DNA from: a virus
IMG/VR virus record: IMGVR_UViG_3300018432_000006
Coordinates: 1-56,772 of that record
Length of the DNA: 56,772 nt
Reading direction: 5' to 3' (one strand)
Of this stretch, positions 1-56,772 are shown one piece after another. The first letter of the stretch is position 1, and every line of letters starts with the position of its first letter. A program made the position numbers and the translations under genes. The notes beneath the pieces are model-generated. The model was not told where the DNA came from. It saw nothing but the letters and a program-made list of their open reading frames with translations, and made no database searches.

Positions 1-123
1 CTGCGTCGACGCCGGCAGCGCGCGCACCGTGTTCGTCAGCTCGGTAGTGGATGCGCTGGCGTCCCGGAGCACCCCGAACACGTGCAAGGTGTGGGACTCG
101 CCCAGGTCGAACCGGAGTTTGCA
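1..123. repeat. Terminal direct repeat, left copy
   Basis: These 123 bases are identical to 56650-56772. An open reading frame continues across the join without interruption, so the repeat is most simply the overlap left when a circular or concatemeric genome is assembled as a linear contig. A genuine packaged terminal repeat cannot be excluded from sequence alone. Confidence 0.97.
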
Positions 124-255
124 CTTGCAGACGACGATGACGTCATCTTCCGTTCCGGGTTCGGTGTAGGCGCTGGTGATCTTGTGGTCGAGCATCAGGC
201 GCTCGACGTCGATGCGTGGTGTGGGCGACGGGACGAACAGGGGTGCGTCTGTCAT
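1..255 (-). CDS. Hypothetical protein, N-terminal part (gene crosses the contig join)
   Basis: The start codon is ATG at 253-255, in ATGA overlap with the stop of the gene before it. The frame runs leftward off base 1 and continues at 56649 down to its stop at 56434, giving a 156-residue protein once the map is closed. The protein begins MTDAPLFVPS and has a CKC motif near residue 43. I recognise no family. It belongs to the tightly overlapping leftward operon, and its continuity is the main evidence that the molecule is circular or concatemeric. Confidence 0.85.
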   Translation of the reverse strand, partial: MTDAPLFVPSPTPRIDVERLMLDHKITSAYTEPGTEDDVIVVCKCKLRFDLGESHTLHVFGVLRDASASTTELTNTVRALPASTQ

Positions 256-728
256 GGGGTGCCTTCCTGGGGGTGATCGAACGTCCAATGCGGCCGGATG
301 CCTGGTTCGGCGCTGCCGATGAGCTGGATGATGTCGCCCGGTCGTCGGTCGGGGCGCGCCTCGTGCTCCGGGCACGGCTGCCAGGGGATGGCCTTGACGC
401 CGTCGACCAGGTGCCGGAGCAGCATGTACCCGTACCCGGGGGGTGGCACCGCGCAGCCGTCGTCGGTGGTCTTCACCGGTACCCACAGCTCGACGCTGCT
501 GTTGCGTGGGACGACGTCGGCGGCTGCCTTGTCTCCGATGCTTAGGTCGACGGCGTAGTGCGCGAGCCACTGGAATGGGTCGCCTAGCCCGTCGATCCGT
601 GTCTCGAACACGGCGTCCGCTTTCAAGCGCACGGGCACCGCGGTGTCGGTGCGGACCACGGCGAGCCTGACGCACCCGCAGTCGGTCACCTCGTTGATGC
701 GCAGGTGGCATTCGGCGTCGATGTTCAT
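252..728 (-). CDS. Hypothetical protein, 158 aa
   Basis: The start is the ATG at 726-728, preceded by GGAGGACAGCCC, a clear ribosome-binding site; a longer in-frame extension to 842 is Arg-rich and overlaps the gene before it, so it was rejected. The protein starts MNIDAECHLRINEV and carries Cys residues at CGC and PC motifs. ATGA overlaps at both ends place it in the leftward operon. No family is recognised. Confidence 0.8.
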   Translation of the reverse strand: MNIDAECHLRINEVTDCGCVRLAVVRTDTAVPVRLKADAVFETRIDGLGDPFQWLAHYAVDLSIGDKAAADVVPRNSSVELWVPVKTTDDGCAVPPPGYGYMLLRHLVDGVKAIPWQPCPEHEARPDRRPGDIIQLIGSAEPGIRPHWTFDHPQEGTP

Positions 729-994
729 GGGCTGTCCTCCGGGTCTATGAGACAGGAGATCTGCACTGCGGTGTGGCCTGGTAGTCGGTCGATGTGCACA
801 CCGTCGATGTCGTCGCCGGCGACGTTGAACGTGGCGACCCATTCGTGGGTCCCCTTCGCGTTCTGCCCGATGTAGGACACCTCGGCGGCATCGATGAGCT
901 GGCCATTGACCCTGACGCGGACACCTTCGGGGCGTGGTGGCCCTCCGTTGAGCATGGCGCGGGCGAGGCGTGCTAGCGCTTCGTCGGGGCTCAT
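725..994 (-). CDS. Hypothetical protein, 89 aa
   Basis: It starts MSPDEALARLARAML at the ATG of 992-994, which overlaps the stop codon of the gene before it; an ATG 15 bases upstream is possible. The central part (VRVRVNGQLIDAAEVSYIG) is predicted to be beta-rich. It overlaps both neighbours by four bases and is probably translated by coupling. Function unknown. Confidence 0.8.
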   Translation of the reverse strand: MSPDEALARLARAMLNGGPPRPEGVRVRVNGQLIDAAEVSYIGQNAKGTHEWVATFNVAGDDIDGVHIDRLPGHTAVQISCLIDPEDSP

Positions 995-1470
995 GATGGT
1001 CTGGCCCATTGGTCGCGGTACGGGGTGACTCCGGTCTCTGCCTCGAACGTGCCGAAGTAGTGGCGGCTGGAGTGCGCGGGCTGGTAGGCGTCCTGGCACC
1101 GGTGGCCTGCCTTCGGCTCGAACGTCCGGGTGCCGTCTGCTACTCGCGTGAGCTGGTGATAGGCCATGTCGTCACCGCCCAGGATGAGCGACCTACCGGT
1201 GCGCCATGCTTCGACTCGGCAGTGCGGGGGGAGCCACGCCGTCAGGTCCTTCACGGTGTTCTGTCCGACTAGGCAGGCGTCGATCTTGATGTTCAGGAAC
1301 CCGTCGAAGTGCTCGCCGTCGGGGGTGTCGTGGGTGCCGGCGTGCATGAACGCGATGGCCCGTAGCGTCTGGTAGTCGGTCGTCTCCGGGGTGGGGGGCA
1401 CGCAGCCGCACGGGCGGGTCGTGGTGACCCGTACGAGCGCGGGCGCGTCGATCATGACGAACGTGCTCAT
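991..1470 (-). CDS. Hypothetical protein, 159 aa
   Basis: The start ATG at 1468-1470 overlaps the preceding gene's TGA. The first half (MSTFVMIDAPALVRV, then a CGCVPP segment) resembles the 158-residue neighbour at 252-728 in layout: a beta-rich start, a CGC motif, then a segment of the type FLNIKIDACLV. The two may be distant paralogues, but I see only pattern similarity. Function unknown. Confidence 0.8.
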   Translation of the reverse strand: MSTFVMIDAPALVRVTTTRPCGCVPPTPETTDYQTLRAIAFMHAGTHDTPDGEHFDGFLNIKIDACLVGQNTVKDLTAWLPPHCRVEAWRTGRSLILGGDDMAYHQLTRVADGTRTFEPKAGHRCQDAYQPAHSSRHYFGTFEAETGVTPYRDQWARPS

Positions 1471-1673
1471 GACGGGGTGCTCCGTAGTCCCTGGGCGAAG
1501 CCGTCGAGCAGCGCGACGACTTCCTCTCTGGTGAACAGCTTGTCGGCGGGGAGCACCGCGGCGGTCTGCCGTGCCAGGGCCTCGATGTGCGCTGCGGCGC
1601 CTTCCCGCATGGCGCGCTTGATGGCACGGTCCTTCGTGGTGGCGAAGTCGATGGGGCCGTCGAAGATGCTCAC
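1467..1673 (-). CDS. Hypothetical protein, 68 aa
   Basis: GTG start at 1671-1673 in GTGA overlap with the gene before it. The protein is short and mostly helical (VSIFDGPIDFATTKDRAIKR), with acidic and basic residues mixed and no Cys or membrane segment. The segment LFTREEVVALLDGFAQG looks like an amphipathic helix pair. No family recognised. Confidence 0.75.
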   Translation of the reverse strand: MSIFDGPIDFATTKDRAIKRAMREGAAAHIEALARQTAAVLPADKLFTREEVVALLDGFAQGLRSTPS

Positions 1674-2554
1674 GGGACCACGACCATGTCGATGTCGTCG
1701 GGGCTGAGGTAGAGCGCCGGCGCGTGCATGTCGTGCACGTCCCTGCCGACGCGGACCCACAGCCGATAGCCGTGGTCATGGTCGAGCGTCGCGACAACGC
1801 CTGTCTCTCCCTCGAACGTGTCGCCGTTCGTTCCGATGGTGACGATGTGCCCGCGCTGGAACCCGCCGATGTGCGGGCCGTTCGCGTTGCAGCGCCGCTG
1901 CGCGTCCGCGAGCTTGTTGGCCACCAGGCGCTGCACGGTCTCTGTCAGCGTCTCGCCGTTCTGGTCGGCTACGTGCTCGCCTAGTTGCTCCGCAAGCCAG
2001 TGCGAGAGGTTCGTTGCTTCGTCGTGGACCTGTTGCAGGTGCTGCTCTGTCCGCTCGCTAGGGGGGGCGGAACACGGTGCGGCTGATGGCAGCGGGTCGG
2101 GGTGCAGCGGTACGGGCAGCTCGCTGGGGTCGACTCCCTGCACGATGAGGTCTTCACGGACGGACGCGAGGCGCCGGCCTTCCTCCGCGAGCGCCTGGCG
2201 GTCCGTCTCCGTGTCGTGCTTGGCGAAGATGTGCCAGACCAGGCCGGCCGCTGACTCGATGTGGTCGACAGATCCGCGGGTCGGCCCGGAGAGGATGTGG
2301 AAGGTCGGCACGACGGCGGTACCGATGTGATAGACGTCGTCAGGCAGCGGGTGGCCGGTGCCGACGACGGTGACAGCCCTGGTCGCGTGACCGGCCCATG
2401 GGCCGGCGTCCGGTCCCTCTTCGAGCGTCCACACCTCGACGAGATCCCCGGGCTTGCGCTTGTACTCGCGAGCTGCGACGTGCACGACGGCGCCGGCGCC
2501 GACCTTGTGCCAGGCGTCGTCGACGGGGACTTCCCACCGTAGGACTCGATGCAT
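1670..2554 (-). CDS. DUF7352-like N-terminal domain protein, 294 aa
   Basis: Starts MHRVLRWEVPVDDAWH at the ATG of 2552-2554 after the ribosome-binding site GGAGAAACACCCC; the longer frame to 2641 lacks one. Residues 1-75 resemble a small phage domain I know as DUF7352 (a VPVDD-WH start and a VEVWTLEEG-like strand), which is recalled and not searched. The middle is a helical region with paired charges, and the end is a beta-rich domain (FEGETGVVATLDHDHGYRLW), possibly SH3-like. It heads a run of overlapping genes, with a 91-base gap upstream. Confidence 0.8.
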   Translation of the reverse strand: MHRVLRWEVPVDDAWHKVGAGAVVHVAAREYKRKPGDLVEVWTLEEGPDAGPWAGHATRAVTVVGTGHPLPDDVYHIGTAVVPTFHILSGPTRGSVDHIESAAGLVWHIFAKHDTETDRQALAEEGRRLASVREDLIVQGVDPSELPVPLHPDPLPSAAPCSAPPSERTEQHLQQVHDEATNLSHWLAEQLGEHVADQNGETLTETVQRLVANKLADAQRRCNANGPHIGGFQRGHIVTIGTNGDTFEGETGVVATLDHDHGYRLWVRVGRDVHDMHAPALYLSPDDIDMVVVP

Positions 2555-2580
2555 GGGGTGTTTCTCCTGTTCGTGATTCG

Positions 2581-2594
2581 GGATTCCGGAATCC
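2581..2594. promoter_or_regulatory. 14-bp perfect palindrome upstream of the 294-aa gene
   Basis: GGATTCCGGAATCC reads the same on both strands and lies in the 91-base gap between two leftward genes, 27 bases before the start codon at 2554. It could bind a dimeric regulator. No convincing -35/-10 pair was found in the gap. Confidence 0.45.
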
Positions 2595-2645
2595 GGAAGG
2601 CTTACTGACCAGTAGTTGATATGGGGGTACAGCGAGCGCACGGCG

Positions 2646-2846
2646 TCAGGCGATGCCGTTCGGTCGGTACGGGTTGGCGTGCATGGGGTTCAGCGTGATC
2701 GCGGTCATGCCGACACCGTCACCCTTAGCGGCTCCCTCTTCCCAGGATTGCGCCAGAGCCTCGCCCATCTCACGTCGCGCCTCCGTGGCGTCGCCGTGAA
2801 CTAGAGCGTTGTGGATGCGCGCCAGCACCGCTTCCACGTCGATCAC
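2646..2846 (-). CDS. Hypothetical protein, 66 aa
   Basis: ATG start at 2844-2846 overlapping the previous stop. The protein is an N-terminal helix pair (MIDVEAVLARIHNALV, EARREMGEALAQSWEEG) followed by a short polar tail ending NPYRPNGIA. It has no recognisable domain. Confidence 0.75.
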   Translation of the reverse strand: MIDVEAVLARIHNALVHGDATEARREMGEALAQSWEEGAAKGDGVGMTAITLNPMHANPYRPNGIA

Positions 2847-3277
2847 GATGGGTCTCCGATGGGGTGGTCGGTGGTGGCACGCCGGCGCTTGATCTTGCCC
2901 AGCGTGCGGACGGCGTCGGAGGTGGGGTGCTCGACGTCGCGCATGCCGTGTTCAGCGGCCTCGCGGCCGGTCGTGAACAGCTCGACGTCGGTGGTGTAGT
3001 TGTGGATCTCGTCGCCGTCGTCGGGGCTGATGTCGCCTCCGGAGATCGCGAGGCGGAGCGCGAGACTGTGGGTCATGTCGTGGCAGCCGGCCCAACCGGC
3101 GCACGCGCGTCCGTTCACCTGGTGGCACAGGAAAACGGCGGTCGGTTGAGACCAGGTGGTCTCGTCGTAGTGCGCGAGCTTGGCGTATTCGTCGGGGTGC
3201 CAGACACCGGACGGCACGTCGCGACGGTAGGGGCACGACGCGCACGGGCGGGGCGCCGGCGGCAGGATCCGGCTCAC
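2843..3277 (-). CDS. DUF6283 family protein, 144 aa
   Basis: GTG start in GTGA overlap. The arrangement CASCPYRRDVPSGVW, then HPDEYAKL, LFLCHQ-like FLCHQ, and C-GW-GCHD is the pattern of the DUF6283 family found in actinobacteria and their phages. The conserved Cys and His residues suggest a metal site. The C-terminal third is polar and ends in a basic KIKRRRATT segment. The biochemical role of the family is unknown to me. Confidence 0.85.
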   Translation of the reverse strand: MSRILPPAPRPCASCPYRRDVPSGVWHPDEYAKLAHYDETTWSQPTAVFLCHQVNGRACAGWAGCHDMTHSLALRLAISGGDISPDDGDEIHNYTTDVELFTTGREAAEHGMRDVEHPTSDAVRTLGKIKRRRATTDHPIGDPS

Positions 3278-3540
3278 GTGTTCGGGCTCTCGCTGGTGCC
3301 GTTCAGGCGCGCTATCTCCTGACCGATGCGCTCTGCAATGCCGGTCTCGCCCTGCATGGCCATGCGCTGCGCCCAGAGCAGGGCTCGCGCCTGAATCTCT
3401 GGCATGACCGCCGCGACGATGTGCAGAGCCGCCGTGTTCGGCTCGCCCAGTACCCGTCCGGGGAGCTGGCTTACCGCCGTCTCGATCTTCGTGACCAGTT
3501 CGGCGGGCAGGTCTTCCGGTCGCATCGTGGTGTGGGTCAT
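3274..3540 (-). CDS. Hypothetical protein, 88 aa
   Basis: ATG start overlapping the previous stop. The protein is predicted all-helical (LPAELVTKIETAVSQL, ALLWAQRMAMQGETGI). Several small helical proteins of similar size in this operon (6756-7022, 7306-7668) share the pattern of an alanine-rich helix followed by an aromatic-containing helix, so they may be distantly related. Function unknown. Confidence 0.78.
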   Translation of the reverse strand: MTHTTMRPEDLPAELVTKIETAVSQLPGRVLGEPNTAALHIVAAVMPEIQARALLWAQRMAMQGETGIAERIGQEIARLNGTSESPNT

Positions 3541-3851
3541 GTTGGTTGCTCTCCCAGTAGTCGGGCCACGATCTCGGTGGCGATGGTGTGTGTGTCGATC
3601 TCGTCGTCTCGTGCGTTCCAGGTCCCGGGGCGGACCTGTTCGTACGTGCCGGGTGCGTAGCCCATCAGCGACTCATCGATGATGGTGGCGATGGCGTCGA
3701 CGGCGAGCGCCGCGGTGAACTGGGCGTGCACCGCGGCGCCCATGTCGCGGTAGATCTGTTGGCCGGTGGGGCTCATGTCCTCCCACCGGTTCAGGTCGTG
3801 GACGTCCGCGATGGTCTTCGTGATCGCGTCGACGTCGAGTGGCGCGGTCAC
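3537..3851 (-). CDS. Hypothetical protein, 104 aa
   Basis: The GTG at 3849-3851 was chosen because it overlaps the stop of the methyltransferase gene upstream; the frame is open to 3902 but that extension is Arg-rich. The protein is helical with an acidic start (VTAPLDVDAITK). No family recognised. Confidence 0.75.
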   Translation of the reverse strand: MTAPLDVDAITKTIADVHDLNRWEDMSPTGQQIYRDMGAAVHAQFTAALAVDAIATIIDESLMGYAPGTYEQVRPGTWNARDDEIDTHTIATEIVARLLGEQPT

Positions 3852-4354
3852 GTCCGCGACCACCAGAACCGGGCGAGCACGGACGCGATGGCGGACGGGC
3901 ATGGCCCCATCAGCTCGCGCAGCTCGTCGGCGTTCCAGTGGCGTACGTGCCGCTCGTAAGGGTTGCCGAACGTCGCCCCCTGTTCCTTGTGCAGGACGGG
4001 CACGGACAACAGCAGGTGCCCGGCGTTGGCCTTGATGTTCGCGATGACTTGCCGGCCGTCTTCCTCGGGCATGTGTTCGAGGACGTCGCCCATGATGACG
4101 GTGTAGTCACCGCGCGGGAACTGGAACTCGCGGATGTCTCCGATGGTGATCGCGTCGTACTTCGTGAGCAGGTTGAACCGGTCGACGTACGGTTCCCACG
4201 CCTCGATGCCGTGGAAGGCGGTGTGCGGCAGCAGGGGGCGCAGCAGGTCGGCGTAGGTGCCTTCCCCGGGGCCGATGTCGAGGATGAGGCGGGGCTTGGC
4301 TGCCGTGACGTGCTTGGCTGCCCAGACGCGGTTTTGCTTGGCGGAGAACGGCAT
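3848..4354 (-). CDS. Class I SAM-dependent methyltransferase, 168 aa
   Basis: Residues 25-32 (LDIGPGEG) form the glycine-rich motif I that binds S-adenosylmethionine in Rossmann-fold methyltransferases. An acidic residue ends the next strand (FHGIEAWEP), and VIMGDVLEHMPEEDG is the motif IV/post-IV region typical of small-molecule and ubiquinone-type methyltransferases. At 168 residues it is a minimal catalytic domain without a DNA target-recognition region, so a DNA methylase is not favoured. The substrate is unknown. Its stop overlaps the next gene in the leftward operon. Confidence 0.88.
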   Translation of the reverse strand: MPFSAKQNRVWAAKHVTAAKPRLILDIGPGEGTYADLLRPLLPHTAFHGIEAWEPYVDRFNLLTKYDAITIGDIREFQFPRGDYTVIMGDVLEHMPEEDGRQVIANIKANAGHLLLSVPVLHKEQGATFGNPYERHVRHWNADELRELMGPCPSAIASVLARFWWSRT

Positions 4355-4364
4355 GTGTGGCCTC

Positions 4365-4766
4365 TCAGTGGGTGGTGGTGGGCGAGCCGGGGACCTGACC
4401 CATGGTGACGGTGTGCTCGATGATGTTCTCGCCACGCACGGGGCGACCGGCGCACGACTCGTGCACGTAGACGTTCAGACGTGAGTGGTAGATCCACCGC
4501 TGTCCGGCCGTGAACGGGTTGGGGCAGTTATCGCACGGGCCGTCGGGCGTGTTGGCCGCGTCGGCGGTGCGCTGGGCGCCTCGCTCGCACTCGCGGCACC
4601 GGCGGTCGTCGGGGTCGGCGTTCACCCATAGGTGGTCGCGGCCGGTCGGGAACCAGGTGCCGCAGTAGGCGTATGAGCCCATGAGCGACGGCCGTGATGG
4701 GTCGGCGGCGTGCGCGGGGCCGTACTTCACGGGGTACCGGGTACCGCGCTTGCGCCATCTCGTCAT
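4365..4766 (-). CDS. Putative zinc-binding protein, 133 aa
   Basis: The ATG at 4764-4766 overlaps the stop of a 39-residue gene; an ATG six bases upstream (MDMTRW) is also in frame. The protein has a CREC pair, then CDNCPNPF and a later HESC, which could bind one or two zinc ions. The segment WIYHSRLNVYVHESC with its two His residues resembles small zinc-ribbon phage proteins. No function can be assigned. Confidence 0.78.
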   Translation of the reverse strand: MTRWRKRGTRYPVKYGPAHAADPSRPSLMGSYAYCGTWFPTGRDHLWVNADPDDRRCRECERGAQRTADAANTPDGPCDNCPNPFTAGQRWIYHSRLNVYVHESCAGRPVRGENIIEHTVTMGQVPGSPTTTH

Positions 4767-4882
4767 GTCCATGCCCCCGTCTCTTCGTCGTACTCGTAGC
4801 CCATGTTGCCCAGCAGCTCTTCGGCGGCGTTCAGCTTGTGCACGTCGGTGCGCCAGTACTCGGCTAGCTCTTCGTCGGTCAT
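4763..4882 (-). CDS. Small acidic protein, 39 aa
   Basis: The reading frame MTDEELAEYWRTDVHKL to GAWT is flanked by ATGA overlaps with the genes on both sides, which is good evidence that it is translated. The protein is strongly acidic and probably a single helix. Nothing is known of its function. Confidence 0.72.
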   Translation of the reverse strand: MTDEELAEYWRTDVHKLNAAEELLGNMGYEYDEETGAWT

Positions 4883-5175
4883 GAGTCCCCCACGATGCTC
4901 TTGCGCAGCTCTTCGGCCTGGTGGTGCACAAGATCTCCGATGGGCAGCACGTCGACGCCGCAGGTGCAGTAGCGGGTGAGCCCGTGGGGGCCGACGACGA
5001 GTTGGTGCTTCTCCAGCACGGTCGCCATGCTGACGCCGTTCACGCCGGCACCGAGGATGATCCGGACCATGTAGGCGATTTCTTCCCGGGTGACGTTGGA
5101 CATGAAGATGCCCTGTGCCACGTCGAAGAGGCTGACGGCGTCGACGGCGCGTTCTTCCGCTGGCGTGTTCGTCAT
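4879..5175 (-). CDS. Hypothetical protein, 98 aa
   Basis: ATG start in overlap with the stop of the preceding gene. The first 60 residues are predicted helical; the end has a CTCG motif (RYCTCGVDVLP) and a His pair, a possible half zinc site. No family recognised. Confidence 0.78.
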   Translation of the reverse strand: MTNTPAEERAVDAVSLFDVAQGIFMSNVTREEIAYMVRIILGAGVNGVSMATVLEKHQLVVGPHGLTRYCTCGVDVLPIGDLVHHQAEELRKSIVGDS

Positions 5176-5372
5176 GGCTTCCTGATCCCAGCGTCGACGG
5201 TTTCGAGGTCAGTGAGGCGCGTCGCCTTCGCGGTGCTGTCGCCCCGGTACAGGACGTGCACGATGCCGGTGTCGAGCGCGTGCACGGACGTGATGCGCCC
5301 GTCTTCCGGGCGCGCTTCGGGGTGCGCCCGGTAGACGACGCCGCGCCCCACGGTGGCCTGTTCCGGGCTCAC
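5172..5372 (-). CDS. Hypothetical protein, 66 aa
   Basis: GTG start (GTGA overlap with the gene upstream). A small beta-rich protein (GRGVVYRAHPEARPEDG, TGIVHVLYRGD) that could form an SH3-like or small barrel fold, similar to many phage accessory proteins. No family recognised. Confidence 0.75.
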   Translation of the reverse strand: MSPEQATVGRGVVYRAHPEARPEDGRITSVHALDTGIVHVLYRGDSTAKATRLTDLETVDAGIRKP

Positions 5373-5737
5373 GCGTCCGCCAGTGCGGCGATCATGGCGC
5401 GCTGCTCCGCGTCGATCTTGGCCAGGTCGATCCCGAAGTACTTCGCCAGGATCTGGTTCACCGGCGTTGTCACCGGCATCAACTGCTCTTCGCGGTATCC
5501 CTTGATCTCGCGGTACTGCGCGAGGATGTAGCCGCTCTCGTCGAGGAATCGCCCGATGGCCTGGGCTTCCTCGATGATGGCCGACTGCCGGGTGTGCTCC
5601 GGGTACAGGTCTTCGGCCGGCGCCGGCGGGGTGTTCGGGCAGGGCTCGTTGTGGCCACCGCCGTTCCCGTGACGCTCGTGCACCAGGCCATGGTTCCCGT
5701 TCGTGCCCCCGCAGCGGGTGCAGATGCTGCTGTTCAT
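5369..5737 (-). CDS. Hypothetical protein with Cys/His-rich N-terminus, 122 aa
   Basis: First gene after the leftward promoter at 5758-5801. The ATG at 5735-5737 follows AAGGGAGACACC. Residues 5-30 (CTRCGG ... HGLVHERH ... EPC) look like a zinc-binding knuckle; the rest is helical. An in-frame ATG lies right at the predicted transcription start (MSEQIRKGDT-), so a leaderless longer form is possible but is not supported at most other copies of this promoter. Confidence 0.78.
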   Translation of the reverse strand: MNSSICTRCGGTNGNHGLVHERHGNGGGHNEPCPNTPPAPAEDLYPEHTRQSAIIEEAQAIGRFLDESGYILAQYREIKGYREEQLMPVTTPVNQILAKYFGIDLAKIDAEQRAMIAALADA

Positions 5738-5757
5738 GGTGTCTCCCTTACGAATCT

Positions 5758-5801
5758 GTTCTGACATGCACGACTCTACGCTTGACGGGGGCCTGGTGCA
5801 A
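5758..5801 (-). promoter_or_regulatory. Leftward phage promoter, GTCAGAAC family
   Basis: On the minus strand: TTGCAC (5796-5801), 17-base spacer, TAGAGT (5773-5778), then GCATGTCAGAAC ending at 5758. It sits in the 73-base gap before the 122-aa gene and matches the shared promoter pattern seen at a dozen other sites. Confidence 0.85.
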
Positions 5802-5810
5802 CGCCGTTCC

Positions 5811-6176
5811 TCAGAACAAGGTGTCCTGCACGGGCATGTCATCGAGCCAGGACCCGGTGTCGCCGTAATCGGTCTCGTCGAGATCCCAGACTTCCCCGGT
5901 GCTGATGTCGGTGACCTGGTCGAGCCGGCAGCCGGGGCACCGCTGCACCAGGAAGCGCCGGCGCGGGAACCCGGTGGCGCCGTCGGGCATCAGGGTTCCG
6001 ACGGCGCGCATGTCTGTGTCGCGGATCCATCCGCATCCGGTGCATGCCCATTGGTCGTCGGTGACGTGGAAGACGAGCGACCCGCGGCCGGCGAACCCGC
6101 CTTCGTCGGTCCATGGTGACCACTGCACGACCTGTCCATCCCAGAGGGGCGGCAGGTCGTGCAGTCGGTCGGTCAT
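5811..6176 (-). CDS. Putative zinc-binding protein, 121 aa
   Basis: Two CxxC pairs, CTGC near residue 45 and CPGC near residue 81, probably form a zinc ribbon. The start MTDRLHDLPPLWDGQ is the first ATG after the stop of the upstream gene. The end is acidic (DLDETDYGDTGSWLDD). It is the last gene before the promoter at 5758-5801. Function unknown. Confidence 0.8.
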   Translation of the reverse strand: MTDRLHDLPPLWDGQVVQWSPWTDEGGFAGRGSLVFHVTDDQWACTGCGWIRDTDMRAVGTLMPDGATGFPRRRFLVQRCPGCRLDQVTDISTGEVWDLDETDYGDTGSWLDDMPVQDTLF

Positions 6177-6181
6177 GGTCG

Positions 6182-6349
6182 TCAGGCTGCGTCGGTCTCG
6201 CGGGATGCGGCGGCGAGCTGGCGGGCTGCGTCGTCCCAGCGGATGCGCTGGGTGCGTGCGTGCTCGCTGACCAGCTCGACGATCTCTTCCCAGGGCATGG
6301 GGTCGAGTGCGGCGCGCAGTGTCACGAAGGTGCCCCGTCGGTCGGTCAT
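6182..6349 (-). CDS. Hypothetical protein, 55 aa
   Basis: The ATG at 6347-6349 overlaps the stop of the HIT gene. It is a short helical protein (WEEIVELVSEHARTQRIRW). No family recognised. Confidence 0.72.
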   Translation of the reverse strand: MTDRRGTFVTLRAALDPMPWEEIVELVSEHARTQRIRWDDAARQLAAASRETDAA

Positions 6350-6759
6350 GGGCGTTGCGCTCCTAGCTCGTCGGAGAGTTCCTGTGCTCGACGGCACCAG
6401 TGCGGCGCTGTCGGGTCGTCGCCGTAGAGGGTGCCCCAGGGAGTCATGAGGCCGTCGTCGACCGTGCGGGGTACGACGTGGATGTGTAGGTGGTCGATGG
6501 ACTGTGTCGCGGCGCGGCCGGCGCTTGTGATCAGGTTGAAGCTGTCGTATTGCCGGGCGTGCTGTGCGGCGCGGACGGCCGTCTGTGCGGTGATGATCGG
6601 GTCTGTTGCTGCGGTGGCGACGTGCTGTTTCGGGATGATCAGCACATGCCCATCAGTCACGGGCGTCAGGGGGACGAGCGCGATGGCGTCTCCCCGGTCG
6701 CGGACGATCCGCCCTGGGGCGGTGCCGTTGATGATCTGGCAGAACACGCACCCGGTCAC
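6346..6759 (-). CDS. HIT family hydrolase, 137 aa
   Basis: The catalytic signature HLHIHVVP lies at residues 90-97, giving the three histidines H90, H92 and H94 of the histidine-triad superfamily, nucleotide hydrolases or transferases. C4 and C7 (GCVFCQI) form the N-terminal metal-binding start common in bacterial HIT proteins. The length is normal for the family. GTG start in GTGA overlap. The substrate (a nucleoside phosphoramidate or dinucleotide) and its role during infection are unknown; phages rarely carry this family. Confidence 0.93.
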   Translation of the reverse strand: MTGCVFCQIINGTAPGRIVRDRGDAIALVPLTPVTDGHVLIIPKQHVATAATDPIITAQTAVRAAQHARQYDSFNLITSAGRAATQSIDHLHIHVVPRTVDDGLMTPWGTLYGDDPTAPHWCRRAQELSDELGAQRP

Positions 6760-7022
6760 AGCGCAGCTTCTTCCTGCGCCTGCATGCGCAGCTCGATCGC
6801 ATACTGTCCGACGGCGGCGACCGGGTCCCCGCCGCGGTGCTCAACAGCGCGCCCGTATGCCTGTTCCGCGACGATGGCCGCGCACTCCGGGAACGTGGCC
6901 GCGAGCGTCACGGCAGCCATGGCCACGGCCTCGTGACGGGTCAGACCTGGGGCGGCGCCCATCAGTGCGTCGGCGCCCAGCTCGATGACGTCGAGGGCGA
7001 TGGTCGTGGCCGCGGGGTTCAC
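6756..7022 (-). CDS. Hypothetical protein, 88 aa
   Basis: GTG start overlapping the upstream stop (7020-7022). Alanine-rich and helical (HEAVAMAAVTLAATF). No Cys or membrane segment strong enough to call. It sits between the HIT gene and a small membrane protein gene. Confidence 0.73.
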   Translation of the reverse strand: MNPAATTIALDVIELGADALMGAAPGLTRHEAVAMAAVTLAATFPECAAIVAEQAYGRAVEHRGGDPVAAVGQYAIELRMQAQEEAAL

Positions 7023-7309
7023 GGGGTGGTGTCCTTCCGTGAGTCGTTGATGATCCGCGCCAGAGCGCCCAGCGCGAGCAATGGCCACATGGGCGACTGC
7101 GCGAACCGGCGTGCGCCTTCCTGCGCTTCGCGTTCGTACTTGGCGCGCTGACGCTCGATGAAGTCGTTTCCCAGGTAGAAGGGCTGATCGTCTTCCTCGT
7201 AGTCGCGGACCATGCTCCGGGCGATGCTCCAGTTCGACCATCCGACGAACGCCGTGCCAATGACGCCGGCGACGTAGACGATGACGACGAGAGTGATGAG
7301 GGTGGTCAC
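7019..7309 (-). CDS. Small membrane protein of the SPxWPLL type, 96 aa
   Basis: An N-terminal transmembrane helix (residues 3-23, LITLVVIVYVAGVIGTAFVG) is followed by a charged helical stretch and a second weakly hydrophobic segment SPMWPLLALGALARI. The same plan recurs in the proteins at 16173-16478 and 23138-23410, so the phage carries three paralogues. GTG start in GTGA overlap. Function unknown; a membrane-associated accessory role is likely. Confidence 0.82.
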   Translation of the reverse strand: MTTLITLVVIVYVAGVIGTAFVGWSNWSIARSMVRDYEEDDQPFYLGNDFIERQRAKYEREAQEGARRFAQSPMWPLLALGALARIINDSRKDTTP

Positions 7310-7668
7310 GGGGCGCCTTCCTGGTGTGCTCGCTCGCGCAGCGTCTCCGCCAGCTTCAGGTTCAGCGCGGTGTCGATGCCCGCGTTCGCTTTCTGGGTGG
7401 CCTCCGCTGCGATGTGCAGCAGCAGCGACGCGCCGTAGACGCGCGTGGTCAGCGACCGGGCCAGCTCGACCTGTCGGTTGTAGTGCTCGACGCCGGCGTT
7501 CGCGATGATGCCGGCGCCGTACACCGGGAGCACCGCGGCGAGCACCTGGCGCATCTCGTCGCGGTCCGACCAGGTGAACGGGGCGTCGCCGTACAGCGCG
7601 CGCAGGCCGATCTCGACCAGCTCGTCAGGGACGTTCTCCGGCGCCATGACGGCGAGTTCGGCGCTCAT
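7306..7668 (-). CDS. Hypothetical protein, 120 aa
   Basis: ATG start at 7666-7668 overlapping the preceding stop. The protein is predicted to be all-helical, with LVEIGLRALYGD and DRDEMRQVLAAVLPVYGAG segments that recall the 88-aa proteins at 3274 and 6756. No function can be given. Confidence 0.76.
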   Translation of the reverse strand: MSAELAVMAPENVPDELVEIGLRALYGDAPFTWSDRDEMRQVLAAVLPVYGAGIIANAGVEHYNRQVELARSLTTRVYGASLLLHIAAEATQKANAGIDTALNLKLAETLRERAHQEGAP

Positions 7669-8057
7669 CGCGACTCATCCTCTTCGGGCTCCGGCTCGCC
7701 GGCGGGCAGCACGTAGGCGGCGATCTCCGTGGGGATCTCGGCGCCCAACGGGACGTGCACGACGTCGTATGCCCCGAACCGTGACGCGAGCTTCGCCGGG
7801 TTCCCGAAGTTCTCCGTGAGGTCTCGCCGCAACCAGTCGGAGTTAGATGAAACGTGGCTGGACAGGACTTCGCCCCACGGCGTCATGAGCACGCCGGCGA
7901 TGTCGCCCGCCCAGGGCTTGCCCAGCTCGACGACGTAGACGGTGGTGGAGATCCCGTTGCGCAGCCCGTCGCGTACCTCCGTGAGGGTCGCGTGGTCGAC
8001 GGTCGGCGCCTCGCGCGGGAGCGCGTCAGGGTTCGCGGTTCGGTTGGTTTCGGTCAT
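7665..8057 (-). CDS. Hypothetical protein, 130 aa
   Basis: ATG start at 8055-8057, four bases after the upstream stop. The middle contains mixed alpha/beta segments (ISTTVYVVELGKPW, GVLMTPWGEVLSS) and the C-terminus is acidic (EPEPEEDESR). No family recognised. Confidence 0.77.
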   Translation of the reverse strand: MTETNRTANPDALPREAPTVDHATLTEVRDGLRNGISTTVYVVELGKPWAGDIAGVLMTPWGEVLSSHVSSNSDWLRRDLTENFGNPAKLASRFGAYDVVHVPLGAEIPTEIAAYVLPAGEPEPEEDESR

Positions 8058-8060
8058 GGT

Positions 8061-8522
8061 TCATGCCTCCAGAATCGTCGCGTGCAGGTCGTCGTGCCGG
8101 TCGCGGAGCACCTTCCAGACGGCCGGTTCCCCCAGCGTCACGAACGCTTCCAGGATCGGTTCGGCAGCCATCCCGGATCCGTCGTAGAAGCACGCCTGCC
8201 CGTCGAGGTATGGGCACTCGCGCCGGTCGAGTTCCTGGTCTTCGCGCTGCGGTGAGTAGGCGTGATAGCCCAGGTCCATCCCCATCGGGAACAGGCGCGA
8301 GACCTTGGGGTCGGTGCCCTTTTCCCCGGGTACCCATCCGGTGGTCATGGTGAACTGAACGGCGCCCTTCGGCCCTCGAAGTAGGAACTTGATGTCCATG
8401 CCGTGAACGCCGTGGTTCCCTGCACGGTCGTTCCAACCGGGCTCGAAAACCACGGCGGTTTCGAACCCGTCGGCGTGTCTGCGCCAGGTCACGTTCGGGA
8501 TGATGCGGGTCAGGCCCGTCAT
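8061..8522 (-). CDS. Hypothetical protein, 153 aa
   Basis: ATG start at 8520-8522, three bases after the replication gene stop. Beta-rich centre (AVVFEPGWNDRAG, DIKFLLRGPKGAVQF) and a Cys pair (ECPYLDGQACFYDGSG). The pattern HAYSPQREDQELDRRECPYL is one I have seen in actinophage hypothetical proteins but cannot name. Confidence 0.8.
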   Translation of the reverse strand: MTGLTRIIPNVTWRRHADGFETAVVFEPGWNDRAGNHGVHGMDIKFLLRGPKGAVQFTMTTGWVPGEKGTDPKVSRLFPMGMDLGYHAYSPQREDQELDRRECPYLDGQACFYDGSGMAAEPILEAFVTLGEPAVWKVLRDRHDDLHATILEA

Positions 8523-8525
8523 GGT

Positions 8526-9740
8526 TCAGTGCTCGCTCTCTGCTGTCTCGCGTGCGGTCGTGGGATCGATGGTTGTGCCGATGGTCATGTCTCGTCGAGG
8601 TGTTCCGGCGGGGAGCTTGGCGCGAGCGGCCTGGAAGGCAGCGCGCCCCGTCCCCGTGGCACGGGCGGCGTGGGCGGCCTGCGCGGCGATGACCTGGTGC
8701 GCGCCGGCCCCCGGAGTCTCGATGCCCGCGAGGACGTGGCATGACGGGCAGCGCCGGATGTACTCCGTCCCGTCTTCCTCGTGCCCGGTGACCATGCGCG
8801 TGTTCCGGTCGCACCGGCCGCACCACTCCAGCTTGCCCAGACGGGGCGTGGCAGGGGCGTGCGGGCCCGCGAGCGCCGTGGTGCCGCTCTCGGACGCACG
8901 CCACTGCGTCAGGCGCTCTGAGAGCAGCCCGGAGCCGTGCAGGCTGACGATGAGCCCGTCGGGGTTCGTGGCCCCGGTGGCGTCGACGAGCCATGCCCGG
9001 AACCGCTGGGCTTCGTCGGGGTTGAGCATCATGGCGTCAAGGATGTCGGCGGGGTTCCTGGTCTGGCGAGCGCCGCCGGCGCGCGGAGCGTCGCCGTGAT
9101 CCCCCGCAGCAGGGGCAGCGCCGGGCGCGCTCGCGTTACGGGTCTGGGCGTTGCTGCTCGATGTCTCCACCGGGTCAGGGGCAGTAGACGCGCGGAGCGC
9201 GTCACTGCCTTCTGTGATGGGTGTTCGGGATAGGTCTTCTAATGGGACTGGGTTACCGGGACCCGGATAACCGGGTCCCGGAAACCCGGTTTCGGTGAGT
9301 TCCGGGTCCGGGTTGACCGGATCCGGGAAACCCGGTTCCGGTGCCTGGTCGTCTATCAGGTTGTCGTTGTCGTCGACGCGCACGGGGACGCCACCCTTGG
9401 GATAGCGCTTGAAATCTTCAGCCCACTGCGCGATGGGGTAATCAGCTACAGCGGTGCCCATCTTGAATTTGCCCGATGGCTTGCGGCGGCGCTCGACGCG
9501 GTAGTACCCGGCGGCTGCCAGCTCGCGGAGCGCGGCGGCGACAGCGTCGGCGCCTTCCTTGCGGCGCCGCCCCAGGTCCTTCGTCCGGACCACCCATCCC
9601 TCTTCGTGGGAGAGCAGTTCGGTCAGGATGCCCAGCGCTCGATACGAGATCCGGGTGTCGCGCACGGTCTGGTTCGTGATCTGCACGTAGTGGGTGCGCG
9701 TGACCTTGCGCAGTCCGCCGTCGGTTGCAGATTCATGCAT
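8526..9740 (-). CDS. Replication initiator-like HTH protein, 404 aa
   Basis: The N-terminal 100 residues (VTRTHYVQITNQTVRDTRIS ... LGILTELLSHEEGWVV) form a winged-helix domain of the kind at the start of plasmid and phage replication initiators. A Pro/Gly-rich linker follows, whose DNA (9251-9341) is a block of CCGGG palindromes, then a helical region and a zinc ribbon (CGRC ... CPSC). The start ATG at 9738-9740 follows CGGGAGTATCGAC, but that ribosome-binding site is inside a 7-bp hairpin, and a leader ORF ends five bases inside the gene. No other replication protein is visible, so it probably recruits the host replisome. The role is inferred. Confidence 0.75.
   Translation of the reverse strand: MHESATDGGLRKVTRTHYVQITNQTVRDTRISYRALGILTELLSHEEGWVVRTKDLGRRRKEGADAVAAALRELAAAGYYRVERRRKPSGKFKMGTAVADYPIAQWAEDFKRYPKGGVPVRVDDNDNLIDDQAPEPGFPDPVNPDPELTETGFPGPGYPGPGNPVPLEDLSRTPITEGSDALRASTAPDPVETSSSNAQTRNASAPGAAPAAGDHGDAPRAGGARQTRNPADILDAMMLNPDEAQRFRAWLVDATGATNPDGLIVSLHGSGLLSERLTQWRASESGTTALAGPHAPATPRLGKLEWCGRCDRNTRMVTGHEEDGTEYIRRCPSCHVLAGIETPGAGAHQVIAAQAAHAARATGTGRAAFQAARAKLPAGTPRRDMTIGTTIDPTTARETAESEH
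9251..9341. repeat. CCGGG palindrome cluster inside the initiator gene, candidate origin
   Basis: CCGGGACCCGG (9256-9266) and its exact reverse complement CCGGGTCCCGG (9271-9281) flank ATAA; further ACCCGG/CCGGGT units follow to 9341. In the protein this is a repetitive Pro-Gly linker. Lambda-type phages carry their origin inside the initiator gene in the same place, between DNA-binding and partner-binding domains, so these may be the binding sites of the protein they encode. Confidence 0.5.
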
Positions 9741-9963
9741 GTCGATACTCCCGTCTTCGGGAGTGACGTGGTCCGCGAATGTCCGGTATTGTCGTAGCCG
9801 GAACGTCCGCGAGTGCCGCATTCACTCGTGGTTCTGGGGCCGTCCCTCTGCCAGGGGGGACGGCCCTTTCTGTTGCCCGGAGCATATCCCATATGTCCGT
9901 CCGTGCCTGGTAGGCCGAACCCGCCTGGTGCGGGTGATGTTCCAGCGGCCTACGTTCTGACAT
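9733..9963 (-). CDS. Possible leaderless leader ORF coupled to the initiator gene, 76 aa
   Basis: An ATG at 9961-9963 lies at the predicted transcription start of the promoter at 9954-9997 and opens a 77-codon frame that ends TGA at 9733-9735, inside the sequence ATGCATGA where the first ATG starts the initiator gene. Translation through it would melt the hairpin that buries the initiator's ribosome-binding site. The protein (MSERRPLEHH...) is Arg/Pro-rich and may matter only as a translated leader. Actinobacteria translate leaderless mRNAs readily; that this one is translated is inference. Confidence 0.45.
   Translation of the reverse strand: MSERRPLEHHPHQAGSAYQARTDIWDMLRATERAVPPGRGTAPEPRVNAALADVPATTIPDIRGPRHSRRREYRHA
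9747..9764 (-). promoter_or_regulatory. Hairpin sequestering the initiator ribosome-binding site
   Basis: On the minus strand ACTCCCG-AAGA-CGGGAGT is a perfect 7-bp stem with a four-base loop; its right arm contains the GGGAG that should pair with 16S rRNA, six bases before the ATG at 9740. Initiator translation should therefore need the hairpin to be opened. Confidence 0.6.
9763..9792 (+). promoter_or_regulatory. Candidate antisense promoter
   Basis: GTGACG (9763-9768), an 18-base spacer and TATTGT (9787-9792) face rightward, against the initiator leader. The -10 is good and the -35 matches TTGACA at four of six bases. Start of transcription is expected near 9799. Confidence 0.45.
9798..9874 (+). 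ncRNA. Candidate countertranscribed antisense RNA, about 75 nt
   Basis: Downstream of the promoter above lie an 8-bp hairpin (9808-9815 with 9823-9830, loop CCGCATT) and then a 10-bp GC-rich terminator stem followed by TTTCTGTT. This two-stem-plus-terminator layout, fully complementary to the leader of the replication gene, is that of plasmid antisense copy-number regulators. No rightward gene ends here that would otherwise need a terminator. The RNA itself is a prediction. Confidence 0.5.
9837..9874 (+). terminator. Rightward intrinsic terminator in the initiator leader
   Basis: GGGCCGTCCC (9837-9846) pairs with GGGACGGCCC (9857-9866), followed by TTTCTGTT. The T-run is only on the plus strand, so it stops rightward transcripts and not the leftward initiator mRNA. 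Confidence 0.7.
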
Positions 9964-9997
9964 GCGCAACACTACAGGTGCGGACGACACGCCGCAA
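9954..9997 (-). promoter_or_regulatory. Leftward phage promoter of the initiator operon
   Basis: On the minus strand: TTGCGG (9992-9997), 17-base spacer, TAGTGT (9969-9974), then GCGCATGTCAGAAC ending at 9954. It is the only strong promoter upstream of the initiator gene and its predicted start coincides with the ATG of the leader ORF. Confidence 0.85.
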
Positions 9998-10021
9998 CGC
10001 GCCGCCGAAACCGGATAGGGG

Positions 10022-10065
10022 TTGACGTTCTGACGTGCGTGACGCTACGGTGCAACCGTCAGAAC
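10022..10065 (+). promoter_or_regulatory. Rightward phage promoter with an overlapping reversed copy
   Basis: TTGACG (10022-10027), 18-base spacer, TACGGT (10046-10051) and GTCAGAAC (10058-10065) drive the SpdB-like gene. Within the same bases a minus-strand TAGCGT (10042-10047) plus GTCAGAAC (10027-10034) forms a reversed copy of the element, so the site is nearly symmetric. Confidence 0.75.
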
Positions 10066-10092
10066 CAAACCGACACCGGGAGTGAACCAACC

Positions 10093-11169
10093 ATGAACCG
10101 AACCAACCGGCCCATGCCGAAGGCGTCAACCGTCCTCGCGGTGATCGTCGCCGGCATCGCCACCTTCAACGCCTACCAGGCCATGGTGGCGTTCGCCGTC
10201 GACATGCTCGGCATGAGCGAGGGCAACGCGTACGCCACCGCGGGTGTGTTCGAGCTGTCCCTGTTCACCGTCGCTGTCCTCGCCCGTGAGGCCGCGAAGG
10301 ACAACCGCCCGAACGGCGTGCTGCTCACCCTGACATGGGTGCTCTCCGGCGCCTCCGGTGGCTTCGCCGCCATGCATGAGTACGAGCTGGGGCACGGCAT
10401 CGGCCCCATCCTGTTTCGGCTCTCCGTCGCGGTGCTCGCCGCCCTGATGTGGCACCTGGCCCTGATCGGTGAGCGGCACCTCGCCACCGGCACCACGTGG
10501 GCAGACGCACGCCGCCTACGCGCCATGCAGGCCATGTTCGAGGCCGCAGAGGACGCACTGCGCATCGGCCCCGACGGCCGCAAGGGTCGTCGCACCGCCG
10601 CCCGGTTCCGCCGCGCACGCTCCCGCGCCCGCCGCGTCTCCCCGCCGGCCGTGATGATCCACCAGACGCAGCAGTGGGACGCCGCGAGCGCCGCCGAGAC
10701 GGCAACCATCCTCACCGCCCGTGACAACCACCTCCGCCAGATGGCGGCGTTCACCAACCGTCAGCTCGACGCACCGGCCCCGGCCCCGGCAACCAGCTCG
10801 ACGCCGGCAACCACCATCGAGCCGACGGCGCCCGCCCCGGTTGCCATGGTTCGCCCCGCCCCGGTTCCGGTTGCTGTCCCGGTTGCCGTTCCGGTTTACG
10901 CCCAGACGGCCGCGAGCGTCACGGACACCACGACCCGCGTCACGGTTGCCGTCGACGGCAACCGGAAGTGCCTGGGCTGTGGCACCCCGCTCCCGGCGAA
11001 CGCGTCACCGCGTGCCAAGTACTGCGTGAAGAAGCACGAGGATGGCACGCGTGACCGCTCGTGCATGAACAAGCACCGCGCCGCCATCGAGCGCCAGCGG
11101 TCGCAGCGGGCCACGCTCGCCGCTACGGTGGACGCGATGACCATGCAGCCGCGGGCAGCGTTCGCATAG
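10093..11169 (+). CDS. SpdB/DUF2637-like membrane protein with C-terminal zinc-finger-like region, 358 aa
   Basis: Four hydrophobic segments in the first 125 residues (VLAVIVAGIATFNAYQAMVA, then three more) form a membrane domain of the type found in plasmid spread proteins (DUF2637/SpdB) of Streptomyces, as I recall them. A basic helical stretch and a Pro/Ala/Val-rich linker follow, and the end has CLGCGTPL ... YCVKK ... SCMNKH, a likely zinc site. The start ATG at 10093 follows GGGAGTGAACCAACC. It lies divergent from the initiator operon and ends in a strong terminator. In plasmids such proteins help DNA move between mycelial compartments; here the role is inferred. Confidence 0.65.
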   Translation: MNRTNRPMPKASTVLAVIVAGIATFNAYQAMVAFAVDMLGMSEGNAYATAGVFELSLFTVAVLAREAAKDNRPNGVLLTLTWVLSGASGGFAAMHEYELGHGIGPILFRLSVAVLAALMWHLALIGERHLATGTTWADARRLRAMQAMFEAAEDALRIGPDGRKGRRTAARFRRARSRARRVSPPAVMIHQTQQWDAASAAETATILTARDNHLRQMAAFTNRQLDAPAPAPATSSTPATTIEPTAPAPVAMVRPAPVPVAVPVAVPVYAQTAASVTDTTTRVTVAVDGNRKCLGCGTPLPANASPRAKYCVKKHEDGTRDRSCMNKHRAAIERQRSQRATLAATVDAMTMQPRAAFA

Positions 11170-11179
11170 ACTGACCGCC

Positions 11180-11221
11180 GAGAGAGCCCCACCGATTCCA
11201 GCGAAGCGGTGGGGCTCTCTC
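11180..11221. terminator. Bidirectional terminator
   Basis: A perfect 15-bp stem, GAGAGAGCCCCACCG (11180-11194) with CGGTGGGGCTCTCTC (11207-11221), lies between the converging SpdB-like gene and the 89-aa membrane protein gene. Confidence 0.85.
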
Positions 11222-11231
11222 GTGTCCGGGA

Positions 11232-11501
11232 TCAGAGCGTCGGTGGCCCGGGTCGGTACGCGGTTCCCATGCCGCCCGTGATGAGCGCGACGACAACCAG
11301 GATGCGGTTCGAGGTCTGGAAGATCTGTTCCGCGTAGTCGGGCAACCAGATGATCGCTACCTCCGCCGCCAACCACGTCAGCACGCCGACGACGACGCCG
11401 GCGGGGTACACCCACGCGCGCAGGCGATGGGGGATCAGGTCACCCACGTTCACCTGCGGTAACGGGTTCCTGGTTGGGTTCGTGTTCGGTTCGTCGCCCA
11501 T
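11232..11501 (-). CDS. Small membrane protein with two TM segments, 89 aa
   Basis: Hydrophobic segments around residues 30-52 (AWVYPAGVVVGVLTWLAAEV) and 66-82 (RILVVVALITGGMG) flank a short loop; the N-terminus is polar. The size and layout would fit a holin, but it is far from the endolysin, so this is only a possibility. The start ATG is at 11499-11501. No promoter of the shared family faces this way. Confidence 0.72.
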   Translation of the reverse strand: MGDEPNTNPTRNPLPQVNVGDLIPHRLRAWVYPAGVVVGVLTWLAAEVAIIWLPDYAEQIFQTSNRILVVVALITGGMGTAYRPGPPTL

Positions 11502-11516
11502 GGTTGAAGCGTCGCA

Positions 11517-11553
11517 TCGGTTGGTTGGTTCGTCGGGTTCCTCGGTTGGTTGG
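11517..11553. repeat. GGTT tandem repeats
   Basis: Two clusters of three GGTT units separated by CGTCGGGTTCCTC precede the -35 of the promoter at 11554. Similar GGTT runs occur at 11914-11927, 14217-14245 and 14449-14508 and mark this segment of the genome. Confidence 0.6.
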
Positions 11554-11597
11554 TTGCGTCGTGTCGCTCACGTGTGTATGGTTACGCATGTCAGAAC
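11554..11597 (+). promoter_or_regulatory. Rightward phage promoter, GTCAGAAC family
   Basis: TTGCGT (11554-11559), 17-base spacer, TATGGT (11577-11582), then TACGCATGTCAGAAC ending at 11597; drives the 79-aa gene. Confidence 0.9.
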
Positions 11598-11619
11598 GGA
11601 ACGAACCACGGAGGACACC

Positions 11620-11859
11620 ATGAGCACCAACCGCCCCGCCCGCCCCGACATCGTCATCTACGCGCAGAGCATGGTTACCGCGCAGGCAACCACCCTCACC
11701 CGGGCCTCGCGCAAGCTGATCAACCAGTGGGCCGACGCCGTCGAGACTCACCGGCTCGCCCGTGGCGAGGACGCGGAGCTTGCCCGCCCGGAGCGGTTCA
11801 GCGTTCCGGTGGTCGACCGCGCCAACGTCACCATCGGCCACGTGACCTACGAAATCTGA
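11620..11859 (+). CDS. Hypothetical protein, 79 aa
   Basis: A single-gene transcription unit: promoter at 11554, GGAGGACACC before the ATG, terminator at 11871. The protein is helical at first (VTAQATTLTRASRKLINQWA) with a beta-like end (RANVTIGHVTYEI). A short frame from the promoter ATG stops in ATGA overlap with this start, but that overlap is not conserved at the sister promoters. No family recognised. Confidence 0.8.
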   Translation: MSTNRPARPDIVIYAQSMVTAQATTLTRASRKLINQWADAVETHRLARGEDAELARPERFSVPVVDRANVTIGHVTYEI

Positions 11860-11870
11860 ACCGAGAAACC

Positions 11871-11897
11871 AGCCCCCTGCCGAACCGGCGGGGGGCT
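11871..11897. terminator. Terminator hairpin
   Basis: AGCCCCCTGCCG (11871-11882) pairs with CGGCGGGGGGCT (11886-11897) over 12 bp with a three-base loop, 11 bases after the stop of the 79-aa gene; followed by CTCTCG. Confidence 0.75.
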
Positions 11898-11924
11898 CTC
11901 TCGTGCCCGGGTTCGGTTGGTTGG

Positions 11925-11968
11925 TTGCAACCGCTCCGGTAACCGTGTATGGTTACGCATGTCAGAAC
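11925..11968 (+). promoter_or_regulatory. Rightward phage promoter, GTCAGAAC family
   Basis: TTGCAA (11925-11930), 17-base spacer, TATGGT (11948-11953), then TACGCATGTCAGAAC. Nearly identical to the promoter at 11554, including AACGAACCA downstream. Confidence 0.9.
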
Positions 11969-11989
11969 AGAACGAACCAGGGAGACACC

Positions 11990-12601
11990 ATGCGCACCAT
12001 CACCCGCACCACGAACCCCAACGGGACCTACCGCTACGAGATCGACGGCGACGTCATCTACAAGGCCAGCAAGGTTCTCTACACCCACGCGTCGAGCTAC
12101 ACCGTCGGAGAGACCAGCTCGCCGGTTCTGTTCCACAAGACGGAGGCCGCTGCCAGCCGCGCGCGCGGTTACCAGGGATGGGTCAAGACGGGCATGCAGG
12201 CCATCGAGGACGGCGACGCAGCCGCCACCGCTGACGCCGATGACGCGGCCTCGGACGGTCCCCGCCTGCGTGGTACGAAGGTCGAGTACCGGCACGCGGC
12301 CACGGGCCAGTGGCGTCCCGCCACGGTGACCGGGTACCGCGCCCACCAGGACACCTACATTCTCGCCACGGACCACGGCAGCGACGCCGCCGTTGCCGGG
12401 GACGTGCGCACGCCGAAGCCGCTGAAGGTGCCCCGCGTCCGCGCGAAGGTCGTGGCCAACGCCGGCCCGTCTCACCTCCGCGGCCGGCAGGGTCGCGTCG
12501 AGAGCAAGGGGCGGGGCGACGACGGCGAGCTGTATGTCACCGTCGAGTTCGACCCCGGTGTCACGTGGCCGTTCCTGGTTTCGGAACTGACCCTGGTTTG
12601 A
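11990..12601 (+). CDS. Hypothetical protein, 203 aa
   Basis: The start ATG follows GGGAGACACC. The first 65 residues (RTITRTTNPNGTYRYEIDGD ...) form a beta-rich domain; the rest contains two short SH3-like segments (GTKVEYRHAATGQWRPATV and LRGRQGRVESKGRGDDGEL) separated by an acidic linker. Single-gene unit with its own promoter and terminator. No family recognised. Confidence 0.82.
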   Translation: MRTITRTTNPNGTYRYEIDGDVIYKASKVLYTHASSYTVGETSSPVLFHKTEAAASRARGYQGWVKTGMQAIEDGDAAATADADDAASDGPRLRGTKVEYRHAATGQWRPATVTGYRAHQDTYILATDHGSDAAVAGDVRTPKPLKVPRVRAKVVANAGPSHLRGRQGRVESKGRGDDGELYVTVEFDPGVTWPFLVSELTLV

Positions 12602-12612
12602 GAACCAACCAA

Positions 12613-12655
12613 CCAACCGGCTCCCGCCAACCAGGCGGGGGCCGGTTGGGTTTTG
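12613..12655 (+). terminator. Intrinsic terminator
   Basis: CCAACCGGC-T-CCCGCC (12613-12628) pairs with GGCGGG-G-GCCGGTTGG (12634-12649) around a five-base loop and is followed by GTTTT. Confidence 0.9.
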
Positions 12656-12663
12656 CCTGGTGG

Positions 12664-12707
12664 TTGCACCGTAGCCGTCACGCGTGTAACGTTGCGCATG
12701 TCAGAAC
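12664..12707 (+). promoter_or_regulatory. Rightward phage promoter, GTCAGAAC family
   Basis: TTGCAC (12664-12669), 17-base spacer, TAACGT (12687-12692), then TGCGCATGTCAGAAC. Confidence 0.88.
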
Positions 12708-12730
12708 ACGCAGGACACCGGGAGCGAACC

Positions 12731-12940
12731 ATGTACGCAGCAACCCTCACCATCGACGGAGCAACCACCGCGCTCACCGGAACCGTCGACGAGGTAACCG
12801 AGTGGTTGGCAACCAACCACGACGGTTGGGACATCGACGGCATTCTGTCCGCCATGCTCACCGTCATCACCTACGGCAACACGCTGGGCGACGTCGTCAC
12901 CAGCTCTGGCCGGTTCCAGGTCCGGGAGGCCACCGCATGA
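12731..12940 (+). CDS. Hypothetical protein, 69 aa
   Basis: The start ATG follows CGGGAGCGAACC; an in-frame ATG at the promoter (MSEHAGHRERT-) could give a leaderless form 11 residues longer. A beta-alpha protein (YAATLTIDGATTALTGTVD). First gene of a three-gene unit. No family recognised. Confidence 0.78.
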   Translation: MYAATLTIDGATTALTGTVDEVTEWLATNHDGWDIDGILSAMLTVITYGNTLGDVVTSSGRFQVREATA

Positions 12941-13083
12941 CCGACAGCATCTTTTTCCTCGGCGTCGCGCTGCTGTTCGGCTACTACTGGATAGCCGCTC
13001 CGAACGCCACGTACAAGCAGCGCCTGAACCGCGCGTTCATCATGGCCATCGTCATCGGGCTCTGCGTCGCGTCGTTCTTCTAG
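12937..13083 (+). CDS. Small membrane protein, 48 aa
   Basis: ATGA overlap with the previous gene. Two hydrophobic segments (FFLGVALLFGYYWIA and FIMAIVIGLCVASFF) flank a short basic loop. No family recognised. Confidence 0.78.
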   Translation: MTDSIFFLGVALLFGYYWIAAPNATYKQRLNRAFIMAIVIGLCVASFF

Positions 13084-13109
13084 ACCACCCACCACACGAG
13101 AGGAACACC

Positions 13110-13238
13110 ATGGCCACGCCGAAGAACTGCGGCAACTGCGGCAAGCAGCTCGACCCGGACGAGGGGGTCGGAAAGCTGCCAGGCACCGACATCGTCGTGT
13201 GCGGCACCTGCTACCGCAGCATCAAGAATCCGAACTGA
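13110..13238 (+). CDS. Zinc-ribbon protein, 42 aa
   Basis: GAGAGGAACACC precedes the ATG. Cys residues at CGNCGK and CGTCYR form a four-Cys zinc ribbon covering almost the whole protein. Such mini ribbons are common in actinophages and have no assigned role. Confidence 0.78.
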   Translation: MATPKNCGNCGKQLDPDEGVGKLPGTDIVVCGTCYRSIKNPN

Positions 13239-13288
13239 CCTGCGATACTGGCCACGTTCCTAGCAGAACATCGGCATCTCGTTGGGCC

Positions 13289-13332
13289 TGAAACAGGGGT
13301 GACACACCACCAGGTGTGTCACCCCTGTTTCA
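13289..13332. terminator. Long perfect inverted repeat, probable bidirectional terminator
   Basis: A perfect 20-bp stem (13289-13308 with 13313-13332) with loop ACCA. It lies between converging transcription units. The stem is AT-richer than the other terminators and has no T-run except its own arm, so it could also be a protein-binding site. Confidence 0.65.
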
Positions 13333-13399
13333 TGCCCTGCGGCAGCCCACGAGCCCCGCAACAGCGCCGATGCGTCACCGTGTCACCGAACACGCGAAA

Positions 13400-13436
13400 G
13401 GCCCCCACAGACGCTCTCAGAGCGCCCATGGGGGCC
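13400..13436 (-). terminator. Leftward terminator
   Basis: GGCCCCCA (13400-13407) pairs with TGGGGGCC (13429-13436), with an inner CGCTCT/AGAGCG pair; on the minus strand it is followed by TTTCG. It lies just after the stop of the phosphatase gene. Confidence 0.75.
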
Positions 13437-13451
13437 ATCCCCCCGTGCCGG

Positions 13452-13898
13452 CTACCGGTACTCGTTCACCTGCCACGCCGGGATGTCCAGCGAGCGCCAC
13501 AGCTCGATCATCTCGGGCTTGTCGTCGAGCGCGAGAACCACGTCATAGACGTCGCGGATGTGCTCGTCATAGATCTCACGCTTGATCACGACATCAGGCC
13601 GGAAGTCGCCATCCTTCCGCATGAGCAGCAGCCCCGAACGGCCATCGATGGTGTGCGACGTGCGCTCGTAGATCCACTGCTGCGTGGCCTCTCGACCGGC
13701 CTCCGTGCGCCCAGAGACGAACAGCACCGTCTCAACGATCGCAGTTGCGTACAGAGCGTTCACTACCCGATCAACGGCGCTGTCGACGTCGTCCTCGTGC
13801 AGCCGCTTTTCGTACCCCTCTCCGTACCAGGGCCGGCCGCTGTTGTTGCGCGCGATAGTCCCGTCGATGTCGACGATCATCGCCCGGATGCCGGTCAC
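13452..13898 (-). CDS. HAD-type phosphatase related to polynucleotide kinase 3'-phosphatase, 148 aa
   Basis: Motif I VDIDGTIA (residues 9-16) gives the two catalytic aspartates of the HAD superfamily, motif II is FVSGRTE, and LALDDKPEMIELWR supplies the acidic motif IV. The order with DFRPDVVIKREIYDE between them is that of the phosphatase domain of T4-type polynucleotide kinase, which removes 3' phosphates from broken DNA or RNA. No kinase domain is attached. GTG start in GTGA overlap with the HTH gene. It may act in nucleic-acid repair. Confidence 0.85.
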   Translation of the reverse strand: MTGIRAMIVDIDGTIARNNSGRPWYGEGYEKRLHEDDVDSAVDRVVNALYATAIVETVLFVSGRTEAGREATQQWIYERTSHTIDGRSGLLLMRKDGDFRPDVVIKREIYDEHIRDVYDVVLALDDKPEMIELWRSLDIPAWQVNEYR

Positions 13899-14422
13899 AG
13901 CTCGGCACCGCTCGTGACGGCCGCAGCCGTCGCCGGCCCTTCCATGTGCAGCGTGTACGTGTTCGCCTGCGTCACACCAGGGCGACGCGTCGTGATCGCA
14001 CCCATGTCCCGCAGCACCGCCAGGTGCCGGCTGATCGTCCGCGGCTCCGTGTCCATCGTCTCCGCGAGCTGCTGCACGCTGATCGTCACCTCATCGTTCC
14101 TGTCCGCGTGCAGCGCGAGCACGCTGAACGTCCACAGCGGCGCGGCGCGGTAGGTGGTCCAGTCGGTTCGCAGGATGAGCCACGCGGGGATGGTTGCCTT
14201 CGTCTTGCGGGTCATGGTTGGTTCCTTCGGTTCGGGGGTTGGTTGGTGAGTCGGGCATAGGTCACGGTGGTCGACGTGATCCCAGCCAAGTTCGCGAGCC
14301 GTCGCACGAGCCGCAGCCGCCGTGTTGCCGTCAACCGAAGTAGTACGGCAGTCGCGCACGTCGCAAGCGAGACGCGTGAAGCCTCGCTGTGTGCGCGTGC
14401 TGCGGGTTCGCTCTGCGCTCAT
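13895..14422 (-). CDS. Zinc-finger plus winged-HTH protein, 175 aa
   Basis: One frame carries two units: residues 1-69 (LACDVRDCRTTSV ... GWDHVDHRDLCPTHQ) with C-C-C-H spacing typical of small zinc-binding proteins, and residues 70-175, a winged helix (SVQQLAETMDTEPRTISRHL) of ArsR or helix-turn-helix type. A second start ATG at 14213-14215 with its own AAGGAACCAACC site would make the HTH part alone (106 aa), so the gene may yield two products, or the two may be adjacent genes lacking a stop between them. Confidence 0.7.
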   Translation of the reverse strand: MSAERTRSTRTQRGFTRLACDVRDCRTTSVDGNTAAAARATARELGWDHVDHRDLCPTHQPTPEPKEPTMTRKTKATIPAWLILRTDWTTYRAAPLWTFSVLALHADRNDEVTISVQQLAETMDTEPRTISRHLAVLRDMGAITTRRPGVTQANTYTLHMEGPATAAAVTSGAEL

Positions 14423-14463
14423 GGCCGCTCTCTCGGTTCGGGGGGTGGCTGGTTGACGCGATG

Positions 14464-14500
14464 AACCGGCGCCGCACCCTGGTTGGTTGCGACGCCGGTT
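14464..14500. terminator. Weak terminator-like hairpin in a GGTT-rich gap
   Basis: AACCGGCG (14464-14471) pairs with CGCCGGTT (14493-14500). The gap 14423-14507 is otherwise filled by GGTTGGTT repeats. It follows the stop of the leftward 209-aa gene at 14508. Confidence 0.4.
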
Positions 14501-14507
14501 GGTTGGT

Positions 14508-15137
14508 TCAGTGGGTTCGCCAGTAGGTCTTTGCGACGCGTGCCGCCAGAGCGTGAAGCGCCCGCGACTCGACGGTGCGAGCACCGTGAAACAGATCCGG
14601 GTACTTCGTGTGATCGCCGTCAGTCATAGTCCACCGGGCGCCTTCCATCTTCGTCAGGACCAGGGTGGACCACGCGCCATCGACATTGGAGTCCAGGTGG
14701 TACGTGGTGCCCGCCGGGACGCGGGTGGTAGACACGGGCTCGATGTCCGCTTGGAAGTCGAGGGCGCCGGCCTTGCATGCGCCGCAGCTCGACGCGTCGT
14801 GCGGGGCGACGCGGTCACCCTTGCACTGTGTGCCGTAGGCGCCCGGCTGCGTCATGCCGGGGACGTGGTGACCGCCGGCGAATACGGCGCAGTAGCAGCG
14901 ACCCGGGTGGTACGTCGGCACGGCAGCCGCAGCGGCTGCTACCCGCGCCTTGTGCTCGCGGATGGCCTGCCGGGCGAGCGGCCCGGTCGAGGCGACGGCG
15001 TGCACGCCGTCAATCAGGTAGTCGTGCAGCGGTAGGACCATCTGGGCGCTGTTCAGGAACTGGCTCGTCTGCACGATGTCGGCGTCGGCGTGGTCGGTGG
15101 CGAAGCTGACCTGCTGGCGGTTGCGCGTGATGATCAC
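14508..15137 (-). CDS. Hypothetical protein with Cys-rich centre, 209 aa
   Basis: The GTG at 15135-15137 follows AAGGGAGACACC downstream of its own promoter. The central part has CYCAVFAGGHHVPG and a later CGACKAG, which may bind metal; the last third is beta-rich (TTYHLDSNVDGAWSTLVLTK). No family recognised. Confidence 0.82.
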   Translation of the reverse strand: MIITRNRQQVSFATDHADADIVQTSQFLNSAQMVLPLHDYLIDGVHAVASTGPLARQAIREHKARVAAAAAAVPTYHPGRCYCAVFAGGHHVPGMTQPGAYGTQCKGDRVAPHDASSCGACKAGALDFQADIEPVSTTRVPAGTTYHLDSNVDGAWSTLVLTKMEGARWTMTDGDHTKYPDLFHGARTVESRALHALAARVAKTYWRTH

Positions 15138-15158
15138 GGTGTCTCCCTTGTCTGTTCC

Positions 15159-15202
15159 GTTCTGACATGCGTAACAGTACATGCGTGCCTTCGACGAGTC
15201 AA
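15159..15202 (-). promoter_or_regulatory. Leftward phage promoter, GTCAGAAC family
   Basis: On the minus strand TTGACT (15197-15202), 17-base spacer, TACTGT (15174-15179), then TACGCATGTCAGAAC ending at 15159. Confidence 0.9.
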
Positions 15203-15224
15203 CGCGGCCGATTCGGCGGGAGGT

Positions 15225-15268
15225 TTGACATGCGTGACGCTACGGCGTAGCGTTAGGCACGTCAGAAC
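15225..15268 (+). promoter_or_regulatory. Rightward phage promoter, GTCAGAAC family
   Basis: TTGACA (15225-15230), exact 17-base spacer, TAGCGT (15248-15253) and GCACGTCAGAAC. It is back to back with the leftward promoter at 15159. Its own -35 region also reads, on the other strand, as TAGCGTCACGCATGTCAAAC, a near copy of the -10/downstream block. Confidence 0.9.
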
Positions 15269-15291
15269 GGAACGACGCCGAAAGGACCCAA

Positions 15292-15396
15292 ATGGCTACC
15301 AACACGTTCGACTTCGACGAGTTCGAGCGGTGGGCCGACACCGTGAACGCCGACGGCGACGAGCTGTCCGAGTTCTTCACCACCGGTCGCAACTGA
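15292..15396 (+). CDS. Small acidic protein, 34 aa
   Basis: First frame after the promoter at 15225, with AAAGGACCCAA before the ATG. The protein (MATNTFDFDEFERWADTVNA) is very acidic and helical. No family recognised. Confidence 0.68.
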   Translation: MATNTFDFDEFERWADTVNADGDELSEFFTTGRN

Positions 15397-15454
15397 CCAT
15401 CCCCGCCCCGGGCCAACCGGCCCGGGGCACGACACCACCGAAGGGAACGACACC

Positions 15455-15628
15455 ATGGCCGGACTTGGCTGGGGAGAGCGAGACAACACCACGAAGGCGG
15501 AGCGCGCCGCCGCGAAGGCACGGGCCGAAGAGCAGATGGCCCAGCAGCGCGGCGAGAGCACCGACAGCGCCGACGAGACCGACGCCGACGCGACGCCGCG
15601 CCACCGCCGCGCACGCCGCCCCAACTGA
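15455..15628 (+). CDS. Small helical protein, 57 aa
   Basis: AAGGGAACGACACC precedes the ATG. It is mainly one charged helix (KAERAAAKARAEEQMAQQRG) with a basic tail RHRRARRPN. No family recognised. Confidence 0.68.
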   Translation: MAGLGWGERDNTTKAERAAAKARAEEQMAQQRGESTDSADETDADATPRHRRARRPN

Positions 15629-15644
15629 CCTACCCCACAGACAC

Positions 15645-15685
15645 GGCCCCGTGCCAGCCTTGCGGATACGCGCTGGCACGGGGCC
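15645..15685 (+). terminator. Intra-operon hairpin
   Basis: GGCCCCGTGCCAGC (15645-15658) pairs with GCTGGCACGGGGCC (15672-15685) over 14 bp. There is no T-run, and the next gene follows closely, so it may attenuate or protect the transcript. Confidence 0.55.
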
Positions 15686-15710
15686 GGCACCATCGAGAGA
15701 GGCGCACACC

Positions 15711-15848
15711 ATGGCAACGGTGCAGATCGTCTACACGAACGGCCGCAGGGGGAAAGCGTTCGAGACGTTCGACCCGAAGGTCATAGCCCGCTACCAGGGC
15801 TACGCGATCACGGACCCGAACATAGAGCGCGTCGAGGTAGACGAGTGA
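15711..15848 (+). CDS. Hypothetical protein, 45 aa
   Basis: The ATG follows GAGAGAGGCGCACACC. A short beta-alpha protein (MATVQIVYTNGRRGKAFETF). Starts a run of eight overlapping genes to 17524. Confidence 0.7.
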   Translation: MATVQIVYTNGRRGKAFETFDPKVIARYQGYAITDPNIERVEVDE

Positions 15849-16048
15849 CCGGGGGCGTACGCGACCAGCGCCTGAAGCCCTGCGCCGACGGCTGCGGCAC
15901 CATGACGCACGGCAAACGCTGCATGGCGTGCTTCAAGAAGATCCCCGCCCGGAGCCGCGCCGGCTCGTTCGGCAGGTTCCAGCTCAAGCGCAGCCACCTA
16001 CAGACCGACCTACCACCCATCGACGACGACGAGAGCGAGGAACACTGA
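15845..16048 (+). CDS. Zinc-binding protein, 67 aa
   Basis: GTGA overlap with the gene before. CADGCG and CMACFK give four cysteines in a knuckle, followed by a basic stretch (KKIPARSRAGSFGRFQLKR), suggesting a nucleic-acid-binding zinc finger; the tail is acidic. Confidence 0.76.
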   Translation: MTGGVRDQRLKPCADGCGTMTHGKRCMACFKKIPARSRAGSFGRFQLKRSHLQTDLPPIDDDESEEH

Positions 16049-16176
16049 TGCTCTGCGATTTCTGCGGCAAGTCCCGCAACGCGTACAACCACGACTGGTG
16101 CAGCCCCGAAGCGGAGGCGCAGGCCGAAGTCGACATGGCCGACGACCCCGGACCCGACGCACCGGAGCACCTGTGA
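16048..16176 (+). CDS. Small zinc-finger-like protein, 42 aa
   Basis: TGATG overlap with the preceding stop. MLCDFCGKSRNAY ... DWCSPEAEAQ recalls a half zinc finger (C-x2-C ... C) with an acidic tail. Confidence 0.7.
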   Translation: MLCDFCGKSRNAYNHDWCSPEAEAQAEVDMADDPGPDAPEHL

Positions 16177-16478
16177 ACGCCGACGCCTTATGGCCGCTGA
16201 TCGCGGCCTACGGCGCCGGCGTTTGCGTGTTCTCCGTCGTCGGGTTCCTCGAATGGGCGATGTCCTACGCCGAGATGCGTCGCATCGACCGCGACGACTG
16301 GTCCCACGGCGAGCCCTGGCAGCGCGAGCACCAACACCACGCACTCGACCGCGAGCGCACCAGCATCGACCACGCGTTCACGATCATCCGGTGGTCGCCC
16401 GCATGGCCCCTACTGGTCGTTGGCGTGCTCGTGCGCATGGCCACCCGACGACGGAAGGCACGCGCCACCCATGACTGA
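16173..16478 (+). CDS. Small membrane protein of the SPxWPLL type, 101 aa
   Basis: GTG start in GTGA overlap. An N-terminal transmembrane helix (WPLIAAYGAGVCVFSVVGFL), a charged helical middle and a C-terminal RWSPAWPLLVVGVLVRM segment. The same plan is seen at 7019-7309 and 23138-23410. Role unknown. Confidence 0.8.
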   Translation: MNADALWPLIAAYGAGVCVFSVVGFLEWAMSYAEMRRIDRDDWSHGEPWQREHQHHALDRERTSIDHAFTIIRWSPAWPLLVVGVLVRMATRRRKARATHD

Positions 16479-16686
16479 CTACCCCCGCAAGTGGGAAGAC
16501 CTGACACCCGAGCAGCAGGCGGCAGTGACGGAGTTCTGGCAGCAGCTCGCGGAGAACATGCGGAACCTCAGGGAGGCGTTCGCCAACATCGTCACCGCGT
16601 GCGCCGAAGCGGTACGCAGCATCGAGGCCGTCGAGTGGCAGAGTCCTGGGGACACCAACGAACCAGACCCCGGAGACTCGCCATGA
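16471..16686 (+). CDS. Helical protein, 71 aa
   Basis: Overlaps the previous gene by eight bases. A helix-rich acidic protein (PEQQAAVTEFWQQLAENMRN) with a tail that contains SPGD and DPGDSP, a Pro-Ser-acidic pattern also seen in the virion proteins. No family recognised. Confidence 0.73.
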   Translation: MTDYPRKWEDLTPEQQAAVTEFWQQLAENMRNLREAFANIVTACAEAVRSIEAVEWQSPGDTNEPDPGDSP

Positions 16687-17132
16687 CCCACACCCGCACC
16701 TTCGTCCTCTACCGCGACACCGACGTCACCGGGATCAGCGGCACCGGCCCCGTCGCTGACGCCGTCGTCTTCCCCGACGGCGTCACCGTGATGCGCTGGC
16801 GCGACGTACAGGGGCCGAACGCAGACCGCGGCGTGCGTCCCACCATCGTCGTGCACGAGTCACCCGAATCCGTCGAGGCCCTGCACGGGCACGGAGGCGC
16901 CACGCGCATCGTCTGGGGCGCGTCGACGGCCGTGTGTAAGCACTGCGGCGAAGCCATCGGTTCTGCCATCCCTGATGGGCGGCACGGGTGGACGCACTGC
17001 GACCTGCCGATGCGTGGCCTAGGCAGATGCCGTCCCGATGACGATGCCGGGCGCCCGTACGGGTACAACGCGGAGCCGGAGGGCACCCTATGCACGAGTC
17101 CATGTGTGGGAGCACTCCCAGGTGACTACTGA
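16683..17132 (+). CDS. Hypothetical protein with zinc-like C-terminus, 149 aa
   Basis: ATGA overlap. The first 80 residues (FVLYRDTDVTGISGTGPVAD ... VHESPESVEALHGHGG) form a beta-rich domain that recurs in many actinophages as a stand-alone small protein; the second part has CKHCGE and a later CDLPM ... CRPDD. The fusion of the two parts is noted. Confidence 0.8.
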   Translation: MTHTRTFVLYRDTDVTGISGTGPVADAVVFPDGVTVMRWRDVQGPNADRGVRPTIVVHESPESVEALHGHGGATRIVWGASTAVCKHCGEAIGSAIPDGRHGWTHCDLPMRGLGRCRPDDDAGRPYGYNAEPEGTLCTSPCVGALPGDY

Positions 17133-17313
17133 CCATCCCACCGACGTCGACGCACCAGCGGAGTGCCCCACCTGCGGGGGGATGCGCCGCGTGGCGCGCC
17201 GGTACGACAGCGGTGAGCGCTACACGCGCGGCGCCCGCATCCGCGCCGCGGCGCTCGTGCCGTGCCCCGACTGCGTCCCGAAACAGCTCGAAGAGAGGAA
17301 GCCCGATGCCTGA
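17122..17313 (+). CDS. Zinc-ribbon protein, 63 aa
   Basis: GTG start 11 bases inside the previous gene. CPTCGGMRRV and CPDCVPK give a four-Cys ribbon like that of DnaJ-type zinc domains. No partner is evident. Confidence 0.72.
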   Translation: MTTDHPTDVDAPAECPTCGGMRRVARRYDSGERYTRGARIRAAALVPCPDCVPKQLEERKPDA

Positions 17314-17524
17314 ACGCAAGCCCCGCCGGATGATCGGCGTACCGCGAGCCCCGCGACTGTCCCGCGACCCTGGCGCCGGCATGCTCGCGGCCGGCTGCCT
17401 GGGGTGGGTGGTGCTCGTGATCATCGAGATTGCCGCCTTCCTGCTGCTGGGCTACCTCATCATCGAGCACCTGTTGCCGTGGGTCATCGATGTCGTGATG
17501 GACGCCGTCGAGCAGCGCGACTGA
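17306..17524 (+). CDS. Small membrane protein, 72 aa
   Basis: Overlaps the preceding gene by eight bases. A basic N-terminus (MPERKPRRMIG) precedes one long hydrophobic segment (GCLGWVVLVIIEIAAFLLLG) and a second short one. Last gene of the operon. Confidence 0.77.
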   Translation: MPERKPRRMIGVPRAPRLSRDPGAGMLAAGCLGWVVLVIIEIAAFLLLGYLIIEHLLPWVIDVVMDAVEQRD

Positions 17525-17529
17525 CGGCG

Positions 17530-17573
17530 TTGTGTCATCCGCGCCTAATGTGTATAGTCGGGGATGTCAGAAC
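17530..17573 (+). promoter_or_regulatory. Rightward phage promoter, GTCAGAAC family
   Basis: TTGTGT (17530-17535), 17-base spacer, TATAGT (17553-17558), then GGATGTCAGAAC. Confidence 0.88.
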
Positions 17574-17594
17574 GGATCGATCACTGGAGACACC

Positions 17595-17984
17595 ATGAAC
17601 TTCGCGGCCACCGCCACCATCTCGCCCGTCGACTGCCCGTGCGGCGCCCGCAAGGCACTGCACATGGGCCACTCGAACACCTGCACCCGCATCGAGCGCC
17701 CGTCTGACGCCTACCACGGCAGCATCATCACGGTGCCCGCTCACCTGGTGCCGTTCATCATGGATGACCTGGGCATCACCGACATTCACGACGCCACCGA
17801 CGGGCGCAAGCGCGTCATGACGCTGTCCGGCTACGACTTCAACGACGACGGCGAGGTGTCCACCCTCCGGTGGCAGACCTGGAACGGCACCATGACCGTC
17901 ATCCCTACCGCCGTCGAGGACGACACCGCCCTGACGCTTTGGGTGGCCCGCGTCCCGGAGGCCCTGGCCGCTGAACTGGCCTGA
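17595..17984 (+). CDS. Hypothetical protein, 129 aa
   Basis: Single-gene unit with its own promoter and terminator. GGAGACACC precedes the ATG. An N-terminal Cys-His cluster (CPCGARKALHMGHSNTC) may bind zinc; the remainder is alpha/beta. No family recognised. Confidence 0.8.
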   Translation: MNFAATATISPVDCPCGARKALHMGHSNTCTRIERPSDAYHGSIITVPAHLVPFIMDDLGITDIHDATDGRKRVMTLSGYDFNDDGEVSTLRWQTWNGTMTVIPTAVEDDTALTLWVARVPEALAAELA

Positions 17985-17994
17985 CCCGCACCAC

Positions 17995-18020
17995 GGCCCC
18001 CCACCACCCGGTGGGGGGCC
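17995..18020. terminator. Terminator hairpin
   Basis: GGCCCCCCACC (17995-18005) pairs perfectly with GGTGGGGGGCC (18010-18020), just after the 129-aa gene. Confidence 0.8.
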
Positions 18021-18049
18021 ACTCGCATCCCACACGAGACAGGAACCCC

Positions 18050-18811
18050 ATGGACAGCACCGAGCCGACGACCGAACTCGACTGGTGGAATGGCCAGTTA
18101 GCCACCCTCGACACGGAGACGACCGGAACAGACGTCGAGAACGACCGCATCGTCACCGCCGTCCTCGACATCTACGACGAGCACGGGCGCATCGCGTCGC
18201 TGTCCATGATGCTCGACCCGGGCATCGAGATCCCCGAAGCGGCAACGAAGATCCACGGCATTACGACGGAACAGGTACGAGCCGACGGAATCCTGCCCGT
18301 GACGGCGCTCTCGCGCATCAGGGGCGCTCTCGCCGGCGTCTGGGCGGAAGGTATCCCCGTCGTCGTCTACAACGCCGCCTACGACTTCACGATCCTCGAC
18401 CGCGAGTGCCGCCGGCACGGTCTCGGACCGCTCGAAATCACCGGACCCGTCATCGACCCCTACGTCATAGACCGGCACGTCGACCGGTACGTCAAGGGGG
18501 TCGGACAGCGACAGCTCGTGCCCACCTGCATCCGCTACGGCGTCGAGCTGGACAACGCGCACAACGCAGAGGCCGACGCAGCCGCCGCACAGTGGCTCGC
18601 CCGCGTCATAGGCCGCGAGCACCACATGAAGATGCCCAGCACGCTCCCGGACCTGTACCGGTGGCAGCAGAGCCTGCGCCGTGACCAGTCCGCGAGCTAC
18701 CAGGACTACCTAGCCCGCAAGGGAACGAAGAACGAGGACGGCAGCCCCATCCTCATCAACGGCGAGTGGCCCATGCAGGCATGGGTCGACCCGGACCTGC
18801 CCACCGGCTGA
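18050..18811 (+). CDS. DnaQ-like 3'-5' exonuclease, 253 aa
   Basis: The three exonuclease motifs of the DEDD superfamily are present: ExoI LDTETTG with D21 and E23, ExoII NAAYDF with D112, and ExoIII HNAEADA with H171 and D176, the DEDDh arrangement of the DNA polymerase III epsilon subunit. It is a stand-alone enzyme with a helical C-terminal tail (residues 190-253). AGGAACCCC precedes the ATG. It probably degrades or proofreads single-stranded ends; no phage polymerase is present for it to serve. Confidence 0.92.
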   Translation: MDSTEPTTELDWWNGQLATLDTETTGTDVENDRIVTAVLDIYDEHGRIASLSMMLDPGIEIPEAATKIHGITTEQVRADGILPVTALSRIRGALAGVWAEGIPVVVYNAAYDFTILDRECRRHGLGPLEITGPVIDPYVIDRHVDRYVKGVGQRQLVPTCIRYGVELDNAHNAEADAAAAQWLARVIGREHHMKMPSTLPDLYRWQQSLRRDQSASYQDYLARKGTKNEDGSPILINGEWPMQAWVDPDLPTG

Positions 18812-19038
18812 TGGACCTGCCCACCGCCCGGCGCAACCTGGCAGCCGCCCAACGCGAACTGAAGACTGCCACCGACAAGTTCAACGAGCTGCAAGCCACC
18901 AGCGCCCGCCGACGGCGCGCACTACCCGGCATGACAGAGGCGCAGCAAGCGCGCGACGACGCCAAGAACAAGGTGCGTAGCGCCCTCGACGACTACAACA
19001 AGGCGCAGCGCCGACCCCGCCACACCGCACCACGCTGA
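18811..19038 (+). CDS. Coiled-coil protein, 75 aa
   Basis: TGATG overlap with the exonuclease gene, so the two are probably co-translated. Predicted almost wholly helical (ARRNLAAAQRELKTATDKFN) with heptad character and a basic tail. Confidence 0.76.
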   Translation: MDLPTARRNLAAAQRELKTATDKFNELQATSARRRRALPGMTEAQQARDDAKNKVRSALDDYNKAQRRPRHTAPR

Positions 19039-19068
19039 CCACCACGCGACACGACGAGAGGAACCACC

Positions 19069-19266
19069 ATGGCAACGACGAACCCCCTGGCACCGATGAA
19101 CAGGTGGCGTCTGCTGACCGTCACCATCCCGCCCAACGACCGCGATTTCAAGTACGTCGCGCTCGCCCCCGGCTGCACCAACACCCCGCACGACGGCACA
19201 AAGTGCGGGTGCATGACGTTCGATCGGGATTCCGACGGAGACGCGTACATCCGCGGCAAGATGTAG
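19069..19266 (+). CDS. Hypothetical protein, 65 aa
   Basis: GAGAGGAACCACC precedes the ATG. A small beta-rich protein with CTNTPHDGTKCGCM, a possible metal site. No family recognised. Confidence 0.74.
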   Translation: MATTNPLAPMNRWRLLTVTIPPNDRDFKYVALAPGCTNTPHDGTKCGCMTFDRDSDGDAYIRGKM

Positions 19267-19295
19267 GGTCATCGACGTCGAGCCGACGCCATGGC

Positions 19296-19324
19296 GCCCG
19301 GTCCCCCCTGGTGGGGGACCGGGC
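19296..19324. terminator. Bidirectional terminator
   Basis: GCCCGGTCCCCC (19296-19307) pairs with GGGGGACCGGGC (19313-19324) between converging genes. Confidence 0.85.
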
Positions 19325-19332
19325 GTCGTCGT

Positions 19333-20037
19333 CTACCGGGGCAGGTGCAGGAACGCCTCGACCAGACGCCGGCACGTCGCATCCCAGACGTCACGCGGCA
19401 AAGGGTCAACCACCCCGGGCCGCTGCGGCTCGCGGCCGGTGCCCAGGAAGTAGTCCTGGAACTTCAGGTTCGTCGACCGGATCTTCCCCGTGTACGACCC
19501 ATGCCACATCACCGGGATGCCATACGCCTCCGCGGTGACGATCCCGTGCAGCGACGTCGCGATGATCCGCCGGCAGCTCTTGATCTGCCGCACCACCGCA
19601 CGCCAATCCTGCTGGGTGCTGATGTGCAGATGGCCCCGGTTGCGGCGGCTCTTCGATTCCTCCGCGTCGACGAAGTGCGGCACGATGCCGAGATCATGCG
19701 TCACCTCGACGTCAGGGTCATATACGAACGGCAGCAACAGCCCCGGATCCCCGTACACCGTTGGTACGTCCGCGACGTCGATGGCCGACCTGGTGAGGGG
19801 GCCACGCACCGCGAGGAACGTGGCCCCCTCCGCCTGGTACCGGCGATCTTCCTGAACGCCGGCGCCCCACACGAAGTCACCGGGCCGCATCGCGTTCAGG
19901 ATCGATCCGACCGCCAGCACCTTCCCGTTCTCGGACCGGTCCGCGAGCTCAACAGGACCCCCCAGGAAATGCGAAAGAATCGGCAGACTCAGGGTGTCTC
20001 CGAAGTTGTCAGTGTCCGGGTGCTGGAACGCGCGCAT
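19333..20037 (-). CDS. Polysaccharide pyruvyl transferase family protein, 234 aa
   Basis: The start has NFGD (residues 11-14), a middle VYGDPGLLLP (94-103) and a later SLHGIVTAEAYGIP (162-175), the three conserved blocks of the pyruvyl transferase family (PF04230), which adds ketal pyruvate to sugars in cell-wall or capsule glycans. It is shorter than the usual 300-400 residues but keeps both lobes of the GT-B-like fold. The start overlaps the repressor gene by 29 bases. Lying beside the repressor and lysin, it could be expressed in the lysogen to alter the surface; that is inference. Confidence 0.88.
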   Translation of the reverse strand: MRAFQHPDTDNFGDTLSLPILSHFLGGPVELADRSENGKVLAVGSILNAMRPGDFVWGAGVQEDRRYQAEGATFLAVRGPLTRSAIDVADVPTVYGDPGLLLPFVYDPDVEVTHDLGIVPHFVDAEESKSRRNRGHLHISTQQDWRAVVRQIKSCRRIIATSLHGIVTAEAYGIPVMWHGSYTGKIRSTNLKFQDYFLGTGREPQRPGVVDPLPRDVWDATCRRLVEAFLHLPR

Positions 20038-20314
20038 GGCGCAATCGTCCCTTGGCAGAGCCGCAGACGTCGCACACGACGCGCTCGCCTGGCACCAGCG
20101 CTGACAGGGGAACTTCCAGCACATCAGCCACGTCCGCGAGCAGCGACACCGGCCAACCGAGCGCCCGCCGGCCCTGTTCGTACCTTCTGAATTTGTCGTC
20201 CTGTATCCCCAGTAGGGCCGCCACGTCGTTCTGCGTCAGCCCCCTAAGTAGGCGGATCTCACGCACCTTTGCGCCGATCCGTGCGTCATATGTCATGTCC
20301 TCATCCGGTGTCAT
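20009..20314 (-). CDS. XRE-family HTH regulator, 101 aa
   Basis: Residues 13-70 (VREIRLLRGLTQNDVAALLG ... RRYEQGRRALGWPVSLLADV) are a classic Cro/C1-type helix-turn-helix. The tail has CDVCG, a possible half zinc site. It is divergent from the endolysin gene with only 40 bases between starts, where an operator would be expected. It is the best candidate for the lysogenic repressor. A downstream ATG at residue 7 is also possible as start. Confidence 0.9.
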   Translation of the reverse strand: MTPDEDMTYDARIGAKVREIRLLRGLTQNDVAALLGIQDDKFRRYEQGRRALGWPVSLLADVADVLEVPLSALVPGERVVCDVCGSAKGRLRHARVPAPGH

Positions 20315-20354
20315 GACGGCACCCTACGCGGGCGCGACGGTGCAGGATGGGCGG

Positions 20355-21266
20355 ATGGCAATCACACTCCCTGAAATCGCGACACGAGCATCATGGGGCG
20401 CCCGGTACGACGACGGCGACAAGACGTTGACCGGCCTAGCCGAAGAGGTGTTCCTGCACCACTCCGTCACCACGCAGCTCGCGAACACCGCGAGCATCGC
20501 CGCAGAGCGCGAGCAGATGCGCGCCATCGAGGCCGTCGGGCAGACCCGGTTCGGCACCGGGATCTCATACAACGTGCTCGTCTTCCCGTCCGGCCGCGCG
20601 TACGCCGGCGCGAGCTGGAACCGGCGCGGCACCCACACCGGCGGCCGGAACTCAACCGCCCGCTCGATCTGCCTGGCCGGCAACTACGACATCTACGCCC
20701 CGACCGACGCGCAGATCGTCACCGCGCGCCGCATCTACCACGGCGGCAAGGGCCGGCTGTGGCGTTCCGCCGCGGAGCTGTACGGGCACAGGGACGTGAA
20801 GTCGACGGCATGCCCAGGACGGCACGCGTACGCGCAGCTCGACACGATCCGCGACGGGGCGATCTTCGTCGGGAACCCCAAGCCCTCGACGGACATCGAC
20901 CCGACGCCGGCCCCCGACCGTCCCGAACTGCTCGTCGACGGCCGGTGGGGCAGAGCGACGACCATGGCGTTGCAGCACGAGCTGCGTACCCCAGCCGACG
21001 GCCGCGTGTCTTCGCAGGCGCTGCGCTGGCGCGACGCCAACCCAGGGCTCACCACGGGATGGGAGTGGGTGCGCGACCCGCGCGGCTCGCTGCTCATCGC
21101 CGCCTTGCAGCGTCGGGTAGGAGCCGACGACGACGGCATCATGGGTCCGGACTCGATCAAGGCCCTACAGCGGCACCTAGGGCAGCGTGTCGTCGACGGC
21201 GAGATCTGGAACCCGTCCGAGACCGTGCGTGCTCTTCAGCGGCGCCTGAACGACGGCAGGTTCTGA
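20355..21266 (+). CDS. Endolysin: N-acetylmuramoyl-L-alanine amidase (PGRP type), 303 aa
   Basis: Residues 1-165 are an Amidase_2/PGRP domain with zinc ligands visible at H35/H36 (LHHSVTT), H145 and C153 (GHRDVKSTACPG). Residues 190-303 hold two peptidoglycan-binding-like units (LLVDGRWGRATTMALQ and RRVGADDDGIMGPDSIKALQ). The ATG at 20355 was chosen because the long upstream frame runs antisense to the repressor gene; AGGATGGGCGG precedes it. It should cleave the bond between muramic acid and L-alanine at lysis. No holin gene lies beside it. Confidence 0.95.
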   Translation: MAITLPEIATRASWGARYDDGDKTLTGLAEEVFLHHSVTTQLANTASIAAEREQMRAIEAVGQTRFGTGISYNVLVFPSGRAYAGASWNRRGTHTGGRNSTARSICLAGNYDIYAPTDAQIVTARRIYHGGKGRLWRSAAELYGHRDVKSTACPGRHAYAQLDTIRDGAIFVGNPKPSTDIDPTPAPDRPELLVDGRWGRATTMALQHELRTPADGRVSSQALRWRDANPGLTTGWEWVRDPRGSLLIAALQRRVGADDDGIMGPDSIKALQRHLGQRVVDGEIWNPSETVRALQRRLNDGRF

Positions 21267-21320
21267 CGGGGCCGGTAATAAAATCACCGGCTCTCTTAAG
21301 GTGATTATGTCCGGACAGTA

Positions 21321-21358
21321 GAACGGCCCGACCCCGGGGAAGCGGGGTCGGGCCGTTC
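21321..21358. terminator. Bidirectional terminator
   Basis: A perfect 16-bp stem (21321-21336 with 21343-21358) between the lysin gene and a converging small gene. Confidence 0.9.
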
Positions 21359-21372
21359 TGGTATCGGGCTGG

Positions 21373-21576
21373 TCAGGACCAGTCGCCGGCGTGGAACTGC
21401 GCCCAGGTGATGGTGCGCTTCCGGCCGTCGAGGCGGAACGTGATCTTCGTGCGTCCGAACGAGATCCACTCGCGGCGCTGCACGACCAGGCCGTGGCCCT
21501 GCTCGCGGACGGCGGCGTTGAACGCGCGGGCCTGCGGGCCGTAGCCGGTGGTGGGGAGCGTGAGGGTGGTGACCAT
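21373..21576 (-). CDS. Hypothetical protein, 67 aa
   Basis: The ATG at 21574-21576 follows AGGAGGCACACC. A small beta-rich protein (GLVVQRREWISFGRTKITFR). A longer leaderless form from the promoter ATG (MSERNGLTRR-) is in frame. Single-gene unit. Confidence 0.8.
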   Translation of the reverse strand: MVTTLTLPTTGYGPQARAFNAAVREQGHGLVVQRREWISFGRTKITFRLDGRKRTITWAQFHAGDWS

Positions 21577-21617
21577 GGTGTGCCTCCTGGGCTGGGGCCT
21601 CCGGGTGAGGCCGTTCC

Positions 21618-21661
21618 GTTCTGACATGCGTAACCATACACGGATGCCGGAGACGTGTCCA
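21618..21661 (-). promoter_or_regulatory. Leftward phage promoter, GTCAGAAC family
   Basis: On the minus strand TGGACA (21656-21661), 17-base spacer, TATGGT (21633-21638), then TACGCATGTCAGAACGG. Confidence 0.88.
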
Positions 21662-21676
21662 TCCCGTCATGCAAAA

Positions 21677-21702
21677 CGGCCCCCACCGGTGAGTGGGGGC
21701 CG
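21677..21702 (-). terminator. Leftward terminator
   Basis: CGGCCCCCAC (21677-21686) pairs with GTGGGGGCCG (21693-21702); on the minus strand TTTTG follows. It ends the two-gene unit 22454-21749. Confidence 0.85.
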
Positions 21703-21748
21703 CTGCCGACGAGGGGTCAGACGTTCTGCTAGGAACAGCGCCAGTCTG

Positions 21749-22024
21749 TCACGCCGTCGGGCGCGTGGGGGACAGCGGCGCATGATCTCTCACCAGGTGA
21801 TGCGGCCCCGGGATCAGGTCGAGCAGCGCCGCGGCTACGTCCTGGTCCATCTCGATGTGGAAGTGATCCGACCCCGGGTGCCGGTTCGTGATGATGCGCC
21901 CGGGAACGAGCCGCGCCAGCTCGTTCCGGAGCACGATGGCCGCTTCGTGGCTCTCCTGAACCCGGAACATGCGCGCCTCCCGCTCCGTGCGCACGTCCGG
22001 GTCGTCGTACCGCTCGACGCTCAT
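21749..22024 (-). CDS. Hypothetical protein, 91 aa
   Basis: The ATG at 22022-22024 comes four bases after the stop of the gene upstream. Mostly helical (EREARMFRVQESHEAAIVLR) with a His-rich strand (HPGSDHFHIEMDQDVA). No family recognised. Confidence 0.78.
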   Translation of the reverse strand: MSVERYDDPDVRTEREARMFRVQESHEAAIVLRNELARLVPGRIITNRHPGSDHFHIEMDQDVAAALLDLIPGPHHLVRDHAPLSPTRPTA

Positions 22025-22028
22025 CGCG

Positions 22029-22454
22029 TCAGTCGACGATCCGGAACAGGCTGGTGCCCATGGTGCGAGCGTGGTCGACGTCGATCTGTGGAACCTCGAT
22101 GTAGCCGTAGGCGTCGCGCTTCGCCAGGCCAGACCGGGCGGCGTATCGCCCGCAACGCCAGACATCCTTCACGCGAACCGTGCCCTGAACCGGCGCGGGC
22201 TCGACCGTCGCGGCCGGCTCGACGGTCTCGACGCTGACGAAGGTGACGGAGCCGTTGGCGCCGTAGATCGCGTATTCGCCGGCGTCGACGTTGCGGGTGT
22301 GGATGTCACTCCGCTTGATGGTGACGTCGGCGCCGTGACGCTGGTAGTAGGCGTCCCGGATGGCGGCGTAGGCGTCTTCGGCCTCGATGCCCCGGAACGT
22401 GTGCGGGATGCGCCCACCCTGCGCGGCTCTGAGGGTGACGGTGTAGGTGCTCAT
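22029..22454 (-). CDS. Hypothetical protein, 141 aa
   Basis: The ATG at 22452-22454 follows GGAGGACACC. The first half is alpha/beta (STYTVTLRAAQGGRIPHTFR) and the second a beta-rich tail. First gene after the promoter at 22476. Confidence 0.8.
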   Translation of the reverse strand: MSTYTVTLRAAQGGRIPHTFRGIEAEDAYAAIRDAYYQRHGADVTIKRSDIHTRNVDAGEYAIYGANGSVTFVSVETVEPAATVEPAPVQGTVRVKDVWRCGRYAARSGLAKRDAYGYIEVPQIDVDHARTMGTSLFRIVD

Positions 22455-22475
22455 GGTGTCCTCCGTGACTAGTCC

Positions 22476-22519
22476 GTTCTGACGTGCGCAACCGTACACA
22501 CGTGGGTCACCCGACGCAA
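22476..22519 (-). promoter_or_regulatory. Leftward phage promoter, GTCAGAAC family
   Basis: On the minus strand TTGCGT (22514-22519), 17-base spacer, TACGGT (22491-22496), then TGCGCACGTCAGAACGG. Confidence 0.9.
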
Positions 22520-22568
22520 CACCCCGCGTCGCCCGAACCGGTAGGGGAGAACTACCCATTCGGGTGAT

Positions 22569-22587
22569 GGACACCGAACGGGTGTCC
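22569..22587. promoter_or_regulatory. Inverted repeat beside a promoter, candidate operator
   Basis: GGACACC-GAACG-GGTGTCC is a perfect 7-bp inverted repeat ending three bases before the -35 at 22591. Divergent promoters flank this gap. Confidence 0.5.
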
Positions 22588-22590
22588 TGA

Positions 22591-22634
22591 TTGACACACG
22601 TTGTCACCCCGGTGCATGCTCGCCACGTCAGAAC
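22591..22634 (+). promoter_or_regulatory. Rightward phage promoter, GTCAGAAC family (variant)
   Basis: TTGACA (22591-22596), 18-base spacer, CATGCT (22615-22620), then CGCCACGTCAGAAC. The -10 departs from TANNGT but the downstream element is intact. Confidence 0.75.
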
Positions 22635-22655
22635 CGACAGAACGGAGAAACCCCC

Positions 22656-22748
22656 GTGAGACGACGCGCATGGTTCGTCCTCGCGCTGATCGAGGCCGGC
22701 ATCGTGTGCCTGGCCGTGGTCGGCGTCGACGCACAACGCACCTGGTAA
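22656..22748 (+). CDS. Single-pass membrane peptide, 30 aa
   Basis: GTG start after AACGGAGAAACCCCC. A basic start (MRRRAW) and one hydrophobic helix (FVLALIEAGIVCLAVVGV). Short, but well placed behind a promoter and ribosome-binding site. Confidence 0.6.
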   Translation: MRRRAWFVLALIEAGIVCLAVVGVDAQRTW

Positions 22749-22760
22749 CGAAAGAGCCCC

Positions 22761-22928
22761 ATGGCACACCACAACCGCATCATCTGCGACGCATGGCCCT
22801 GCAAACCAGGACCCCCCGCAGGCCACCACCCCGAACCCACCGACGTCGACGAAGACGACGGAACCACCAGCGAAGCACGCGTCACGGTCCAACCGCCGCG
22901 CAAGCCTCGCCCCGACGACGAGAGCTGA
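22761..22928 (+). CDS. Hypothetical protein, 55 aa
   Basis: GAAAGAGCCCC precedes the ATG. Polar, Pro- and His-rich (GPPAGHHPEPTDVDEDDG) with two cysteines; probably disordered. Confidence 0.6.
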   Translation: MAHHNRIICDAWPCKPGPPAGHHPEPTDVDEDDGTTSEARVTVQPPRKPRPDDES

Positions 22929-22937
22929 AGGGACCCT

Positions 22938-23141
22938 ATGCCCGAAGAGCCCGAAGAGCCCGAAGAGGTCCGGACCTACACCCCGCAAGAGGTAGCCACG
23001 CTGTTCAACGTGCATGTCCGCTCCGTGTCCCGATGGGCCGCGAGAGGCAAGCTGGGATTCTTCCGCACCCCGGGCGGACACCGGCGCTACTACGCCGACC
23101 CCATCGACGCGATGATCGCGAACGGGGGCAACAAAGCATGA
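22938..23141 (+). CDS. BldC/MerR-like DNA-binding protein, 67 aa
   Basis: Residues 13-60 (YTPQEVATLFNVHVRSVSRW ... GFFRTPGGHRRYY) form the small winged-helix of BldC and of phage excisionases. The start is an acidic repeat (PEEPEEPEE). It may be a directionality factor or a transcription regulator; no integrase is present to favour the first. Confidence 0.88.
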   Translation: MPEEPEEPEEVRTYTPQEVATLFNVHVRSVSRWAARGKLGFFRTPGGHRRYYADPIDAMIANGGNKA

Positions 23142-23410
23142 CCACCGTCATCGTCATCACGGTCGGCTGCCTCTATCTCGCTGGCATCATCATCGCCGCC
23201 GGTGACGCGCTACTCGACGAGCTGAACGAGCGCGAGCAGATGTACACCGCAGAGCTGGACACCGTCCGCGACGACGCACGCCGCCGTGTGCTCGCCGCGC
23301 AACGTCGCATGCACTGGTCGCCCCTGTGGCCCGTGCTGCTCATCCAAGCCCTGTGGCGCCTCCGGCTCGAAAACGCACCACCCCGCCACGGAACACCCCG
23401 CAACCACTGA
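23138..23410 (+). CDS. Small membrane protein of the SPxWPLL type, 90 aa
   Basis: ATGA overlap. An N-terminal transmembrane helix (VIVITVGCLYLAGIIIAAGD), a charged helix, then HWSPLWPVLLIQALWRLR. Third member of the family with 7019-7309 and 16173-16478. Confidence 0.8.
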   Translation: MTTVIVITVGCLYLAGIIIAAGDALLDELNEREQMYTAELDTVRDDARRRVLAAQRRMHWSPLWPVLLIQALWRLRLENAPPRHGTPRNH

Positions 23411-23425
23411 CCAGAGAGAACCCCG

Positions 23426-23977
23426 ATGAGAACCAACTACCACGCCCACCGGACCATCCCCGGTCTGGCGCTCGCGGCCTTCGCCGCCGCGACCATCGCC
23501 GGCTGCACCATGGCGCCGGCCCCCGCCGTCGACGAGCCGGCCCCGTCCGCGACCGTCGTCGACGACGCCGCGGAGACGCTGCCCGACCAGCCCGAAGGCC
23601 GGTTCGGTAAGCCCCTGAAGTACCCCGACGGCATGCGCATCAAGCTGTCGGAGCCGGAGCAGTTCGACCCGCCACCGGGCGCCTACATCGACGCGACCAT
23701 GCCGTACTACGTGAAGTTCACGGTGAGCATCACCAACGGCAGCGTCAGGCGGTTCGACCCCATCCTGATGTCGATCTCCGTCGCATCGGGGGAGACCCAA
23801 GGCAGCCCGCTCTACGACGTCAGCAACGGCCTCTCAGTCACCCAGGACACGGTCATCCCGCCCGGCGACGTGCGCTCATGGGTGGTCGCGTTCGGCGTCA
23901 CCGACGTCGACGACATCACCGCGCAGGTATCGCTGAACGACCTGGTGCACGACGACGCGCTGTTCACGGCGTCATGA
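23426..23977 (+). CDS. Lipoprotein, 183 aa
   Basis: The signal peptide ends in the lipobox TIAGC with the lipidated cysteine at residue 27. The mature part begins with a Pro/Asp-rich linker and continues as a beta-sandwich (YYVKFTVSITNGSVRRFDPI ... VIPPGDVRSWVVAFGV) like the DUF4352 immunoglobulin-like fold. It should sit on the outer face of the membrane. Phage lipoproteins often block superinfection; that role is not shown here. Confidence 0.88.
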   Translation: MRTNYHAHRTIPGLALAAFAAATIAGCTMAPAPAVDEPAPSATVVDDAAETLPDQPEGRFGKPLKYPDGMRIKLSEPEQFDPPPGAYIDATMPYYVKFTVSITNGSVRRFDPILMSISVASGETQGSPLYDVSNGLSVTQDTVIPPGDVRSWVVAFGVTDVDDITAQVSLNDLVHDDALFTAS

Positions 23978-24174
23978 TCACGCTGTTCCTCGGACCCGAC
24001 GAGTGCCGCGCGGAGCACGCCGGCCCCTACGTCGGTGACATCATGCGCGGATCGTTCGTCACCTACGTCTGCGACAAGCCTCGCGGACACGCCTACCCCG
24101 ACAGGCACTTCGATTCCGCATTGGACTTCGCGTGGTCGGACGCCGTCGACGCGCTGCGGCTGGTGACGACGTGA
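23974..24174 (+). CDS. Hypothetical protein, 66 aa
   Basis: ATGA overlap with the lipoprotein gene. Cys and His residues (DECRAEHAG ... YVCDKPRGHAYPDRHFD) in a pattern common to small actinobacterial proteins that bind zinc. Confidence 0.75.
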   Translation: MITLFLGPDECRAEHAGPYVGDIMRGSFVTYVCDKPRGHAYPDRHFDSALDFAWSDAVDALRLVTT

Positions 24175-24356
24175 CGACCATAAACGACATCCTGACGGCA
24201 CGGGGAGTCGCTTACTTGCTGCACCTGTTCATGATCTTCGTGACGGCGCTGGTGGTGTGGTGGCTGCACCGGTACGTGCCGTTCATCCCAGACATGCACT
24301 TCGGGCAGTGCATCGCGCTGGTAGCTGTCGTGCACGTGCTTCGACGGTGGTCGTAG
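24171..24356 (+). CDS. Small membrane protein, 61 aa
   Basis: GTG start in overlap with the previous gene. Two hydrophobic segments (YLLHLFMIFVTALVVWWL and CIALVAVVHVL). A holin-like layout, but not near the lysin. Confidence 0.74.
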   Translation: MTTINDILTARGVAYLLHLFMIFVTALVVWWLHRYVPFIPDMHFGQCIALVAVVHVLRRWS

Positions 24357-24368
24357 ACCGTCAGCAGC

Positions 24369-24397
24369 AGCCCCCGCGCTCTCACGGTGCGGGGGCT
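24369..24397 (+). terminator. Terminator hairpin
   Basis: AGCCCCCGC (24369-24377) pairs with GCGGGGGCT (24389-24397), followed by GTGTCATG; closes the 22.6-24.4 kb unit. Confidence 0.8.
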
Positions 24398-24406
24398 GTG
24401 TCATGT

Positions 24407-24450
24407 CGCGCATGACGGGTCGGAAGTGGTAGTGTTACGCCTGTAAGCAC
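24407..24450 (+). promoter_or_regulatory. Degenerate copy of the phage promoter before the recombination genes
   Basis: TAGTGT (24430-24435) then TACGCCT and GTAAGCAC (24443-24450), six of eight matches to GTCAGAAC. The -35 region (CGCGCA) is poor, so this promoter may be weaker or need an activator. Confidence 0.5.
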
Positions 24451-24471
24451 ACACACGAGAAAGGGGCAGCC

Positions 24472-25269
24472 GTGCGCATCGAACACGACATGCCAATGCG
24501 CGAGTATCAGCGCCAGCCGGAGTTGTCAGCTTCGGACGTCAAGGCCATCAACTCGAACCCGCACCGCTGGTTCACGAACCGGGGACACGAGCGCGTGCCC
24601 ACCCCCGCGATGATCCTGGGGAGCGCGGTGCACGCGATGATCCTCGGAGACGACCATGAGGTGGTCGCGCTCGATGTCAGCGACTTCAAGACGATTGCCG
24701 CACGCCAGGCGAAGGCCGCAGCCCTCGACGAGGGCAAGTACCCGCTGACCATCGACCAGCACGAGCAGGCGACCGCCATGGCGAAGGCCGTACGCGAGAA
24801 CCCTGACGTCAAGCCCCTGATTGCGTCCGGCAAGTCAGAGGTGTCGTTCTTCAGCGAGCACGAAGCGACCGGGCAGCCCATCCGCGGTCGCGTCGACCGG
24901 GTCGACGTCGACGCCTGCCGCATCGTCGACTTCAAGACCAGCGACAGCGCCTACCCGGAAAAGTTCGTCAGGCAGGCCGGCCGGATGAACTACCACGTCT
25001 CCGCAGCGAACTACGGCGACGCGTGGGGCCACCACGCCGGCACCGCCCCCTGGGAAGTCCTCTTCGTCGTCATCGAGCGCGACTACCCCTACACGTGCTC
25101 CGTCGTGAAGCTGGGGCCGTCGTCCCTCGACCTGGGGCGCCGCGCGTTCACGCGTGGCATCCACACCTACCGGCAGGCCAGCATGACCGGCTCATGGGGT
25201 ACCCCGTGGCCCGGCATCACAACGGTCGAGCTGCCCAAGTACGAGTTCTACGCAGAGGACGAGCGATGA
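24472..25269 (+). CDS. RecE-like PD-(D/E)XK exonuclease, 265 aa
   Basis: The GTG follows AAAGGGGCAGCC. The pattern LSASDVKAI ... LGSAVHAMIL ... RGRVDRVD ... IVDFKTS matches the Cas4/RecE-type nuclease family of phages; D142 and D153-F-K155 would be catalytic. The next gene, overlapping by ATGA, is an annealing protein, so the pair should act as a double-strand-end exonuclease and its annealase. Confidence 0.9.
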   Translation: MRIEHDMPMREYQRQPELSASDVKAINSNPHRWFTNRGHERVPTPAMILGSAVHAMILGDDHEVVALDVSDFKTIAARQAKAAALDEGKYPLTIDQHEQATAMAKAVRENPDVKPLIASGKSEVSFFSEHEATGQPIRGRVDRVDVDACRIVDFKTSDSAYPEKFVRQAGRMNYHVSAANYGDAWGHHAGTAPWEVLFVVIERDYPYTCSVVKLGPSSLDLGRRAFTRGIHTYRQASMTGSWGTPWPGITTVELPKYEFYAEDER

Positions 25270-25925
25270 GCGACCAGACGACCGACCAGACCACCGAAGC
25301 GGCACCGGAGCAGGACACCACGCGCATCACGCACGCGAACCTGCCCATGGCGCTCGCCGCCTTCCAGGCCGAGATGCCCACCGTCGCGAAGGGCCGCACC
25401 GCCCGCGTACCTACCAAGTCCGGTGGCGCCTACACCTACTCGTATGCGGACATCGCGGACCTGTCCCGCATCGTCATCCCGCTGCTGTCCAAGCACGGCC
25501 TCGCGTTCCTCTGCGCGCCCGCCATGGGTCAGCAGGGCTACGAGCTGGTTGGCCGGCTGCTGCACGAGTCCGGGCAAGAGTTCAGCGGCTCCCTGCCGCT
25601 GTACGGCAACACGAGCCAGGACATCGGCGGCTCGATCACGTACATGCGCCGCTACCTGCTGGGCTGCCTCACCGGCGTCGTCACGGACGAGGACACCGAC
25701 GCCGCCGGCGTGCCCGGCGACCGCCCGCAGCAGCAGGACCCGCGCGCGAAGAAGGAAGAGCCGCTGACGCAGGAACAGTTCGTGGCCATCAAGGAATACG
25801 CCGACTCCGGATACCCGGTCGATGACCTGATGTTCCGGCAGTGGGGAGCCGACGTCACGGCGAAGAACATGACCCGCACACAGGGTGACGCTCTGCTGAA
25901 GATCCTGCACGACACCGAAAAGTGA
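25266..25925 (+). CDS. Erf-like single-strand annealing protein, 219 aa
   Basis: Residues 20-150 (ALAAFQAEMPTVAKGR ... YTYSYADIADLSRIVIPLLS ... GNTSQDIGGSITYMRRYLL) match the ERF superfamily of recombinases, which anneal complementary single strands. The C-terminal part is helical (LTQEQFVAIKEYADSGY) after a polar linker. It is co-translated with the exonuclease and ended by a strong terminator. Confidence 0.93.
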   Translation: MSDQTTDQTTEAAPEQDTTRITHANLPMALAAFQAEMPTVAKGRTARVPTKSGGAYTYSYADIADLSRIVIPLLSKHGLAFLCAPAMGQQGYELVGRLLHESGQEFSGSLPLYGNTSQDIGGSITYMRRYLLGCLTGVVTDEDTDAAGVPGDRPQQQDPRAKKEEPLTQEQFVAIKEYADSGYPVDDLMFRQWGADVTAKNMTRTQGDALLKILHDTEK

Positions 25926-25929
25926 CGAC

Positions 25930-25964
25930 GGTGGGGGCGGCGCTGAACAGGCGCCGCCCCCACC
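25930..25964 (+). terminator. Terminator hairpin
   Basis: GGTGGGGGCGGCGC (25930-25943) pairs perfectly with GCGCCGCCCCCACC (25951-25964), followed by TTCCCCC. Confidence 0.85.
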
Positions 25965-26009
25965 TTCCCCCACCTGCGAGCGCAACCCGCGCCCAGAAAG
26001 GATGATCCC

Positions 26010-26351
26010 ATGGCCAAGATGCTCACCATCGACGAGTACCGCCGCCAGATCGCGAACGGCATGTCTGAAGAGACACTGCGCCTGAAGATCAAGGGCGTCG
26101 CGAAAGAGCTGGGGTGGATGAGCTACCACACCCACGACTCGCGCCGCTCTGACGCCGGCTGGCCCGACCTGGCGTTGGTCCACCCGATCCGCGGCCGGTT
26201 CCTGGTCCGAGAGCTGAAGGACGAGCGCCGCAAGGTCACGACCGAACAGGCCGATTGGCTGCACGCGCTGACCATGGCCGGCATCAACGCCGGCGTCTGG
26301 CGCCCCATGGACTTCGTCGACGAGACCGTACTGCGCGAGCTGCTGGCATGA
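26010..26351 (+). CDS. VRR-NUC domain nuclease, 113 aa
   Basis: E21, D53 (GWPDLAL), E68-x-K70 (RELK) and Q80 are the conserved residues of the VRR-NUC family, a PD-(D/E)XK fold often acting as a structure-specific or Holliday-junction nuclease in phages. The length equals that of a stand-alone domain. AGAAAGGATGATCCC precedes the ATG. Placed after the exonuclease/annealase pair, it probably resolves recombination intermediates. Confidence 0.92.
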   Translation: MAKMLTIDEYRRQIANGMSEETLRLKIKGVAKELGWMSYHTHDSRRSDAGWPDLALVHPIRGRFLVRELKDERRKVTTEQADWLHALTMAGINAGVWRPMDFVDETVLRELLA

Positions 26352-26707
26352 CCGACAGCCCCCGCATCAGCTTCCGTGTCCCACCAGAGACGAAGGCCCT
26401 TGCCACGGAGATCGCCGCCGCCAACGGGCTCACGCTCGCCGGCCTCGTGCGCGAGTTCCTGTACCGGTACGTCATTGCCGACGCCGCGCCCGTGCGGAAG
26501 CTGCCGAACACGCGCGGCGCCCGCACGGTCACCGTGTACGTCGGCGCCCAGCTCGCGCGCGCGGCGCGCCTGCACGCGGAGCGCAACAACGAAGACCTCT
26601 CCCGTCCGATCGTCGAGTTCCTGACCCGGACGGTTGAGCAATGGCAGGCAGAAACTGCCGAGAAACCCCACACCAGCACAGCAGCACAACCCACGGAGGA
26701 ATCATGA
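26348..26707 (+). CDS. Tandem ribbon-helix-helix-like protein, 119 aa
   Basis: ATGA overlap with the nuclease gene. Two similar units, RISFRVPPETKALATEIAAA (residues 6-43) and TVTVYVGAQLARAARLHAER (60-97), each have the short strand plus two helices of a CopG/Arc-type fold, so one chain could form the usual dimer. It may regulate this operon. The assignment rests on pattern only. Confidence 0.65.
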   Translation: MTDSPRISFRVPPETKALATEIAAANGLTLAGLVREFLYRYVIADAAPVRKLPNTRGARTVTVYVGAQLARAARLHAERNNEDLSRPIVEFLTRTVEQWQAETAEKPHTSTAAQPTEES

Positions 26708-27123
26708 AGAACACCCGCTACATCGTCGGCGCGGCCATCCTCGCGGCATTGCTCACCGGAGGCGCGGCCGGCTGCACCTCGGACGCTCAGACCGTCTCGG
26801 ACAACCTGTCGACCGCGGCCGACCAGTTCGAGGTTCAGCGCAAGATCGTCGGCATCAACGGCATCACCGACAAGCCCGCGTTCGTCGTCGAGGGCCGGTG
26901 CTCGATCGCCGACGAGGCCCGACAGTTGGAAGTCACGTGCAAGCACGGGGACGACGACTACCGCAAGCACTTCGTCGGGCTCAGCGACAACGTGTTCTAC
27001 GTGGCGACGCAGATGGGTCCCATGGACGCGAGCGAATACCACACGCGCATCATCATCAAGCCGGAGAGCATCATCCCGGACTTCGACCTGGAGACGTCAG
27101 CGGACATCGAGGGTGACCAGTGA
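26704..27123 (+). CDS. Lipoprotein, 139 aa
   Basis: The signal peptide ends GGAAGC with the lipidated cysteine at residue 24. The mature part is helical then beta-rich (FVVEGRCSIADEARQLEVTC ... DNVFYVATQMGP), like the small beta-sandwich lipoproteins of many actinophages. Second lipoprotein of this genome. Overlaps the preceding gene. Confidence 0.88.
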   Translation: MKNTRYIVGAAILAALLTGGAAGCTSDAQTVSDNLSTAADQFEVQRKIVGINGITDKPAFVVEGRCSIADEARQLEVTCKHGDDDYRKHFVGLSDNVFYVATQMGPMDASEYHTRIIIKPESIIPDFDLETSADIEGDQ

Positions 27124-27698
27124 CGATGCCCGAACGCCTCATCGAGGACGTCGTGCGCCAGGCTGCCCTGTCCATCCTGGAGACCGGCCGCGAGATGGAC
27201 GAGTGGGACCAGGCGCCGTTCATGACGCTCGTCGCACGCAGGGGCGACGATCCCGTCTGCATTCCCGTGACCATCCCAGAATCCACGTGGCTCGAAGCGC
27301 ACCCCGCGGACGTACTCACCGGGCTCACGTTCGGTGTCTCGAAGGGTCTGCTGAAGTTCCAGCTAGGGGAGCCGATCAGCACGGCGGACGTCTGCGGCGT
27401 GATCCTCTTCACGGAGGGTCACGGCGTTGACAGCGACGAGCTGACGGAGGCCCAGAAGGTCACCCTCGACGACTTCCAGAAGCGGCACCGCCTGGAACAC
27501 CACCCGAAGGCGCGCGAACTGCGCATGGCGAACATCATCGACCGTTCGCTGACGCAGGCGATGATCCGCCACTTCCGGGGCAAGCCCGTCGACGACAAGG
27601 TCATCTACAACATCACCGGCCGCGTCCCGCTCACCCTCGAACGCTTCGTCACCGCTCTGTTCGCCTCATGGATGGGGGACGCAGCCAAGACCCCCTGA
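27120..27698 (+). CDS. Hypothetical protein, 192 aa
   Basis: GTG start in GTGA overlap; an ATG two codons later is possible. Mixed alpha/beta with a polar helical centre (DDFQKRHRLEHHPKARELRM). No family recognised. Last gene of the 26.0-27.7 kb unit. Confidence 0.8.
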   Translation: MTMPERLIEDVVRQAALSILETGREMDEWDQAPFMTLVARRGDDPVCIPVTIPESTWLEAHPADVLTGLTFGVSKGLLKFQLGEPISTADVCGVILFTEGHGVDSDELTEAQKVTLDDFQKRHRLEHHPKARELRMANIIDRSLTQAMIRHFRGKPVDDKVIYNITGRVPLTLERFVTALFASWMGDAAKTP

Positions 27699-27749
27699 CA
27701 TACCCATCCGGGGTATGGGGTGGTCAATTCGGCCACCTGGCGTGATAAT
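27699..27749 (+). promoter_or_regulatory. Candidate promoter with upstream inverted repeat
   Basis: TGGTCA (27721-27726), 17-base spacer, GATAAT (27744-27749). Just upstream CATACCC (27699-27705) and GGGTATG (27711-27717) form an inverted repeat that could be an operator or the terminator of the previous unit. Confidence 0.5.
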
Positions 27750-27804
27750 GGGACCGACCAGACACACCGACCGACGAAAGCGACGGAGCCCGGAGGTGAT
27801 CCTT

Positions 27805-28119
27805 ATGAGCCAGGCAACAACCATCCAGACCAACCAGCCCTGCCCGCACGGAGAGCGCACCGACCGCACCACGTCTCTCGGTGAGCCGATCTGCGCGCTC
27901 TGCCGCGTCGAGGCCGCACGTCTGCGCGACCGCCCCGACCCCACCCCGGACTGGCAGATGCTCCGGGCAGCCGACGACACCTTCACCAGCTCTGACCGCG
28001 ACCCGCGCGTCAGCCTGGCCGACGGGTTCGCCGCTTCCGACGCCGAGATCCTGGCAACCCTGTTCTCGGACGACCCGCGCGGCCGGCGCCTCCGCGACCA
28101 GGTCCGCGCCTCCCTGTAA
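27805..28119 (+). CDS. Hypothetical protein with strong ribosome-binding site, 104 aa
   Basis: GGAGGTGATCCTT before the ATG matches the anti-Shine-Dalgarno of 16S rRNA almost fully, the strongest site in the window, so the protein should be abundant. An N-terminal Cys/His set (CPHGERTD ... CALCRVE) resembles a small zinc finger; the rest is acidic and helical. No family recognised. Confidence 0.8.
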   Translation: MSQATTIQTNQPCPHGERTDRTTSLGEPICALCRVEAARLRDRPDPTPDWQMLRAADDTFTSSDRDPRVSLADGFAASDAEILATLFSDDPRGRRLRDQVRASL

Positions 28120-28129
28120 CGTCAACCCC

Positions 28130-28162
28130 GCGCCCCCCTGGTACCCACTCCCAGGGGGGCGC
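28130..28162 (+). terminator. Terminator-like hairpin between genes
   Basis: GCGCCCCCCTGG (28130-28141) pairs with CCAGGGGGGCGC (28151-28162), 12 bp, no T-run; the next gene begins 28 bases later. Confidence 0.65.
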
Positions 28163-28190
28163 AGTCATGCCCCAACCAGAGAGGAACCCC

Positions 28191-28766
28191 ATGCGGCTCA
28201 CCATCGATCTCGACACCGCCCAGCTCACCGCCGAAGACAGGCGCGTACTCATGGCGCTCGCCGGCCACGACGCCGGCGAGCTGCGTATCACCATGCTCGA
28301 CGAACCGACGCGCGAGCGGATCAGGACCGGCACCAACCCCGGCGAGGTGCCCCGGTTCGACGGACCGGACGTTCAGAAGCAAGGCATCCCGCCGTCGCCC
28401 CCGCTGCCCGTTCCGGCACCGGCGGACTTCGCTGCCAGGCTGGGGGAGGCAGTGCAGCAGTTCGGCCCGCGGGGGAGCGGACCAGAGGCGCGCCTGCCGT
28501 TCGCGCAGCAGGCCGGCGTGCGCACCAGCTCGACGATGCCCGACTACGACGAGCCCGCGGAAGTTGTCGACACTGACGACATCGTCGACGAGCCGTCGGA
28601 AGTCGTCGACGTCGACGGCCCGCAGGTCATCCGGGCTCGTGGCAGGGTGTCCGTACCGCGCGAGCTGGTCGAGGAAGACACCCACGTGCCCCACCTGGAA
28701 GACAGCGTTCGTTCGGCCATCCTGGGCGTCGTCGAGCAGCCGCCCGTACGCCATACCAGCCCCTGA
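28191..28766 (+). CDS. Hypothetical protein, 191 aa
   Basis: GAGAGGAACCCC precedes the ATG at 28191; the frame is open to 28167 but that start lies in the hairpin. An N-terminal helical part (MRLTIDLDTAQLTAEDRRVL) leads to a long acidic, Pro-rich, probably disordered region with repeated PAEVVD/PSEVVD blocks. No family recognised. Confidence 0.78.
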   Translation: MRLTIDLDTAQLTAEDRRVLMALAGHDAGELRITMLDEPTRERIRTGTNPGEVPRFDGPDVQKQGIPPSPPLPVPAPADFAARLGEAVQQFGPRGSGPEARLPFAQQAGVRTSSTMPDYDEPAEVVDTDDIVDEPSEVVDVDGPQVIRARGRVSVPRELVEEDTHVPHLEDSVRSAILGVVEQPPVRHTSP

Positions 28767-28772
28767 ACGCCA

Positions 28773-28805
28773 GAGAGCCCCCCGCAGGTGTAGCGGGGGG
28801 CTCTC
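28773..28805. terminator. Bidirectional terminator
   Basis: GAGAGCCCCCCGC (28773-28785) pairs with GCGGGGGGCTCTC (28793-28805) between converging genes. Confidence 0.88.
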
Positions 28806-28842
28806 CGGATGGATCGTGCGGTGCCGGTGTAGGCGGGACCGA

Positions 28843-29247
28843 TCATACAGGGATCATGGACCACACCTGGTTGATCGCGGTGGGGAACCAGGACGTCACC
28901 AGCGGCGTCGAGCCGACGACGAACGAGCAGATCACCATGCCCCACTTCTCGCCGTTGCTGACGTGCCCGTCGTGCAGCCACCACGCGAGCAGCCCGACGC
29001 AGATGACGATGACGGCGCCGGAGTACACGCCACCCGTCTCGATGGACTGGTTGAAGAAGAACTGCGACACCAGGTTAGCGAGCCAGTTGATCAGCCCCGG
29101 CAGTAGCCCGCTGATGATGGGCGCCGTCCCGATGATGAACGAGCACGCGACCAGCGCGAAGGCCCACATGCCGCTGGTGCGCCTCTTCTTGATCATCATG
29201 ACGAAGAACACGAGAGCGGCTAGGCCGGCCCCTGCGCTGTAGATCAC
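28843..29247 (-). CDS. Multi-pass membrane protein, 134 aa
   Basis: GTG start after AGGGGATGCAACC. Four hydrophobic segments (SAGAGLAALVFFVMMI, MWAFALVACSFIIGTAPI, VYSGAVIVICVGLLAWWL, MVICSFVVGSTPLV) with short loops. Layout recalls small membrane proteins of conjugative actinobacterial elements and some holins; neither is established. Confidence 0.78.
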   Translation of the reverse strand: MIYSAGAGLAALVFFVMMIKKRRTSGMWAFALVACSFIIGTAPIISGLLPGLINWLANLVSQFFFNQSIETGGVYSGAVIVICVGLLAWWLHDGHVSNGEKWGMVICSFVVGSTPLVTSWFPTAINQVWSMIPV

Positions 29248-29432
29248 GGTTGCATCCCCTTATCTGGTCCGGTCTCGGCTCCGGACGACTGATCCCCCAT
29301 GTTGACATATGCACCCTCACCGGCGCAAACATGTTCGGCAATGTTCTCGTCACGTCGAACCGTGAAGATCCACGCCACAGCCCCCACGCGCGCCTACGAT
29401 GCAAACACATCGACCCGGACACAGGGGGACCA
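29248..29432. other. Intergenic region between divergent units
   Basis: 185 bases separate the leftward membrane-protein gene from the rightward virion module. It holds a TTGACA (29304-29309) without a matching -10 at the usual distance, and small inverted repeats such as GTCCGG/CCGGAC near 29267. A promoter for the late genes is expected here but I cannot place it. Confidence 0.4.
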
Positions 29433-30329
29433 ATGCCGTACCGCGCCGACGCACCGGACGTCGTTCTGCCATGCCGACCCGGCGACAACCGCGAGCTTCG
29501 CTACGCGCTGCGGTCCATCGAGAGGAACCTGCCCTATCACCACATCTGGATCGTCGGATCCTGGCCGGCATGGCTGCGGCTCGACCACCCCCGCCTGACC
29601 GCCGTGAAGCGCCCCACCCTGACGCCGAAGTACCGCACCACCCGCGCGCACTACCGATGGGCGTGCGAGAGCGTCGAGGTGTCCGACCCGTGGATCATGT
29701 GGAACGACGACTTCTACCTGATGCACCCGCTCGACGAGCTGCCCCCGATCCACCGCGGCCGGAACGACCAGGTGATCCCGATGTTCGCCGCCTGGCACAG
29801 CAAGTGGGCCGAAGGGCTCCGCCAGACCGACGCGAAGCTGAAGCGCCTGATGCCCGGGACGGTGCTGTACAACTACGACATCCACACCCCGTTGCTCGTG
29901 CACAAGCGGCACATGCGCCGCGCGCTGACCGTCGCGGAGGCCATGCGCATCGCCGCGCCCCAGGTCCGCACCCTCTACGGGAACTTCGCCCGTCTGGGCG
30001 GGACACAGCTCCGTGACCCGAAGTACTACGCCGCGAACACCGTGCCAGCACGCACCACGTGGCTGTCGTCGCACGAAAACACGTTCGTCTCCGCCATCGA
30101 GCCCTACCTACGAAAGGCCGGCCTGACCGGGCACAGCCCGTGGGAGATCCCCGGGGTGCCGGATCACGCGCGCACGCAGAACCCGAAGGCGAGCGACGCG
30201 CGCTACAGCATGAGCAAGCGCCGCATGCGGTACCGCGTGCTGAAGACCCCCAACGGCAACCGCATCGTCCCCGAACAGCCGGCGCCGGCACCAGCTCGCG
30301 TCACCAACACCGCAGGAAGGCGCCGATGA
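29433..30329 (+). CDS. Stealth-like glycosyl- or sugar-phosphate transferase, 298 aa
   Basis: AGGGGGACCA precedes the ATG. Residues 20-30 (RELRYALRSIE), 36-50 (HHIWIVGSWPAWLRL) and 86-96 (PWIMWNDDFYL) follow the order of conserved regions in Stealth proteins, which transfer hexose-1-phosphate to polysaccharides; the NDDFYL motif is the most diagnostic. The protein lacks the usual start region CR1. Lying directly before the terminase genes, it is likely expressed late and may decorate the virion or modify the host wall. Confidence 0.78.
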   Translation: MPYRADAPDVVLPCRPGDNRELRYALRSIERNLPYHHIWIVGSWPAWLRLDHPRLTAVKRPTLTPKYRTTRAHYRWACESVEVSDPWIMWNDDFYLMHPLDELPPIHRGRNDQVIPMFAAWHSKWAEGLRQTDAKLKRLMPGTVLYNYDIHTPLLVHKRHMRRALTVAEAMRIAAPQVRTLYGNFARLGGTQLRDPKYYAANTVPARTTWLSSHENTFVSAIEPYLRKAGLTGHSPWEIPGVPDHARTQNPKASDARYSMSKRRMRYRVLKTPNGNRIVPEQPAPAPARVTNTAGRRR

Positions 30330-30760
30330 CCACCCTCGACCGGCTGCAACGGCTGATCACCAGCCCATGGTTCAACCGCACGCTCGACGCGCTCGCCGTC
30401 GCGGTGCTCATCGTCGTCGTCGTCTGGGACGTCATCGGCCCCGGCGCCAGCGGCCTCGCGACGTGGACACTGCTCAACGGCGTAGCGGCGTTCCGGCTCT
30501 GGCGGCTCGCCGCCGTCGACAGCATCACGGAGCCCTTCCACGGCCGGCTACGCGCGTCGACGCACCCCGTGGCGCAGTGGTTCGACACGCTCGTGTCGTG
30601 CCCCTGGTGCCTGGGGTTCTGGATAGCCACCGCCCTCACGTGGGGCGTGTGGTGGCTCACGGACGCATACAGCACCGTCGACGCGTTGATCATGATGTGG
30701 GCCGCGAGCGCGGTCACCGGACTCGTAGCAAGCGCAGACGAGCGGCTACACCGCTGGTGA
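30326..30760 (+). CDS. DUF1360-like membrane protein, 144 aa
   Basis: ATGA overlap with the transferase gene. Two or three hydrophobic segments and the motif DTLVSCPWCLGFWIA, characteristic of DUF1360, found in Bacillus sporulation and many actinophages. Its role in phages is unknown. Confidence 0.85.
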   Translation: MTTLDRLQRLITSPWFNRTLDALAVAVLIVVVVWDVIGPGASGLATWTLLNGVAAFRLWRLAAVDSITEPFHGRLRASTHPVAQWFDTLVSCPWCLGFWIATALTWGVWWLTDAYSTVDALIMMWAASAVTGLVASADERLHRW

Positions 30761-30778
30761 CAAATGGGGTGAATCCGA

Positions 30779-31210
30779 ATGGCTGATGGCGACCCGCTCG
30801 ACGAGCTGCCCGACCCTGCCGACCACCAGTGCCTGCACATCACCGACGGCGGGCAGCACGCGCGCGCCCAGTGCACGAACGTCGCCACCGTGGGGAACTA
30901 CTGCGGCCGGCACGTCGAGCACCCACAGCGCCGCATCGAGCACGCCACCGTGAGCCTCTTCGACTACGTGCAGGCCGCCATGCGAGCCCTAGGCGAGATC
31001 GTCAGCAACGAGGAAGAGAAAGCGGCTGACCGCGTCCGTGCGGCCAACAGCATCCTCGACCGCACCGGGCACGTCCCCGGACAGGCAATCACCCTGCAAG
31101 GCGCCAACGCGAACCTCGACGAAAAGCTGAACGCCATCCTGGCGGAGCGCGCCACAGCGAAGCGGGACGACGACGATGACGACACTGACGCCGGCGCCCC
31201 CGCAGACTGA
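30779..31210 (+). CDS. Probable terminase small subunit, 143 aa
   Basis: Position, directly before and overlapping the large subunit by 35 bases, is the main argument. The N-terminus has a Cys/His set (CLHITDGGQHARAQCTN ... YCGRH) that may bind zinc; residues 60-95 hold ADRVRAANSILDRTGHVPG, a helix seen in terminase small subunits. The tail is strongly acidic. GGGGTGAATCCGA precedes the ATG. Confidence 0.7.
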   Translation: MADGDPLDELPDPADHQCLHITDGGQHARAQCTNVATVGNYCGRHVEHPQRRIEHATVSLFDYVQAAMRALGEIVSNEEEKAADRVRAANSILDRTGHVPGQAITLQGANANLDEKLNAILAERATAKRDDDDDDTDAGAPAD

Positions 31211-32690
31211 CGTCCTCTGCGGGCTCACCGACGACGAGGTGCGCCGGCTCTACGCCGACTCCGCGCCCATGGAACGCGTCGCGCTCGTCAAGCGCCTGGA
31301 AGCATGCCGGCAGGCAGCCATGGGCCTCGGAGATCTCGCGCGCGACGTCGTCGGGCGCACGTACATCGAGCGCCCCCACACCGATGCCCTGATGGCCGCA
31401 CTAGGCCGCGCCGTCGAGCGTGCTGACCAGGGCCTCGACACCAACATCATCATCAGCATGCCCCCGGGCTCCGGAAAGTCGCAGATCGCGTCCGTCATCT
31501 TTCCGCTGTGGCTGACCCTGAACCGCCCGACCTGGGAAATCGGCCTCATCTCGGCGGAAGCATCCCTGGCGGAAAAGTTCAGCAATGACGTCAAGATGCA
31601 GTACGACCAGCGTGGCTCGACGAAGAGCATCGGCGGCGTCAAGGCGTGGTCGGTCGGCGGGAAGGGCGGAATCCTCGCGCGCGGCCTGACCGGCAACGTG
31701 TCCGGCCGGCGCCTGCGCGTCGCGATCATCGACGACCCGATCAAGCACATGTCGGACGCATACAGCAAGACGATGCGCGACAAGGTGTGGTCGATGTGGC
31801 AGTCAGCCATCAAGCCCCGCATGCGGCCCGGGAGCATCGTCCTCTCGATCGCCACCAGGTGGCACGAAGACGACCTGAACGGCCGGCTGCTGTCCGGGAA
31901 GGACGAAGACGAGTGGCGCACCATCGTCTTCCCCGCGATCGCGGAGGCTGGTGACGCGCTAGGCCGCGAGGTCGGTGAGCCGCTGCTGTCCGTGCAGGCG
32001 CACGAGACCACTGAACAGGCCCTGGCCCGCTGGGCGAAGACGAAACGCAGCGTCGGCACCGCGGTGTTCAACGCGCTCTACCAGCAGCACCCCGGCGATC
32101 TCGACGGCACGATCTTCAAGCTCGCCTGGTGGGCGTACTACACGCCTGGCACGCTCCCGGAGGCTGACCAGATCCTCACGAGCTGGGACCTGACGTTCGG
32201 CACCGGCGGCGAAGAAACGGGGGACTGGTGCGTCGGAACCGCCTGGCAACGCACCGGCAACCGGTACTTCCTGCTCGACATGATCCGCTTCCGTGGCCCG
32301 TTCACCGTGCAGCTCGACCGGATGACGTCGTTCATCGGGCGCTTCCCGAACGCGACGGCGCACCTGGTCGAGGAAGCGGCCAACGGCGCCGCTGCGATCT
32401 CGACGCTACGCCGCACCCTCGACGGCATCGTTGCCGTGCCCGTGCGGGCCGCGAACGGGTCGAAGATCGTGCGTGCGCAGTCGGTGGCCCCGCTCGTCGA
32501 GGCGAGGCAGGTCGAGCTGCCAGAGGGCCGCGGGTTCGTCGACGACTTCGTCACGGAGCTGTCAGCGTTCCCCACGGGGGAGCACGACGACATTGTTGAC
32601 TCGACGTCGCAGGCCCTGACCCGGATGCGAGAGTCCGACGTCGGCCCCATCGACGTATGGACGGAGCGCCCGCGGCTGGGCGGCTGGTGA
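31176..32690 (+). CDS. terL: Terminase large subunit, 504 aa
   Basis: Walker A MPPGSGKS begins at residue 95 and Walker B VAIIDDP at residue 182, forming the ATPase; TRWHEDDL follows. The C-terminal nuclease has SWDLTFG (residue 336) and an acidic HDDIVDS near residue 470, giving the RNase H-like metal site. The length is normal. It cuts and pumps DNA into the prohead. The ATG lies inside the small subunit gene, indicating coupled translation. Confidence 0.97.
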   Translation: MTTLTPAPPQTDVLCGLTDDEVRRLYADSAPMERVALVKRLEACRQAAMGLGDLARDVVGRTYIERPHTDALMAALGRAVERADQGLDTNIIISMPPGSGKSQIASVIFPLWLTLNRPTWEIGLISAEASLAEKFSNDVKMQYDQRGSTKSIGGVKAWSVGGKGGILARGLTGNVSGRRLRVAIIDDPIKHMSDAYSKTMRDKVWSMWQSAIKPRMRPGSIVLSIATRWHEDDLNGRLLSGKDEDEWRTIVFPAIAEAGDALGREVGEPLLSVQAHETTEQALARWAKTKRSVGTAVFNALYQQHPGDLDGTIFKLAWWAYYTPGTLPEADQILTSWDLTFGTGGEETGDWCVGTAWQRTGNRYFLLDMIRFRGPFTVQLDRMTSFIGRFPNATAHLVEEAANGAAAISTLRRTLDGIVAVPVRAANGSKIVRAQSVAPLVEARQVELPEGRGFVDDFVTELSAFPTGEHDDIVDSTSQALTRMRESDVGPIDVWTERPRLGGW

Positions 32691-32725
32691 GCCGGTTAAA
32701 TTCGGGGCCTGGACTATTCGCGTTC

Positions 32726-32763
32726 TATTCCGCCGCAGGTCAGGCGGTGAATTCGGCGGAATA
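32726..32763. terminator. Inverted repeat after the terminase gene
   Basis: TATTCCGCCG (32726-32735) and CGGCGGAATA (32754-32763) flank 18 bases. The local sequence is AT-richer than its surroundings. It could end both converging transcripts or bind a protein. Confidence 0.5.
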
Positions 32764-32772
32764 TAAGCACCC

Positions 32773-33003
32773 CTAGTCTTCGGGGTTCGGCACGCCGAAG
32801 AGTTCCTTGTGCAGGTTCTGGCAGTAGCCCCACACGTCGAACGTGGCCGCGTCCGCGCCGGCCTCTTTCGTCACGAGCCGGTGGCACCGCGTCAGGTCAC
32901 CATCGGTGCCCCACTTGATGCGCGCGCCGCCGGCGCCCGTCTTCCAGTAGTTCTTCAGGCGCTCCGTCGAGAGCGTTGCCGCTGTCCGTGGGTCATCAGC
33001 CAT
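32773..33003 (-). CDS. Hypothetical protein common in phages, 76 aa
   Basis: ATG at 33001-33003. The pattern LKNYWKTGAGGARIKWGTDG ... CHRLVTK ... GYCQNLHKELFG is a small protein I recognise from many actinophages, where it usually lies near virion genes, with no known role. Here it faces leftward, against the terminase. Confidence 0.83.
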   Translation of the reverse strand: MADDPRTAATLSTERLKNYWKTGAGGARIKWGTDGDLTRCHRLVTKEAGADAATFDVWGYCQNLHKELFGVPNPED

Positions 33004-33123
33004 GGGGAGATCGTAGGCACCCTGATAGCGTCGCCGTAGAGGTTCCGCACGGAAGACACGTCGTTGATCGTCCGCGCGGACGCTGGGGCGGGCCAGCCCC
33101 GGGCCGTCTCATCACGGGGCAAA
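33004..33123. other. Intergenic region with palindrome
   Basis: 120 bases hold the perfect palindrome CGTCCGCGCGGACG (33069-33082) and a GGGGC...GCCCC pair just after it. It must contain the promoter of the leftward 76-aa gene. A packaging (cos or pac) site is also possible this close to terminase, but I see no decisive signal. Confidence 0.35.
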
Positions 33124-33159
33124 CGAGAGCCCCTACCGCCTGAACGGTAGGGGCTCTCG
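33124..33159. terminator. Terminator ending the leftward accessory operon
   Basis: CGAGAGCCCCTACCG (33124-33138) pairs perfectly with CGGTAGGGGCTCTCG (33145-33159), immediately after the stop of the last gene. Confidence 0.9.
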
Positions 33160-33369
33160 TCACGCCTGTAGGCGCTGTCTCAGAGCTGACTGCGTGAACG
33201 CGACCCGGGCTTGGTCCCGGACGATCAGCCCATCAGCCTCGTGACGCGCCCACGATGCGCCGTTCAGCCACCACTGCACACCGTCGCCCAGAGTGACCCG
33301 GTCGCCGTCTCGCGACGCCAGGCCACCGTGCGCCAGCTCTTCGGCGCGCTCGCGCTCCGCGGCCGTCAT
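33160..33369 (-). CDS. Hypothetical protein, 69 aa
   Basis: ATG at 33367-33369 in overlap with the gene before. Helical start (MTAAERERAEELAHGG) and a polar alpha/beta rest. Last gene of the leftward operon. Confidence 0.76.
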   Translation of the reverse strand: MTAAERERAEELAHGGLASRDGDRVTLGDGVQWWLNGASWARHEADGLIVRDQARVAFTQSALRQRLQA

Positions 33370-33737
33370 CGCTGCACCCTGTCCACGTCGAGCGTGCCGC
33401 GCGCGGCTGCCCACCCGGCGAGGAAACCGGCGTGCTCGCGCTCGCGCACCGTCCGGTCGGCGTGCACGCCGTACGCGCTGCGGTAGTTCGACCACGCACA
33501 CGCCGCCTGGATGTCGTCTTCGGTCCGGACCTTGAACGTGATCGGTGCCCGGTTTGCCTGGAAGAACGGCAGGCCCGTCAGGTTCTCGACAACGAGCGAC
33601 AGGTCATGGTGGCGGTGCTCATCGAGCCACGTGGACCAGCTCTCGGCGTCGACCAGCTCGACGCCGTCGACGGCGTGCCGTAGGTCCGGGCCGCCGTCGT
33701 CGTCGGTGTTGCACCAGAGCGTGAACCGCGCGGTCAT
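33366..33737 (-). CDS. Hypothetical protein, 123 aa
   Basis: ATGA overlaps on both sides. Mixed alpha/beta (RFTLWCNTDDDGGPDLRHAV ... APITFKVRTEDDIQAACAWS). No family recognised. Confidence 0.8.
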   Translation of the reverse strand: MTARFTLWCNTDDDGGPDLRHAVDGVELVDAESWSTWLDEHRHHDLSLVVENLTGLPFFQANRAPITFKVRTEDDIQAACAWSNYRSAYGVHADRTVREREHAGFLAGWAAARGTLDVDRVQR

Positions 33738-33988
33738 GAGTGCATCGCGTAGTAGGTGTAGCCCCGCTCTGCCTCCGGGATGTTCTCGTCGTCTTCGGGG
33801 ACGTCGACGCGCGTGAACGACGCCGAGTCCGGGTCAACCCCGTACTCGTTGGGCATGAACTCTTCGATGGCGCGCCGGTAGACACCGTCCATCTCCGGGT
33901 GCTCGATGACGGGTGCCGTCAGGGTGCGAACCCGGACGATGTAGTAGTTCCCCTCGATGTCGTACCAACCGACAATCGTGAACGTCAT
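33734..33988 (-). CDS. Hypothetical protein, 84 aa
   Basis: ATG at 33986-33988 overlapping the previous stop. A beta-rich start (TFTIVGWYDIEGNYYIVRVR) and an acidic end. The type is common among small actinophage proteins. Confidence 0.8.
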   Translation of the reverse strand: MTFTIVGWYDIEGNYYIVRVRTLTAPVIEHPEMDGVYRRAIEEFMPNEYGVDPDSASFTRVDVPEDDENIPEAERGYTYYAMHS

Positions 33989-34209
33989 CGCGTCTCTCTT
34001 TCCGTAGGGGGCACCCATCCGTGGGTGCCGCACGTGTCGCACATCGGGTTGCGCCACCCGGTGTTCAGTCGCCGCATCGCGACGGTCGAGGCGTCGACGT
34101 AACCATGGGGCAGCGGGTGGTCGTGCACGGCGTTGGGGCAGTCGGTGCTGCGAGCGCCAGGCGTCTCGTCTCCGCCGCAGATGTAGATGGCTGGTACGGT
34201 CCTAGACAT
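33985..34209 (-). CDS. Zinc-binding protein, 74 aa
   Basis: The ATG follows ACGGGGACGA. CGGDETPG ... DCPNAVHDHPLP ... MCDTCGTHGW offers four Cys and several His residues for one or two zinc ions. Confidence 0.78.
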   Translation of the reverse strand: MSRTVPAIYICGGDETPGARSTDCPNAVHDHPLPHGYVDASTVAMRRLNTGWRNPMCDTCGTHGWVPPTERETR

Positions 34210-34255
34210 TCGTCCCCGTTTCGCCGTTAATCGCCGTTATGTCAGAAGTAGCGGA

Positions 34256-34396
34256 TCACGGCGTGCGCTCGTGCTTGCGCTCGTGCCGACCGCGCAGGTG
34301 CCATCCCAACCATGCCGCCGGTATGCCGAACCGCAGCCAGTCCCCCACCAGCTCGAACGTGACGCGCCAGAACTCATCCCACGCTTCGGGGCTCAT
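34256..34396 (-). CDS. Small protein with one hydrophobic helix, 46 aa
   Basis: ATG in overlap with the gene before. MSPEAWDEFWRVTFELVGDW leads to a hydrophobic stretch and a basic tail (RGRHERKHERTP). Confidence 0.7.
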   Translation of the reverse strand: MSPEAWDEFWRVTFELVGDWLRFGIPAAWLGWHLRGRHERKHERTP

Positions 34397-34566
34397 GGCC
34401 ACCCCACGCCCAGCACGAACACGACGTACAGCATGCCCACCAGGATCCGCGCGAGGTAGATGGTGGCGGCGATGCACCCGGCGAACCAGATGACGTTCCA
34501 TCCCCACCAGAGCAGCACCGCGACGGGGCCATTGCCGGCCGGTGACCACTTGCGGCGGCGCTTCAC
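34393..34566 (-). CDS. Small membrane protein, 57 aa
   Basis: GTG start in GTGA overlap. A basic start (VKRRRKW) then two hydrophobic segments (VLLWWGWNVIWFAGCIAAT and VGMLYVVFVLGVGW). Confidence 0.74.
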   Translation of the reverse strand: MKRRRKWSPAGNGPVAVLLWWGWNVIWFAGCIAATIYLARILVGMLYVVFVLGVGWP

Positions 34567-34751
34567 TGCGCGGCGACCCACACCAGTTCTTTCGCGTCGG
34601 TGGTCGCGACCCGCGTGAACCAGACGAGTTCCGTGGCCGCAGCCCGGACGCCGTCGAACACGTCGGCGCCGTATCCGGCCGTCACGGCGCCGATGAAGGC
34701 ACACGAGGCCGCGACGAGCAGCCAGTTGCCGATCTTGCGGTGGTGGTCCAT
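34563..34751 (-). CDS. Small membrane protein, 62 aa
   Basis: ATG at 34749-34751. One N-terminal hydrophobic helix (WLLVAASCAFIGAVTAGYGA) then an amphipathic helix. Together with the two preceding entries it makes a cluster of three tiny membrane proteins. Confidence 0.76.
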   Translation of the reverse strand: MDHHRKIGNWLLVAASCAFIGAVTAGYGADVFDGVRAAATELVWFTRVATTDAKELVWVAAQ

Positions 34752-34786
34752 GGCGGGGTGCCTTCCAGGTCGGGTCGCGTGGGTGG

Positions 34787-34933
34787 TCAGCGTCGCGCCG
34801 TGGTCAGGTGCGCGTGACGCTGCGGGTCATAGTGCGTGCCGCATGGCTCGTACAGCGCCCAGCGTACGAAGGCGCCGGCGTCGGTGCGCACGGCCTCGAA
34901 CTCGCAGTCCGGGCAGGGTGGTTCGGTCGGCAT
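34787..34933 (-). CDS. Zinc-binding protein, 48 aa
   Basis: The frame MPTEPPCPDCEFEAVRTD ... EPCGTHYDPQRH follows GGAGGAACC and is the first gene of the leftward operon. CPDC and C-x-x-H make a probable zinc site. Confidence 0.78.
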   Translation of the reverse strand: MPTEPPCPDCEFEAVRTDAGAFVRWALYEPCGTHYDPQRHAHLTTARR

Positions 34934-34962
34934 GGTTCCTCCGTGTCGCGTGTCGGTGGTCC

Positions 34963-34992
34963 ACGGTAAGGTTCAGCCCCGTCGTTGCGCAA
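34963..34992 (-). promoter_or_regulatory. Leftward promoter of the 33.2-34.9 kb operon
   Basis: On the minus strand TTGCGC (34987-34992), 18-base spacer, TACCGT (34963-34968). It lacks the GTCAGAAC element, so it is probably controlled differently from the shared family. Confidence 0.6.
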
Positions 34993-35047
34993 GGGGGGTG
35001 CATTCGCGCCCGTAAGGTTTTGCTTCGTCGCAGGTTGATATGCGACC

Positions 35048-35263
35048 ATGGCGACCATGGAACCGAACAAGGGACACCGCGAGACGGTTACCGCCGCAGC
35101 CGAAGAGCTGGCGGAGCATACGAAGACCCGAAAGGCACTGATCGAGGCACGCAACACCGCCATCAAGGCAGCGAGCGCCGACGAGATCCCCGACCGGGCC
35201 ATCTCCCGGTGGACCGGCCTCTCACCGGCGCAGGTCCGACGCATCACCCACGGAACGAAGTAG
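35048..35263 (+). CDS. Small HTH protein before the translocase, 71 aa
   Basis: The end (AISRWTGLSPAQVRRITHG) is a helix-turn-helix of the homeodomain-like kind; the start is a charged helix. An ATG at residue 4 is equally possible. It lies 98 bases upstream of the FtsK-like gene and could control it or mark DNA for it. Function inferred. Confidence 0.75.
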   Translation: MATMEPNKGHRETVTAAAEELAEHTKTRKALIEARNTAIKAASADEIPDRAISRWTGLSPAQVRRITHGTK

Positions 35264-35361
35264 GCCACGTCCCCCATGCCGACACGGGGGACGCAGCCAA
35301 TGCCCCACGCGACACGTGCAGGCGGTACAAACCTACCGTCTGCCTCCCCAGAGAGGCGGAT

Positions 35362-37485
35362 ATGACCACCGACGAGCCGGATGAGATTGGTCTCGACAAG
35401 TACGCCGACGGCCTCGCCATGGATGACGTCTTCGTCACCCTCGATGCCGACGGCAACCCCTACATCGACGCCGGTGACGGTCTGGGGCTCATCCCCTGGG
35501 ATCACCTGTCCATGTCGAAGCCCGCACGCCCCGACGACGAGGCATGCCCCGACGACGAGGCGGACGACATCGACGACGGAACCGTGGTCGAGGCCACCGT
35601 CAGCCGCGAGCGCCGCGAGGTAGGCCCGTGGATGCGCACGCGTGTCGGCGCGCCGCTCGCGCGTGCTGGTGGCCACCTGGTGCGCTCCCCCTGGTACGCG
35701 CTGCGTGGAACCGGTGAGACCGTGCGTCGCTGCGTGCGGTGGGTGTTCGCCGCAGACGACGCCGTGATGCGCTCCGCCGAGATCAAGGCCGCGCCCACCC
35801 TCAGTGCCCGGTCGGAGATCCGCCGCGCGTACGCCGGTGGCACCCTGGCCCGCGGCGTGCTCGCGAGCGCCCCCCTGTTCGCCACGTGGGGGTGGATCGA
35901 GTTGGGGCAGTGGGGCATCGTCCCGGCGATCACCCTGGGCGCCACGTACGTCACCATGCACGCCGTCGGACAGCGCACCCTCACGCGCCGCCCGGAGGCG
36001 CAGGCCGCTGCGCGGCACGTCACCGCGAAGGGCAAGCGGCCCCCGCTGTCGCGCCCGTTCGTCACCGAAGCGCTCGAACTCGCGGGGTTCGGCGCAATCA
36101 CCATGCCCAACGGCGGCACGCAGGGGCCGCTGATCATCTCCGCCACCCCGGTCAAGGGCGGCGAGCGTATGGTCATCGACCTGCCCCCCGGCGTGCCCGT
36201 CTCGCGCCTGATCAAGAAGCATGACGAGCTGGCCGGCGCGCTGGGGCGCCCCGCAGAGTGCGTCGTCATCGAGGCGCGCCCGGAGATCTCGCCCGTCCGG
36301 TTCGAGCTGTTCATTGCCCACACGCTGATGTCGGAGCGCAAGCCCCCCCGGTGGCCACTGGCGAAGGTCGCACCCCGGTCGTTCTTCGACCCGGTGCCCG
36401 TCGGCGTCGACGCGCAGGGCAACGTCGTGCACGCTCCCCTGGCGGAGGTACACGGGCTCGTCGGTGGCGGCACCGGGTCCGGCAAGACGTACACCGTGCG
36501 GCTGCTGCTCATGGCAGCTGCATGCGACCCCACGGCGATCATGCTGATTCACAACCTGAAGGGCGGTGGCGACTACCGGGGGTTCAAGCCCGTCGCGCAC
36601 ACGCTGCGTTCGGGCACCAGCCGCGCGGACGTCGCGGCGCTCGCGGATGACCTGGCGTGGCTTCAGTCGGAGATCGCGCGGCGTGGCCGCATCCTGGAGA
36701 ACCTGCCGGCGTCGCTTACCCCTGAGGGGAAGCTGACACCACAGGTCGCCCGCGACTACGACATGCCGCCCATCGTGCTCGTCGTCAACGAGGCGCAGCG
36801 CGCGTTCACGGCGCCCGGCGGAGACGTCATCGCGGAGCGCGTGCAGGACGTCGTGCGCACGGCGCGCGCCGTCGGCATCGTGGTGCGTCTGGTCACGCAG
36901 GGCACGAAGGAAGGCGCGATCCCGTCGGGCATCCTCGACCAGCTCACCCACCGGTTCGGGCACGGCGTCACGAACATCGCTGACGCCAACCTGATCCTCG
37001 GGTCGGACGCGCACGGCCGCGGGTACCGCGCTGTCGACATCGAGACACCTGGTGTCGCGTACGTCGGCACGGCCGGTGGGCGCATGGTGCGCGCGCGGAT
37101 GGCGAAGGTCGACCTTCCGGAGGTAGAGCGCATCGTGACGGAGGCTGCTGCCCTGCGGCGTTCTGCTGGGACGCTGACGGGCATGGCTGCCGGTACCGAC
37201 GCTCCGGACCCGCACGACGGCGGCACGCGGTCGTTCCTGGGTGACGTGCTGGCGGTGTGGCCCGTCGTCGACGGGAAGCCTGTCGTGAACGCCTGGTCGC
37301 GGGTGCTGGCTGATGCGCTCGTCGCGCACGACGGCGACGAGTATCCCGCCGACGTCGTCGACGGCGCCTACGTGTCCCGGCGCCTGTCCGACGCCGGCGT
37401 CACCGTCTCGACGCAGCGCATCGGGGAAAAGTCAGCTCGCGGCGCGCGACACGCCGACGTGCTCGCGGCGCACGAGCGCGGCTAA
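35362..37485 (+). CDS. FtsK/SpoIIIE-type DNA translocase, TraB-like, 707 aa
   Basis: Walker A GGGTGSGKT lies at residues 368-376, Walker B IVLVVNEAQ from 471, and LIHNLKGGGDYRG and LVTQGTKEGAIPSGILDQL match the FtsK motor core. Residues 155-210 are weakly hydrophobic, perhaps a membrane anchor; the last 75 residues resemble a winged helix. Streptomyces plasmids use such proteins (TraB) to pump double-stranded DNA between cells. Here it stands between terminase and portal. GAGAGGCGGAT precedes the ATG; the longer frame upstream crosses other genes. Confidence 0.88.
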   Translation: MTTDEPDEIGLDKYADGLAMDDVFVTLDADGNPYIDAGDGLGLIPWDHLSMSKPARPDDEACPDDEADDIDDGTVVEATVSRERREVGPWMRTRVGAPLARAGGHLVRSPWYALRGTGETVRRCVRWVFAADDAVMRSAEIKAAPTLSARSEIRRAYAGGTLARGVLASAPLFATWGWIELGQWGIVPAITLGATYVTMHAVGQRTLTRRPEAQAAARHVTAKGKRPPLSRPFVTEALELAGFGAITMPNGGTQGPLIISATPVKGGERMVIDLPPGVPVSRLIKKHDELAGALGRPAECVVIEARPEISPVRFELFIAHTLMSERKPPRWPLAKVAPRSFFDPVPVGVDAQGNVVHAPLAEVHGLVGGGTGSGKTYTVRLLLMAAACDPTAIMLIHNLKGGGDYRGFKPVAHTLRSGTSRADVAALADDLAWLQSEIARRGRILENLPASLTPEGKLTPQVARDYDMPPIVLVVNEAQRAFTAPGGDVIAERVQDVVRTARAVGIVVRLVTQGTKEGAIPSGILDQLTHRFGHGVTNIADANLILGSDAHGRGYRAVDIETPGVAYVGTAGGRMVRARMAKVDLPEVERIVTEAAALRRSAGTLTGMAAGTDAPDPHDGGTRSFLGDVLAVWPVVDGKPVVNAWSRVLADALVAHDGDEYPADVVDGAYVSRRLSDAGVTVSTQRIGEKSARGARHADVLAAHERG

Positions 37486-37523
37486 TTCGGGCTATCGTCG
37501 TTCGCGTCGCTCACGGCGATTCC

Positions 37524-37580
37524 ACAGCACAGAGCCCCAGCAACCGGACACCAGACACGGTTGCTGGGGCTCCGTGCTGT
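37524..37580. terminator. Long terminator hairpin
   Basis: GAGCCCCAGCAACCG (37532-37546) pairs with CGGTTGCTGGGGCTC (37558-37572), and ACAGCAC/GTGCTGT extends the stem. It separates the translocase gene from the head genes. Confidence 0.9.
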
Positions 37581-37604
37581 CCGGGTTCCATAACTATGCA
37601 TACG

Positions 37605-37619
37605 GATGGTCATACCATC
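37605..37619. promoter_or_regulatory. Inverted repeat before the head operon
   Basis: GATGGT-CAT-ACCATC lies six bases before the start codon at 37625, after the AT-rich stretch CATAACTATGCATACGG. A promoter and operator for the head genes are plausible here. Confidence 0.45.
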
Positions 37620-37624
37620 GCGAC

Positions 37625-38023
37625 ATGCGCTCAACGCCCATCGGAACCCGCCGGCCCGCATACTCTCGCGACGTCCCACGCCGCAAGCCTCTTCGTCCCG
37701 AACCCACCCCGCTCCGGACGCCGGCGGACCTGTACCCCGTCGACGTCCGCAGCAGCATCGGACCCCGGGGCACGTACGACCGCTTCGCACGCATGGTCAT
37801 CACTGACGAGTTCATCTACATCGCGTCCTCCCGGAACAAGGGGAAGAAGCTCGACAAGGTCACCAGGTACCCGCGTCCGGCCGGCGAGCCGGTGCAGACC
37901 GCCGCGAAGCGCGGCAACTGGGGGCCGTTCTCCTGGTCCGGCTGTGGGTGCGGGAACTCGTGGGGCATCCACACCCGGGCCAAGCTCATCGACATTGGCA
38001 ACGCTTCGGCAGCGGACGCGTAA
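37625..38023 (+). CDS. Hypothetical protein, 132 aa
   Basis: ATG at 37625, with no strong ribosome-binding site, possibly leaderless. A basic N-terminal half (RRPAYSRDVPRRKPLRPEP) and an end with GCGCGNSWG. It starts the head operon just before the portal gene. No family recognised. Confidence 0.7.
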   Translation: MRSTPIGTRRPAYSRDVPRRKPLRPEPTPLRTPADLYPVDVRSSIGPRGTYDRFARMVITDEFIYIASSRNKGKKLDKVTRYPRPAGEPVQTAAKRGNWGPFSWSGCGCGNSWGIHTRAKLIDIGNASAADA

Positions 38024-38031
38024 GGCACGTC

Positions 38032-40056
38032 ATGGGACTGTTCCGAAACGCTGACGAGCCGATCACGGCGGCAACGGTCCGCTCGTTCGACCGCATCCCG
38101 AACCACGCGCAGACGAGCCTGATCGACACGGACCTGTGGCACCTGTACCGGTGTGTCCCGGAGATCCACTACGCAGTGAACCAGCAGGCCCGGCTCGTCG
38201 GACGCCTCGACTGGCGCATCAGCATCGATGGCACCGAAGTTGACGACTCCGAAGAGGTCATGCGGCAGGCGTTCGGCAGCGACCTGCGGGGCATCGCAAC
38301 ATACGGCGCGATCCATCTTCAGGTGGCGGGGCAGTTCTACCTGATCCGCACGCCGACGTCGCAGCGAGGTAAGCCCCGGTGGCGCATCATCCGCTCGCCG
38401 CTCCCCCACGATCAGAAGAAGGTCGCGGAGGCCGCGAACGCCGTCGTTCAGGTGGTCGTCGAGGACCCGGCGCTAGACGAGCGTGCTGACTCCCCCGTGA
38501 TGGCGGTGAAGGACATCGCCACCGAACTCATCCTGACGCGCGCGCAGGCTCGCGCCACGGCGAGAAACCGCACCGCGCAGCTCATGACCGTCATCTACCC
38601 GAAGGAAGGCGCCGGCCCGAACCCGGCGGAGTTCGAGCGGAAGATAGCGAAGGTCATGACGGACCCGCTGACCGACGAAAAGTCCGGGTCGGTCGCGGTG
38701 CCGAACCTCATTGCGTGGCCGTACCAGTACATCGACGGGTGGAAGACACTCGACTTCACCGGCCCCATTGACGAGCGTCTACACGAGCGCGTCGACCGGC
38801 TGATCAGGCAGCTCGCCGTCGGGCTCGACATCACGCCGTCGCTGCTGCTGGGCCTGGAAGACTCCACCCACTGGACCGCCTGGGCGTCGCAAGAGGACAA
38901 CTGGCTGGGGCACGTCGAGCCGCTGGCCGCGCCCATCGGGCAGGCCATGGCTGCGGCGATCGCGATGCTCACCGGCGCCGACGTCGACGCCATCGAGATC
39001 ACCCCGGACCCGTCCCCGCTGCTGAAGCGGCGTCCGGCGATCGCTGACGTACTCGCCGCGTGGGAAGCGGGACTCATCTCCGACGAGTGGGCGCGCGAAC
39101 AGCTCGGAGCGCCGGACACAGAGGCCGGCCCTGGGCGGCAGCAGATCGAGGCCGGCCCGCAGCAGGAACAGGAAGCGGTGGGCGAACCAGTCATCGAGGC
39201 GTCGGAGCAGCGGCAGATCACGCAGTCAACGACGCCCACCGCCGCGGCGGTCGGCGCGCAGGGTGTCGACATCGACGGCCGGCGCCTCGCGGAGATCGAC
39301 GAGCAGGCGTACGCGTCGTTCACGGATCTCGTGCAGGACATCGCTGACCGGGTGCTCGAAAAGCTCGGTGCCCGGGTGCGGTCACTGTTGCAGGGCAGGC
39401 CAGGGGAAGCACCGCCCCGCGACATGTCGAACATCGAGGTAGCGCGCACCTACGCCGGTGAGATCCCGAACGCCGACGCGACGCTGAACCAGACCGTGCA
39501 GGAAGCTCTCGTGCGGGTGCTGCGGATCATCACTCGGGCGCAGGGCCGTGTCCGGGCCATGGGTGTCGACATTTCGACGTCGACGGCGGAGGATCCGCGG
39601 GTGATCGGCGCCGGTGAGGCGTTCCTTGCCGCGGTGGTGGCGACCGTCGCGGCGATACGCGGGGGCGGCACGGGCATCGCGGAAGCGAGCATGGCCGCCC
39701 GGCAGATCGCGACCATCGCGGGCGGAGGTGAGGCGTCGGATTTTGGGGGGGCCGTCAGCGGGATAGCGCTGGCGGCGACGACGATGGCAGTGATCCGGCG
39801 TGACCATGGGCTTGTTCCGGAGACAGGCCCGGACGGCAGCACCCGGTACCGGTGGCTGCACCTGTACGAAGGGCTGAACCCGCACCCGGTGCACCTGTCC
39901 CTGAAAGACGCGCTGGTCGACCAGATCCCGGTGTTCGCCGGCGGGTACCTCGCGTTCCCCGGGGATCATGCTGGGTGTGAGTGCATCGCGGTGCCGGCGG
40001 AGCTGGTGCGCGTCCGCACGGGGTACTCCCAGCTTCAACCAACCGGCGGAGGGTGA
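38032..40056 (+). CDS. Portal protein fused to a MuF-like domain, 674 aa
   Basis: Residues 1-370 carry the phage portal pattern (DLWHLYRCVPEIHYAVNQQA ... QLAVGLDITPSLLLGLEDST, LTRAQARATARNR). Residues 420-674 are helical and end in HPVHLSLKDAL ... FPGDHAGCECIAV, the Cys-containing end of MuF/head-morphogenesis proteins. Portal and MuF are usually separate genes, so this is a fusion, as in a number of actinophages. The portal forms the DNA entry ring of the head. Confidence 0.92.
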   Translation: MGLFRNADEPITAATVRSFDRIPNHAQTSLIDTDLWHLYRCVPEIHYAVNQQARLVGRLDWRISIDGTEVDDSEEVMRQAFGSDLRGIATYGAIHLQVAGQFYLIRTPTSQRGKPRWRIIRSPLPHDQKKVAEAANAVVQVVVEDPALDERADSPVMAVKDIATELILTRAQARATARNRTAQLMTVIYPKEGAGPNPAEFERKIAKVMTDPLTDEKSGSVAVPNLIAWPYQYIDGWKTLDFTGPIDERLHERVDRLIRQLAVGLDITPSLLLGLEDSTHWTAWASQEDNWLGHVEPLAAPIGQAMAAAIAMLTGADVDAIEITPDPSPLLKRRPAIADVLAAWEAGLISDEWAREQLGAPDTEAGPGRQQIEAGPQQEQEAVGEPVIEASEQRQITQSTTPTAAAVGAQGVDIDGRRLAEIDEQAYASFTDLVQDIADRVLEKLGARVRSLLQGRPGEAPPRDMSNIEVARTYAGEIPNADATLNQTVQEALVRVLRIITRAQGRVRAMGVDISTSTAEDPRVIGAGEAFLAAVVATVAAIRGGGTGIAEASMAARQIATIAGGGEASDFGGAVSGIALAATTMAVIRRDHGLVPETGPDGSTRYRWLHLYEGLNPHPVHLSLKDALVDQIPVFAGGYLAFPGDHAGCECIAVPAELVRVRTGYSQLQPTGGG

Positions 40057-40060
40057 CGAC

Positions 40061-40216
40061 GTGAACGATGCACTGGCGAACTTCAAGCTGTCGAAGATCC
40101 GGCAGGGGCTCGACGAGGCGCGATCCGCTGCGGTGGTCGCGTCGGAGGACCCGCCGGCCGCGAAGGACGACACGGGGGCTCCCCCGGTCGGTGACCCGGG
40201 AAAGGACGACGACTGA
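40061..40216 (+). CDS. Small acidic protein, 51 aa
   Basis: GTG start after GGAGGGTGACGAC. A helix (LANFKLSKIRQGLDEARSAA) and an acidic Pro-rich tail. It overlaps the protease gene by one base. Function unknown; possibly a scaffold-associated peptide. Confidence 0.68.
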   Translation: MNDALANFKLSKIRQGLDEARSAAVVASEDPPAAKDDTGAPPVGDPGKDDD

Positions 40217-40920
40217 TGGATCCCCTGACGAGGTATGGCGCGCTGAAGCTCGCACAGCGCGTCGGCGCGCGCCTACGTGGCGACAGTGGCTGCGACACCT
40301 GCCCGACGGTGCTGACGGCGCCCGACGGCGTCGTGGTGACAGACAAGCCCATCGCCGCGGCGGCGACCACCGTCGCGCAGGCCGTCGTGTTCCCCGCGGA
40401 GCACTTCAAGAAGTGGGAGCCGCGCGGCAAGGCCATGGAACCGCTGACGTTCCACCCTGACGGCAGCATCACCGGGCACATCGCGGGGCAGGGGTGCTTC
40501 CGCGACGGGAACATGACCCGGTGCGAGCGGTACCAGCCTGACCCCGACCCGAAGCTGTCCAACTTCCACACGTGGACCACGACGCTCGACACCGGCGAGG
40601 TCATCCGCACGGGCGTCCTGACGGCGAGCGGGAAACATGCGGACCTGTACGCCGGGATGACGGCGTCGGACGTGCGCCGGATCCATGAGGACACGTCCAC
40701 CGTGATCGCGCGGGTGCGTGCGTGGGAGGACGGCAACGGGCGTCTCGCGGTGGCCGGTAGCATCATCCCGACCATCGACCCGGGGTCACTCTCACAGGCC
40801 GCAGGGGCGCCGGTGAGCATCGAGCAGATTCCTACGTTCGAGACCAACGGTCGGAACACGCTGGTATCCGCGCACATGGTTGTGCACCCGGCGTGGCCAG
40901 TGCTGGAGACCGCTTCGTGA
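40216..40920 (+). CDS. Capsid maturation protease, 234 aa
   Basis: TGATG overlap. The order ITGHIAGQGCFRDG, CERYQPDPDPKLSNFHTW, GKHADLYAGMTASDVRRIHE and VRAWEDGNGRLAVAGSIIP matches the head maturation protease family of actinophages, which trims the scaffold part of the capsid protein. Position between portal and capsid agrees. Catalytic residues are likely His and Ser/Thr in these blocks but cannot be fixed here. Confidence 0.87.
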   Translation: MDPLTRYGALKLAQRVGARLRGDSGCDTCPTVLTAPDGVVVTDKPIAAAATTVAQAVVFPAEHFKKWEPRGKAMEPLTFHPDGSITGHIAGQGCFRDGNMTRCERYQPDPDPKLSNFHTWTTTLDTGEVIRTGVLTASGKHADLYAGMTASDVRRIHEDTSTVIARVRAWEDGNGRLAVAGSIIPTIDPGSLSQAAGAPVSIEQIPTFETNGRNTLVSAHMVVHPAWPVLETAS

Positions 40921-41840
40921 GAGTCGCCGTCTTCGTGCAGGGGTTCGCGTACGGGCGCGGGCGGGCCACCACTGTTGTCGAGCTGGTGGCGCCGCTCGCG
41001 CGCCGTGGTCACGAAGTCGACGTGTTCGTGCCATCGCCCCGGTTCGTGCAGCCCGTCGACGCGCCGCTGACCATCCAGCCATTGGGACAGTTCCGTTCCG
41101 ACACGCGATACGACGTCGTGCTGTACAACTCCGGGCTACCGTCCGGAACGCTGGGGCTCATCAACCGTGCCAAGGCGAAGCGGCTGATGTTCCAGCACAG
41201 CTACCAGACCAACGACCCGGGCCTGCGCCTAGCGGACATGGTCTGGTACCCGTCGAACGCGTGCGCCGCCGTCGACAAGGGCAGCCGGTACCGCAAGATC
41301 GTCGTGCCCCCGCCCATCGACCCGGACCGGTACCGCACGAAGCCCGGCAGCAAGGTCGGGCTGTCGCTGTCCTCGCCGTGGAAGGGCGGCGCCGTCGTCG
41401 CGGCGGTCGCGCGGTCGCTGCCGCAACACCGGTTCCTGGTGGTGAAGGACGGGCGCGGCAACGGCGTCAGCCTGTTCAAGGGGCTGCCGAACGTCGAGCT
41501 GGCGGAGTTCATGGACCCGCGCGAGTTCTACGCGCAGTGCAAGGTCCAGGTGTTCCCGTCACGGTCGGAGTCGTACGGGCGTGTCGGCGTCGAGGGGGCC
41601 GTGTCCGGGATCCCGCTGATCGCGTCGAACGACCCCGGGATCAGGGAGGCCATGGGCGGTCACGGCATCTACGTGGCTCGCGGTGACATCCCCCGGTGGA
41701 CGCGCACCGTCAACCAGCTCATGACTGACCGGAAGGCGTGGAAGGCCGCGAGCGCCGACGTGTCGAAGCGCGCTGCGGCGATCGCGTACCAGCGTGACCA
41801 GCTCGCGTTCGTGCGGCACGTCGAGACCCTGGTGCAGTGA
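40917..41840 (+). CDS. GT4-type glycosyltransferase, 307 aa
   Basis: GTG start in GTGA overlap with the protease gene. A GT-B fold: N-terminal VAVFVQGFAYGRGRATTVVE with EVDVFVPSP, and C-terminal VFPSRSESYGRVGVEGAVSG with E-x7-E spacing typical of GT4 enzymes that use nucleotide sugars. The gene sits inside the head operon, between protease and capsid, which suggests glycosylation of a virion protein or late alteration of host glycans. Confidence 0.9.
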   Translation: MRVAVFVQGFAYGRGRATTVVELVAPLARRGHEVDVFVPSPRFVQPVDAPLTIQPLGQFRSDTRYDVVLYNSGLPSGTLGLINRAKAKRLMFQHSYQTNDPGLRLADMVWYPSNACAAVDKGSRYRKIVVPPPIDPDRYRTKPGSKVGLSLSSPWKGGAVVAAVARSLPQHRFLVVKDGRGNGVSLFKGLPNVELAEFMDPREFYAQCKVQVFPSRSESYGRVGVEGAVSGIPLIASNDPGIREAMGGHGIYVARGDIPRWTRTVNQLMTDRKAWKAASADVSKRAAAIAYQRDQLAFVRHVETLVQ

Positions 41841-41849
41841 CGTCCGGCG

Positions 41850-41877
41850 CCCCGCGGGACTCCAGATGCCCGCGGGG
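41850..41877 (+). terminator. Hairpin before the capsid gene
   Basis: CCCCGCGGG (41850-41858) pairs with CCCGCGGGG (41869-41877), just after the glycosyltransferase stop. It may reduce read-through ahead of the capsid promoter. Confidence 0.65.
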
Positions 41878-41880
41878 TAC

Positions 41881-41909
41881 CGGACACCCGGGAGCCTAAG
41901 GGCTACTAT
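41881..41909 (+). promoter_or_regulatory. Candidate capsid promoter
   Basis: CGGACA (41881-41886), 17-base spacer, TACTAT (41904-41909), 67 bases before the capsid start. No GTCAGAAC element, as expected for a late promoter. Confidence 0.5.
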
Positions 41910-41975
41910 CCGGGTAGGCGACTGTCTGTCAGGCAGGCCACGTGACCATTCCGTGCCCTGTCGAAAGGAACAGAC

Positions 41976-43700
41976 ATGGCTAAGCCCGATCCGCTCAAGA
42001 TCCTCGCCGCGCTCGACGGCGACGAGAAGCCCACCACCGCAGATCTCACGGCCGCGCAGGCAGAGCTGAAGGACGCTCTTGACGCTGCGACGAAGGCCGA
42101 CACGCCGGACATCGAGCTGGCGAAGGAGCTGCACGCCGGCGTTCAGGCCATCGCGAAGGAACTGGCCAAGCGCGACGAGGACGACGCGAAGGCCCGCGAA
42201 GAGCTGAAGGCTCTGCGCACCGGCATCTTCGACGACGACGACGCGCAGGCAGCAGCCGACGCTGCAGCCGCAGCGGACGCCAAGGGCGGCGACTCGACGG
42301 CGCCCGGCGCTCCGAAGGACGGCGAGCCGGCACCCACCGGCGAGCAGGTCGCGGAGCCCGTGGCCGCATCTACCGGTTCGTCCATCGTGGCCCGCATCAA
42401 GGCTATGGCGAAGGACCGTGTCCCGGAGGCGGCGGCCCCCGTCGCGAAGCGCGGCATCCGGCACAAGGGTGTCGGCGTCGCGTCGAACTTCGAGCTTGAC
42501 CGCGGCGACTTCGGAGAGCTGGGCGCGCTGTTCTCGACGCACGCCAAGCAGATCATGAACCCAGGCAACCCGGGTCACCTGTTCCGGCTGAACCGCGAGT
42601 TCGACGAGTCCCGGCAGCTCGGGTTCAACGTCGATCTCAACAACCAGCGCATGCTGTCCTGGTTCGGCGCCGGGCAGGGGCAGCAGACGCCTCTCGCCGC
42701 CGCGTGTGGGCTCTGTGGCCCCGGCGACGTCGACCACACCCACCCCGTGTGCTCGGAGGAAGGGCGTCCGATTCGTGACGCTCTGCCGCAGTTCCAGGCG
42801 ACCAGGGGAAAGATCACTTTTGCCCCGGCAATGAGCATCGGTGACCTGTCCCAGAACGTGTCCATCTGGACCCTGGAAGACGACATGGCTGCGTGTGCCG
42901 CCGACTCCCCGGAGTCCCCCGGCGTCTCGCCCACGAAGCCCTGCCCGCCGATCCTCTGCCCCGAAGAGCTGACCTGCGCCACGGACGCCGTCGTGCGCTG
43001 TGTCACGGTCGGCAACTTCCAGGCGCAGTTCAGCCCGGAGTTCTGGGCTTCGTCGCTCGCGCTGCTCATGGCGGAGTTCGACCGCGTCGCAGAACAGAAG
43101 ATCATCGAGGAGATCCACGCCGCCAGCGTGAACCTCGGCGTGGTCGACGGCTGCAACACGCTCGCGTCGTTCCTCACCGGCATCAACAGCATCGTCGCGG
43201 CGGACCGCTCCGCGCAGCGCAACATGAGCCGGCGCTACCGGGTCATCGCGGACGCGTACATCCGTGACTACCTGCGTAACCAGGTCATTACGAACCTGGG
43301 CGTGGCGAACAACTTCACCGCGCTTCAGCTCGCAGACGCCACCATCAACGCGTGGCTCAACGACGTCGGCGTCACCCCGGTGTGGACCTACGACGGCACG
43401 TTCGACGGCGAGCAGCACCGCATCCTGCTGCCGGGTGAGACGCCGGCCGACGCCGGCGTGTACATCCAGCCGGAAGACGCGTTCGTGTTCCTCGACGGCG
43501 GCACGCTCGACCTGGGCACCGACATTCACGACTCGATGCTGAACGCCACGAACGACCGCCAGGCATTCGCGGAGAGCTTCGAGAAGACGTGCTTCCGCGG
43601 CTGCTCGGCGTACTACTTCGAGATCCCGGTTGCCTCCGGCTGCGGCTGCGGCAACGTGCAGTGCACCAGCGACAGCCCCGCGCTCGACCTGGTCGGCTGA
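41976..43700 (+). CDS. Major capsid protein with N-terminal scaffold, 574 aa
   Basis: Residues 1-150 are charged and helical (AELKDALDAATKADTPDIEL), as in a built-in scaffold domain removed by the protease. The rest (FSPEFWASSLALLMAEFDRV ... NMSRRYRVIADAYIRDYL) matches an HK97-fold coat protein of the actinophage type. It has 14 cysteines, many in a loop with SPESPGVSPTKPC and in the tail (GCGCGNVQC). AAAGGAACAGAC precedes the ATG. Confidence 0.9.
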   Translation: MAKPDPLKILAALDGDEKPTTADLTAAQAELKDALDAATKADTPDIELAKELHAGVQAIAKELAKRDEDDAKAREELKALRTGIFDDDDAQAAADAAAAADAKGGDSTAPGAPKDGEPAPTGEQVAEPVAASTGSSIVARIKAMAKDRVPEAAAPVAKRGIRHKGVGVASNFELDRGDFGELGALFSTHAKQIMNPGNPGHLFRLNREFDESRQLGFNVDLNNQRMLSWFGAGQGQQTPLAAACGLCGPGDVDHTHPVCSEEGRPIRDALPQFQATRGKITFAPAMSIGDLSQNVSIWTLEDDMAACAADSPESPGVSPTKPCPPILCPEELTCATDAVVRCVTVGNFQAQFSPEFWASSLALLMAEFDRVAEQKIIEEIHAASVNLGVVDGCNTLASFLTGINSIVAADRSAQRNMSRRYRVIADAYIRDYLRNQVITNLGVANNFTALQLADATINAWLNDVGVTPVWTYDGTFDGEQHRILLPGETPADAGVYIQPEDAFVFLDGGTLDLGTDIHDSMLNATNDRQAFAESFEKTCFRGCSAYYFEIPVASGCGCGNVQCTSDSPALDLVG

Positions 43701-43733
43701 CCCACCACCCCTACCGCTGAAGGGTGGTGAGCA

Positions 43734-44669
43734 ATGGCAATCCCCATCCCGGTCGAGCTTGACCGGTGTGACTCCGCGCCAGCGGGCGGGTTCCTCACGG
43801 AATCCTGCCCGCTGCCGGAGGGCTGGGAGCGGGGTATCTCGTTCCAGGACACGGCGTGTCTCACGCCTACCGTCATGGGCGAGTGCCCGGCGTGCGACGT
43901 CCCGGGCCTGAAGGACGCGCAGACGGCCGGCACGGAGACGTTCCGGCCCGTCTCGCTGATTCAGGCTGTCGAGTGCTCGACGTTCGGTGGGATCGATGTG
44001 GCCGCTGTCGCGCGGGAAGGTCTCGACGCGACGGCCGGCTATGCGCTCGCGCGGGAGCTGCTGACCGGCGAGGCCGCTCGCCGTGACGCGAACCCCCGCG
44101 CGCAGGGTGACCAGTCGAACCCGTCGTTGCAGACGCATGCCGTCGATCTCGGTACCGCGTTCACGGACATCATCAGCGCCGTCGGGTGCCTGGAACAGGC
44201 CATGGCGGACACCACGGCCGGACGGCGGGGCGTGATCCTGGTGGGCCCGCAGCTCGCGTTGGAGATGTGGCCGTTCCTGGTGCGCACCGGTGACGGTCTC
44301 TTCACGATCACGGGTACGCGGGTCATCGTCGACGGCGGGTTCGACGGCCGGCCCCCGCTCGACTCGCCGGCGGACGAGTCACCTGGCGACCCGTGCCTGC
44401 CCTGGAACACGACCGGTGGCCCCGCTGCCGGTGACGAGCTGTACATCTACGCGACGGCGTCGGTGTGGGCCGGTGTCCGCTCACCGGGCCGGACGCTCGG
44501 TGACATCGACCGGGCGAACAACACGTCGACCGCTCGTGACGAGCGGCCGGCGCTCGCGGTGTTCTCGCCGTGCGCCACGTTCGCGGTCGGGTCGAGCATC
44601 CCCGCTGCGTGCAGCTCGCGCAGCAACGTCACGGACCCTCCGTCGCCTATCCAGCCCCTCGACGCGTAG
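43734..44669 (+). CDS. Capsid-associated structural protein, 311 aa
   Basis: GGTGAGCA precedes the ATG, 34 bases after the capsid stop. The middle (FRPVSLIQAVECSTFGGIDV ... RGVILVGPQLALEMWPFLVR) looks like part of a coat-like alpha/beta fold, possibly related to encapsulin or the capsid itself. It holds Cys pairs (GECPAC) and a DSPADESPGDPC segment. Second most plausible role: a tail or decoration protein. Confidence 0.65.
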   Translation: MAIPIPVELDRCDSAPAGGFLTESCPLPEGWERGISFQDTACLTPTVMGECPACDVPGLKDAQTAGTETFRPVSLIQAVECSTFGGIDVAAVAREGLDATAGYALARELLTGEAARRDANPRAQGDQSNPSLQTHAVDLGTAFTDIISAVGCLEQAMADTTAGRRGVILVGPQLALEMWPFLVRTGDGLFTITGTRVIVDGGFDGRPPLDSPADESPGDPCLPWNTTGGPAAGDELYIYATASVWAGVRSPGRTLGDIDRANNTSTARDERPALAVFSPCATFAVGSSIPAACSSRSNVTDPPSPIQPLDA

Positions 44670-44681
44670 AAAGGAACGCGC

Positions 44682-45458
44682 ATGCCACAGCAGTGTTTCA
44701 AGCCCTTCCGGGCACAGTCTCTGCGTGTCACCGAACTCGACGACTGCTGCACGCCCCCGCCCCCGGAGGACTCCCCGGAGTCGCCCGCCGGCCTCCCGTG
44801 CAGCATCGCCGTGACGGACTCGTTCACGCTGGTCAGCGCCGAAGCCCAGGTCGACGAGGGTGAATCGATCCTCGAACGGAAGGCGAACGGCGACATCTGC
44901 ATCAACGAGCGGGACCCGTCCGTTCTGGAAGGGTTCAACGTCTCGATCACGCTGTGCCAGGTGGACCCGTGGTTCATCAGCAAGCTGACCGGGTGGCCCA
45001 TCGTCATGGACCAGGCGTGCAACGCCGTCGGTATCGACGTCATGGACGGCATCAACACGAACCAGGTGGCGCTGGAGATGTGGACCGGCGTGGCCGGCAT
45101 CGACTGCGGCGCCGGCGCCCGGTACGGGTACGCGCTGTTCCCGTGCATCGAGAACTGGCAGCTGGACGGAGAGATCGAGTGGGGTGGGTCGGACACCATC
45201 TGGTCGATCACCCTGGCCGGTTTCGCGAAGGGTGCTCACGCGTGGGGCCGTGGGCCGTACAACGACGTTCAGCAGAGCGTCGACGGGCGGCTGGTCGACC
45301 CGATGCGGCCCGGGGCCATCATGCGGAAGATGGCCACCGACGTCCCGCCGCCGTCGTACATCTCGACGTGTCAGGACTGCCTGCCGCCGACGGCGGAGTA
45401 CGGGTACGTCGGGCTGTCGGACATCTCGCTGCCTGACCCCTGCCTCGTGCCGGCGTGA
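44682..45458 (+). CDS. Probable major tail protein, 258 aa
   Basis: AAAGGAACGCGC precedes the ATG. The central part (LERKANGDICINERDPSVLE, GFNVSITLCQVDPWFISKLT, TIWSITLAGFAKGAHAWGRG) fits the tail-tube family of actinophages. A Cys- and Pro-rich insert (CCTPPPPEDSPESPAGLPC) lies near residue 25. It stands before the head-tail adaptor genes, which is not the usual order. Confidence 0.7.
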   Translation: MPQQCFKPFRAQSLRVTELDDCCTPPPPEDSPESPAGLPCSIAVTDSFTLVSAEAQVDEGESILERKANGDICINERDPSVLEGFNVSITLCQVDPWFISKLTGWPIVMDQACNAVGIDVMDGINTNQVALEMWTGVAGIDCGAGARYGYALFPCIENWQLDGEIEWGGSDTIWSITLAGFAKGAHAWGRGPYNDVQQSVDGRLVDPMRPGAIMRKMATDVPPPSYISTCQDCLPPTAEYGYVGLSDISLPDPCLVPA

Positions 45459-45473
45459 CGGTTGCGTCTGATC

Positions 45474-45514
45474 GTGGTGCGGCCCCTGGACAGCCTTCCC
45501 GGGGGTCGCACCAC
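45474..45514 (+). terminator. Hairpin after the tail protein gene
   Basis: GTGGTGCGGCCCC (45474-45486) pairs with GGGGTCGCACCAC (45502-45514) with one wobble. No T-run; it may set the expression level between the abundant tail protein and the adaptor. Confidence 0.65.
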
Positions 45515-45537
45515 TCACGTCGAGGGAGGTGCGCGCA

Positions 45538-46428
45538 TTGAGTGAACCGTCACCGGGATCACCCGGAGATGACTCGCCAGGCCGGTTCGTGTCGTGTGAT
45601 GACGCGTGCTGGCCGGCGCCGTACGTGTGCGACGACTGCTGCAACCTCGACATCGAGGGCATGGAACCGGCGCTGGTGAGGATGGCGGAGCGGTGGGCCG
45701 CGAACTACCTGCACAGGGCAACAGGGAGGATCTACGGCGGATGCCCGCGGACCTACCGGCCGTGCCGCGAGAACTGCGCGCCGGCCGCGAACTGCTGCGG
45801 TGGGTACTCCGGCGCCGGCGTGACGCGCCCGTACCGGCTCGCGAACTCCCTCGACTGGGTGAACGTGTCCTGCGGGCGGTGCAAGAGCGGGTGCCAGTGC
45901 ACGGAGGTCAGCGAGGTCTACCTGCCCGGCGTGTCGCAGGTGCTCAACGTCCGGCTCGACGGCGTCGACTACGACCCGTGCGGGATGGTCGCGGTGTACG
46001 ACAGCGAGCGCATCGTACGGACCGACGGCGGGCGGTGGCCCATCTGCCAAGAGCTGGGGAAGATCGACGGCCCCGGGACGTGGTCCATCACCGTGCTGGA
46101 AGGGAAGTGCCCGCCCGACGGCGTCGAGCTGATCACGGGCATCCTGATGTGCGAGTTCCTGAAGGCGTGCATGCGGAAGGACGACTGCCGGCTGCCGCGT
46201 CGTATCCAGACGATCACCCGGCAGGGGGTGACCATCGGGTTCAACGACCGGTTCGAGAACCTGGTGAACCTCCGCACCGGCATCTGGGAAATCGACGCGT
46301 GGATCGAGCAGGCGCGCTACGTCGGCGCCGCTACGCCGTCGATCATCAGCCCGGAGCTGGTGCAGCAGACGGAACTCACCTGGCCGCGCCCGGGGAACGA
46401 CTGCATGGGTTCGGCGGGTTCCTGGTGA
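45538..46428 (+). CDS. Head-to-tail adaptor-like protein, very Cys-rich, 296 aa
   Basis: TTG start chosen because GGGAGG lies 8-9 bases upstream; GTG at 45529 is in frame but overlaps that site. The central part (RWAANYLHRATGRIYGGCPR ... GTWSITVLEGKCPP) resembles the gp6-type adaptor ring. It has 21 cysteines, an extreme number, and begins SEPSPGSPGDDSPG. Cysteine density suggests disulfide or metal stabilisation of the neck. Confidence 0.75.
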   Translation: MSEPSPGSPGDDSPGRFVSCDDACWPAPYVCDDCCNLDIEGMEPALVRMAERWAANYLHRATGRIYGGCPRTYRPCRENCAPAANCCGGYSGAGVTRPYRLANSLDWVNVSCGRCKSGCQCTEVSEVYLPGVSQVLNVRLDGVDYDPCGMVAVYDSERIVRTDGGRWPICQELGKIDGPGTWSITVLEGKCPPDGVELITGILMCEFLKACMRKDDCRLPRRIQTITRQGVTIGFNDRFENLVNLRTGIWEIDAWIEQARYVGAATPSIISPELVQQTELTWPRPGNDCMGSAGSW

Positions 46429-46958
46429 GCGCCGCCCCGGTGGTCGGCGTGCTCGAACTGCTGTCGGATCTGCTGGAGATCATGACACACGACGAGTCGG
46501 AAGGCAGCGACGTCGACGCGTCGTGCGTGCTCGACCCGTTCTGCCGCGTCGCCGTGTACCCGGGGCCTGAAGTGCCGTTCGACTCGTGCGAGGTAGACGA
46601 CTGCACGGACGGTTCTGACGGGCAGCTCTACGCCGCCATCACGGGCCTCGCACCGCACCCGTCGAACACCGGCACCGGGTGCGACGCGTGGGTGTGGTCG
46701 GCGCAGGTGGGCGCCGTGCGCTGCATGGCGAAGCCCGGCGATGACATGGACTTCCCGTCGGTCGACGCGGTGCAGGCGGATGCCGCACGGCAGGCCGTCG
46801 ACGCTGACGGGATCTTCCGCGCAATCAGGTGCTGCGCGCCTAAGATTCAGCGCCTGAGGGACGCTGCTATGGTCGTGACGACTTGGACCCCCGTGGTGGG
46901 GGGCGGTTGTGGTGGCGGGTTCTGGACAATCACGGGGAGGTTCGATGTCTGCTGCTGA
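46425..46958 (+). CDS. Neck or tail-completion protein, 177 aa
   Basis: GTG start in GTGA overlap. Eleven cysteines, including a CC near residue 142 and the last two residues. The end GGGFWTITGRFDVCC is of a type common at the end of actinophage connector proteins. Assigned by position. Confidence 0.68.
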   Translation: MSAAPVVGVLELLSDLLEIMTHDESEGSDVDASCVLDPFCRVAVYPGPEVPFDSCEVDDCTDGSDGQLYAAITGLAPHPSNTGTGCDAWVWSAQVGAVRCMAKPGDDMDFPSVDAVQADAARQAVDADGIFRAIRCCAPKIQRLRDAAMVVTTWTPVVGGGCGGGFWTITGRFDVCC

Positions 46959-47529
46959 TCGCATGGCCGTCCGTATGCCGGGCGGCGAAATCCGTTCGGT
47001 GCCGCGCCGTGTCGGGCTCGCGATGGTCGCCCGAAGCCAGGCGACGCACGCACCCGCGCAGAGCGCACCGAACCCCACCGCGAAGGGGCGCCGCCCCGTG
47101 AGCGCCGTGACCGTGGTGACGGCGGAGGCGCCGCAGCTTGACGGTGCGAAGCCTGACGCCGTCGTCGTCGACGAGCCGACAGCACCCGTCGTCGATCTCG
47201 CGGACCCGGAGCACGGTCCCGTGATCGACCCTGCGGAGGTCTTCGAGGAAGACGAGCCGACAGCGCCACCCGCCGTCCCGCTGGGCTACCCGGTGCGCCC
47301 GAAGGGCAACGCAGCCCGCGAAGTCTGGGCGGAGTATGCACGCGTGCAAGGCGTCGAGATCTTCGACGACATGGGCCGCAACGACATCCGCGACGCCGTC
47401 GACGCGAAGTTTGAATCTGACCGCATGTCCCGGCCTGCCCTTCAGGGTGGACGACCGGCAACACCGGAAGATGAGCCGGTGACCGAGGACATGGTCACCA
47501 GTGCCGATCCGGGCGAACGTACGGCGTAG
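46945..47529 (+). CDS. Hypothetical virion-module protein, 194 aa
   Basis: GGGGAGGTTCG precedes the ATG, inside the previous gene. A basic start, a long Pro/Glu/Val-rich disordered centre, then a small helical unit (AREVWAEYARVQGVEIFDDM) like a HeH/LEM fold. No firm role. Confidence 0.72.
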   Translation: MSAADRMAVRMPGGEIRSVPRRVGLAMVARSQATHAPAQSAPNPTAKGRRPVSAVTVVTAEAPQLDGAKPDAVVVDEPTAPVVDLADPEHGPVIDPAEVFEEDEPTAPPAVPLGYPVRPKGNAAREVWAEYARVQGVEIFDDMGRNDIRDAVDAKFESDRMSRPALQGGRPATPEDEPVTEDMVTSADPGERTA

Positions 47530-47908
47530 CGGTCCCACCACCGGCGATGCAGACGCGCGCCGCCAGATCCGCGAAGAGGTCGCCCGCGCTGTAGGCGAGG
47601 CGACCATTCGGCGTGTCCGGAAACGAATCCAGGACCACCCCGCCGGCGTCGAGGCGGCGAACGCGATGACGGTCGAGTCGGGCTACGGGCAGGCCACCAT
47701 CGTTTCCCAGCACGGAAACCCCGGGGTGATCCCGGCGTCTCGTGATGCGCAGGGGTTCTCGCGCTGGGGCAAGAGGTTCATGTGGTGGCCCGGTGCGCGC
47801 CACCCCGTCAGGTTCGTCCGCAACTACAAGGGCTTGCGGCCCTTGCTGGAAGCGGAGATGTCCCGTGTGTCGACGTCGGAAGTCGACGTCGACACCACCA
47901 TCCGATGA
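47501..47908 (+). CDS. Tail terminator / neck-like protein, 135 aa
   Basis: GTG start 29 bases inside the previous gene. Helical start (DARRQIREEVARAVGEATIR) and GNPGVIPASRDAQGFSRWGK, a pattern seen in small connector proteins before the tail chaperones. Assigned by position. Confidence 0.68.
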   Translation: MPIRANVRRSGPTTGDADARRQIREEVARAVGEATIRRVRKRIQDHPAGVEAANAMTVESGYGQATIVSQHGNPGVIPASRDAQGFSRWGKRFMWWPGARHPVRFVRNYKGLRPLLEAEMSRVSTSEVDVDTTIR

Positions 47909-47927
47909 TCACAGGAGGCTGAAACAC

Positions 47928-48374
47928 ATGGCGATCAGAGTCGATGCAAATGCACGCATGGAAGGCATGGGGGGGATGGAGGGTGCCACCGAAGAGGTGT
48001 GGCTGCCTGGTCCCGATGGCGAGCCCGACGGCGAAGGGCCGTACGACTTCGCCTACCCGCGCATGGGACGGCTGCTGAAGATGCAGCGCACCCTGCCGAA
48101 CCTGACCGACGTGCAGGCGGTCAAGGAATCGGGACGCGCTCAGACGGACTGGATGAAGAAGGGCTTCGGTCCGGAGGCGTGGGCGCACATCGTCGAACGC
48201 ATGGACGACGACGACGACATCCTCGATGACGAGCACATGCAGTGGCTGTTCATGGAACTTCAGAAGGCGAACACGGGGCGCCCTACTACATCTTCCAACG
48301 GTGCATCGCGGCAGCCGTGGAAGAAGCCGTCAACGGCCGCGCCATCGCGTCAGGAATCCGACTCGGAGAACTAG
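47928..48374 (+). CDS. Tail assembly chaperone, short form, 148 aa
   Basis: ACAGGAGGCTGAAACAC precedes the ATG. The acidic centre (PRMGRLLKMQRTLPNLTDVQ ... RMDDDDDILDDEHMQWLFME) and position before the tape measure identify the G-type chaperone. The zero-frame end after residue 117 (RPTTSSNGASRQPW...) is low-complexity, as usual downstream of a slippery site. Confidence 0.85.
   Translation: MAIRVDANARMEGMGGMEGATEEVWLPGPDGEPDGEGPYDFAYPRMGRLLKMQRTLPNLTDVQAVKESGRAQTDWMKKGFGPEAWAHIVERMDDDDDILDDEHMQWLFMELQKANTGRPTTSSNGASRQPWKKPSTAAPSRQESDSEN
48273..48281 (+). other. Probable programmed -1 frameshift site
   Basis: In zero frame the codons are ACG GGG CGC. The Gly tRNA on GGG can slip back one base onto GGG because the base before is also G; the next codon is then GCG (48278) and the reading passes into the frame ending at 48571. 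The joined protein reads smoothly through TG-APYYIFQRC. Confidence 0.7.
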
Positions 48375-48571
48375 ACGGCCGCGAGCTATGCGACCTGATC
48401 TTCTTCTGGCTACTTGAAGGAAAGAACGAGGCCGAACAGATGAAAACGCGCGGCAAGTTCGAGATCCCCCCGAAGGGGTATCGAGGCGACACGGCTGGCA
48501 CGTCGTGGGACCCGAACGTCATGGCCGGCGAGTTCGGCAACGGCGAGGCGTTCAACGAGGGTGAGGTGTAG
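48278..48571 (+). CDS. Tail assembly chaperone, frameshift extension (GT form)
   Basis: The -1 frame encodes 97 residues (APYYIFQRCIAAAVEEAVNG ... CDLIFFWLLEGKNEAEQM) with good coding character and no start codon of its own near its beginning. Joined to the first 117 codons it gives a 214-residue product, the usual longer chaperone that binds the tape measure. Confidence 0.8.
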   Translation, partial: APYYIFQRCIAAAVEEAVNGRAIASGIRLGELDGRELCDLIFFWLLEGKNEAEQMKTRGKFEIPPKGYRGDTAGTSWDPNVMAGEFGNGEAFNEGEV

Positions 48572-48573
48572 CC

Positions 48574-51138
48574 GTGGCCATCCGGGTTCCGGTGCTGCTG
48601 GACATCAGCGGTGACGCCGACATCGACATCGATAGGCCGATTCGTCAGGCCATCGATGGCGTCGACGTCAGCGGGGCGGGGCAACGTCTCGGCACCGACC
48701 TGGGCGATGGCATCGTGCGGGGCGCGGACGGCCGGCTGCGGGACGCTCGCGGCCGGTTCGCCGCGGCCGGTGAGGAATCCGGTCGTGGCTTCGGCAGCGG
48801 GTTCAGCAGCGGTCTCGGCAACACCCTGACCGACGCCATCACCCGTCAGGGGTCAGCGTTCCTCCGTCTCGGCTCCGTGGCGTCGGGTCTGGTGGGTGCG
48901 CTCGTGCCCATCGGGCCGTCGCTTGCCGGCGTCGCTGCGGGCGCGCTGGCGGTCGCTGGGGCCGTCGGGCAGGCGTCGGTAGCAGCCCTGGCCGCTGGTG
49001 GCGTGATGGCCTCCCTAGGGCAGGCACAGCTCGCTGTGTCGGTGGGTTCCCGGGGGGTCAGCGATGCCATCAGCGCGCAGTCGGCGGCGCAGCAGGAACT
49101 CGCGGCCACGGGCGAGATCTCGGCGGCGACGCAGGACAAGCTGACGGCGGCCATGGAAGGGCTCGCGCCGGCCGCGCGTCAGGTGGTCGGCGTCGTCGGT
49201 GAGCTGACGCCCGCGTGGTCCGCGTTCCAGAACTCCGTGCAGCAGGAACTCTTCGCCGGGCTCGCCGGCGAGCTGACGAACCTGTCCGGCTCGATCCTGC
49301 CCAGCCTGACGACGAACCTGACCGCGACCGCGGGCATCCTGAACACCGCGGCGGTCGCGTTCTCCCAGTTCATCGTGTCCGGTGGTGGCGCTGGCCAGAT
49401 CAGCAACATCATGGCCGGCCTCAACGACACGCTCGCGGCGTTCCTGCCCACGCTGGGCAGCGTCGGGCAGGGGCTGCTCAACCTGTTCGAGGGATCTATC
49501 GGCTCGTCGACGCAGCTCGCTGCCTCGATCTCGCGCGTGACTGCGGGGTTCGCGGGGTGGACGGAGGGTGTCGTGCAGTCGGGTGCGCTCGCTGACGCGC
49601 TCGACATGGCGCTATCGACCATGGGGACCCTAGTGGGCATCGTGACCAACCTGGGGTCGATCCTGATATCGGTGCTGAAGCCCGGCGTAGACGAGGGTGC
49701 GAACCTACTCGCGATCTTCGAGGGGGCCACGGCGCAGCTCGCGGCGTTCCTACAGACCGCGAGCGCGCAGGCCGGCCTACAGCAGTTCTACGACCTGATC
49801 ACGCAGGTAGGCGAGACCATCAGCATCCTGGGCGGCGTCGTCGGGCCGATCTTCACCGGCATCGCGTCGCTGCTGTCGGTGCTCATCCCGATCGTCACGC
49901 AGCTCCGTACCGCGCTCGAACCGGTGATCACGGCCCTTGCGGTGAACCTGTCCACCGCGGTGCAGGGCCTCGCCCCGGTTATCGGTGTCGTGCTCGGTGT
50001 GGTCGCATCGCTCATCGGGGTGCTCGCGCCGCTGGTGACCCTGATCCTGAACGCGCTGGGGCCGGCACTCGCGGAGATCGGGCGCCTGTTCTCCGCGAAC
50101 CTGGCGCCTGCGATCTCGGGGCTGTTCGCGCTGCTACAGCCGCTTATCGGGATCTTCCTCAACATCTTCGGTGCCCAGGTGGTCAATGCCATCACGCTCG
50201 TCGTCGACGTGTTGGGCGGGGTCTTCGACATTCTGGGCGGCCTCATCAACTTCCTGGTCGGCGTGTTTACCGGCGACTGGGAAAAGGCATGGGATGGCCT
50301 GGTTCAGGTGGCCGATGGCGTTGTCTCGATCCTGACCGGAATAGTGCAATTCCTGTGGCGCACGGTGCAGAACTACTTCAAGAACGGTGGTCAGCAGGTA
50401 CTTGCGGCGGTGCGGGATTGGTGGACTGGGATCACTACACAGTTCACCCAATTTCAGGCACGTGTCATTCAGGGCATTGCGAATTGGATCATCGGCCTTG
50501 TGCTGCGGTTCGTCAACCTGCGCAACCAGGTCATCGCGAATGTCCGTGGTCTGTGGTCCGTGGCGGGCAGCCTTTTCCGGCTAGGCGTGCGGACGGTGGG
50601 CGACTCGGTGCGCAACGGCCTCAGTGCCGTGCTGACCTATTTCCGGAACCTGCCGGGGCAGATCGGTCGGGCCATCGGGAACCTGGGGAGCCTGCTCTAC
50701 GACGCGGGGCAGAACGTGGTGCAGGGCCTCATTGACGGCATCTACAACATGATCGGGCGGCTCGCGTCGGCGGCGTCCTCGATGGCGGAGACGATCCGCG
50801 GGTACCTGCCGTTCTCGCCGGCGAAGGTCGGGCCGCTGTCGGGCGCGGGCAGCCCGGACAACTCGGGTCGGCAGATTGCGCAGATGGTCGCTGACGGCAT
50901 CCTCGCGAACGTTAACGCGCCGGCGAACGCCATGAGTCGAGCCCTAGCACCGCTCGTGGCGCCCGCTACGGCGGCTAGGACGGGCGCAGGCGGCGTCGGG
51001 GTAGACCGGGCGGGTGTGACCGTCAACCAGATCTTCAACGGGCCGACGACGTCCGGCGGCCGGCTGAACGAGATGACCTGGAACATCCGGTACGCGGTGC
51101 AGTCGCGTACCGAAGTCGTGGACGGGGTAGCGACATGA
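48574..51138 (+). CDS. Tape measure protein, 854 aa
   Basis: GTG start two bases after the chaperone frame ends. Long, Ala/Gly/Leu-rich, with many hydrophobic helices from residues 90 to 600 (e.g. LAGVAAGALAVAGAVGQASV) and an end (GYLPFSPAKVGPLSGAG) typical of tape measures. By the usual rule of about 1.5 angstroms per residue the tail would be near 130 nm. Confidence 0.95.
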   Translation: MAIRVPVLLDISGDADIDIDRPIRQAIDGVDVSGAGQRLGTDLGDGIVRGADGRLRDARGRFAAAGEESGRGFGSGFSSGLGNTLTDAITRQGSAFLRLGSVASGLVGALVPIGPSLAGVAAGALAVAGAVGQASVAALAAGGVMASLGQAQLAVSVGSRGVSDAISAQSAAQQELAATGEISAATQDKLTAAMEGLAPAARQVVGVVGELTPAWSAFQNSVQQELFAGLAGELTNLSGSILPSLTTNLTATAGILNTAAVAFSQFIVSGGGAGQISNIMAGLNDTLAAFLPTLGSVGQGLLNLFEGSIGSSTQLAASISRVTAGFAGWTEGVVQSGALADALDMALSTMGTLVGIVTNLGSILISVLKPGVDEGANLLAIFEGATAQLAAFLQTASAQAGLQQFYDLITQVGETISILGGVVGPIFTGIASLLSVLIPIVTQLRTALEPVITALAVNLSTAVQGLAPVIGVVLGVVASLIGVLAPLVTLILNALGPALAEIGRLFSANLAPAISGLFALLQPLIGIFLNIFGAQVVNAITLVVDVLGGVFDILGGLINFLVGVFTGDWEKAWDGLVQVADGVVSILTGIVQFLWRTVQNYFKNGGQQVLAAVRDWWTGITTQFTQFQARVIQGIANWIIGLVLRFVNLRNQVIANVRGLWSVAGSLFRLGVRTVGDSVRNGLSAVLTYFRNLPGQIGRAIGNLGSLLYDAGQNVVQGLIDGIYNMIGRLASAASSMAETIRGYLPFSPAKVGPLSGAGSPDNSGRQIAQMVADGILANVNAPANAMSRALAPLVAPATAARTGAGGVGVDRAGVTVNQIFNGPTTSGGRLNEMTWNIRYAVQSRTEVVDGVAT

Positions 51139-53225
51139 GCGGGAACGCTGGCGCGTGGGGCATCGCGATGTGGAAGGACGGGTACAGCACGGTAGACGCG
51201 CAGGAACAGGAACAGGGCATCAGTCTGGAAGGTGGCGACCCTGTCCTGCCGTACCTGCCGACTGATCCGGTGGGGACGCTGCTGGTCCCTCCGTTCGGGA
51301 TGGGCGTGCCGGCGGTGCGCTCCGGTGACGTCGCATTCGCGCAGCGGGACGGAGTCGTCCAGTTCGCGGACTACTACGAGCCGCGGCAGCTCACGTTCCA
51401 AGTGCTCGTGAAGAACGACGACTGCCCCGGGTGCTCGTCGTCCCCGGAGGTCCCCGGCGGGCTGATCCTCGACGGCGTCAGCAACGGACGCGCCTACACA
51501 CCTGACGCCGCCAGCCTGACGATCACCGGCGATCTCGACGTGCGCATACACCTGACCATGAACGACTGGACACCGGCAGCGTCGACAGCTCCGGTGGCGC
51601 AGTGGCTGACGGCCGGCTCTGATCAGCGCGGGTGGCTCGGGCGCGTCAACACCACGGGCACGCTGGGCCTGTTCTGGTCGACGGACGGCACGAACGCGGG
51701 CGTGCTGTCCGCGTCGTCGACAACGGTCGCTGGTGGCGTCGACGGGCAAGAGATGTGGCTGCGGTACACGCTCGACGTGGACAACGGCGCCGGCGGTCGC
51801 GACATCCGGTTCTACACCAGCACCAACGGCGTCGATTGGGTGCAGCTCGGAGCCACCGTCACGCAGGCCGGCGTGACGTCCGTGTTCAACTCGACGGCCG
51901 ACGTGACCGTGGGTTCGTACAACAACGGTGGCTCCGAACGACTCGCCGGCACTGTGTTCTCCGTCGAGATCCGCAACGGCATCAACGGCCCGATCATCGC
52001 CGACCCTGACTTTCAGCAGCCGCAGCGGTACACGTCGTTCCGTGACGACGTCGGCAACCCGTGGTTCGTGGTCGCCCCGGCGGTGCTTGAGGCGTACCAG
52101 GCGGAGCGGCGCAGCGCCCGTCAGAAGGTCGCGCGGCTCACGCAAGAGTGGTCGCGGAACTGCTCCGGCGCGACGCTCGTACTGTTCACGGACTGCCACA
52201 ACCCGGACGCGACGGACGAAGAGAAGATCTACAACGGCCCCTACCTGGTGCGGGGCCGGCCGCGTGTGGCTGACGTGGTGTGGGAGCGGTCGAACCGTGG
52301 CGTTGCACGCGTCACGCTGCGGTTCGACGCCACGGACGCACGCCTGGTGCTCGTCGACGCAGCCCCAGGGCAGCTCTGGGACAGCGACCGTGTGCAGACC
52401 ATCGACGCCGACGAACAGAACCTGGCACCGGATGCCGACCTGTCCGGGCTGACGATGACGCTCAACGGCGCCACCGTGCAGGACACACACCAGACTTCGG
52501 GCGGTCCGCTGGGCGGGGACGGTGGCCCGTACTTCAACCGGTTCATCGAGGTAGCGAACACCACGTCACCGATGACGATGGCTCTGGGGCCGACGGGCAC
52601 GGCCGCTATCCCGGTAAACCCTGGTGACGTCCTCAGCATTGCGTTCTGGGCGCGGAAGTCGCCGGGTGGTGGTCCGACGCCGCGCGCGGATTACACCTGG
52701 TACAACGCCGCTGGTGCGGTCATCACGGCGCACAACGGCACCGCGCAGGCAGCCACCGCGACATGGACCCGGTTCACGCAACCGGGCATCGTCGCGCCGG
52801 CGCTCGCGGAATTCGTGCAGGTGCGGCTCGCGTGGTCGGGTACGGCGCTGGTGGGTCAGAATCTCGGGCTCGCTCAGCCGTGGATCAACCGGGGTGCCGT
52901 GTCGACGTCGCCGGAAACGGTCGAGATCGTAGGCACGCTGTGTGCCTACCCGGTGATCTCGCTGTTCCCGAACCTGACGGCGCCCATCGTCGTCACGTAC
53001 GGAAATCATGAGTTCACGTACACGCAGAACGTGACCAGCGTCATCGACATCGACACGCGGTGGGGTCGAGCTTCGGACGGGTTCACTGACGTCACGGAGA
53101 ACGTGGAAGGGGACTTCACGTCCCCGCTCGAACCGGGCATCCATACCGTGACCGTGCAGACGGCGAACCCTGCCGACACGGGGTTCGTGAACATCGTCTG
53201 GGAAAACGCCGTGGTGGCCGGCTGA
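51135..53225 (+). CDS. Distal tail (Dit)-like protein with two inserted beta domains, 696 aa
   Basis: ATGA overlap with the tape measure. The Dit core is split: residues 1-110, 300-420 and 610-696. Residues 113-290 (VSNGRAYTPDAASLTITGDL ... WLRYTLDVDNGAGGRDIRFY) resemble a LamG/concanavalin-like fold, and residues 430-600 (NLAPDADLSGLTMTLNGATV ... PGDVLSIAFWARK) a CBM_4_9-like module. Such insertions suggest binding to cell-wall glycans at adsorption. Confidence 0.82.
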   Translation: MSGNAGAWGIAMWKDGYSTVDAQEQEQGISLEGGDPVLPYLPTDPVGTLLVPPFGMGVPAVRSGDVAFAQRDGVVQFADYYEPRQLTFQVLVKNDDCPGCSSSPEVPGGLILDGVSNGRAYTPDAASLTITGDLDVRIHLTMNDWTPAASTAPVAQWLTAGSDQRGWLGRVNTTGTLGLFWSTDGTNAGVLSASSTTVAGGVDGQEMWLRYTLDVDNGAGGRDIRFYTSTNGVDWVQLGATVTQAGVTSVFNSTADVTVGSYNNGGSERLAGTVFSVEIRNGINGPIIADPDFQQPQRYTSFRDDVGNPWFVVAPAVLEAYQAERRSARQKVARLTQEWSRNCSGATLVLFTDCHNPDATDEEKIYNGPYLVRGRPRVADVVWERSNRGVARVTLRFDATDARLVLVDAAPGQLWDSDRVQTIDADEQNLAPDADLSGLTMTLNGATVQDTHQTSGGPLGGDGGPYFNRFIEVANTTSPMTMALGPTGTAAIPVNPGDVLSIAFWARKSPGGGPTPRADYTWYNAAGAVITAHNGTAQAATATWTRFTQPGIVAPALAEFVQVRLAWSGTALVGQNLGLAQPWINRGAVSTSPETVEIVGTLCAYPVISLFPNLTAPIVVTYGNHEFTYTQNVTSVIDIDTRWGRASDGFTDVTENVEGDFTSPLEPGIHTVTVQTANPADTGFVNIVWENAVVAG

Positions 53226-54481
53226 TGGTCCAGGTATGCGAGTGTGCGCCGAACTGGCGGGTAGAGCTGACGGATCTGCTGACGGGTGAGATCACGCACT
53301 CCGTCGTGCCGGTGTCGTTCGACTTCGAGACGGCGCTCATGGAACCGGGGCGCGGAACGATCCGGTTCAACCGGTGGGGCAACCAGGTGGGCGACAGCTC
53401 GGGGTACATCTCCGCGACCGACATGATGCCGAAAACCACGGGCATTTTCTTCTCACGGACTGCCGGCGGGGCCGCGACGCCGGCTGACCCGGTGCCGATG
53501 TGGGGCGGGTACGTCGAGACTTTCCAGGGCAACTCCGATGGCACGGTCACGCTGGGGCTCGCGGAGATGCAGAAGTACCTCGACTACCGTCTGATCCGGT
53601 CCGACCTGGTGTTCACCGGGGATTCGCAGACGTCCATCGGGGCGAACCTGGTGCTGTACGCGCGCGGCGAGAACTTCGACGGCGGCAGCGTGGACCCGTC
53701 ACCGTCTCTGGGCATCCCGCTGGTGGGCGGGTTTGGCATCTCTGCGATCAACCGGGACCGGACCTACCTGGGCAATGACAGGCCCCTGATTGGTGACATG
53801 ATCCGGCAGCTCGTCGGTGTCGAGGACGGGCCCGTTTACGAGCTTCAGCACTTCCGCAACGCCGTGCCCATCCCGGGCCTGACGGAGAACTGGTGGAGTG
53901 AGATGGGGTTCTTCGACGAGATTGCGCAGCCGTCGCCCGCGAAGTTCGTTCACTGGGATCACCTGTCCGACTTCACGATCAACGTCGACGGCAACGCGAT
54001 GGCCAACCAGGTCGATGCGTTCGGTGACCCGAACGCCGACGGAACGCCCCGCATTGCGACAGCGAACAGCGGTCTCTCGTTCGAGCCCCGGTATGACGCG
54101 GCACCGTCGTTCCAGGGGGTCACGAACCTGATCACGCTGGGGCAGCACGCCGTCGGCTACCAGAGCGACCACATGTTTGCTGCGCTGAATCTCCAGCTCA
54201 ACTTCGTTGGGCTGGAGTACGGCACGCACGCCGGCTCCCCCACGCTGAACATTGGTGACCTGGTCCCGGGCCGGCAGCTCAACGTCGACGTCGATTCCCC
54301 GAACTGGAAGTTCGAGGGGGGGCCGGATATGCCGGACTCCGGCACGCACATCCCCAGCATCGGGCGGGTGTCGGTGTCCGTGGGGCAGGAAGGCGCCGAA
54401 CAGGTGACGGCGCAGGTCATCCTCGACAGCTTCCCCGGCAACATGCTGTCTGCGGCGCCTAGCGGTTGCGTGGACTGCTGA
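53225..54481 (+). CDS. Minor tail protein, tip baseplate-like, 418 aa
   Basis: TGATG overlap. The order and the N-terminal domain (WRVELTDLLTGEITHSVVPV ... WGGYVETFQGNSDGTV) correspond to the Tal/gp27-like proteins that close the tail tube in actinophages. It begins with CECAP and ends SGCVDC, again Cys-rich at both ends. Confidence 0.82.
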   Translation: MVQVCECAPNWRVELTDLLTGEITHSVVPVSFDFETALMEPGRGTIRFNRWGNQVGDSSGYISATDMMPKTTGIFFSRTAGGAATPADPVPMWGGYVETFQGNSDGTVTLGLAEMQKYLDYRLIRSDLVFTGDSQTSIGANLVLYARGENFDGGSVDPSPSLGIPLVGGFGISAINRDRTYLGNDRPLIGDMIRQLVGVEDGPVYELQHFRNAVPIPGLTENWWSEMGFFDEIAQPSPAKFVHWDHLSDFTINVDGNAMANQVDAFGDPNADGTPRIATANSGLSFEPRYDAAPSFQGVTNLITLGQHAVGYQSDHMFAALNLQLNFVGLEYGTHAGSPTLNIGDLVPGRQLNVDVDSPNWKFEGGPDMPDSGTHIPSIGRVSVSVGQEGAEQVTAQVILDSFPGNMLSAAPSGCVDC

Positions 54482-54945
54482 TGGCGGTGAACACGGTCCC
54501 GCGTGACTACGACATCGCGAAGATGCTCGATGACTACGAACGGCGGATCTCGTTCGTCGAGCGGCAGATACGCAACATGGGGTTCCTGCTGCCGACGCCT
54601 GGTGTCCCGTTCGATACGGGGTGGTTGGCGGTGCCGGCTGCTGCGGGGTTCACGTCGTCGCTGGAAGTGCGCCGGCGTGACGGTCGAGCGATGTTGCGGG
54701 GGTCGTTGCTTCCTGTCACGGACTGGGGGGCGGCGAGCAGCCTTCAGCAGCCGGTGGCCGCGGGCGGCATCCCGGTGGGGCTCCGTACGCCGAACAGCCT
54801 GAACTTCGTTGGTGCCACGGGGTCTACCACGGTGACCACGAACTTCCGGGTGCAGGTGCAGAGCAACGGGGGCATCTCGGTTCGCTGTACGACGGCGGCT
54901 CATACCAGTTCGTGCCACGTGAACTTTGGGTACTTCACGAGCTGA
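54481..54945 (+). CDS. Small tail-tip protein, 154 aa
   Basis: TGATG overlap. A short helical start (DYDIAKMLDDYERRISFVER) then a beta domain (FDTGWLAVPAAAGFTSSLEV ... RAMLRGSLLPVTD) of the kind in trimeric receptor-binding tips. It is the last virion gene, so the receptor-binding role would fall on this protein or the Dit-like one. Confidence 0.78.
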   Translation: MAVNTVPRDYDIAKMLDDYERRISFVERQIRNMGFLLPTPGVPFDTGWLAVPAAAGFTSSLEVRRRDGRAMLRGSLLPVTDWGAASSLQQPVAAGGIPVGLRTPNSLNFVGATGSTTVTTNFRVQVQSNGGISVRCTTAAHTSSCHVNFGYFTS

Positions 54946-54958
54946 TGTTGTGCCCGCG

Positions 54959-55124
54959 TTGACCTGGTGTGTCATGGGTCCGTACCCTTGACCTAGGCGC
55001 ACTTCCCCGGGGGAAGGTTCTGACACGCTGAAGCGGCGAGGTCTCGGTGTACCCCTCCCGCGCCCCCCGGGGAGGTGTCCTGTCTCGTGTGAAGGCCCCC
55101 CAACCCGTCAAGGGTTGGGGGGCC
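54959..55124 (+). ncRNA. Noncoding segment after the tail genes, possible small RNA
   Basis: TTGACC (54959-54964), 18-base spacer and TACCCT (54983-54988) could form a rightward promoter. Downstream are a CTTCCCC-G-GGGGAAG hairpin (55002-55016), a CCTCCC/GGGAGG stem and a strong terminator at 55094-55124, and no frame of useful length. It may instead be just the end of the virion transcript. Confidence 0.3.
55094..55124. terminator. Bidirectional terminator
   Basis: GGCCCCCCAACCC (55094-55106) pairs perfectly with GGGTTGGGGGGCC (55112-55124) between converging genes. Confidence 0.9.
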
Positions 55125-55134
55125 GTGTGCGTTG

Positions 55135-55290
55135 TCAGGCGGGGTGGTTCAGCCTGATGTGCTGGAGTAGTCCCAGCGGCGTGCCGCAGTCTTCGTCGCA
55201 CGCCTCGCAGTAGGTGTTCCGGGGGCGCTTGATCTTGCGTAGGGCGGCGGCGTCCTTCAGTTCCTCTTCGGGGTCTTTCTTCGGTGCCAC
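55135..55290 (-). CDS. Zinc-finger-like protein, 51 aa
   Basis: GTG at 55288-55290 after CGGGAGACGCA. CEACDEDCGTPLGLLQHIRL-NH is close to a C2H2-type finger; the start is charged and helical. Single-gene unit behind its own promoter. Confidence 0.78.
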   Translation of the reverse strand: MAPKKDPEEELKDAAALRKIKRPRNTYCEACDEDCGTPLGLLQHIRLNHPA

Positions 55291-55312
55291 TGCGTCTCCC
55301 GGTGTCCGTGAT

Positions 55313-55356
55313 GTTCTGACATGCGTAACTATACGCTCGTCGGGACGACACCGCAA
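55313..55356 (-). promoter_or_regulatory. Leftward phage promoter, GTCAGAAC family
   Basis: On the minus strand TTGCGG (55351-55356), 17-base spacer, TATAGT (55328-55333), then TACGCATGTCAGAAC ending at 55313. It lies just after the end of the long leftward operon. Confidence 0.9.
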
Positions 55357-55382
55357 ACACGGCGTGCGCCGGCGCCCCAACA

Positions 55383-55586
55383 TCACGGCGACTTGCTGTG
55401 GAAGAAATGCAGGTGAGCCCATGCCGCGCCCAGTGCCGATCGCCACGACAGGTGCCAAGTCCACGCCGATAGCTGGTTCACGCACTGCGGGCGGTGGCAA
55501 TGGTGCTCCCAGTAGCGTCCCGCCCACGGCGTGCCATCCCACGGCGAACGGGCGGGACGGTACAGAACCGTCGTCTTCGCCGTCAT
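55383..55586 (-). CDS. Hypothetical protein, 67 aa
   Basis: ATG at 55584-55586 overlapping the exoribonuclease stop. Trp- and His-rich (WAGRYWEHHCHRPQCVNQLS); Cys and His may bind metal. Last gene of the leftward operon. Confidence 0.72.
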   Translation of the reverse strand: MTAKTTVLYRPARSPWDGTPWAGRYWEHHCHRPQCVNQLSAWTWHLSWRSALGAAWAHLHFFHSKSP

Positions 55587-56437
55587 GCCGACGGGTCCCG
55601 GGGCGTGCTCTGCCCCAGATCCTCCGTCGTGACCACGGTCCCGGGCGCGACGTCGAAGTTCGAGCGGGGTGGGTCCGGGTGCACGTAGCCCTGCACCACG
55701 GTGATGTCGTGGCGCTTGAACGTCACGTGTGGAGGCAGCTCGACGTGTGTCTGTAGTTCGACGTCCCAGCCGCTGCGCACGAGCCGCACCGGGCCATCCG
55801 GCGCAGCTCTCTCCGCGTAGTCGTCGAGGAACCGTGCCATGGCCAGGTTGTGCCGTGCGTCTTCGAGCGCGTTGTGTTCGCCGGCCGCTCGCTTCGGCAT
55901 CTCCGGGTTGCCCAGCCGGTGGCGTTCCTGGCGTAGGTCGTTGGTCCACATCGGGACGCCGTCGGGCAGGTCGATCATCTTGCCCCACAGCCAGCACAGC
56001 GCGACGTGGTCGTAAGCCCCGTACCAGGCCCATAGCTCGACGTCGGGGCCGGCGGCGCGCAGGAAGTCGCGTACCTCGTTCGCGATCACCTGGCGTGGCT
56101 TCACGGTGGTGTCTGTGTGGTCGAGGCGGACGAAGTCGAGCACCGGGCGCGGGGCGAACAGCGGCACGCCTTTCAGGTGCTTGTCGAGATGCTTCCGGTC
56201 TAGCAGCGGTAGGGACGGCACCACGTTCTTCACGAGCCACGGTTCCGCCATGATCCGATCCCATGGCGTCTTTCCGATGTACCCGCCGCGCAGGTCCGGG
56301 TCGTGCTGCGTGGTGTCGTCGAGGTCGCCGTTGACGGCGTAGTACTCGCGTCCGTCGTCGGTCACCATGCCGATGCTGATGAGATCGATGGTGCTGCCGC
56401 TCTCGATGAACTCTGTGTCGTAGAACACGCGGGTCAC
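55583..56437 (-). CDS. 3'-5' exoribonuclease-like protein (Rv2179c type), 284 aa
   Basis: The start FYDTEFIE (D7, E9) and IDLISIGMV, then WYGAYDHVALCWLWG (D143) and EHNALEDARHNL (H188, D193), match the DEDDh fold of the small exoribonuclease family that includes mycobacterial Rv2179c. A C-terminal 80-residue beta-rich extension follows. GTG start in GTGA overlap. It probably trims RNA. Confidence 0.87.
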   Translation of the reverse strand: MTRVFYDTEFIESGSTIDLISIGMVTDDGREYYAVNGDLDDTTQHDPDLRGGYIGKTPWDRIMAEPWLVKNVVPSLPLLDRKHLDKHLKGVPLFAPRPVLDFVRLDHTDTTVKPRQVIANEVRDFLRAAGPDVELWAWYGAYDHVALCWLWGKMIDLPDGVPMWTNDLRQERHRLGNPEMPKRAAGEHNALEDARHNLAMARFLDDYAERAAPDGPVRLVRSGWDVELQTHVELPPHVTFKRHDITVVQGYVHPDPPRSNFDVAPGTVVTTEDLGQSTPRDPSA

Positions 56438-56772
56438 GGCTGCTCTCCCTCGAACTCGTGTCGGCGGTCGATGTCGTTCCACTCCGGCCACGTCGAGCGG
56501 GGCGTCAGCGCGATCATGCCCTGTGCGAGCACGGCGCCCAACGCGCGCTTGACGAGCACACCGGTGCGCTGCGCCGGCGTTCCCTTGAACCCGATGGCGA
56601 CGTCGTCGGCGGCGAACCGAGCCACGCGCAGCGCCTGGTCGAAGTCATCCTGCGTCGACGCCGGCAGCGCGCGCACCGTGTTCGTCAGCTCGGTAGTGGA
56701 TGCGCTGGCGTCCCGGAGCACCCCGAACACGTGCAAGGTGTGGGACTCGCCCAGGTCGAACCGGAGTTTGCA
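56434..56772 (-). CDS. Hypothetical protein, C-terminal part (gene crosses the contig join)
   Basis: This is the continuation of the frame that starts at 255: ... SHTLHVFGVLRDASASTTEL ... to the stop at 56434-56436, which overlaps the GTG of the exoribonuclease gene. Bases 56650-56772 repeat the start of the window, so on the closed map the gene spans 255-1 and 56649-56434, 471 bases, 156 residues. Without the join it would be miscalled as a 100-residue protein from a TTG. Confidence 0.85.
   Translation of the reverse strand, partial: CKLRFDLGESHTLHVFGVLRDASASTTELTNTVRALPASTQDDFDQALRVARFAADDVAIGFKGTPAQRTGVLVKRALGAVLAQGMIALTPRSTWPEWNDIDRRHEFEGEQP
56650..56772. repeat. Terminal direct repeat, right copy
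   Basis: Identical to bases 1-123; see the left copy. It lies wholly inside the coding region of the gene that crosses the join. Confidence 0.97.

Follow-up and report, generated by a model that had tools for sequence, protein, structure and literature searches.

Switches in which an antisense RNA acts on a replication initiator are known from plasmids and from a few phages; we know of none in the kind of phage described here. In the plasmid groups IncFII (CopA/CopT) and ColIb-P9 (Inc/repY-repZ), a stem-loop antisense RNA is directed against the leader and the ribosome-binding site of Rep is hidden. In Actinobacteria, the ctRNA of the corynebacterial plasmid pGA1 is an antisense RNA opposite the leader of the replication initiator. 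In phage lambda, the OOP RNA of about 77 nt is transcribed away from the initiator gene O, which carries iterons within the gene; the OOP promoter lies just upstream of O and the target of the RNA is the upstream gene cII.

For the staphylococcal plasmid pSK41 it was shown that RNAI, an RNA of about 83 nt with two stem-loops, has its complement in the rep leader, about 100 nt ahead of the translation start; it was proposed that RNAI, once bound, places the rep ribosome-binding site in a stem-loop while transcription continues, and the origin is located inside rep (PMC5703833). For the corynebacterial plasmid pCG1, mutation of the promoter of cgrI, likewise an antisense RNA opposite the initiator leader, raised the copy number (PMC13088423). 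Control of repL, the lytic replicon of phage P1, by an antisense RNA is the subject of Heinrich (1995), cited in PMC9948254, and a passage in PMC12112137 reports an antisense RNA over the dnaA 5' untranslated region of Bacillus subtilis. At the prophage origins of RedRock, Alma and other mycobacteriophages, replication depends on a non-coding RNA and no initiator protein is used (PMC7157519).

Here we describe the leader of a phage replication initiator gene that is probably under antisense-RNA control. The window is the complete 56,772-base record of an uncultured virus, an actinobacterial phage with tailed-phage genes for terminase, portal, major head protein, tape measure, an Erf-like annealing protein and an exonuclease.

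The initiator gene

8526-9740, minus strand: replication initiator gene (ATG 9740-9738), from PHROG matches and tblastn relatives
9244-9343, no strand: palindromic iteron-like repeats within the initiator gene, predicted as probable origin

The N-terminal part of the encoded protein matches PHROG replication-initiation and HTH families, and its C-terminal domain is shared with the tblastn relatives L017 and L002; neither RepA_N nor any other credible Pfam domain was matched by the initiator. Palindromic arrays are found in the junction region of the HTH and C-terminal parts in all three phages (window 9244-9343; L017 5032-5130; L002 5016-5115), those of L017 and L002 having four copies at the corresponding part of the gene and the sequence being different in each phage. 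They probably represent an intragenic origin with iterons. Because of the PHROG initiator and HTH families together with these intragenic palindromes in all three phages, the gene is called a replication initiator, and the resemblance of the arrays to the origins inside lambda gene O and pSK41 rep supports this label.

The initiators are modular (window 8526-9740; L017 4708-5847; L002 4578-5801): homologous C-terminal parts are combined with differing N-terminal HTH domains, and the iteron type switches with the HTH domain. In the initiator relatives L174-L177, a window-like HTH domain is joined to another C-terminal part, and these four are without the leader. As a further observation on this genome, 26641-27123 on the plus strand matches the recombination directionality factor family phrog_478 and no integrase was recognised among the window proteins scanned, so that the lifestyle of the phage is uncertain.

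An intrinsic terminator opposite the initiator leader

9836-9874, plus strand: predicted antisense intrinsic terminator, composed of the hairpin 1 stem (9836-9867) and a T-rich tail

Hairpin 1 has 14 pairs, G.U pairs allowed, and is followed by TTTCTGTTG on the plus strand, exactly where the first-pass annotation had placed a rightward T-run terminator. It had also remarked that no nearby rightward gene needs such a terminator, and this holds: all gene-like ORFs from 252 to 9740 are leftward, which leaves the terminator without a gene to serve. On the sense strand, no T-run is present behind either the Shine-Dalgarno hairpin described below or hairpin 1.

This geometry is rare. A scan of both strands of the window for stems of at least 11 bp followed by at least five T in eight returned only two sites in 56.8 kb, namely 9836-9867 and the end of the gene at 11982-12601. 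In the L017 contig (26.8 kb covered), the antisense hairpin of the leader is the sole site at a stem length of at least 10 bp; in the L002 contig (50.6 kb covered) it is one of two sites, and the same is true for the L065 locus. Upstream of 107 related initiators, terminators were found five times on the antisense and never on the sense strand; the background rate is 0.006 per strand region of 250 nt. The four strong antisense terminators are situated at similar distances from the initiator start (window, 95 nt; L017, 99 nt; L002, 92 nt; L065, 90 nt). Hairpin 1 of the window and that of L017 are common by descent; the hairpins of L002 and L065 consist of other sequence.

A predicted antisense RNA

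9763-9792, plus strand: predicted antisense promoter GTGACG-18-TATTGT, -10 at 9787-9792, weak consensus match
9799-9875, plus strand: predicted antisense RNA of about 77 nt with two stem-loops, fold of -46.2 kcal/mol
9807-9831, plus strand: hairpin 2, 9 bp with a 7-nt loop; its complement holds GAGUGA (plus-strand 9822-9827)

An opposite-strand cassette of promoter, two hairpins and T-run terminator had been proposed for 9763-9874. The hairpins and the terminator are as described; the promoter is weaker, matching 8 of 12 consensus bases and going unreported in a consensus scan. A TANNNT at that distance has a shuffle p of 0.14 in the window alone. Suitably spaced TANNNT hexamers are present in all seven leader-bearing loci with per-locus shuffle p-values of 0.06-0.22, and combining the five lineages by Fisher's method, by our own arithmetic, gives p of about 0.01. 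Taken on its own, this sequence evidence for an antisense promoter is modest. The -10 hexamer is unchanged in L017, TATTGT shares its alignment columns with TAGCAT of L002, and in all three phages the hexamer is located at a fixed distance of 14 nt ahead of hairpin 2; the putative promoter of L002 has no recognisable -35.

Composition largely explains why the antisense strand is the more stable one. Covariation in related genomes had been suggested as a check, and the stem changes between window and L017 do keep antisense pairing (five of five variable pairs, pairing on both strands being kept in one); this does not exceed the randomised expectation (p = 0.22). Overall, the strand asymmetry of stem pairing and the compensatory changes have the right direction and are not significant after controls. 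No Rfam family matched the whole window at gathering thresholds, and among the matches up to E = 10 in a permissive scan of 9700-10000 there was no plasmid antisense family.

The Shine-Dalgarno hairpin and a competing fold

9747-9764, minus strand: hairpin concealing the initiator Shine-Dalgarno sequence (GGGAG, plus-strand 9748-9752), from predicted accessibility
9761-9766, minus strand: UCACUC, part of the concealing arm, with hairpin 2 as alternative partner

The ribosome-binding site of the initiator had been described as locked in a perfect 7-bp hairpin, and it is found exactly there, with ACTCCCG and CGGGAGT as arms and a 4-nt loop. The Shine-Dalgarno sequence has a predicted accessibility of 0.000-0.003 (window), 0.000-0.011 (L017) and 0.005-0.013 (L002), compared to a median of 0.43 over 49 window ORFs, a few of whose starts are perhaps miscalled. 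Since the three hairpins differ in sequence, it is the lock itself that is kept.

The strand of hairpin 2 that is proximal to the mRNA 5' end complements the concealing arm, at matching positions in all three phages: GAGUGA/UCACUC in the window, GAGUGACG/CGUCACUC in L017 and GGAAGCCGGAA/UUCCGGCUUCC in L002. In shuffles of the Shine-Dalgarno half, the contiguous pairing of 6 nt in the window has p = 0.10, the 8 nt of L017 p = 0.002 and the 11 nt of L002 p < 0.0005 (0 of 2000 shuffles), values that concern a hypothesis formed on these same sequences, as the competing fold was noticed before testing. Forcing this fold costs 2.4 (window), 0.7 (L017) and 1.2 kcal/mol (L002) over the minimum energy; it is thus predicted to be nearly isoenergetic with the locked fold and can form in all three. 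Equilibrium folding nearly always predicts the locked state, with or without the antisense RNA, so that the open state must be kinetic, arising during transcription, or need a ribosome or a protein.

Conservation of the leader

9773-9815, no strand: 43-nt block identical in L017, holding the antisense -10

Window and L017 are 85% identical over the leader, though the HTH domains of their initiators differ, and L002 is alignable across the 43-nt block. The block is unlikely to be an operator of the initiator itself, since window and L017 differ in HTH domain and iterons. That the leader is kept through changes of DNA-binding domain and iterons suggests that it is a portable regulatory module. 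Conservation in homologous phages had been named as a check on the cassette; hairpins and terminator are kept in L017 and L002, the long leader ORF is missing from L017.

In the collections searched, L017 and L002 are the only homologous leaders. Neither phage nor plasmid records gave a real blastn match to the region or the leader; the pattern CCAGAACCACGAGTG occurs in 38 stretches of viral contigs, with a related context in L017 only, and GGCTACGACAATACCGG occurs in L017 only, besides two unrelated coding matches. Four further loci (L065, L068, L121 and L125) have the same two-hairpin layout before the initiator in leaders without sequence homology. Of these only L065 has the strong antisense terminator; L068 and L125 have no T-run directly behind the stem. 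Among the annotated phages and prophages examined, none carries a leader of the window type: the prophages of the named genomes L166-L171, and annotated phages of Arthrobacter and Streptomyces whose initiators are related, have no such leader or have an upstream gene that overlaps the initiator or directly adjoins it. Intergenic leaders do occur in Microbacterium Mementomorivirus and Gordonia Clawzvirus, where the hairpin is located ahead of the promoter or terminates the upstream gene.

Two side observations concern other leaders. In the initiator leader of L065, TAGTGACC and GGTCACTA (2845-2866) form an 8-bp inverted repeat around TATCTT, the sense -10 of that leader; the repeat is likely an operator. 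Three low-GC relatives (L069, L079 and L083) show, upstream of 3001, a Shine-Dalgarno hairpin before a 9-codon ORF whose stop overlaps the initiator start (in L069, hairpin ACTCCTT...AAGGAGT and ORF MTHTIVDAL), i.e., a leader-peptide design without antisense terminator.

Sense promoters and the 76-codon ORF

9733-9963, minus strand: 76-codon ORF (ATG 9963 to TGA 9735-9733), judged a by-product of the promoter motif
9962-9997, minus strand: distal promoter (leftward) TTGCGG-17-TAGTGT, belonging to a TGTCAGAAC-associated motif with 14 copies
9881-9886, minus strand: leader-proximal sense -10 TATGCT (start about 9875), from sequence comparison, no clear -35
5766(-), 9962(-), 10035(-), 10057(+), 11589(+), 11960(+), 12699(+), 15167(-), 15260(+), 17565(+), 21626(-), 22484(-), 22626(+), 55321(-): the 14 motif copies in the window

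The first-pass annotation had counted a 76-codon leader ORF, with a leftward promoter starting at its ATG, among the elements of the cassette. The overlap of ORF stop and initiator start is real, as ATGCATGA holds both the TGA of the ORF and the ATG of the initiator; the ATG of the ORF turns out to belong to the motif, roughly TTGC-N17-TATGGTTACGCATGTCAGAACGGAACG, that recurs mostly across the non-structural region. Most other copies are followed by a separate Shine-Dalgarno sequence and start codon, and reading the motif ATG as a start yields chance ORFs of 11-132 codons. As a gene, the 76-codon ORF was rejected: its GC3 is 0.55 (0.67-0.93 in genes), its codon log-likelihood is -0.23 (+0.04 to +0.44 in genes), and in the closest relative, L017, the leader frame stops inside the Shine-Dalgarno hairpin of the initiator; there the distal promoter serves a separate gene of 51 codons. 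The leader-proximal -10 has the counterparts TACGCT in L017 and TATGGT in L002. The TGTCAGAAC promoter/start-site motif is also present in the related contigs L017 and L041-L044, and the 14 copies are perhaps the operator of a phage-wide regulator.

Proposed mechanism and alternatives

Two elements are supported by the sequence and retained in L017 and L002, namely a small antisense RNA opposite the leader and sequestration of the ribosome-binding site; from the sequence we infer the two transcripts, their binding, and which way and to what end the control works. The leftward initiator mRNA would start at the distal promoter (about 9962) and/or the leader-proximal promoter (about 9875). Its counterpart, a rightward RNA about 77 nt long, would start near 9799, form two stem-loops and end at the terminator at 9836-9867; the 5' portion of the leader is its complement. 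In the mRNA, the initiator Shine-Dalgarno sequence would be shut in the hairpin 9747-9764 and freed when the concealing arm pairs with the GAGUGA strand of hairpin 2. Antisense RNA over hairpins 1 and 2 would capture this strand, so that the lock stays shut and initiator synthesis is off; as hairpin 2 lies within the antisense-covered region, binding would take away the competing partner. A rise in genome copies would raise the antisense RNA as well, and in this way the loop would hold back replication initiation.

That the structured leader acts on the sense strand only, stabilising the initiator mRNA or being bound by a protein, is unlikely. The antisense promoter and the T-run would then be by-products of an A-rich mRNA 5' end (AACAGAAA) and of inverted repeats, and it fits that hairpin 1 is located just behind an A-rich stretch and a plausible sense start in seven of seven leader-bearing loci, that in L065, L068 and L125 the sense strand folds at least as well as the antisense strand relative to shuffles, and that the T-run is wanting behind the stems of L068 and L125. 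Against this reading, the strong terminator geometry, otherwise very rare in these genomes, is confined to the antisense strand (5 versus 0) and keeps a fixed distance. Where the antisense stems of window and L017 have G.U pairs, their sense stems have A.C mismatches. Insulation of the initiator region from stray transcription by a rightward terminator, without a dedicated antisense RNA, has very little probability: terminators can be protective, but the absence of rightward gene-like ORFs over this region and the conserved -10 hexamer at its fixed spacing from hairpin 2 (window, L017, L002) speak against it.

An arrangement of the IncFII/ColIb type appears improbable; in it, translation of a short leader peptide would open the Shine-Dalgarno hairpin (translational coupling), and the antisense RNA would block this translation. 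A ribosome placed over the 5' arm raises the computed Shine-Dalgarno accessibility from 0.002 to 0.41, and window and L017 share a frame of 30 and 24 codons, respectively, from a GTG in hairpin 2 to the initiator start. Moreover, L065, L068 and L121 have ORFs of 21-29 codons with a stop overlapping the initiator ATGA, a plausible Shine-Dalgarno sequence for the short ORF lies within hairpin 2 in L065 and L068, and the distal promoter of the window could yield a leaderless mRNA beginning at AUG. Against this, the composition of the 76-codon ORF is that of non-coding DNA and L017 does not conserve it, the GTG of window and L017 has no Shine-Dalgarno sequence, L002 has no usable leader start, and stop/start overlaps arise easily by chance because any start that reads ATGA contains a TGA in the +1 frame. 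For the window, a leader peptide with a leaderless or a GTG start has no strong argument in its favour.

Antisense control of the initiator leader is thus retained as the probable reading. A wider proposal is tentative and stands somewhat below even chances: that a copy-number-sensing antisense RNA and a two-state leader control lytic replication in a group of uncultured tailed actinophages, that they were kept through swaps of DNA-binding domain and iterons, and that comparable cassettes arose more than once (L065; perhaps L068, L121 and L125). Should this hold, the dose of a phage initiator would be set by a copy-sensing RNA of plasmid style. It could then be tested whether phages cap their replication as plasmids do, and actinobacterial genetics, where few such elements are characterised, would gain a defined antisense-RNA element.

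Comparison with described systems

The first-pass annotation had stated that finding such control on a phage initiator would be new to it, which overstates the case given the precedent of P1 repL and the position of lambda OOP beside gene O. P1 repL is a phage initiator under antisense-RNA control; initiator and host differ from those of the window. Unlike OOP, the predicted RNA of the window would target the non-coding leader of the initiator itself. At the RedRock and Alma origins the RNA is needed for replication, whereas the RNA predicted here would oppose an initiator gene. The predicted position opposite an initiator leader in Actinobacteria is shared with pGA1 and pCG1, but these are rolling-circle plasmids and the window matches no Rfam plasmid antisense family. 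The translated leader peptide that defines IncFII and ColIb-P9 is unsupported in the window, and unlike in the attenuation systems of pT181 and pIP501, where antisense RNA induces such a structure before rep, there is no sense-strand intrinsic terminator before the initiator.

By analogy, the locus would work most like RNAI-rep of pSK41, a RepA_N plasmid. The window is not filed as a member of this type, since it has no sequence kinship to it and an initiator that is not related to RepA_N; the host is actinobacterial and the element is a tailed phage. The likeness lies in the arrangement: a predicted antisense RNA of about 77 nt with two stem-loops is situated 59-135 nt upstream of the initiator, the ribosome-binding site is placed, in silico, in a stem-loop that is tied to the antisense target region, and repeats predicted to be iterons are located inside the initiator gene.
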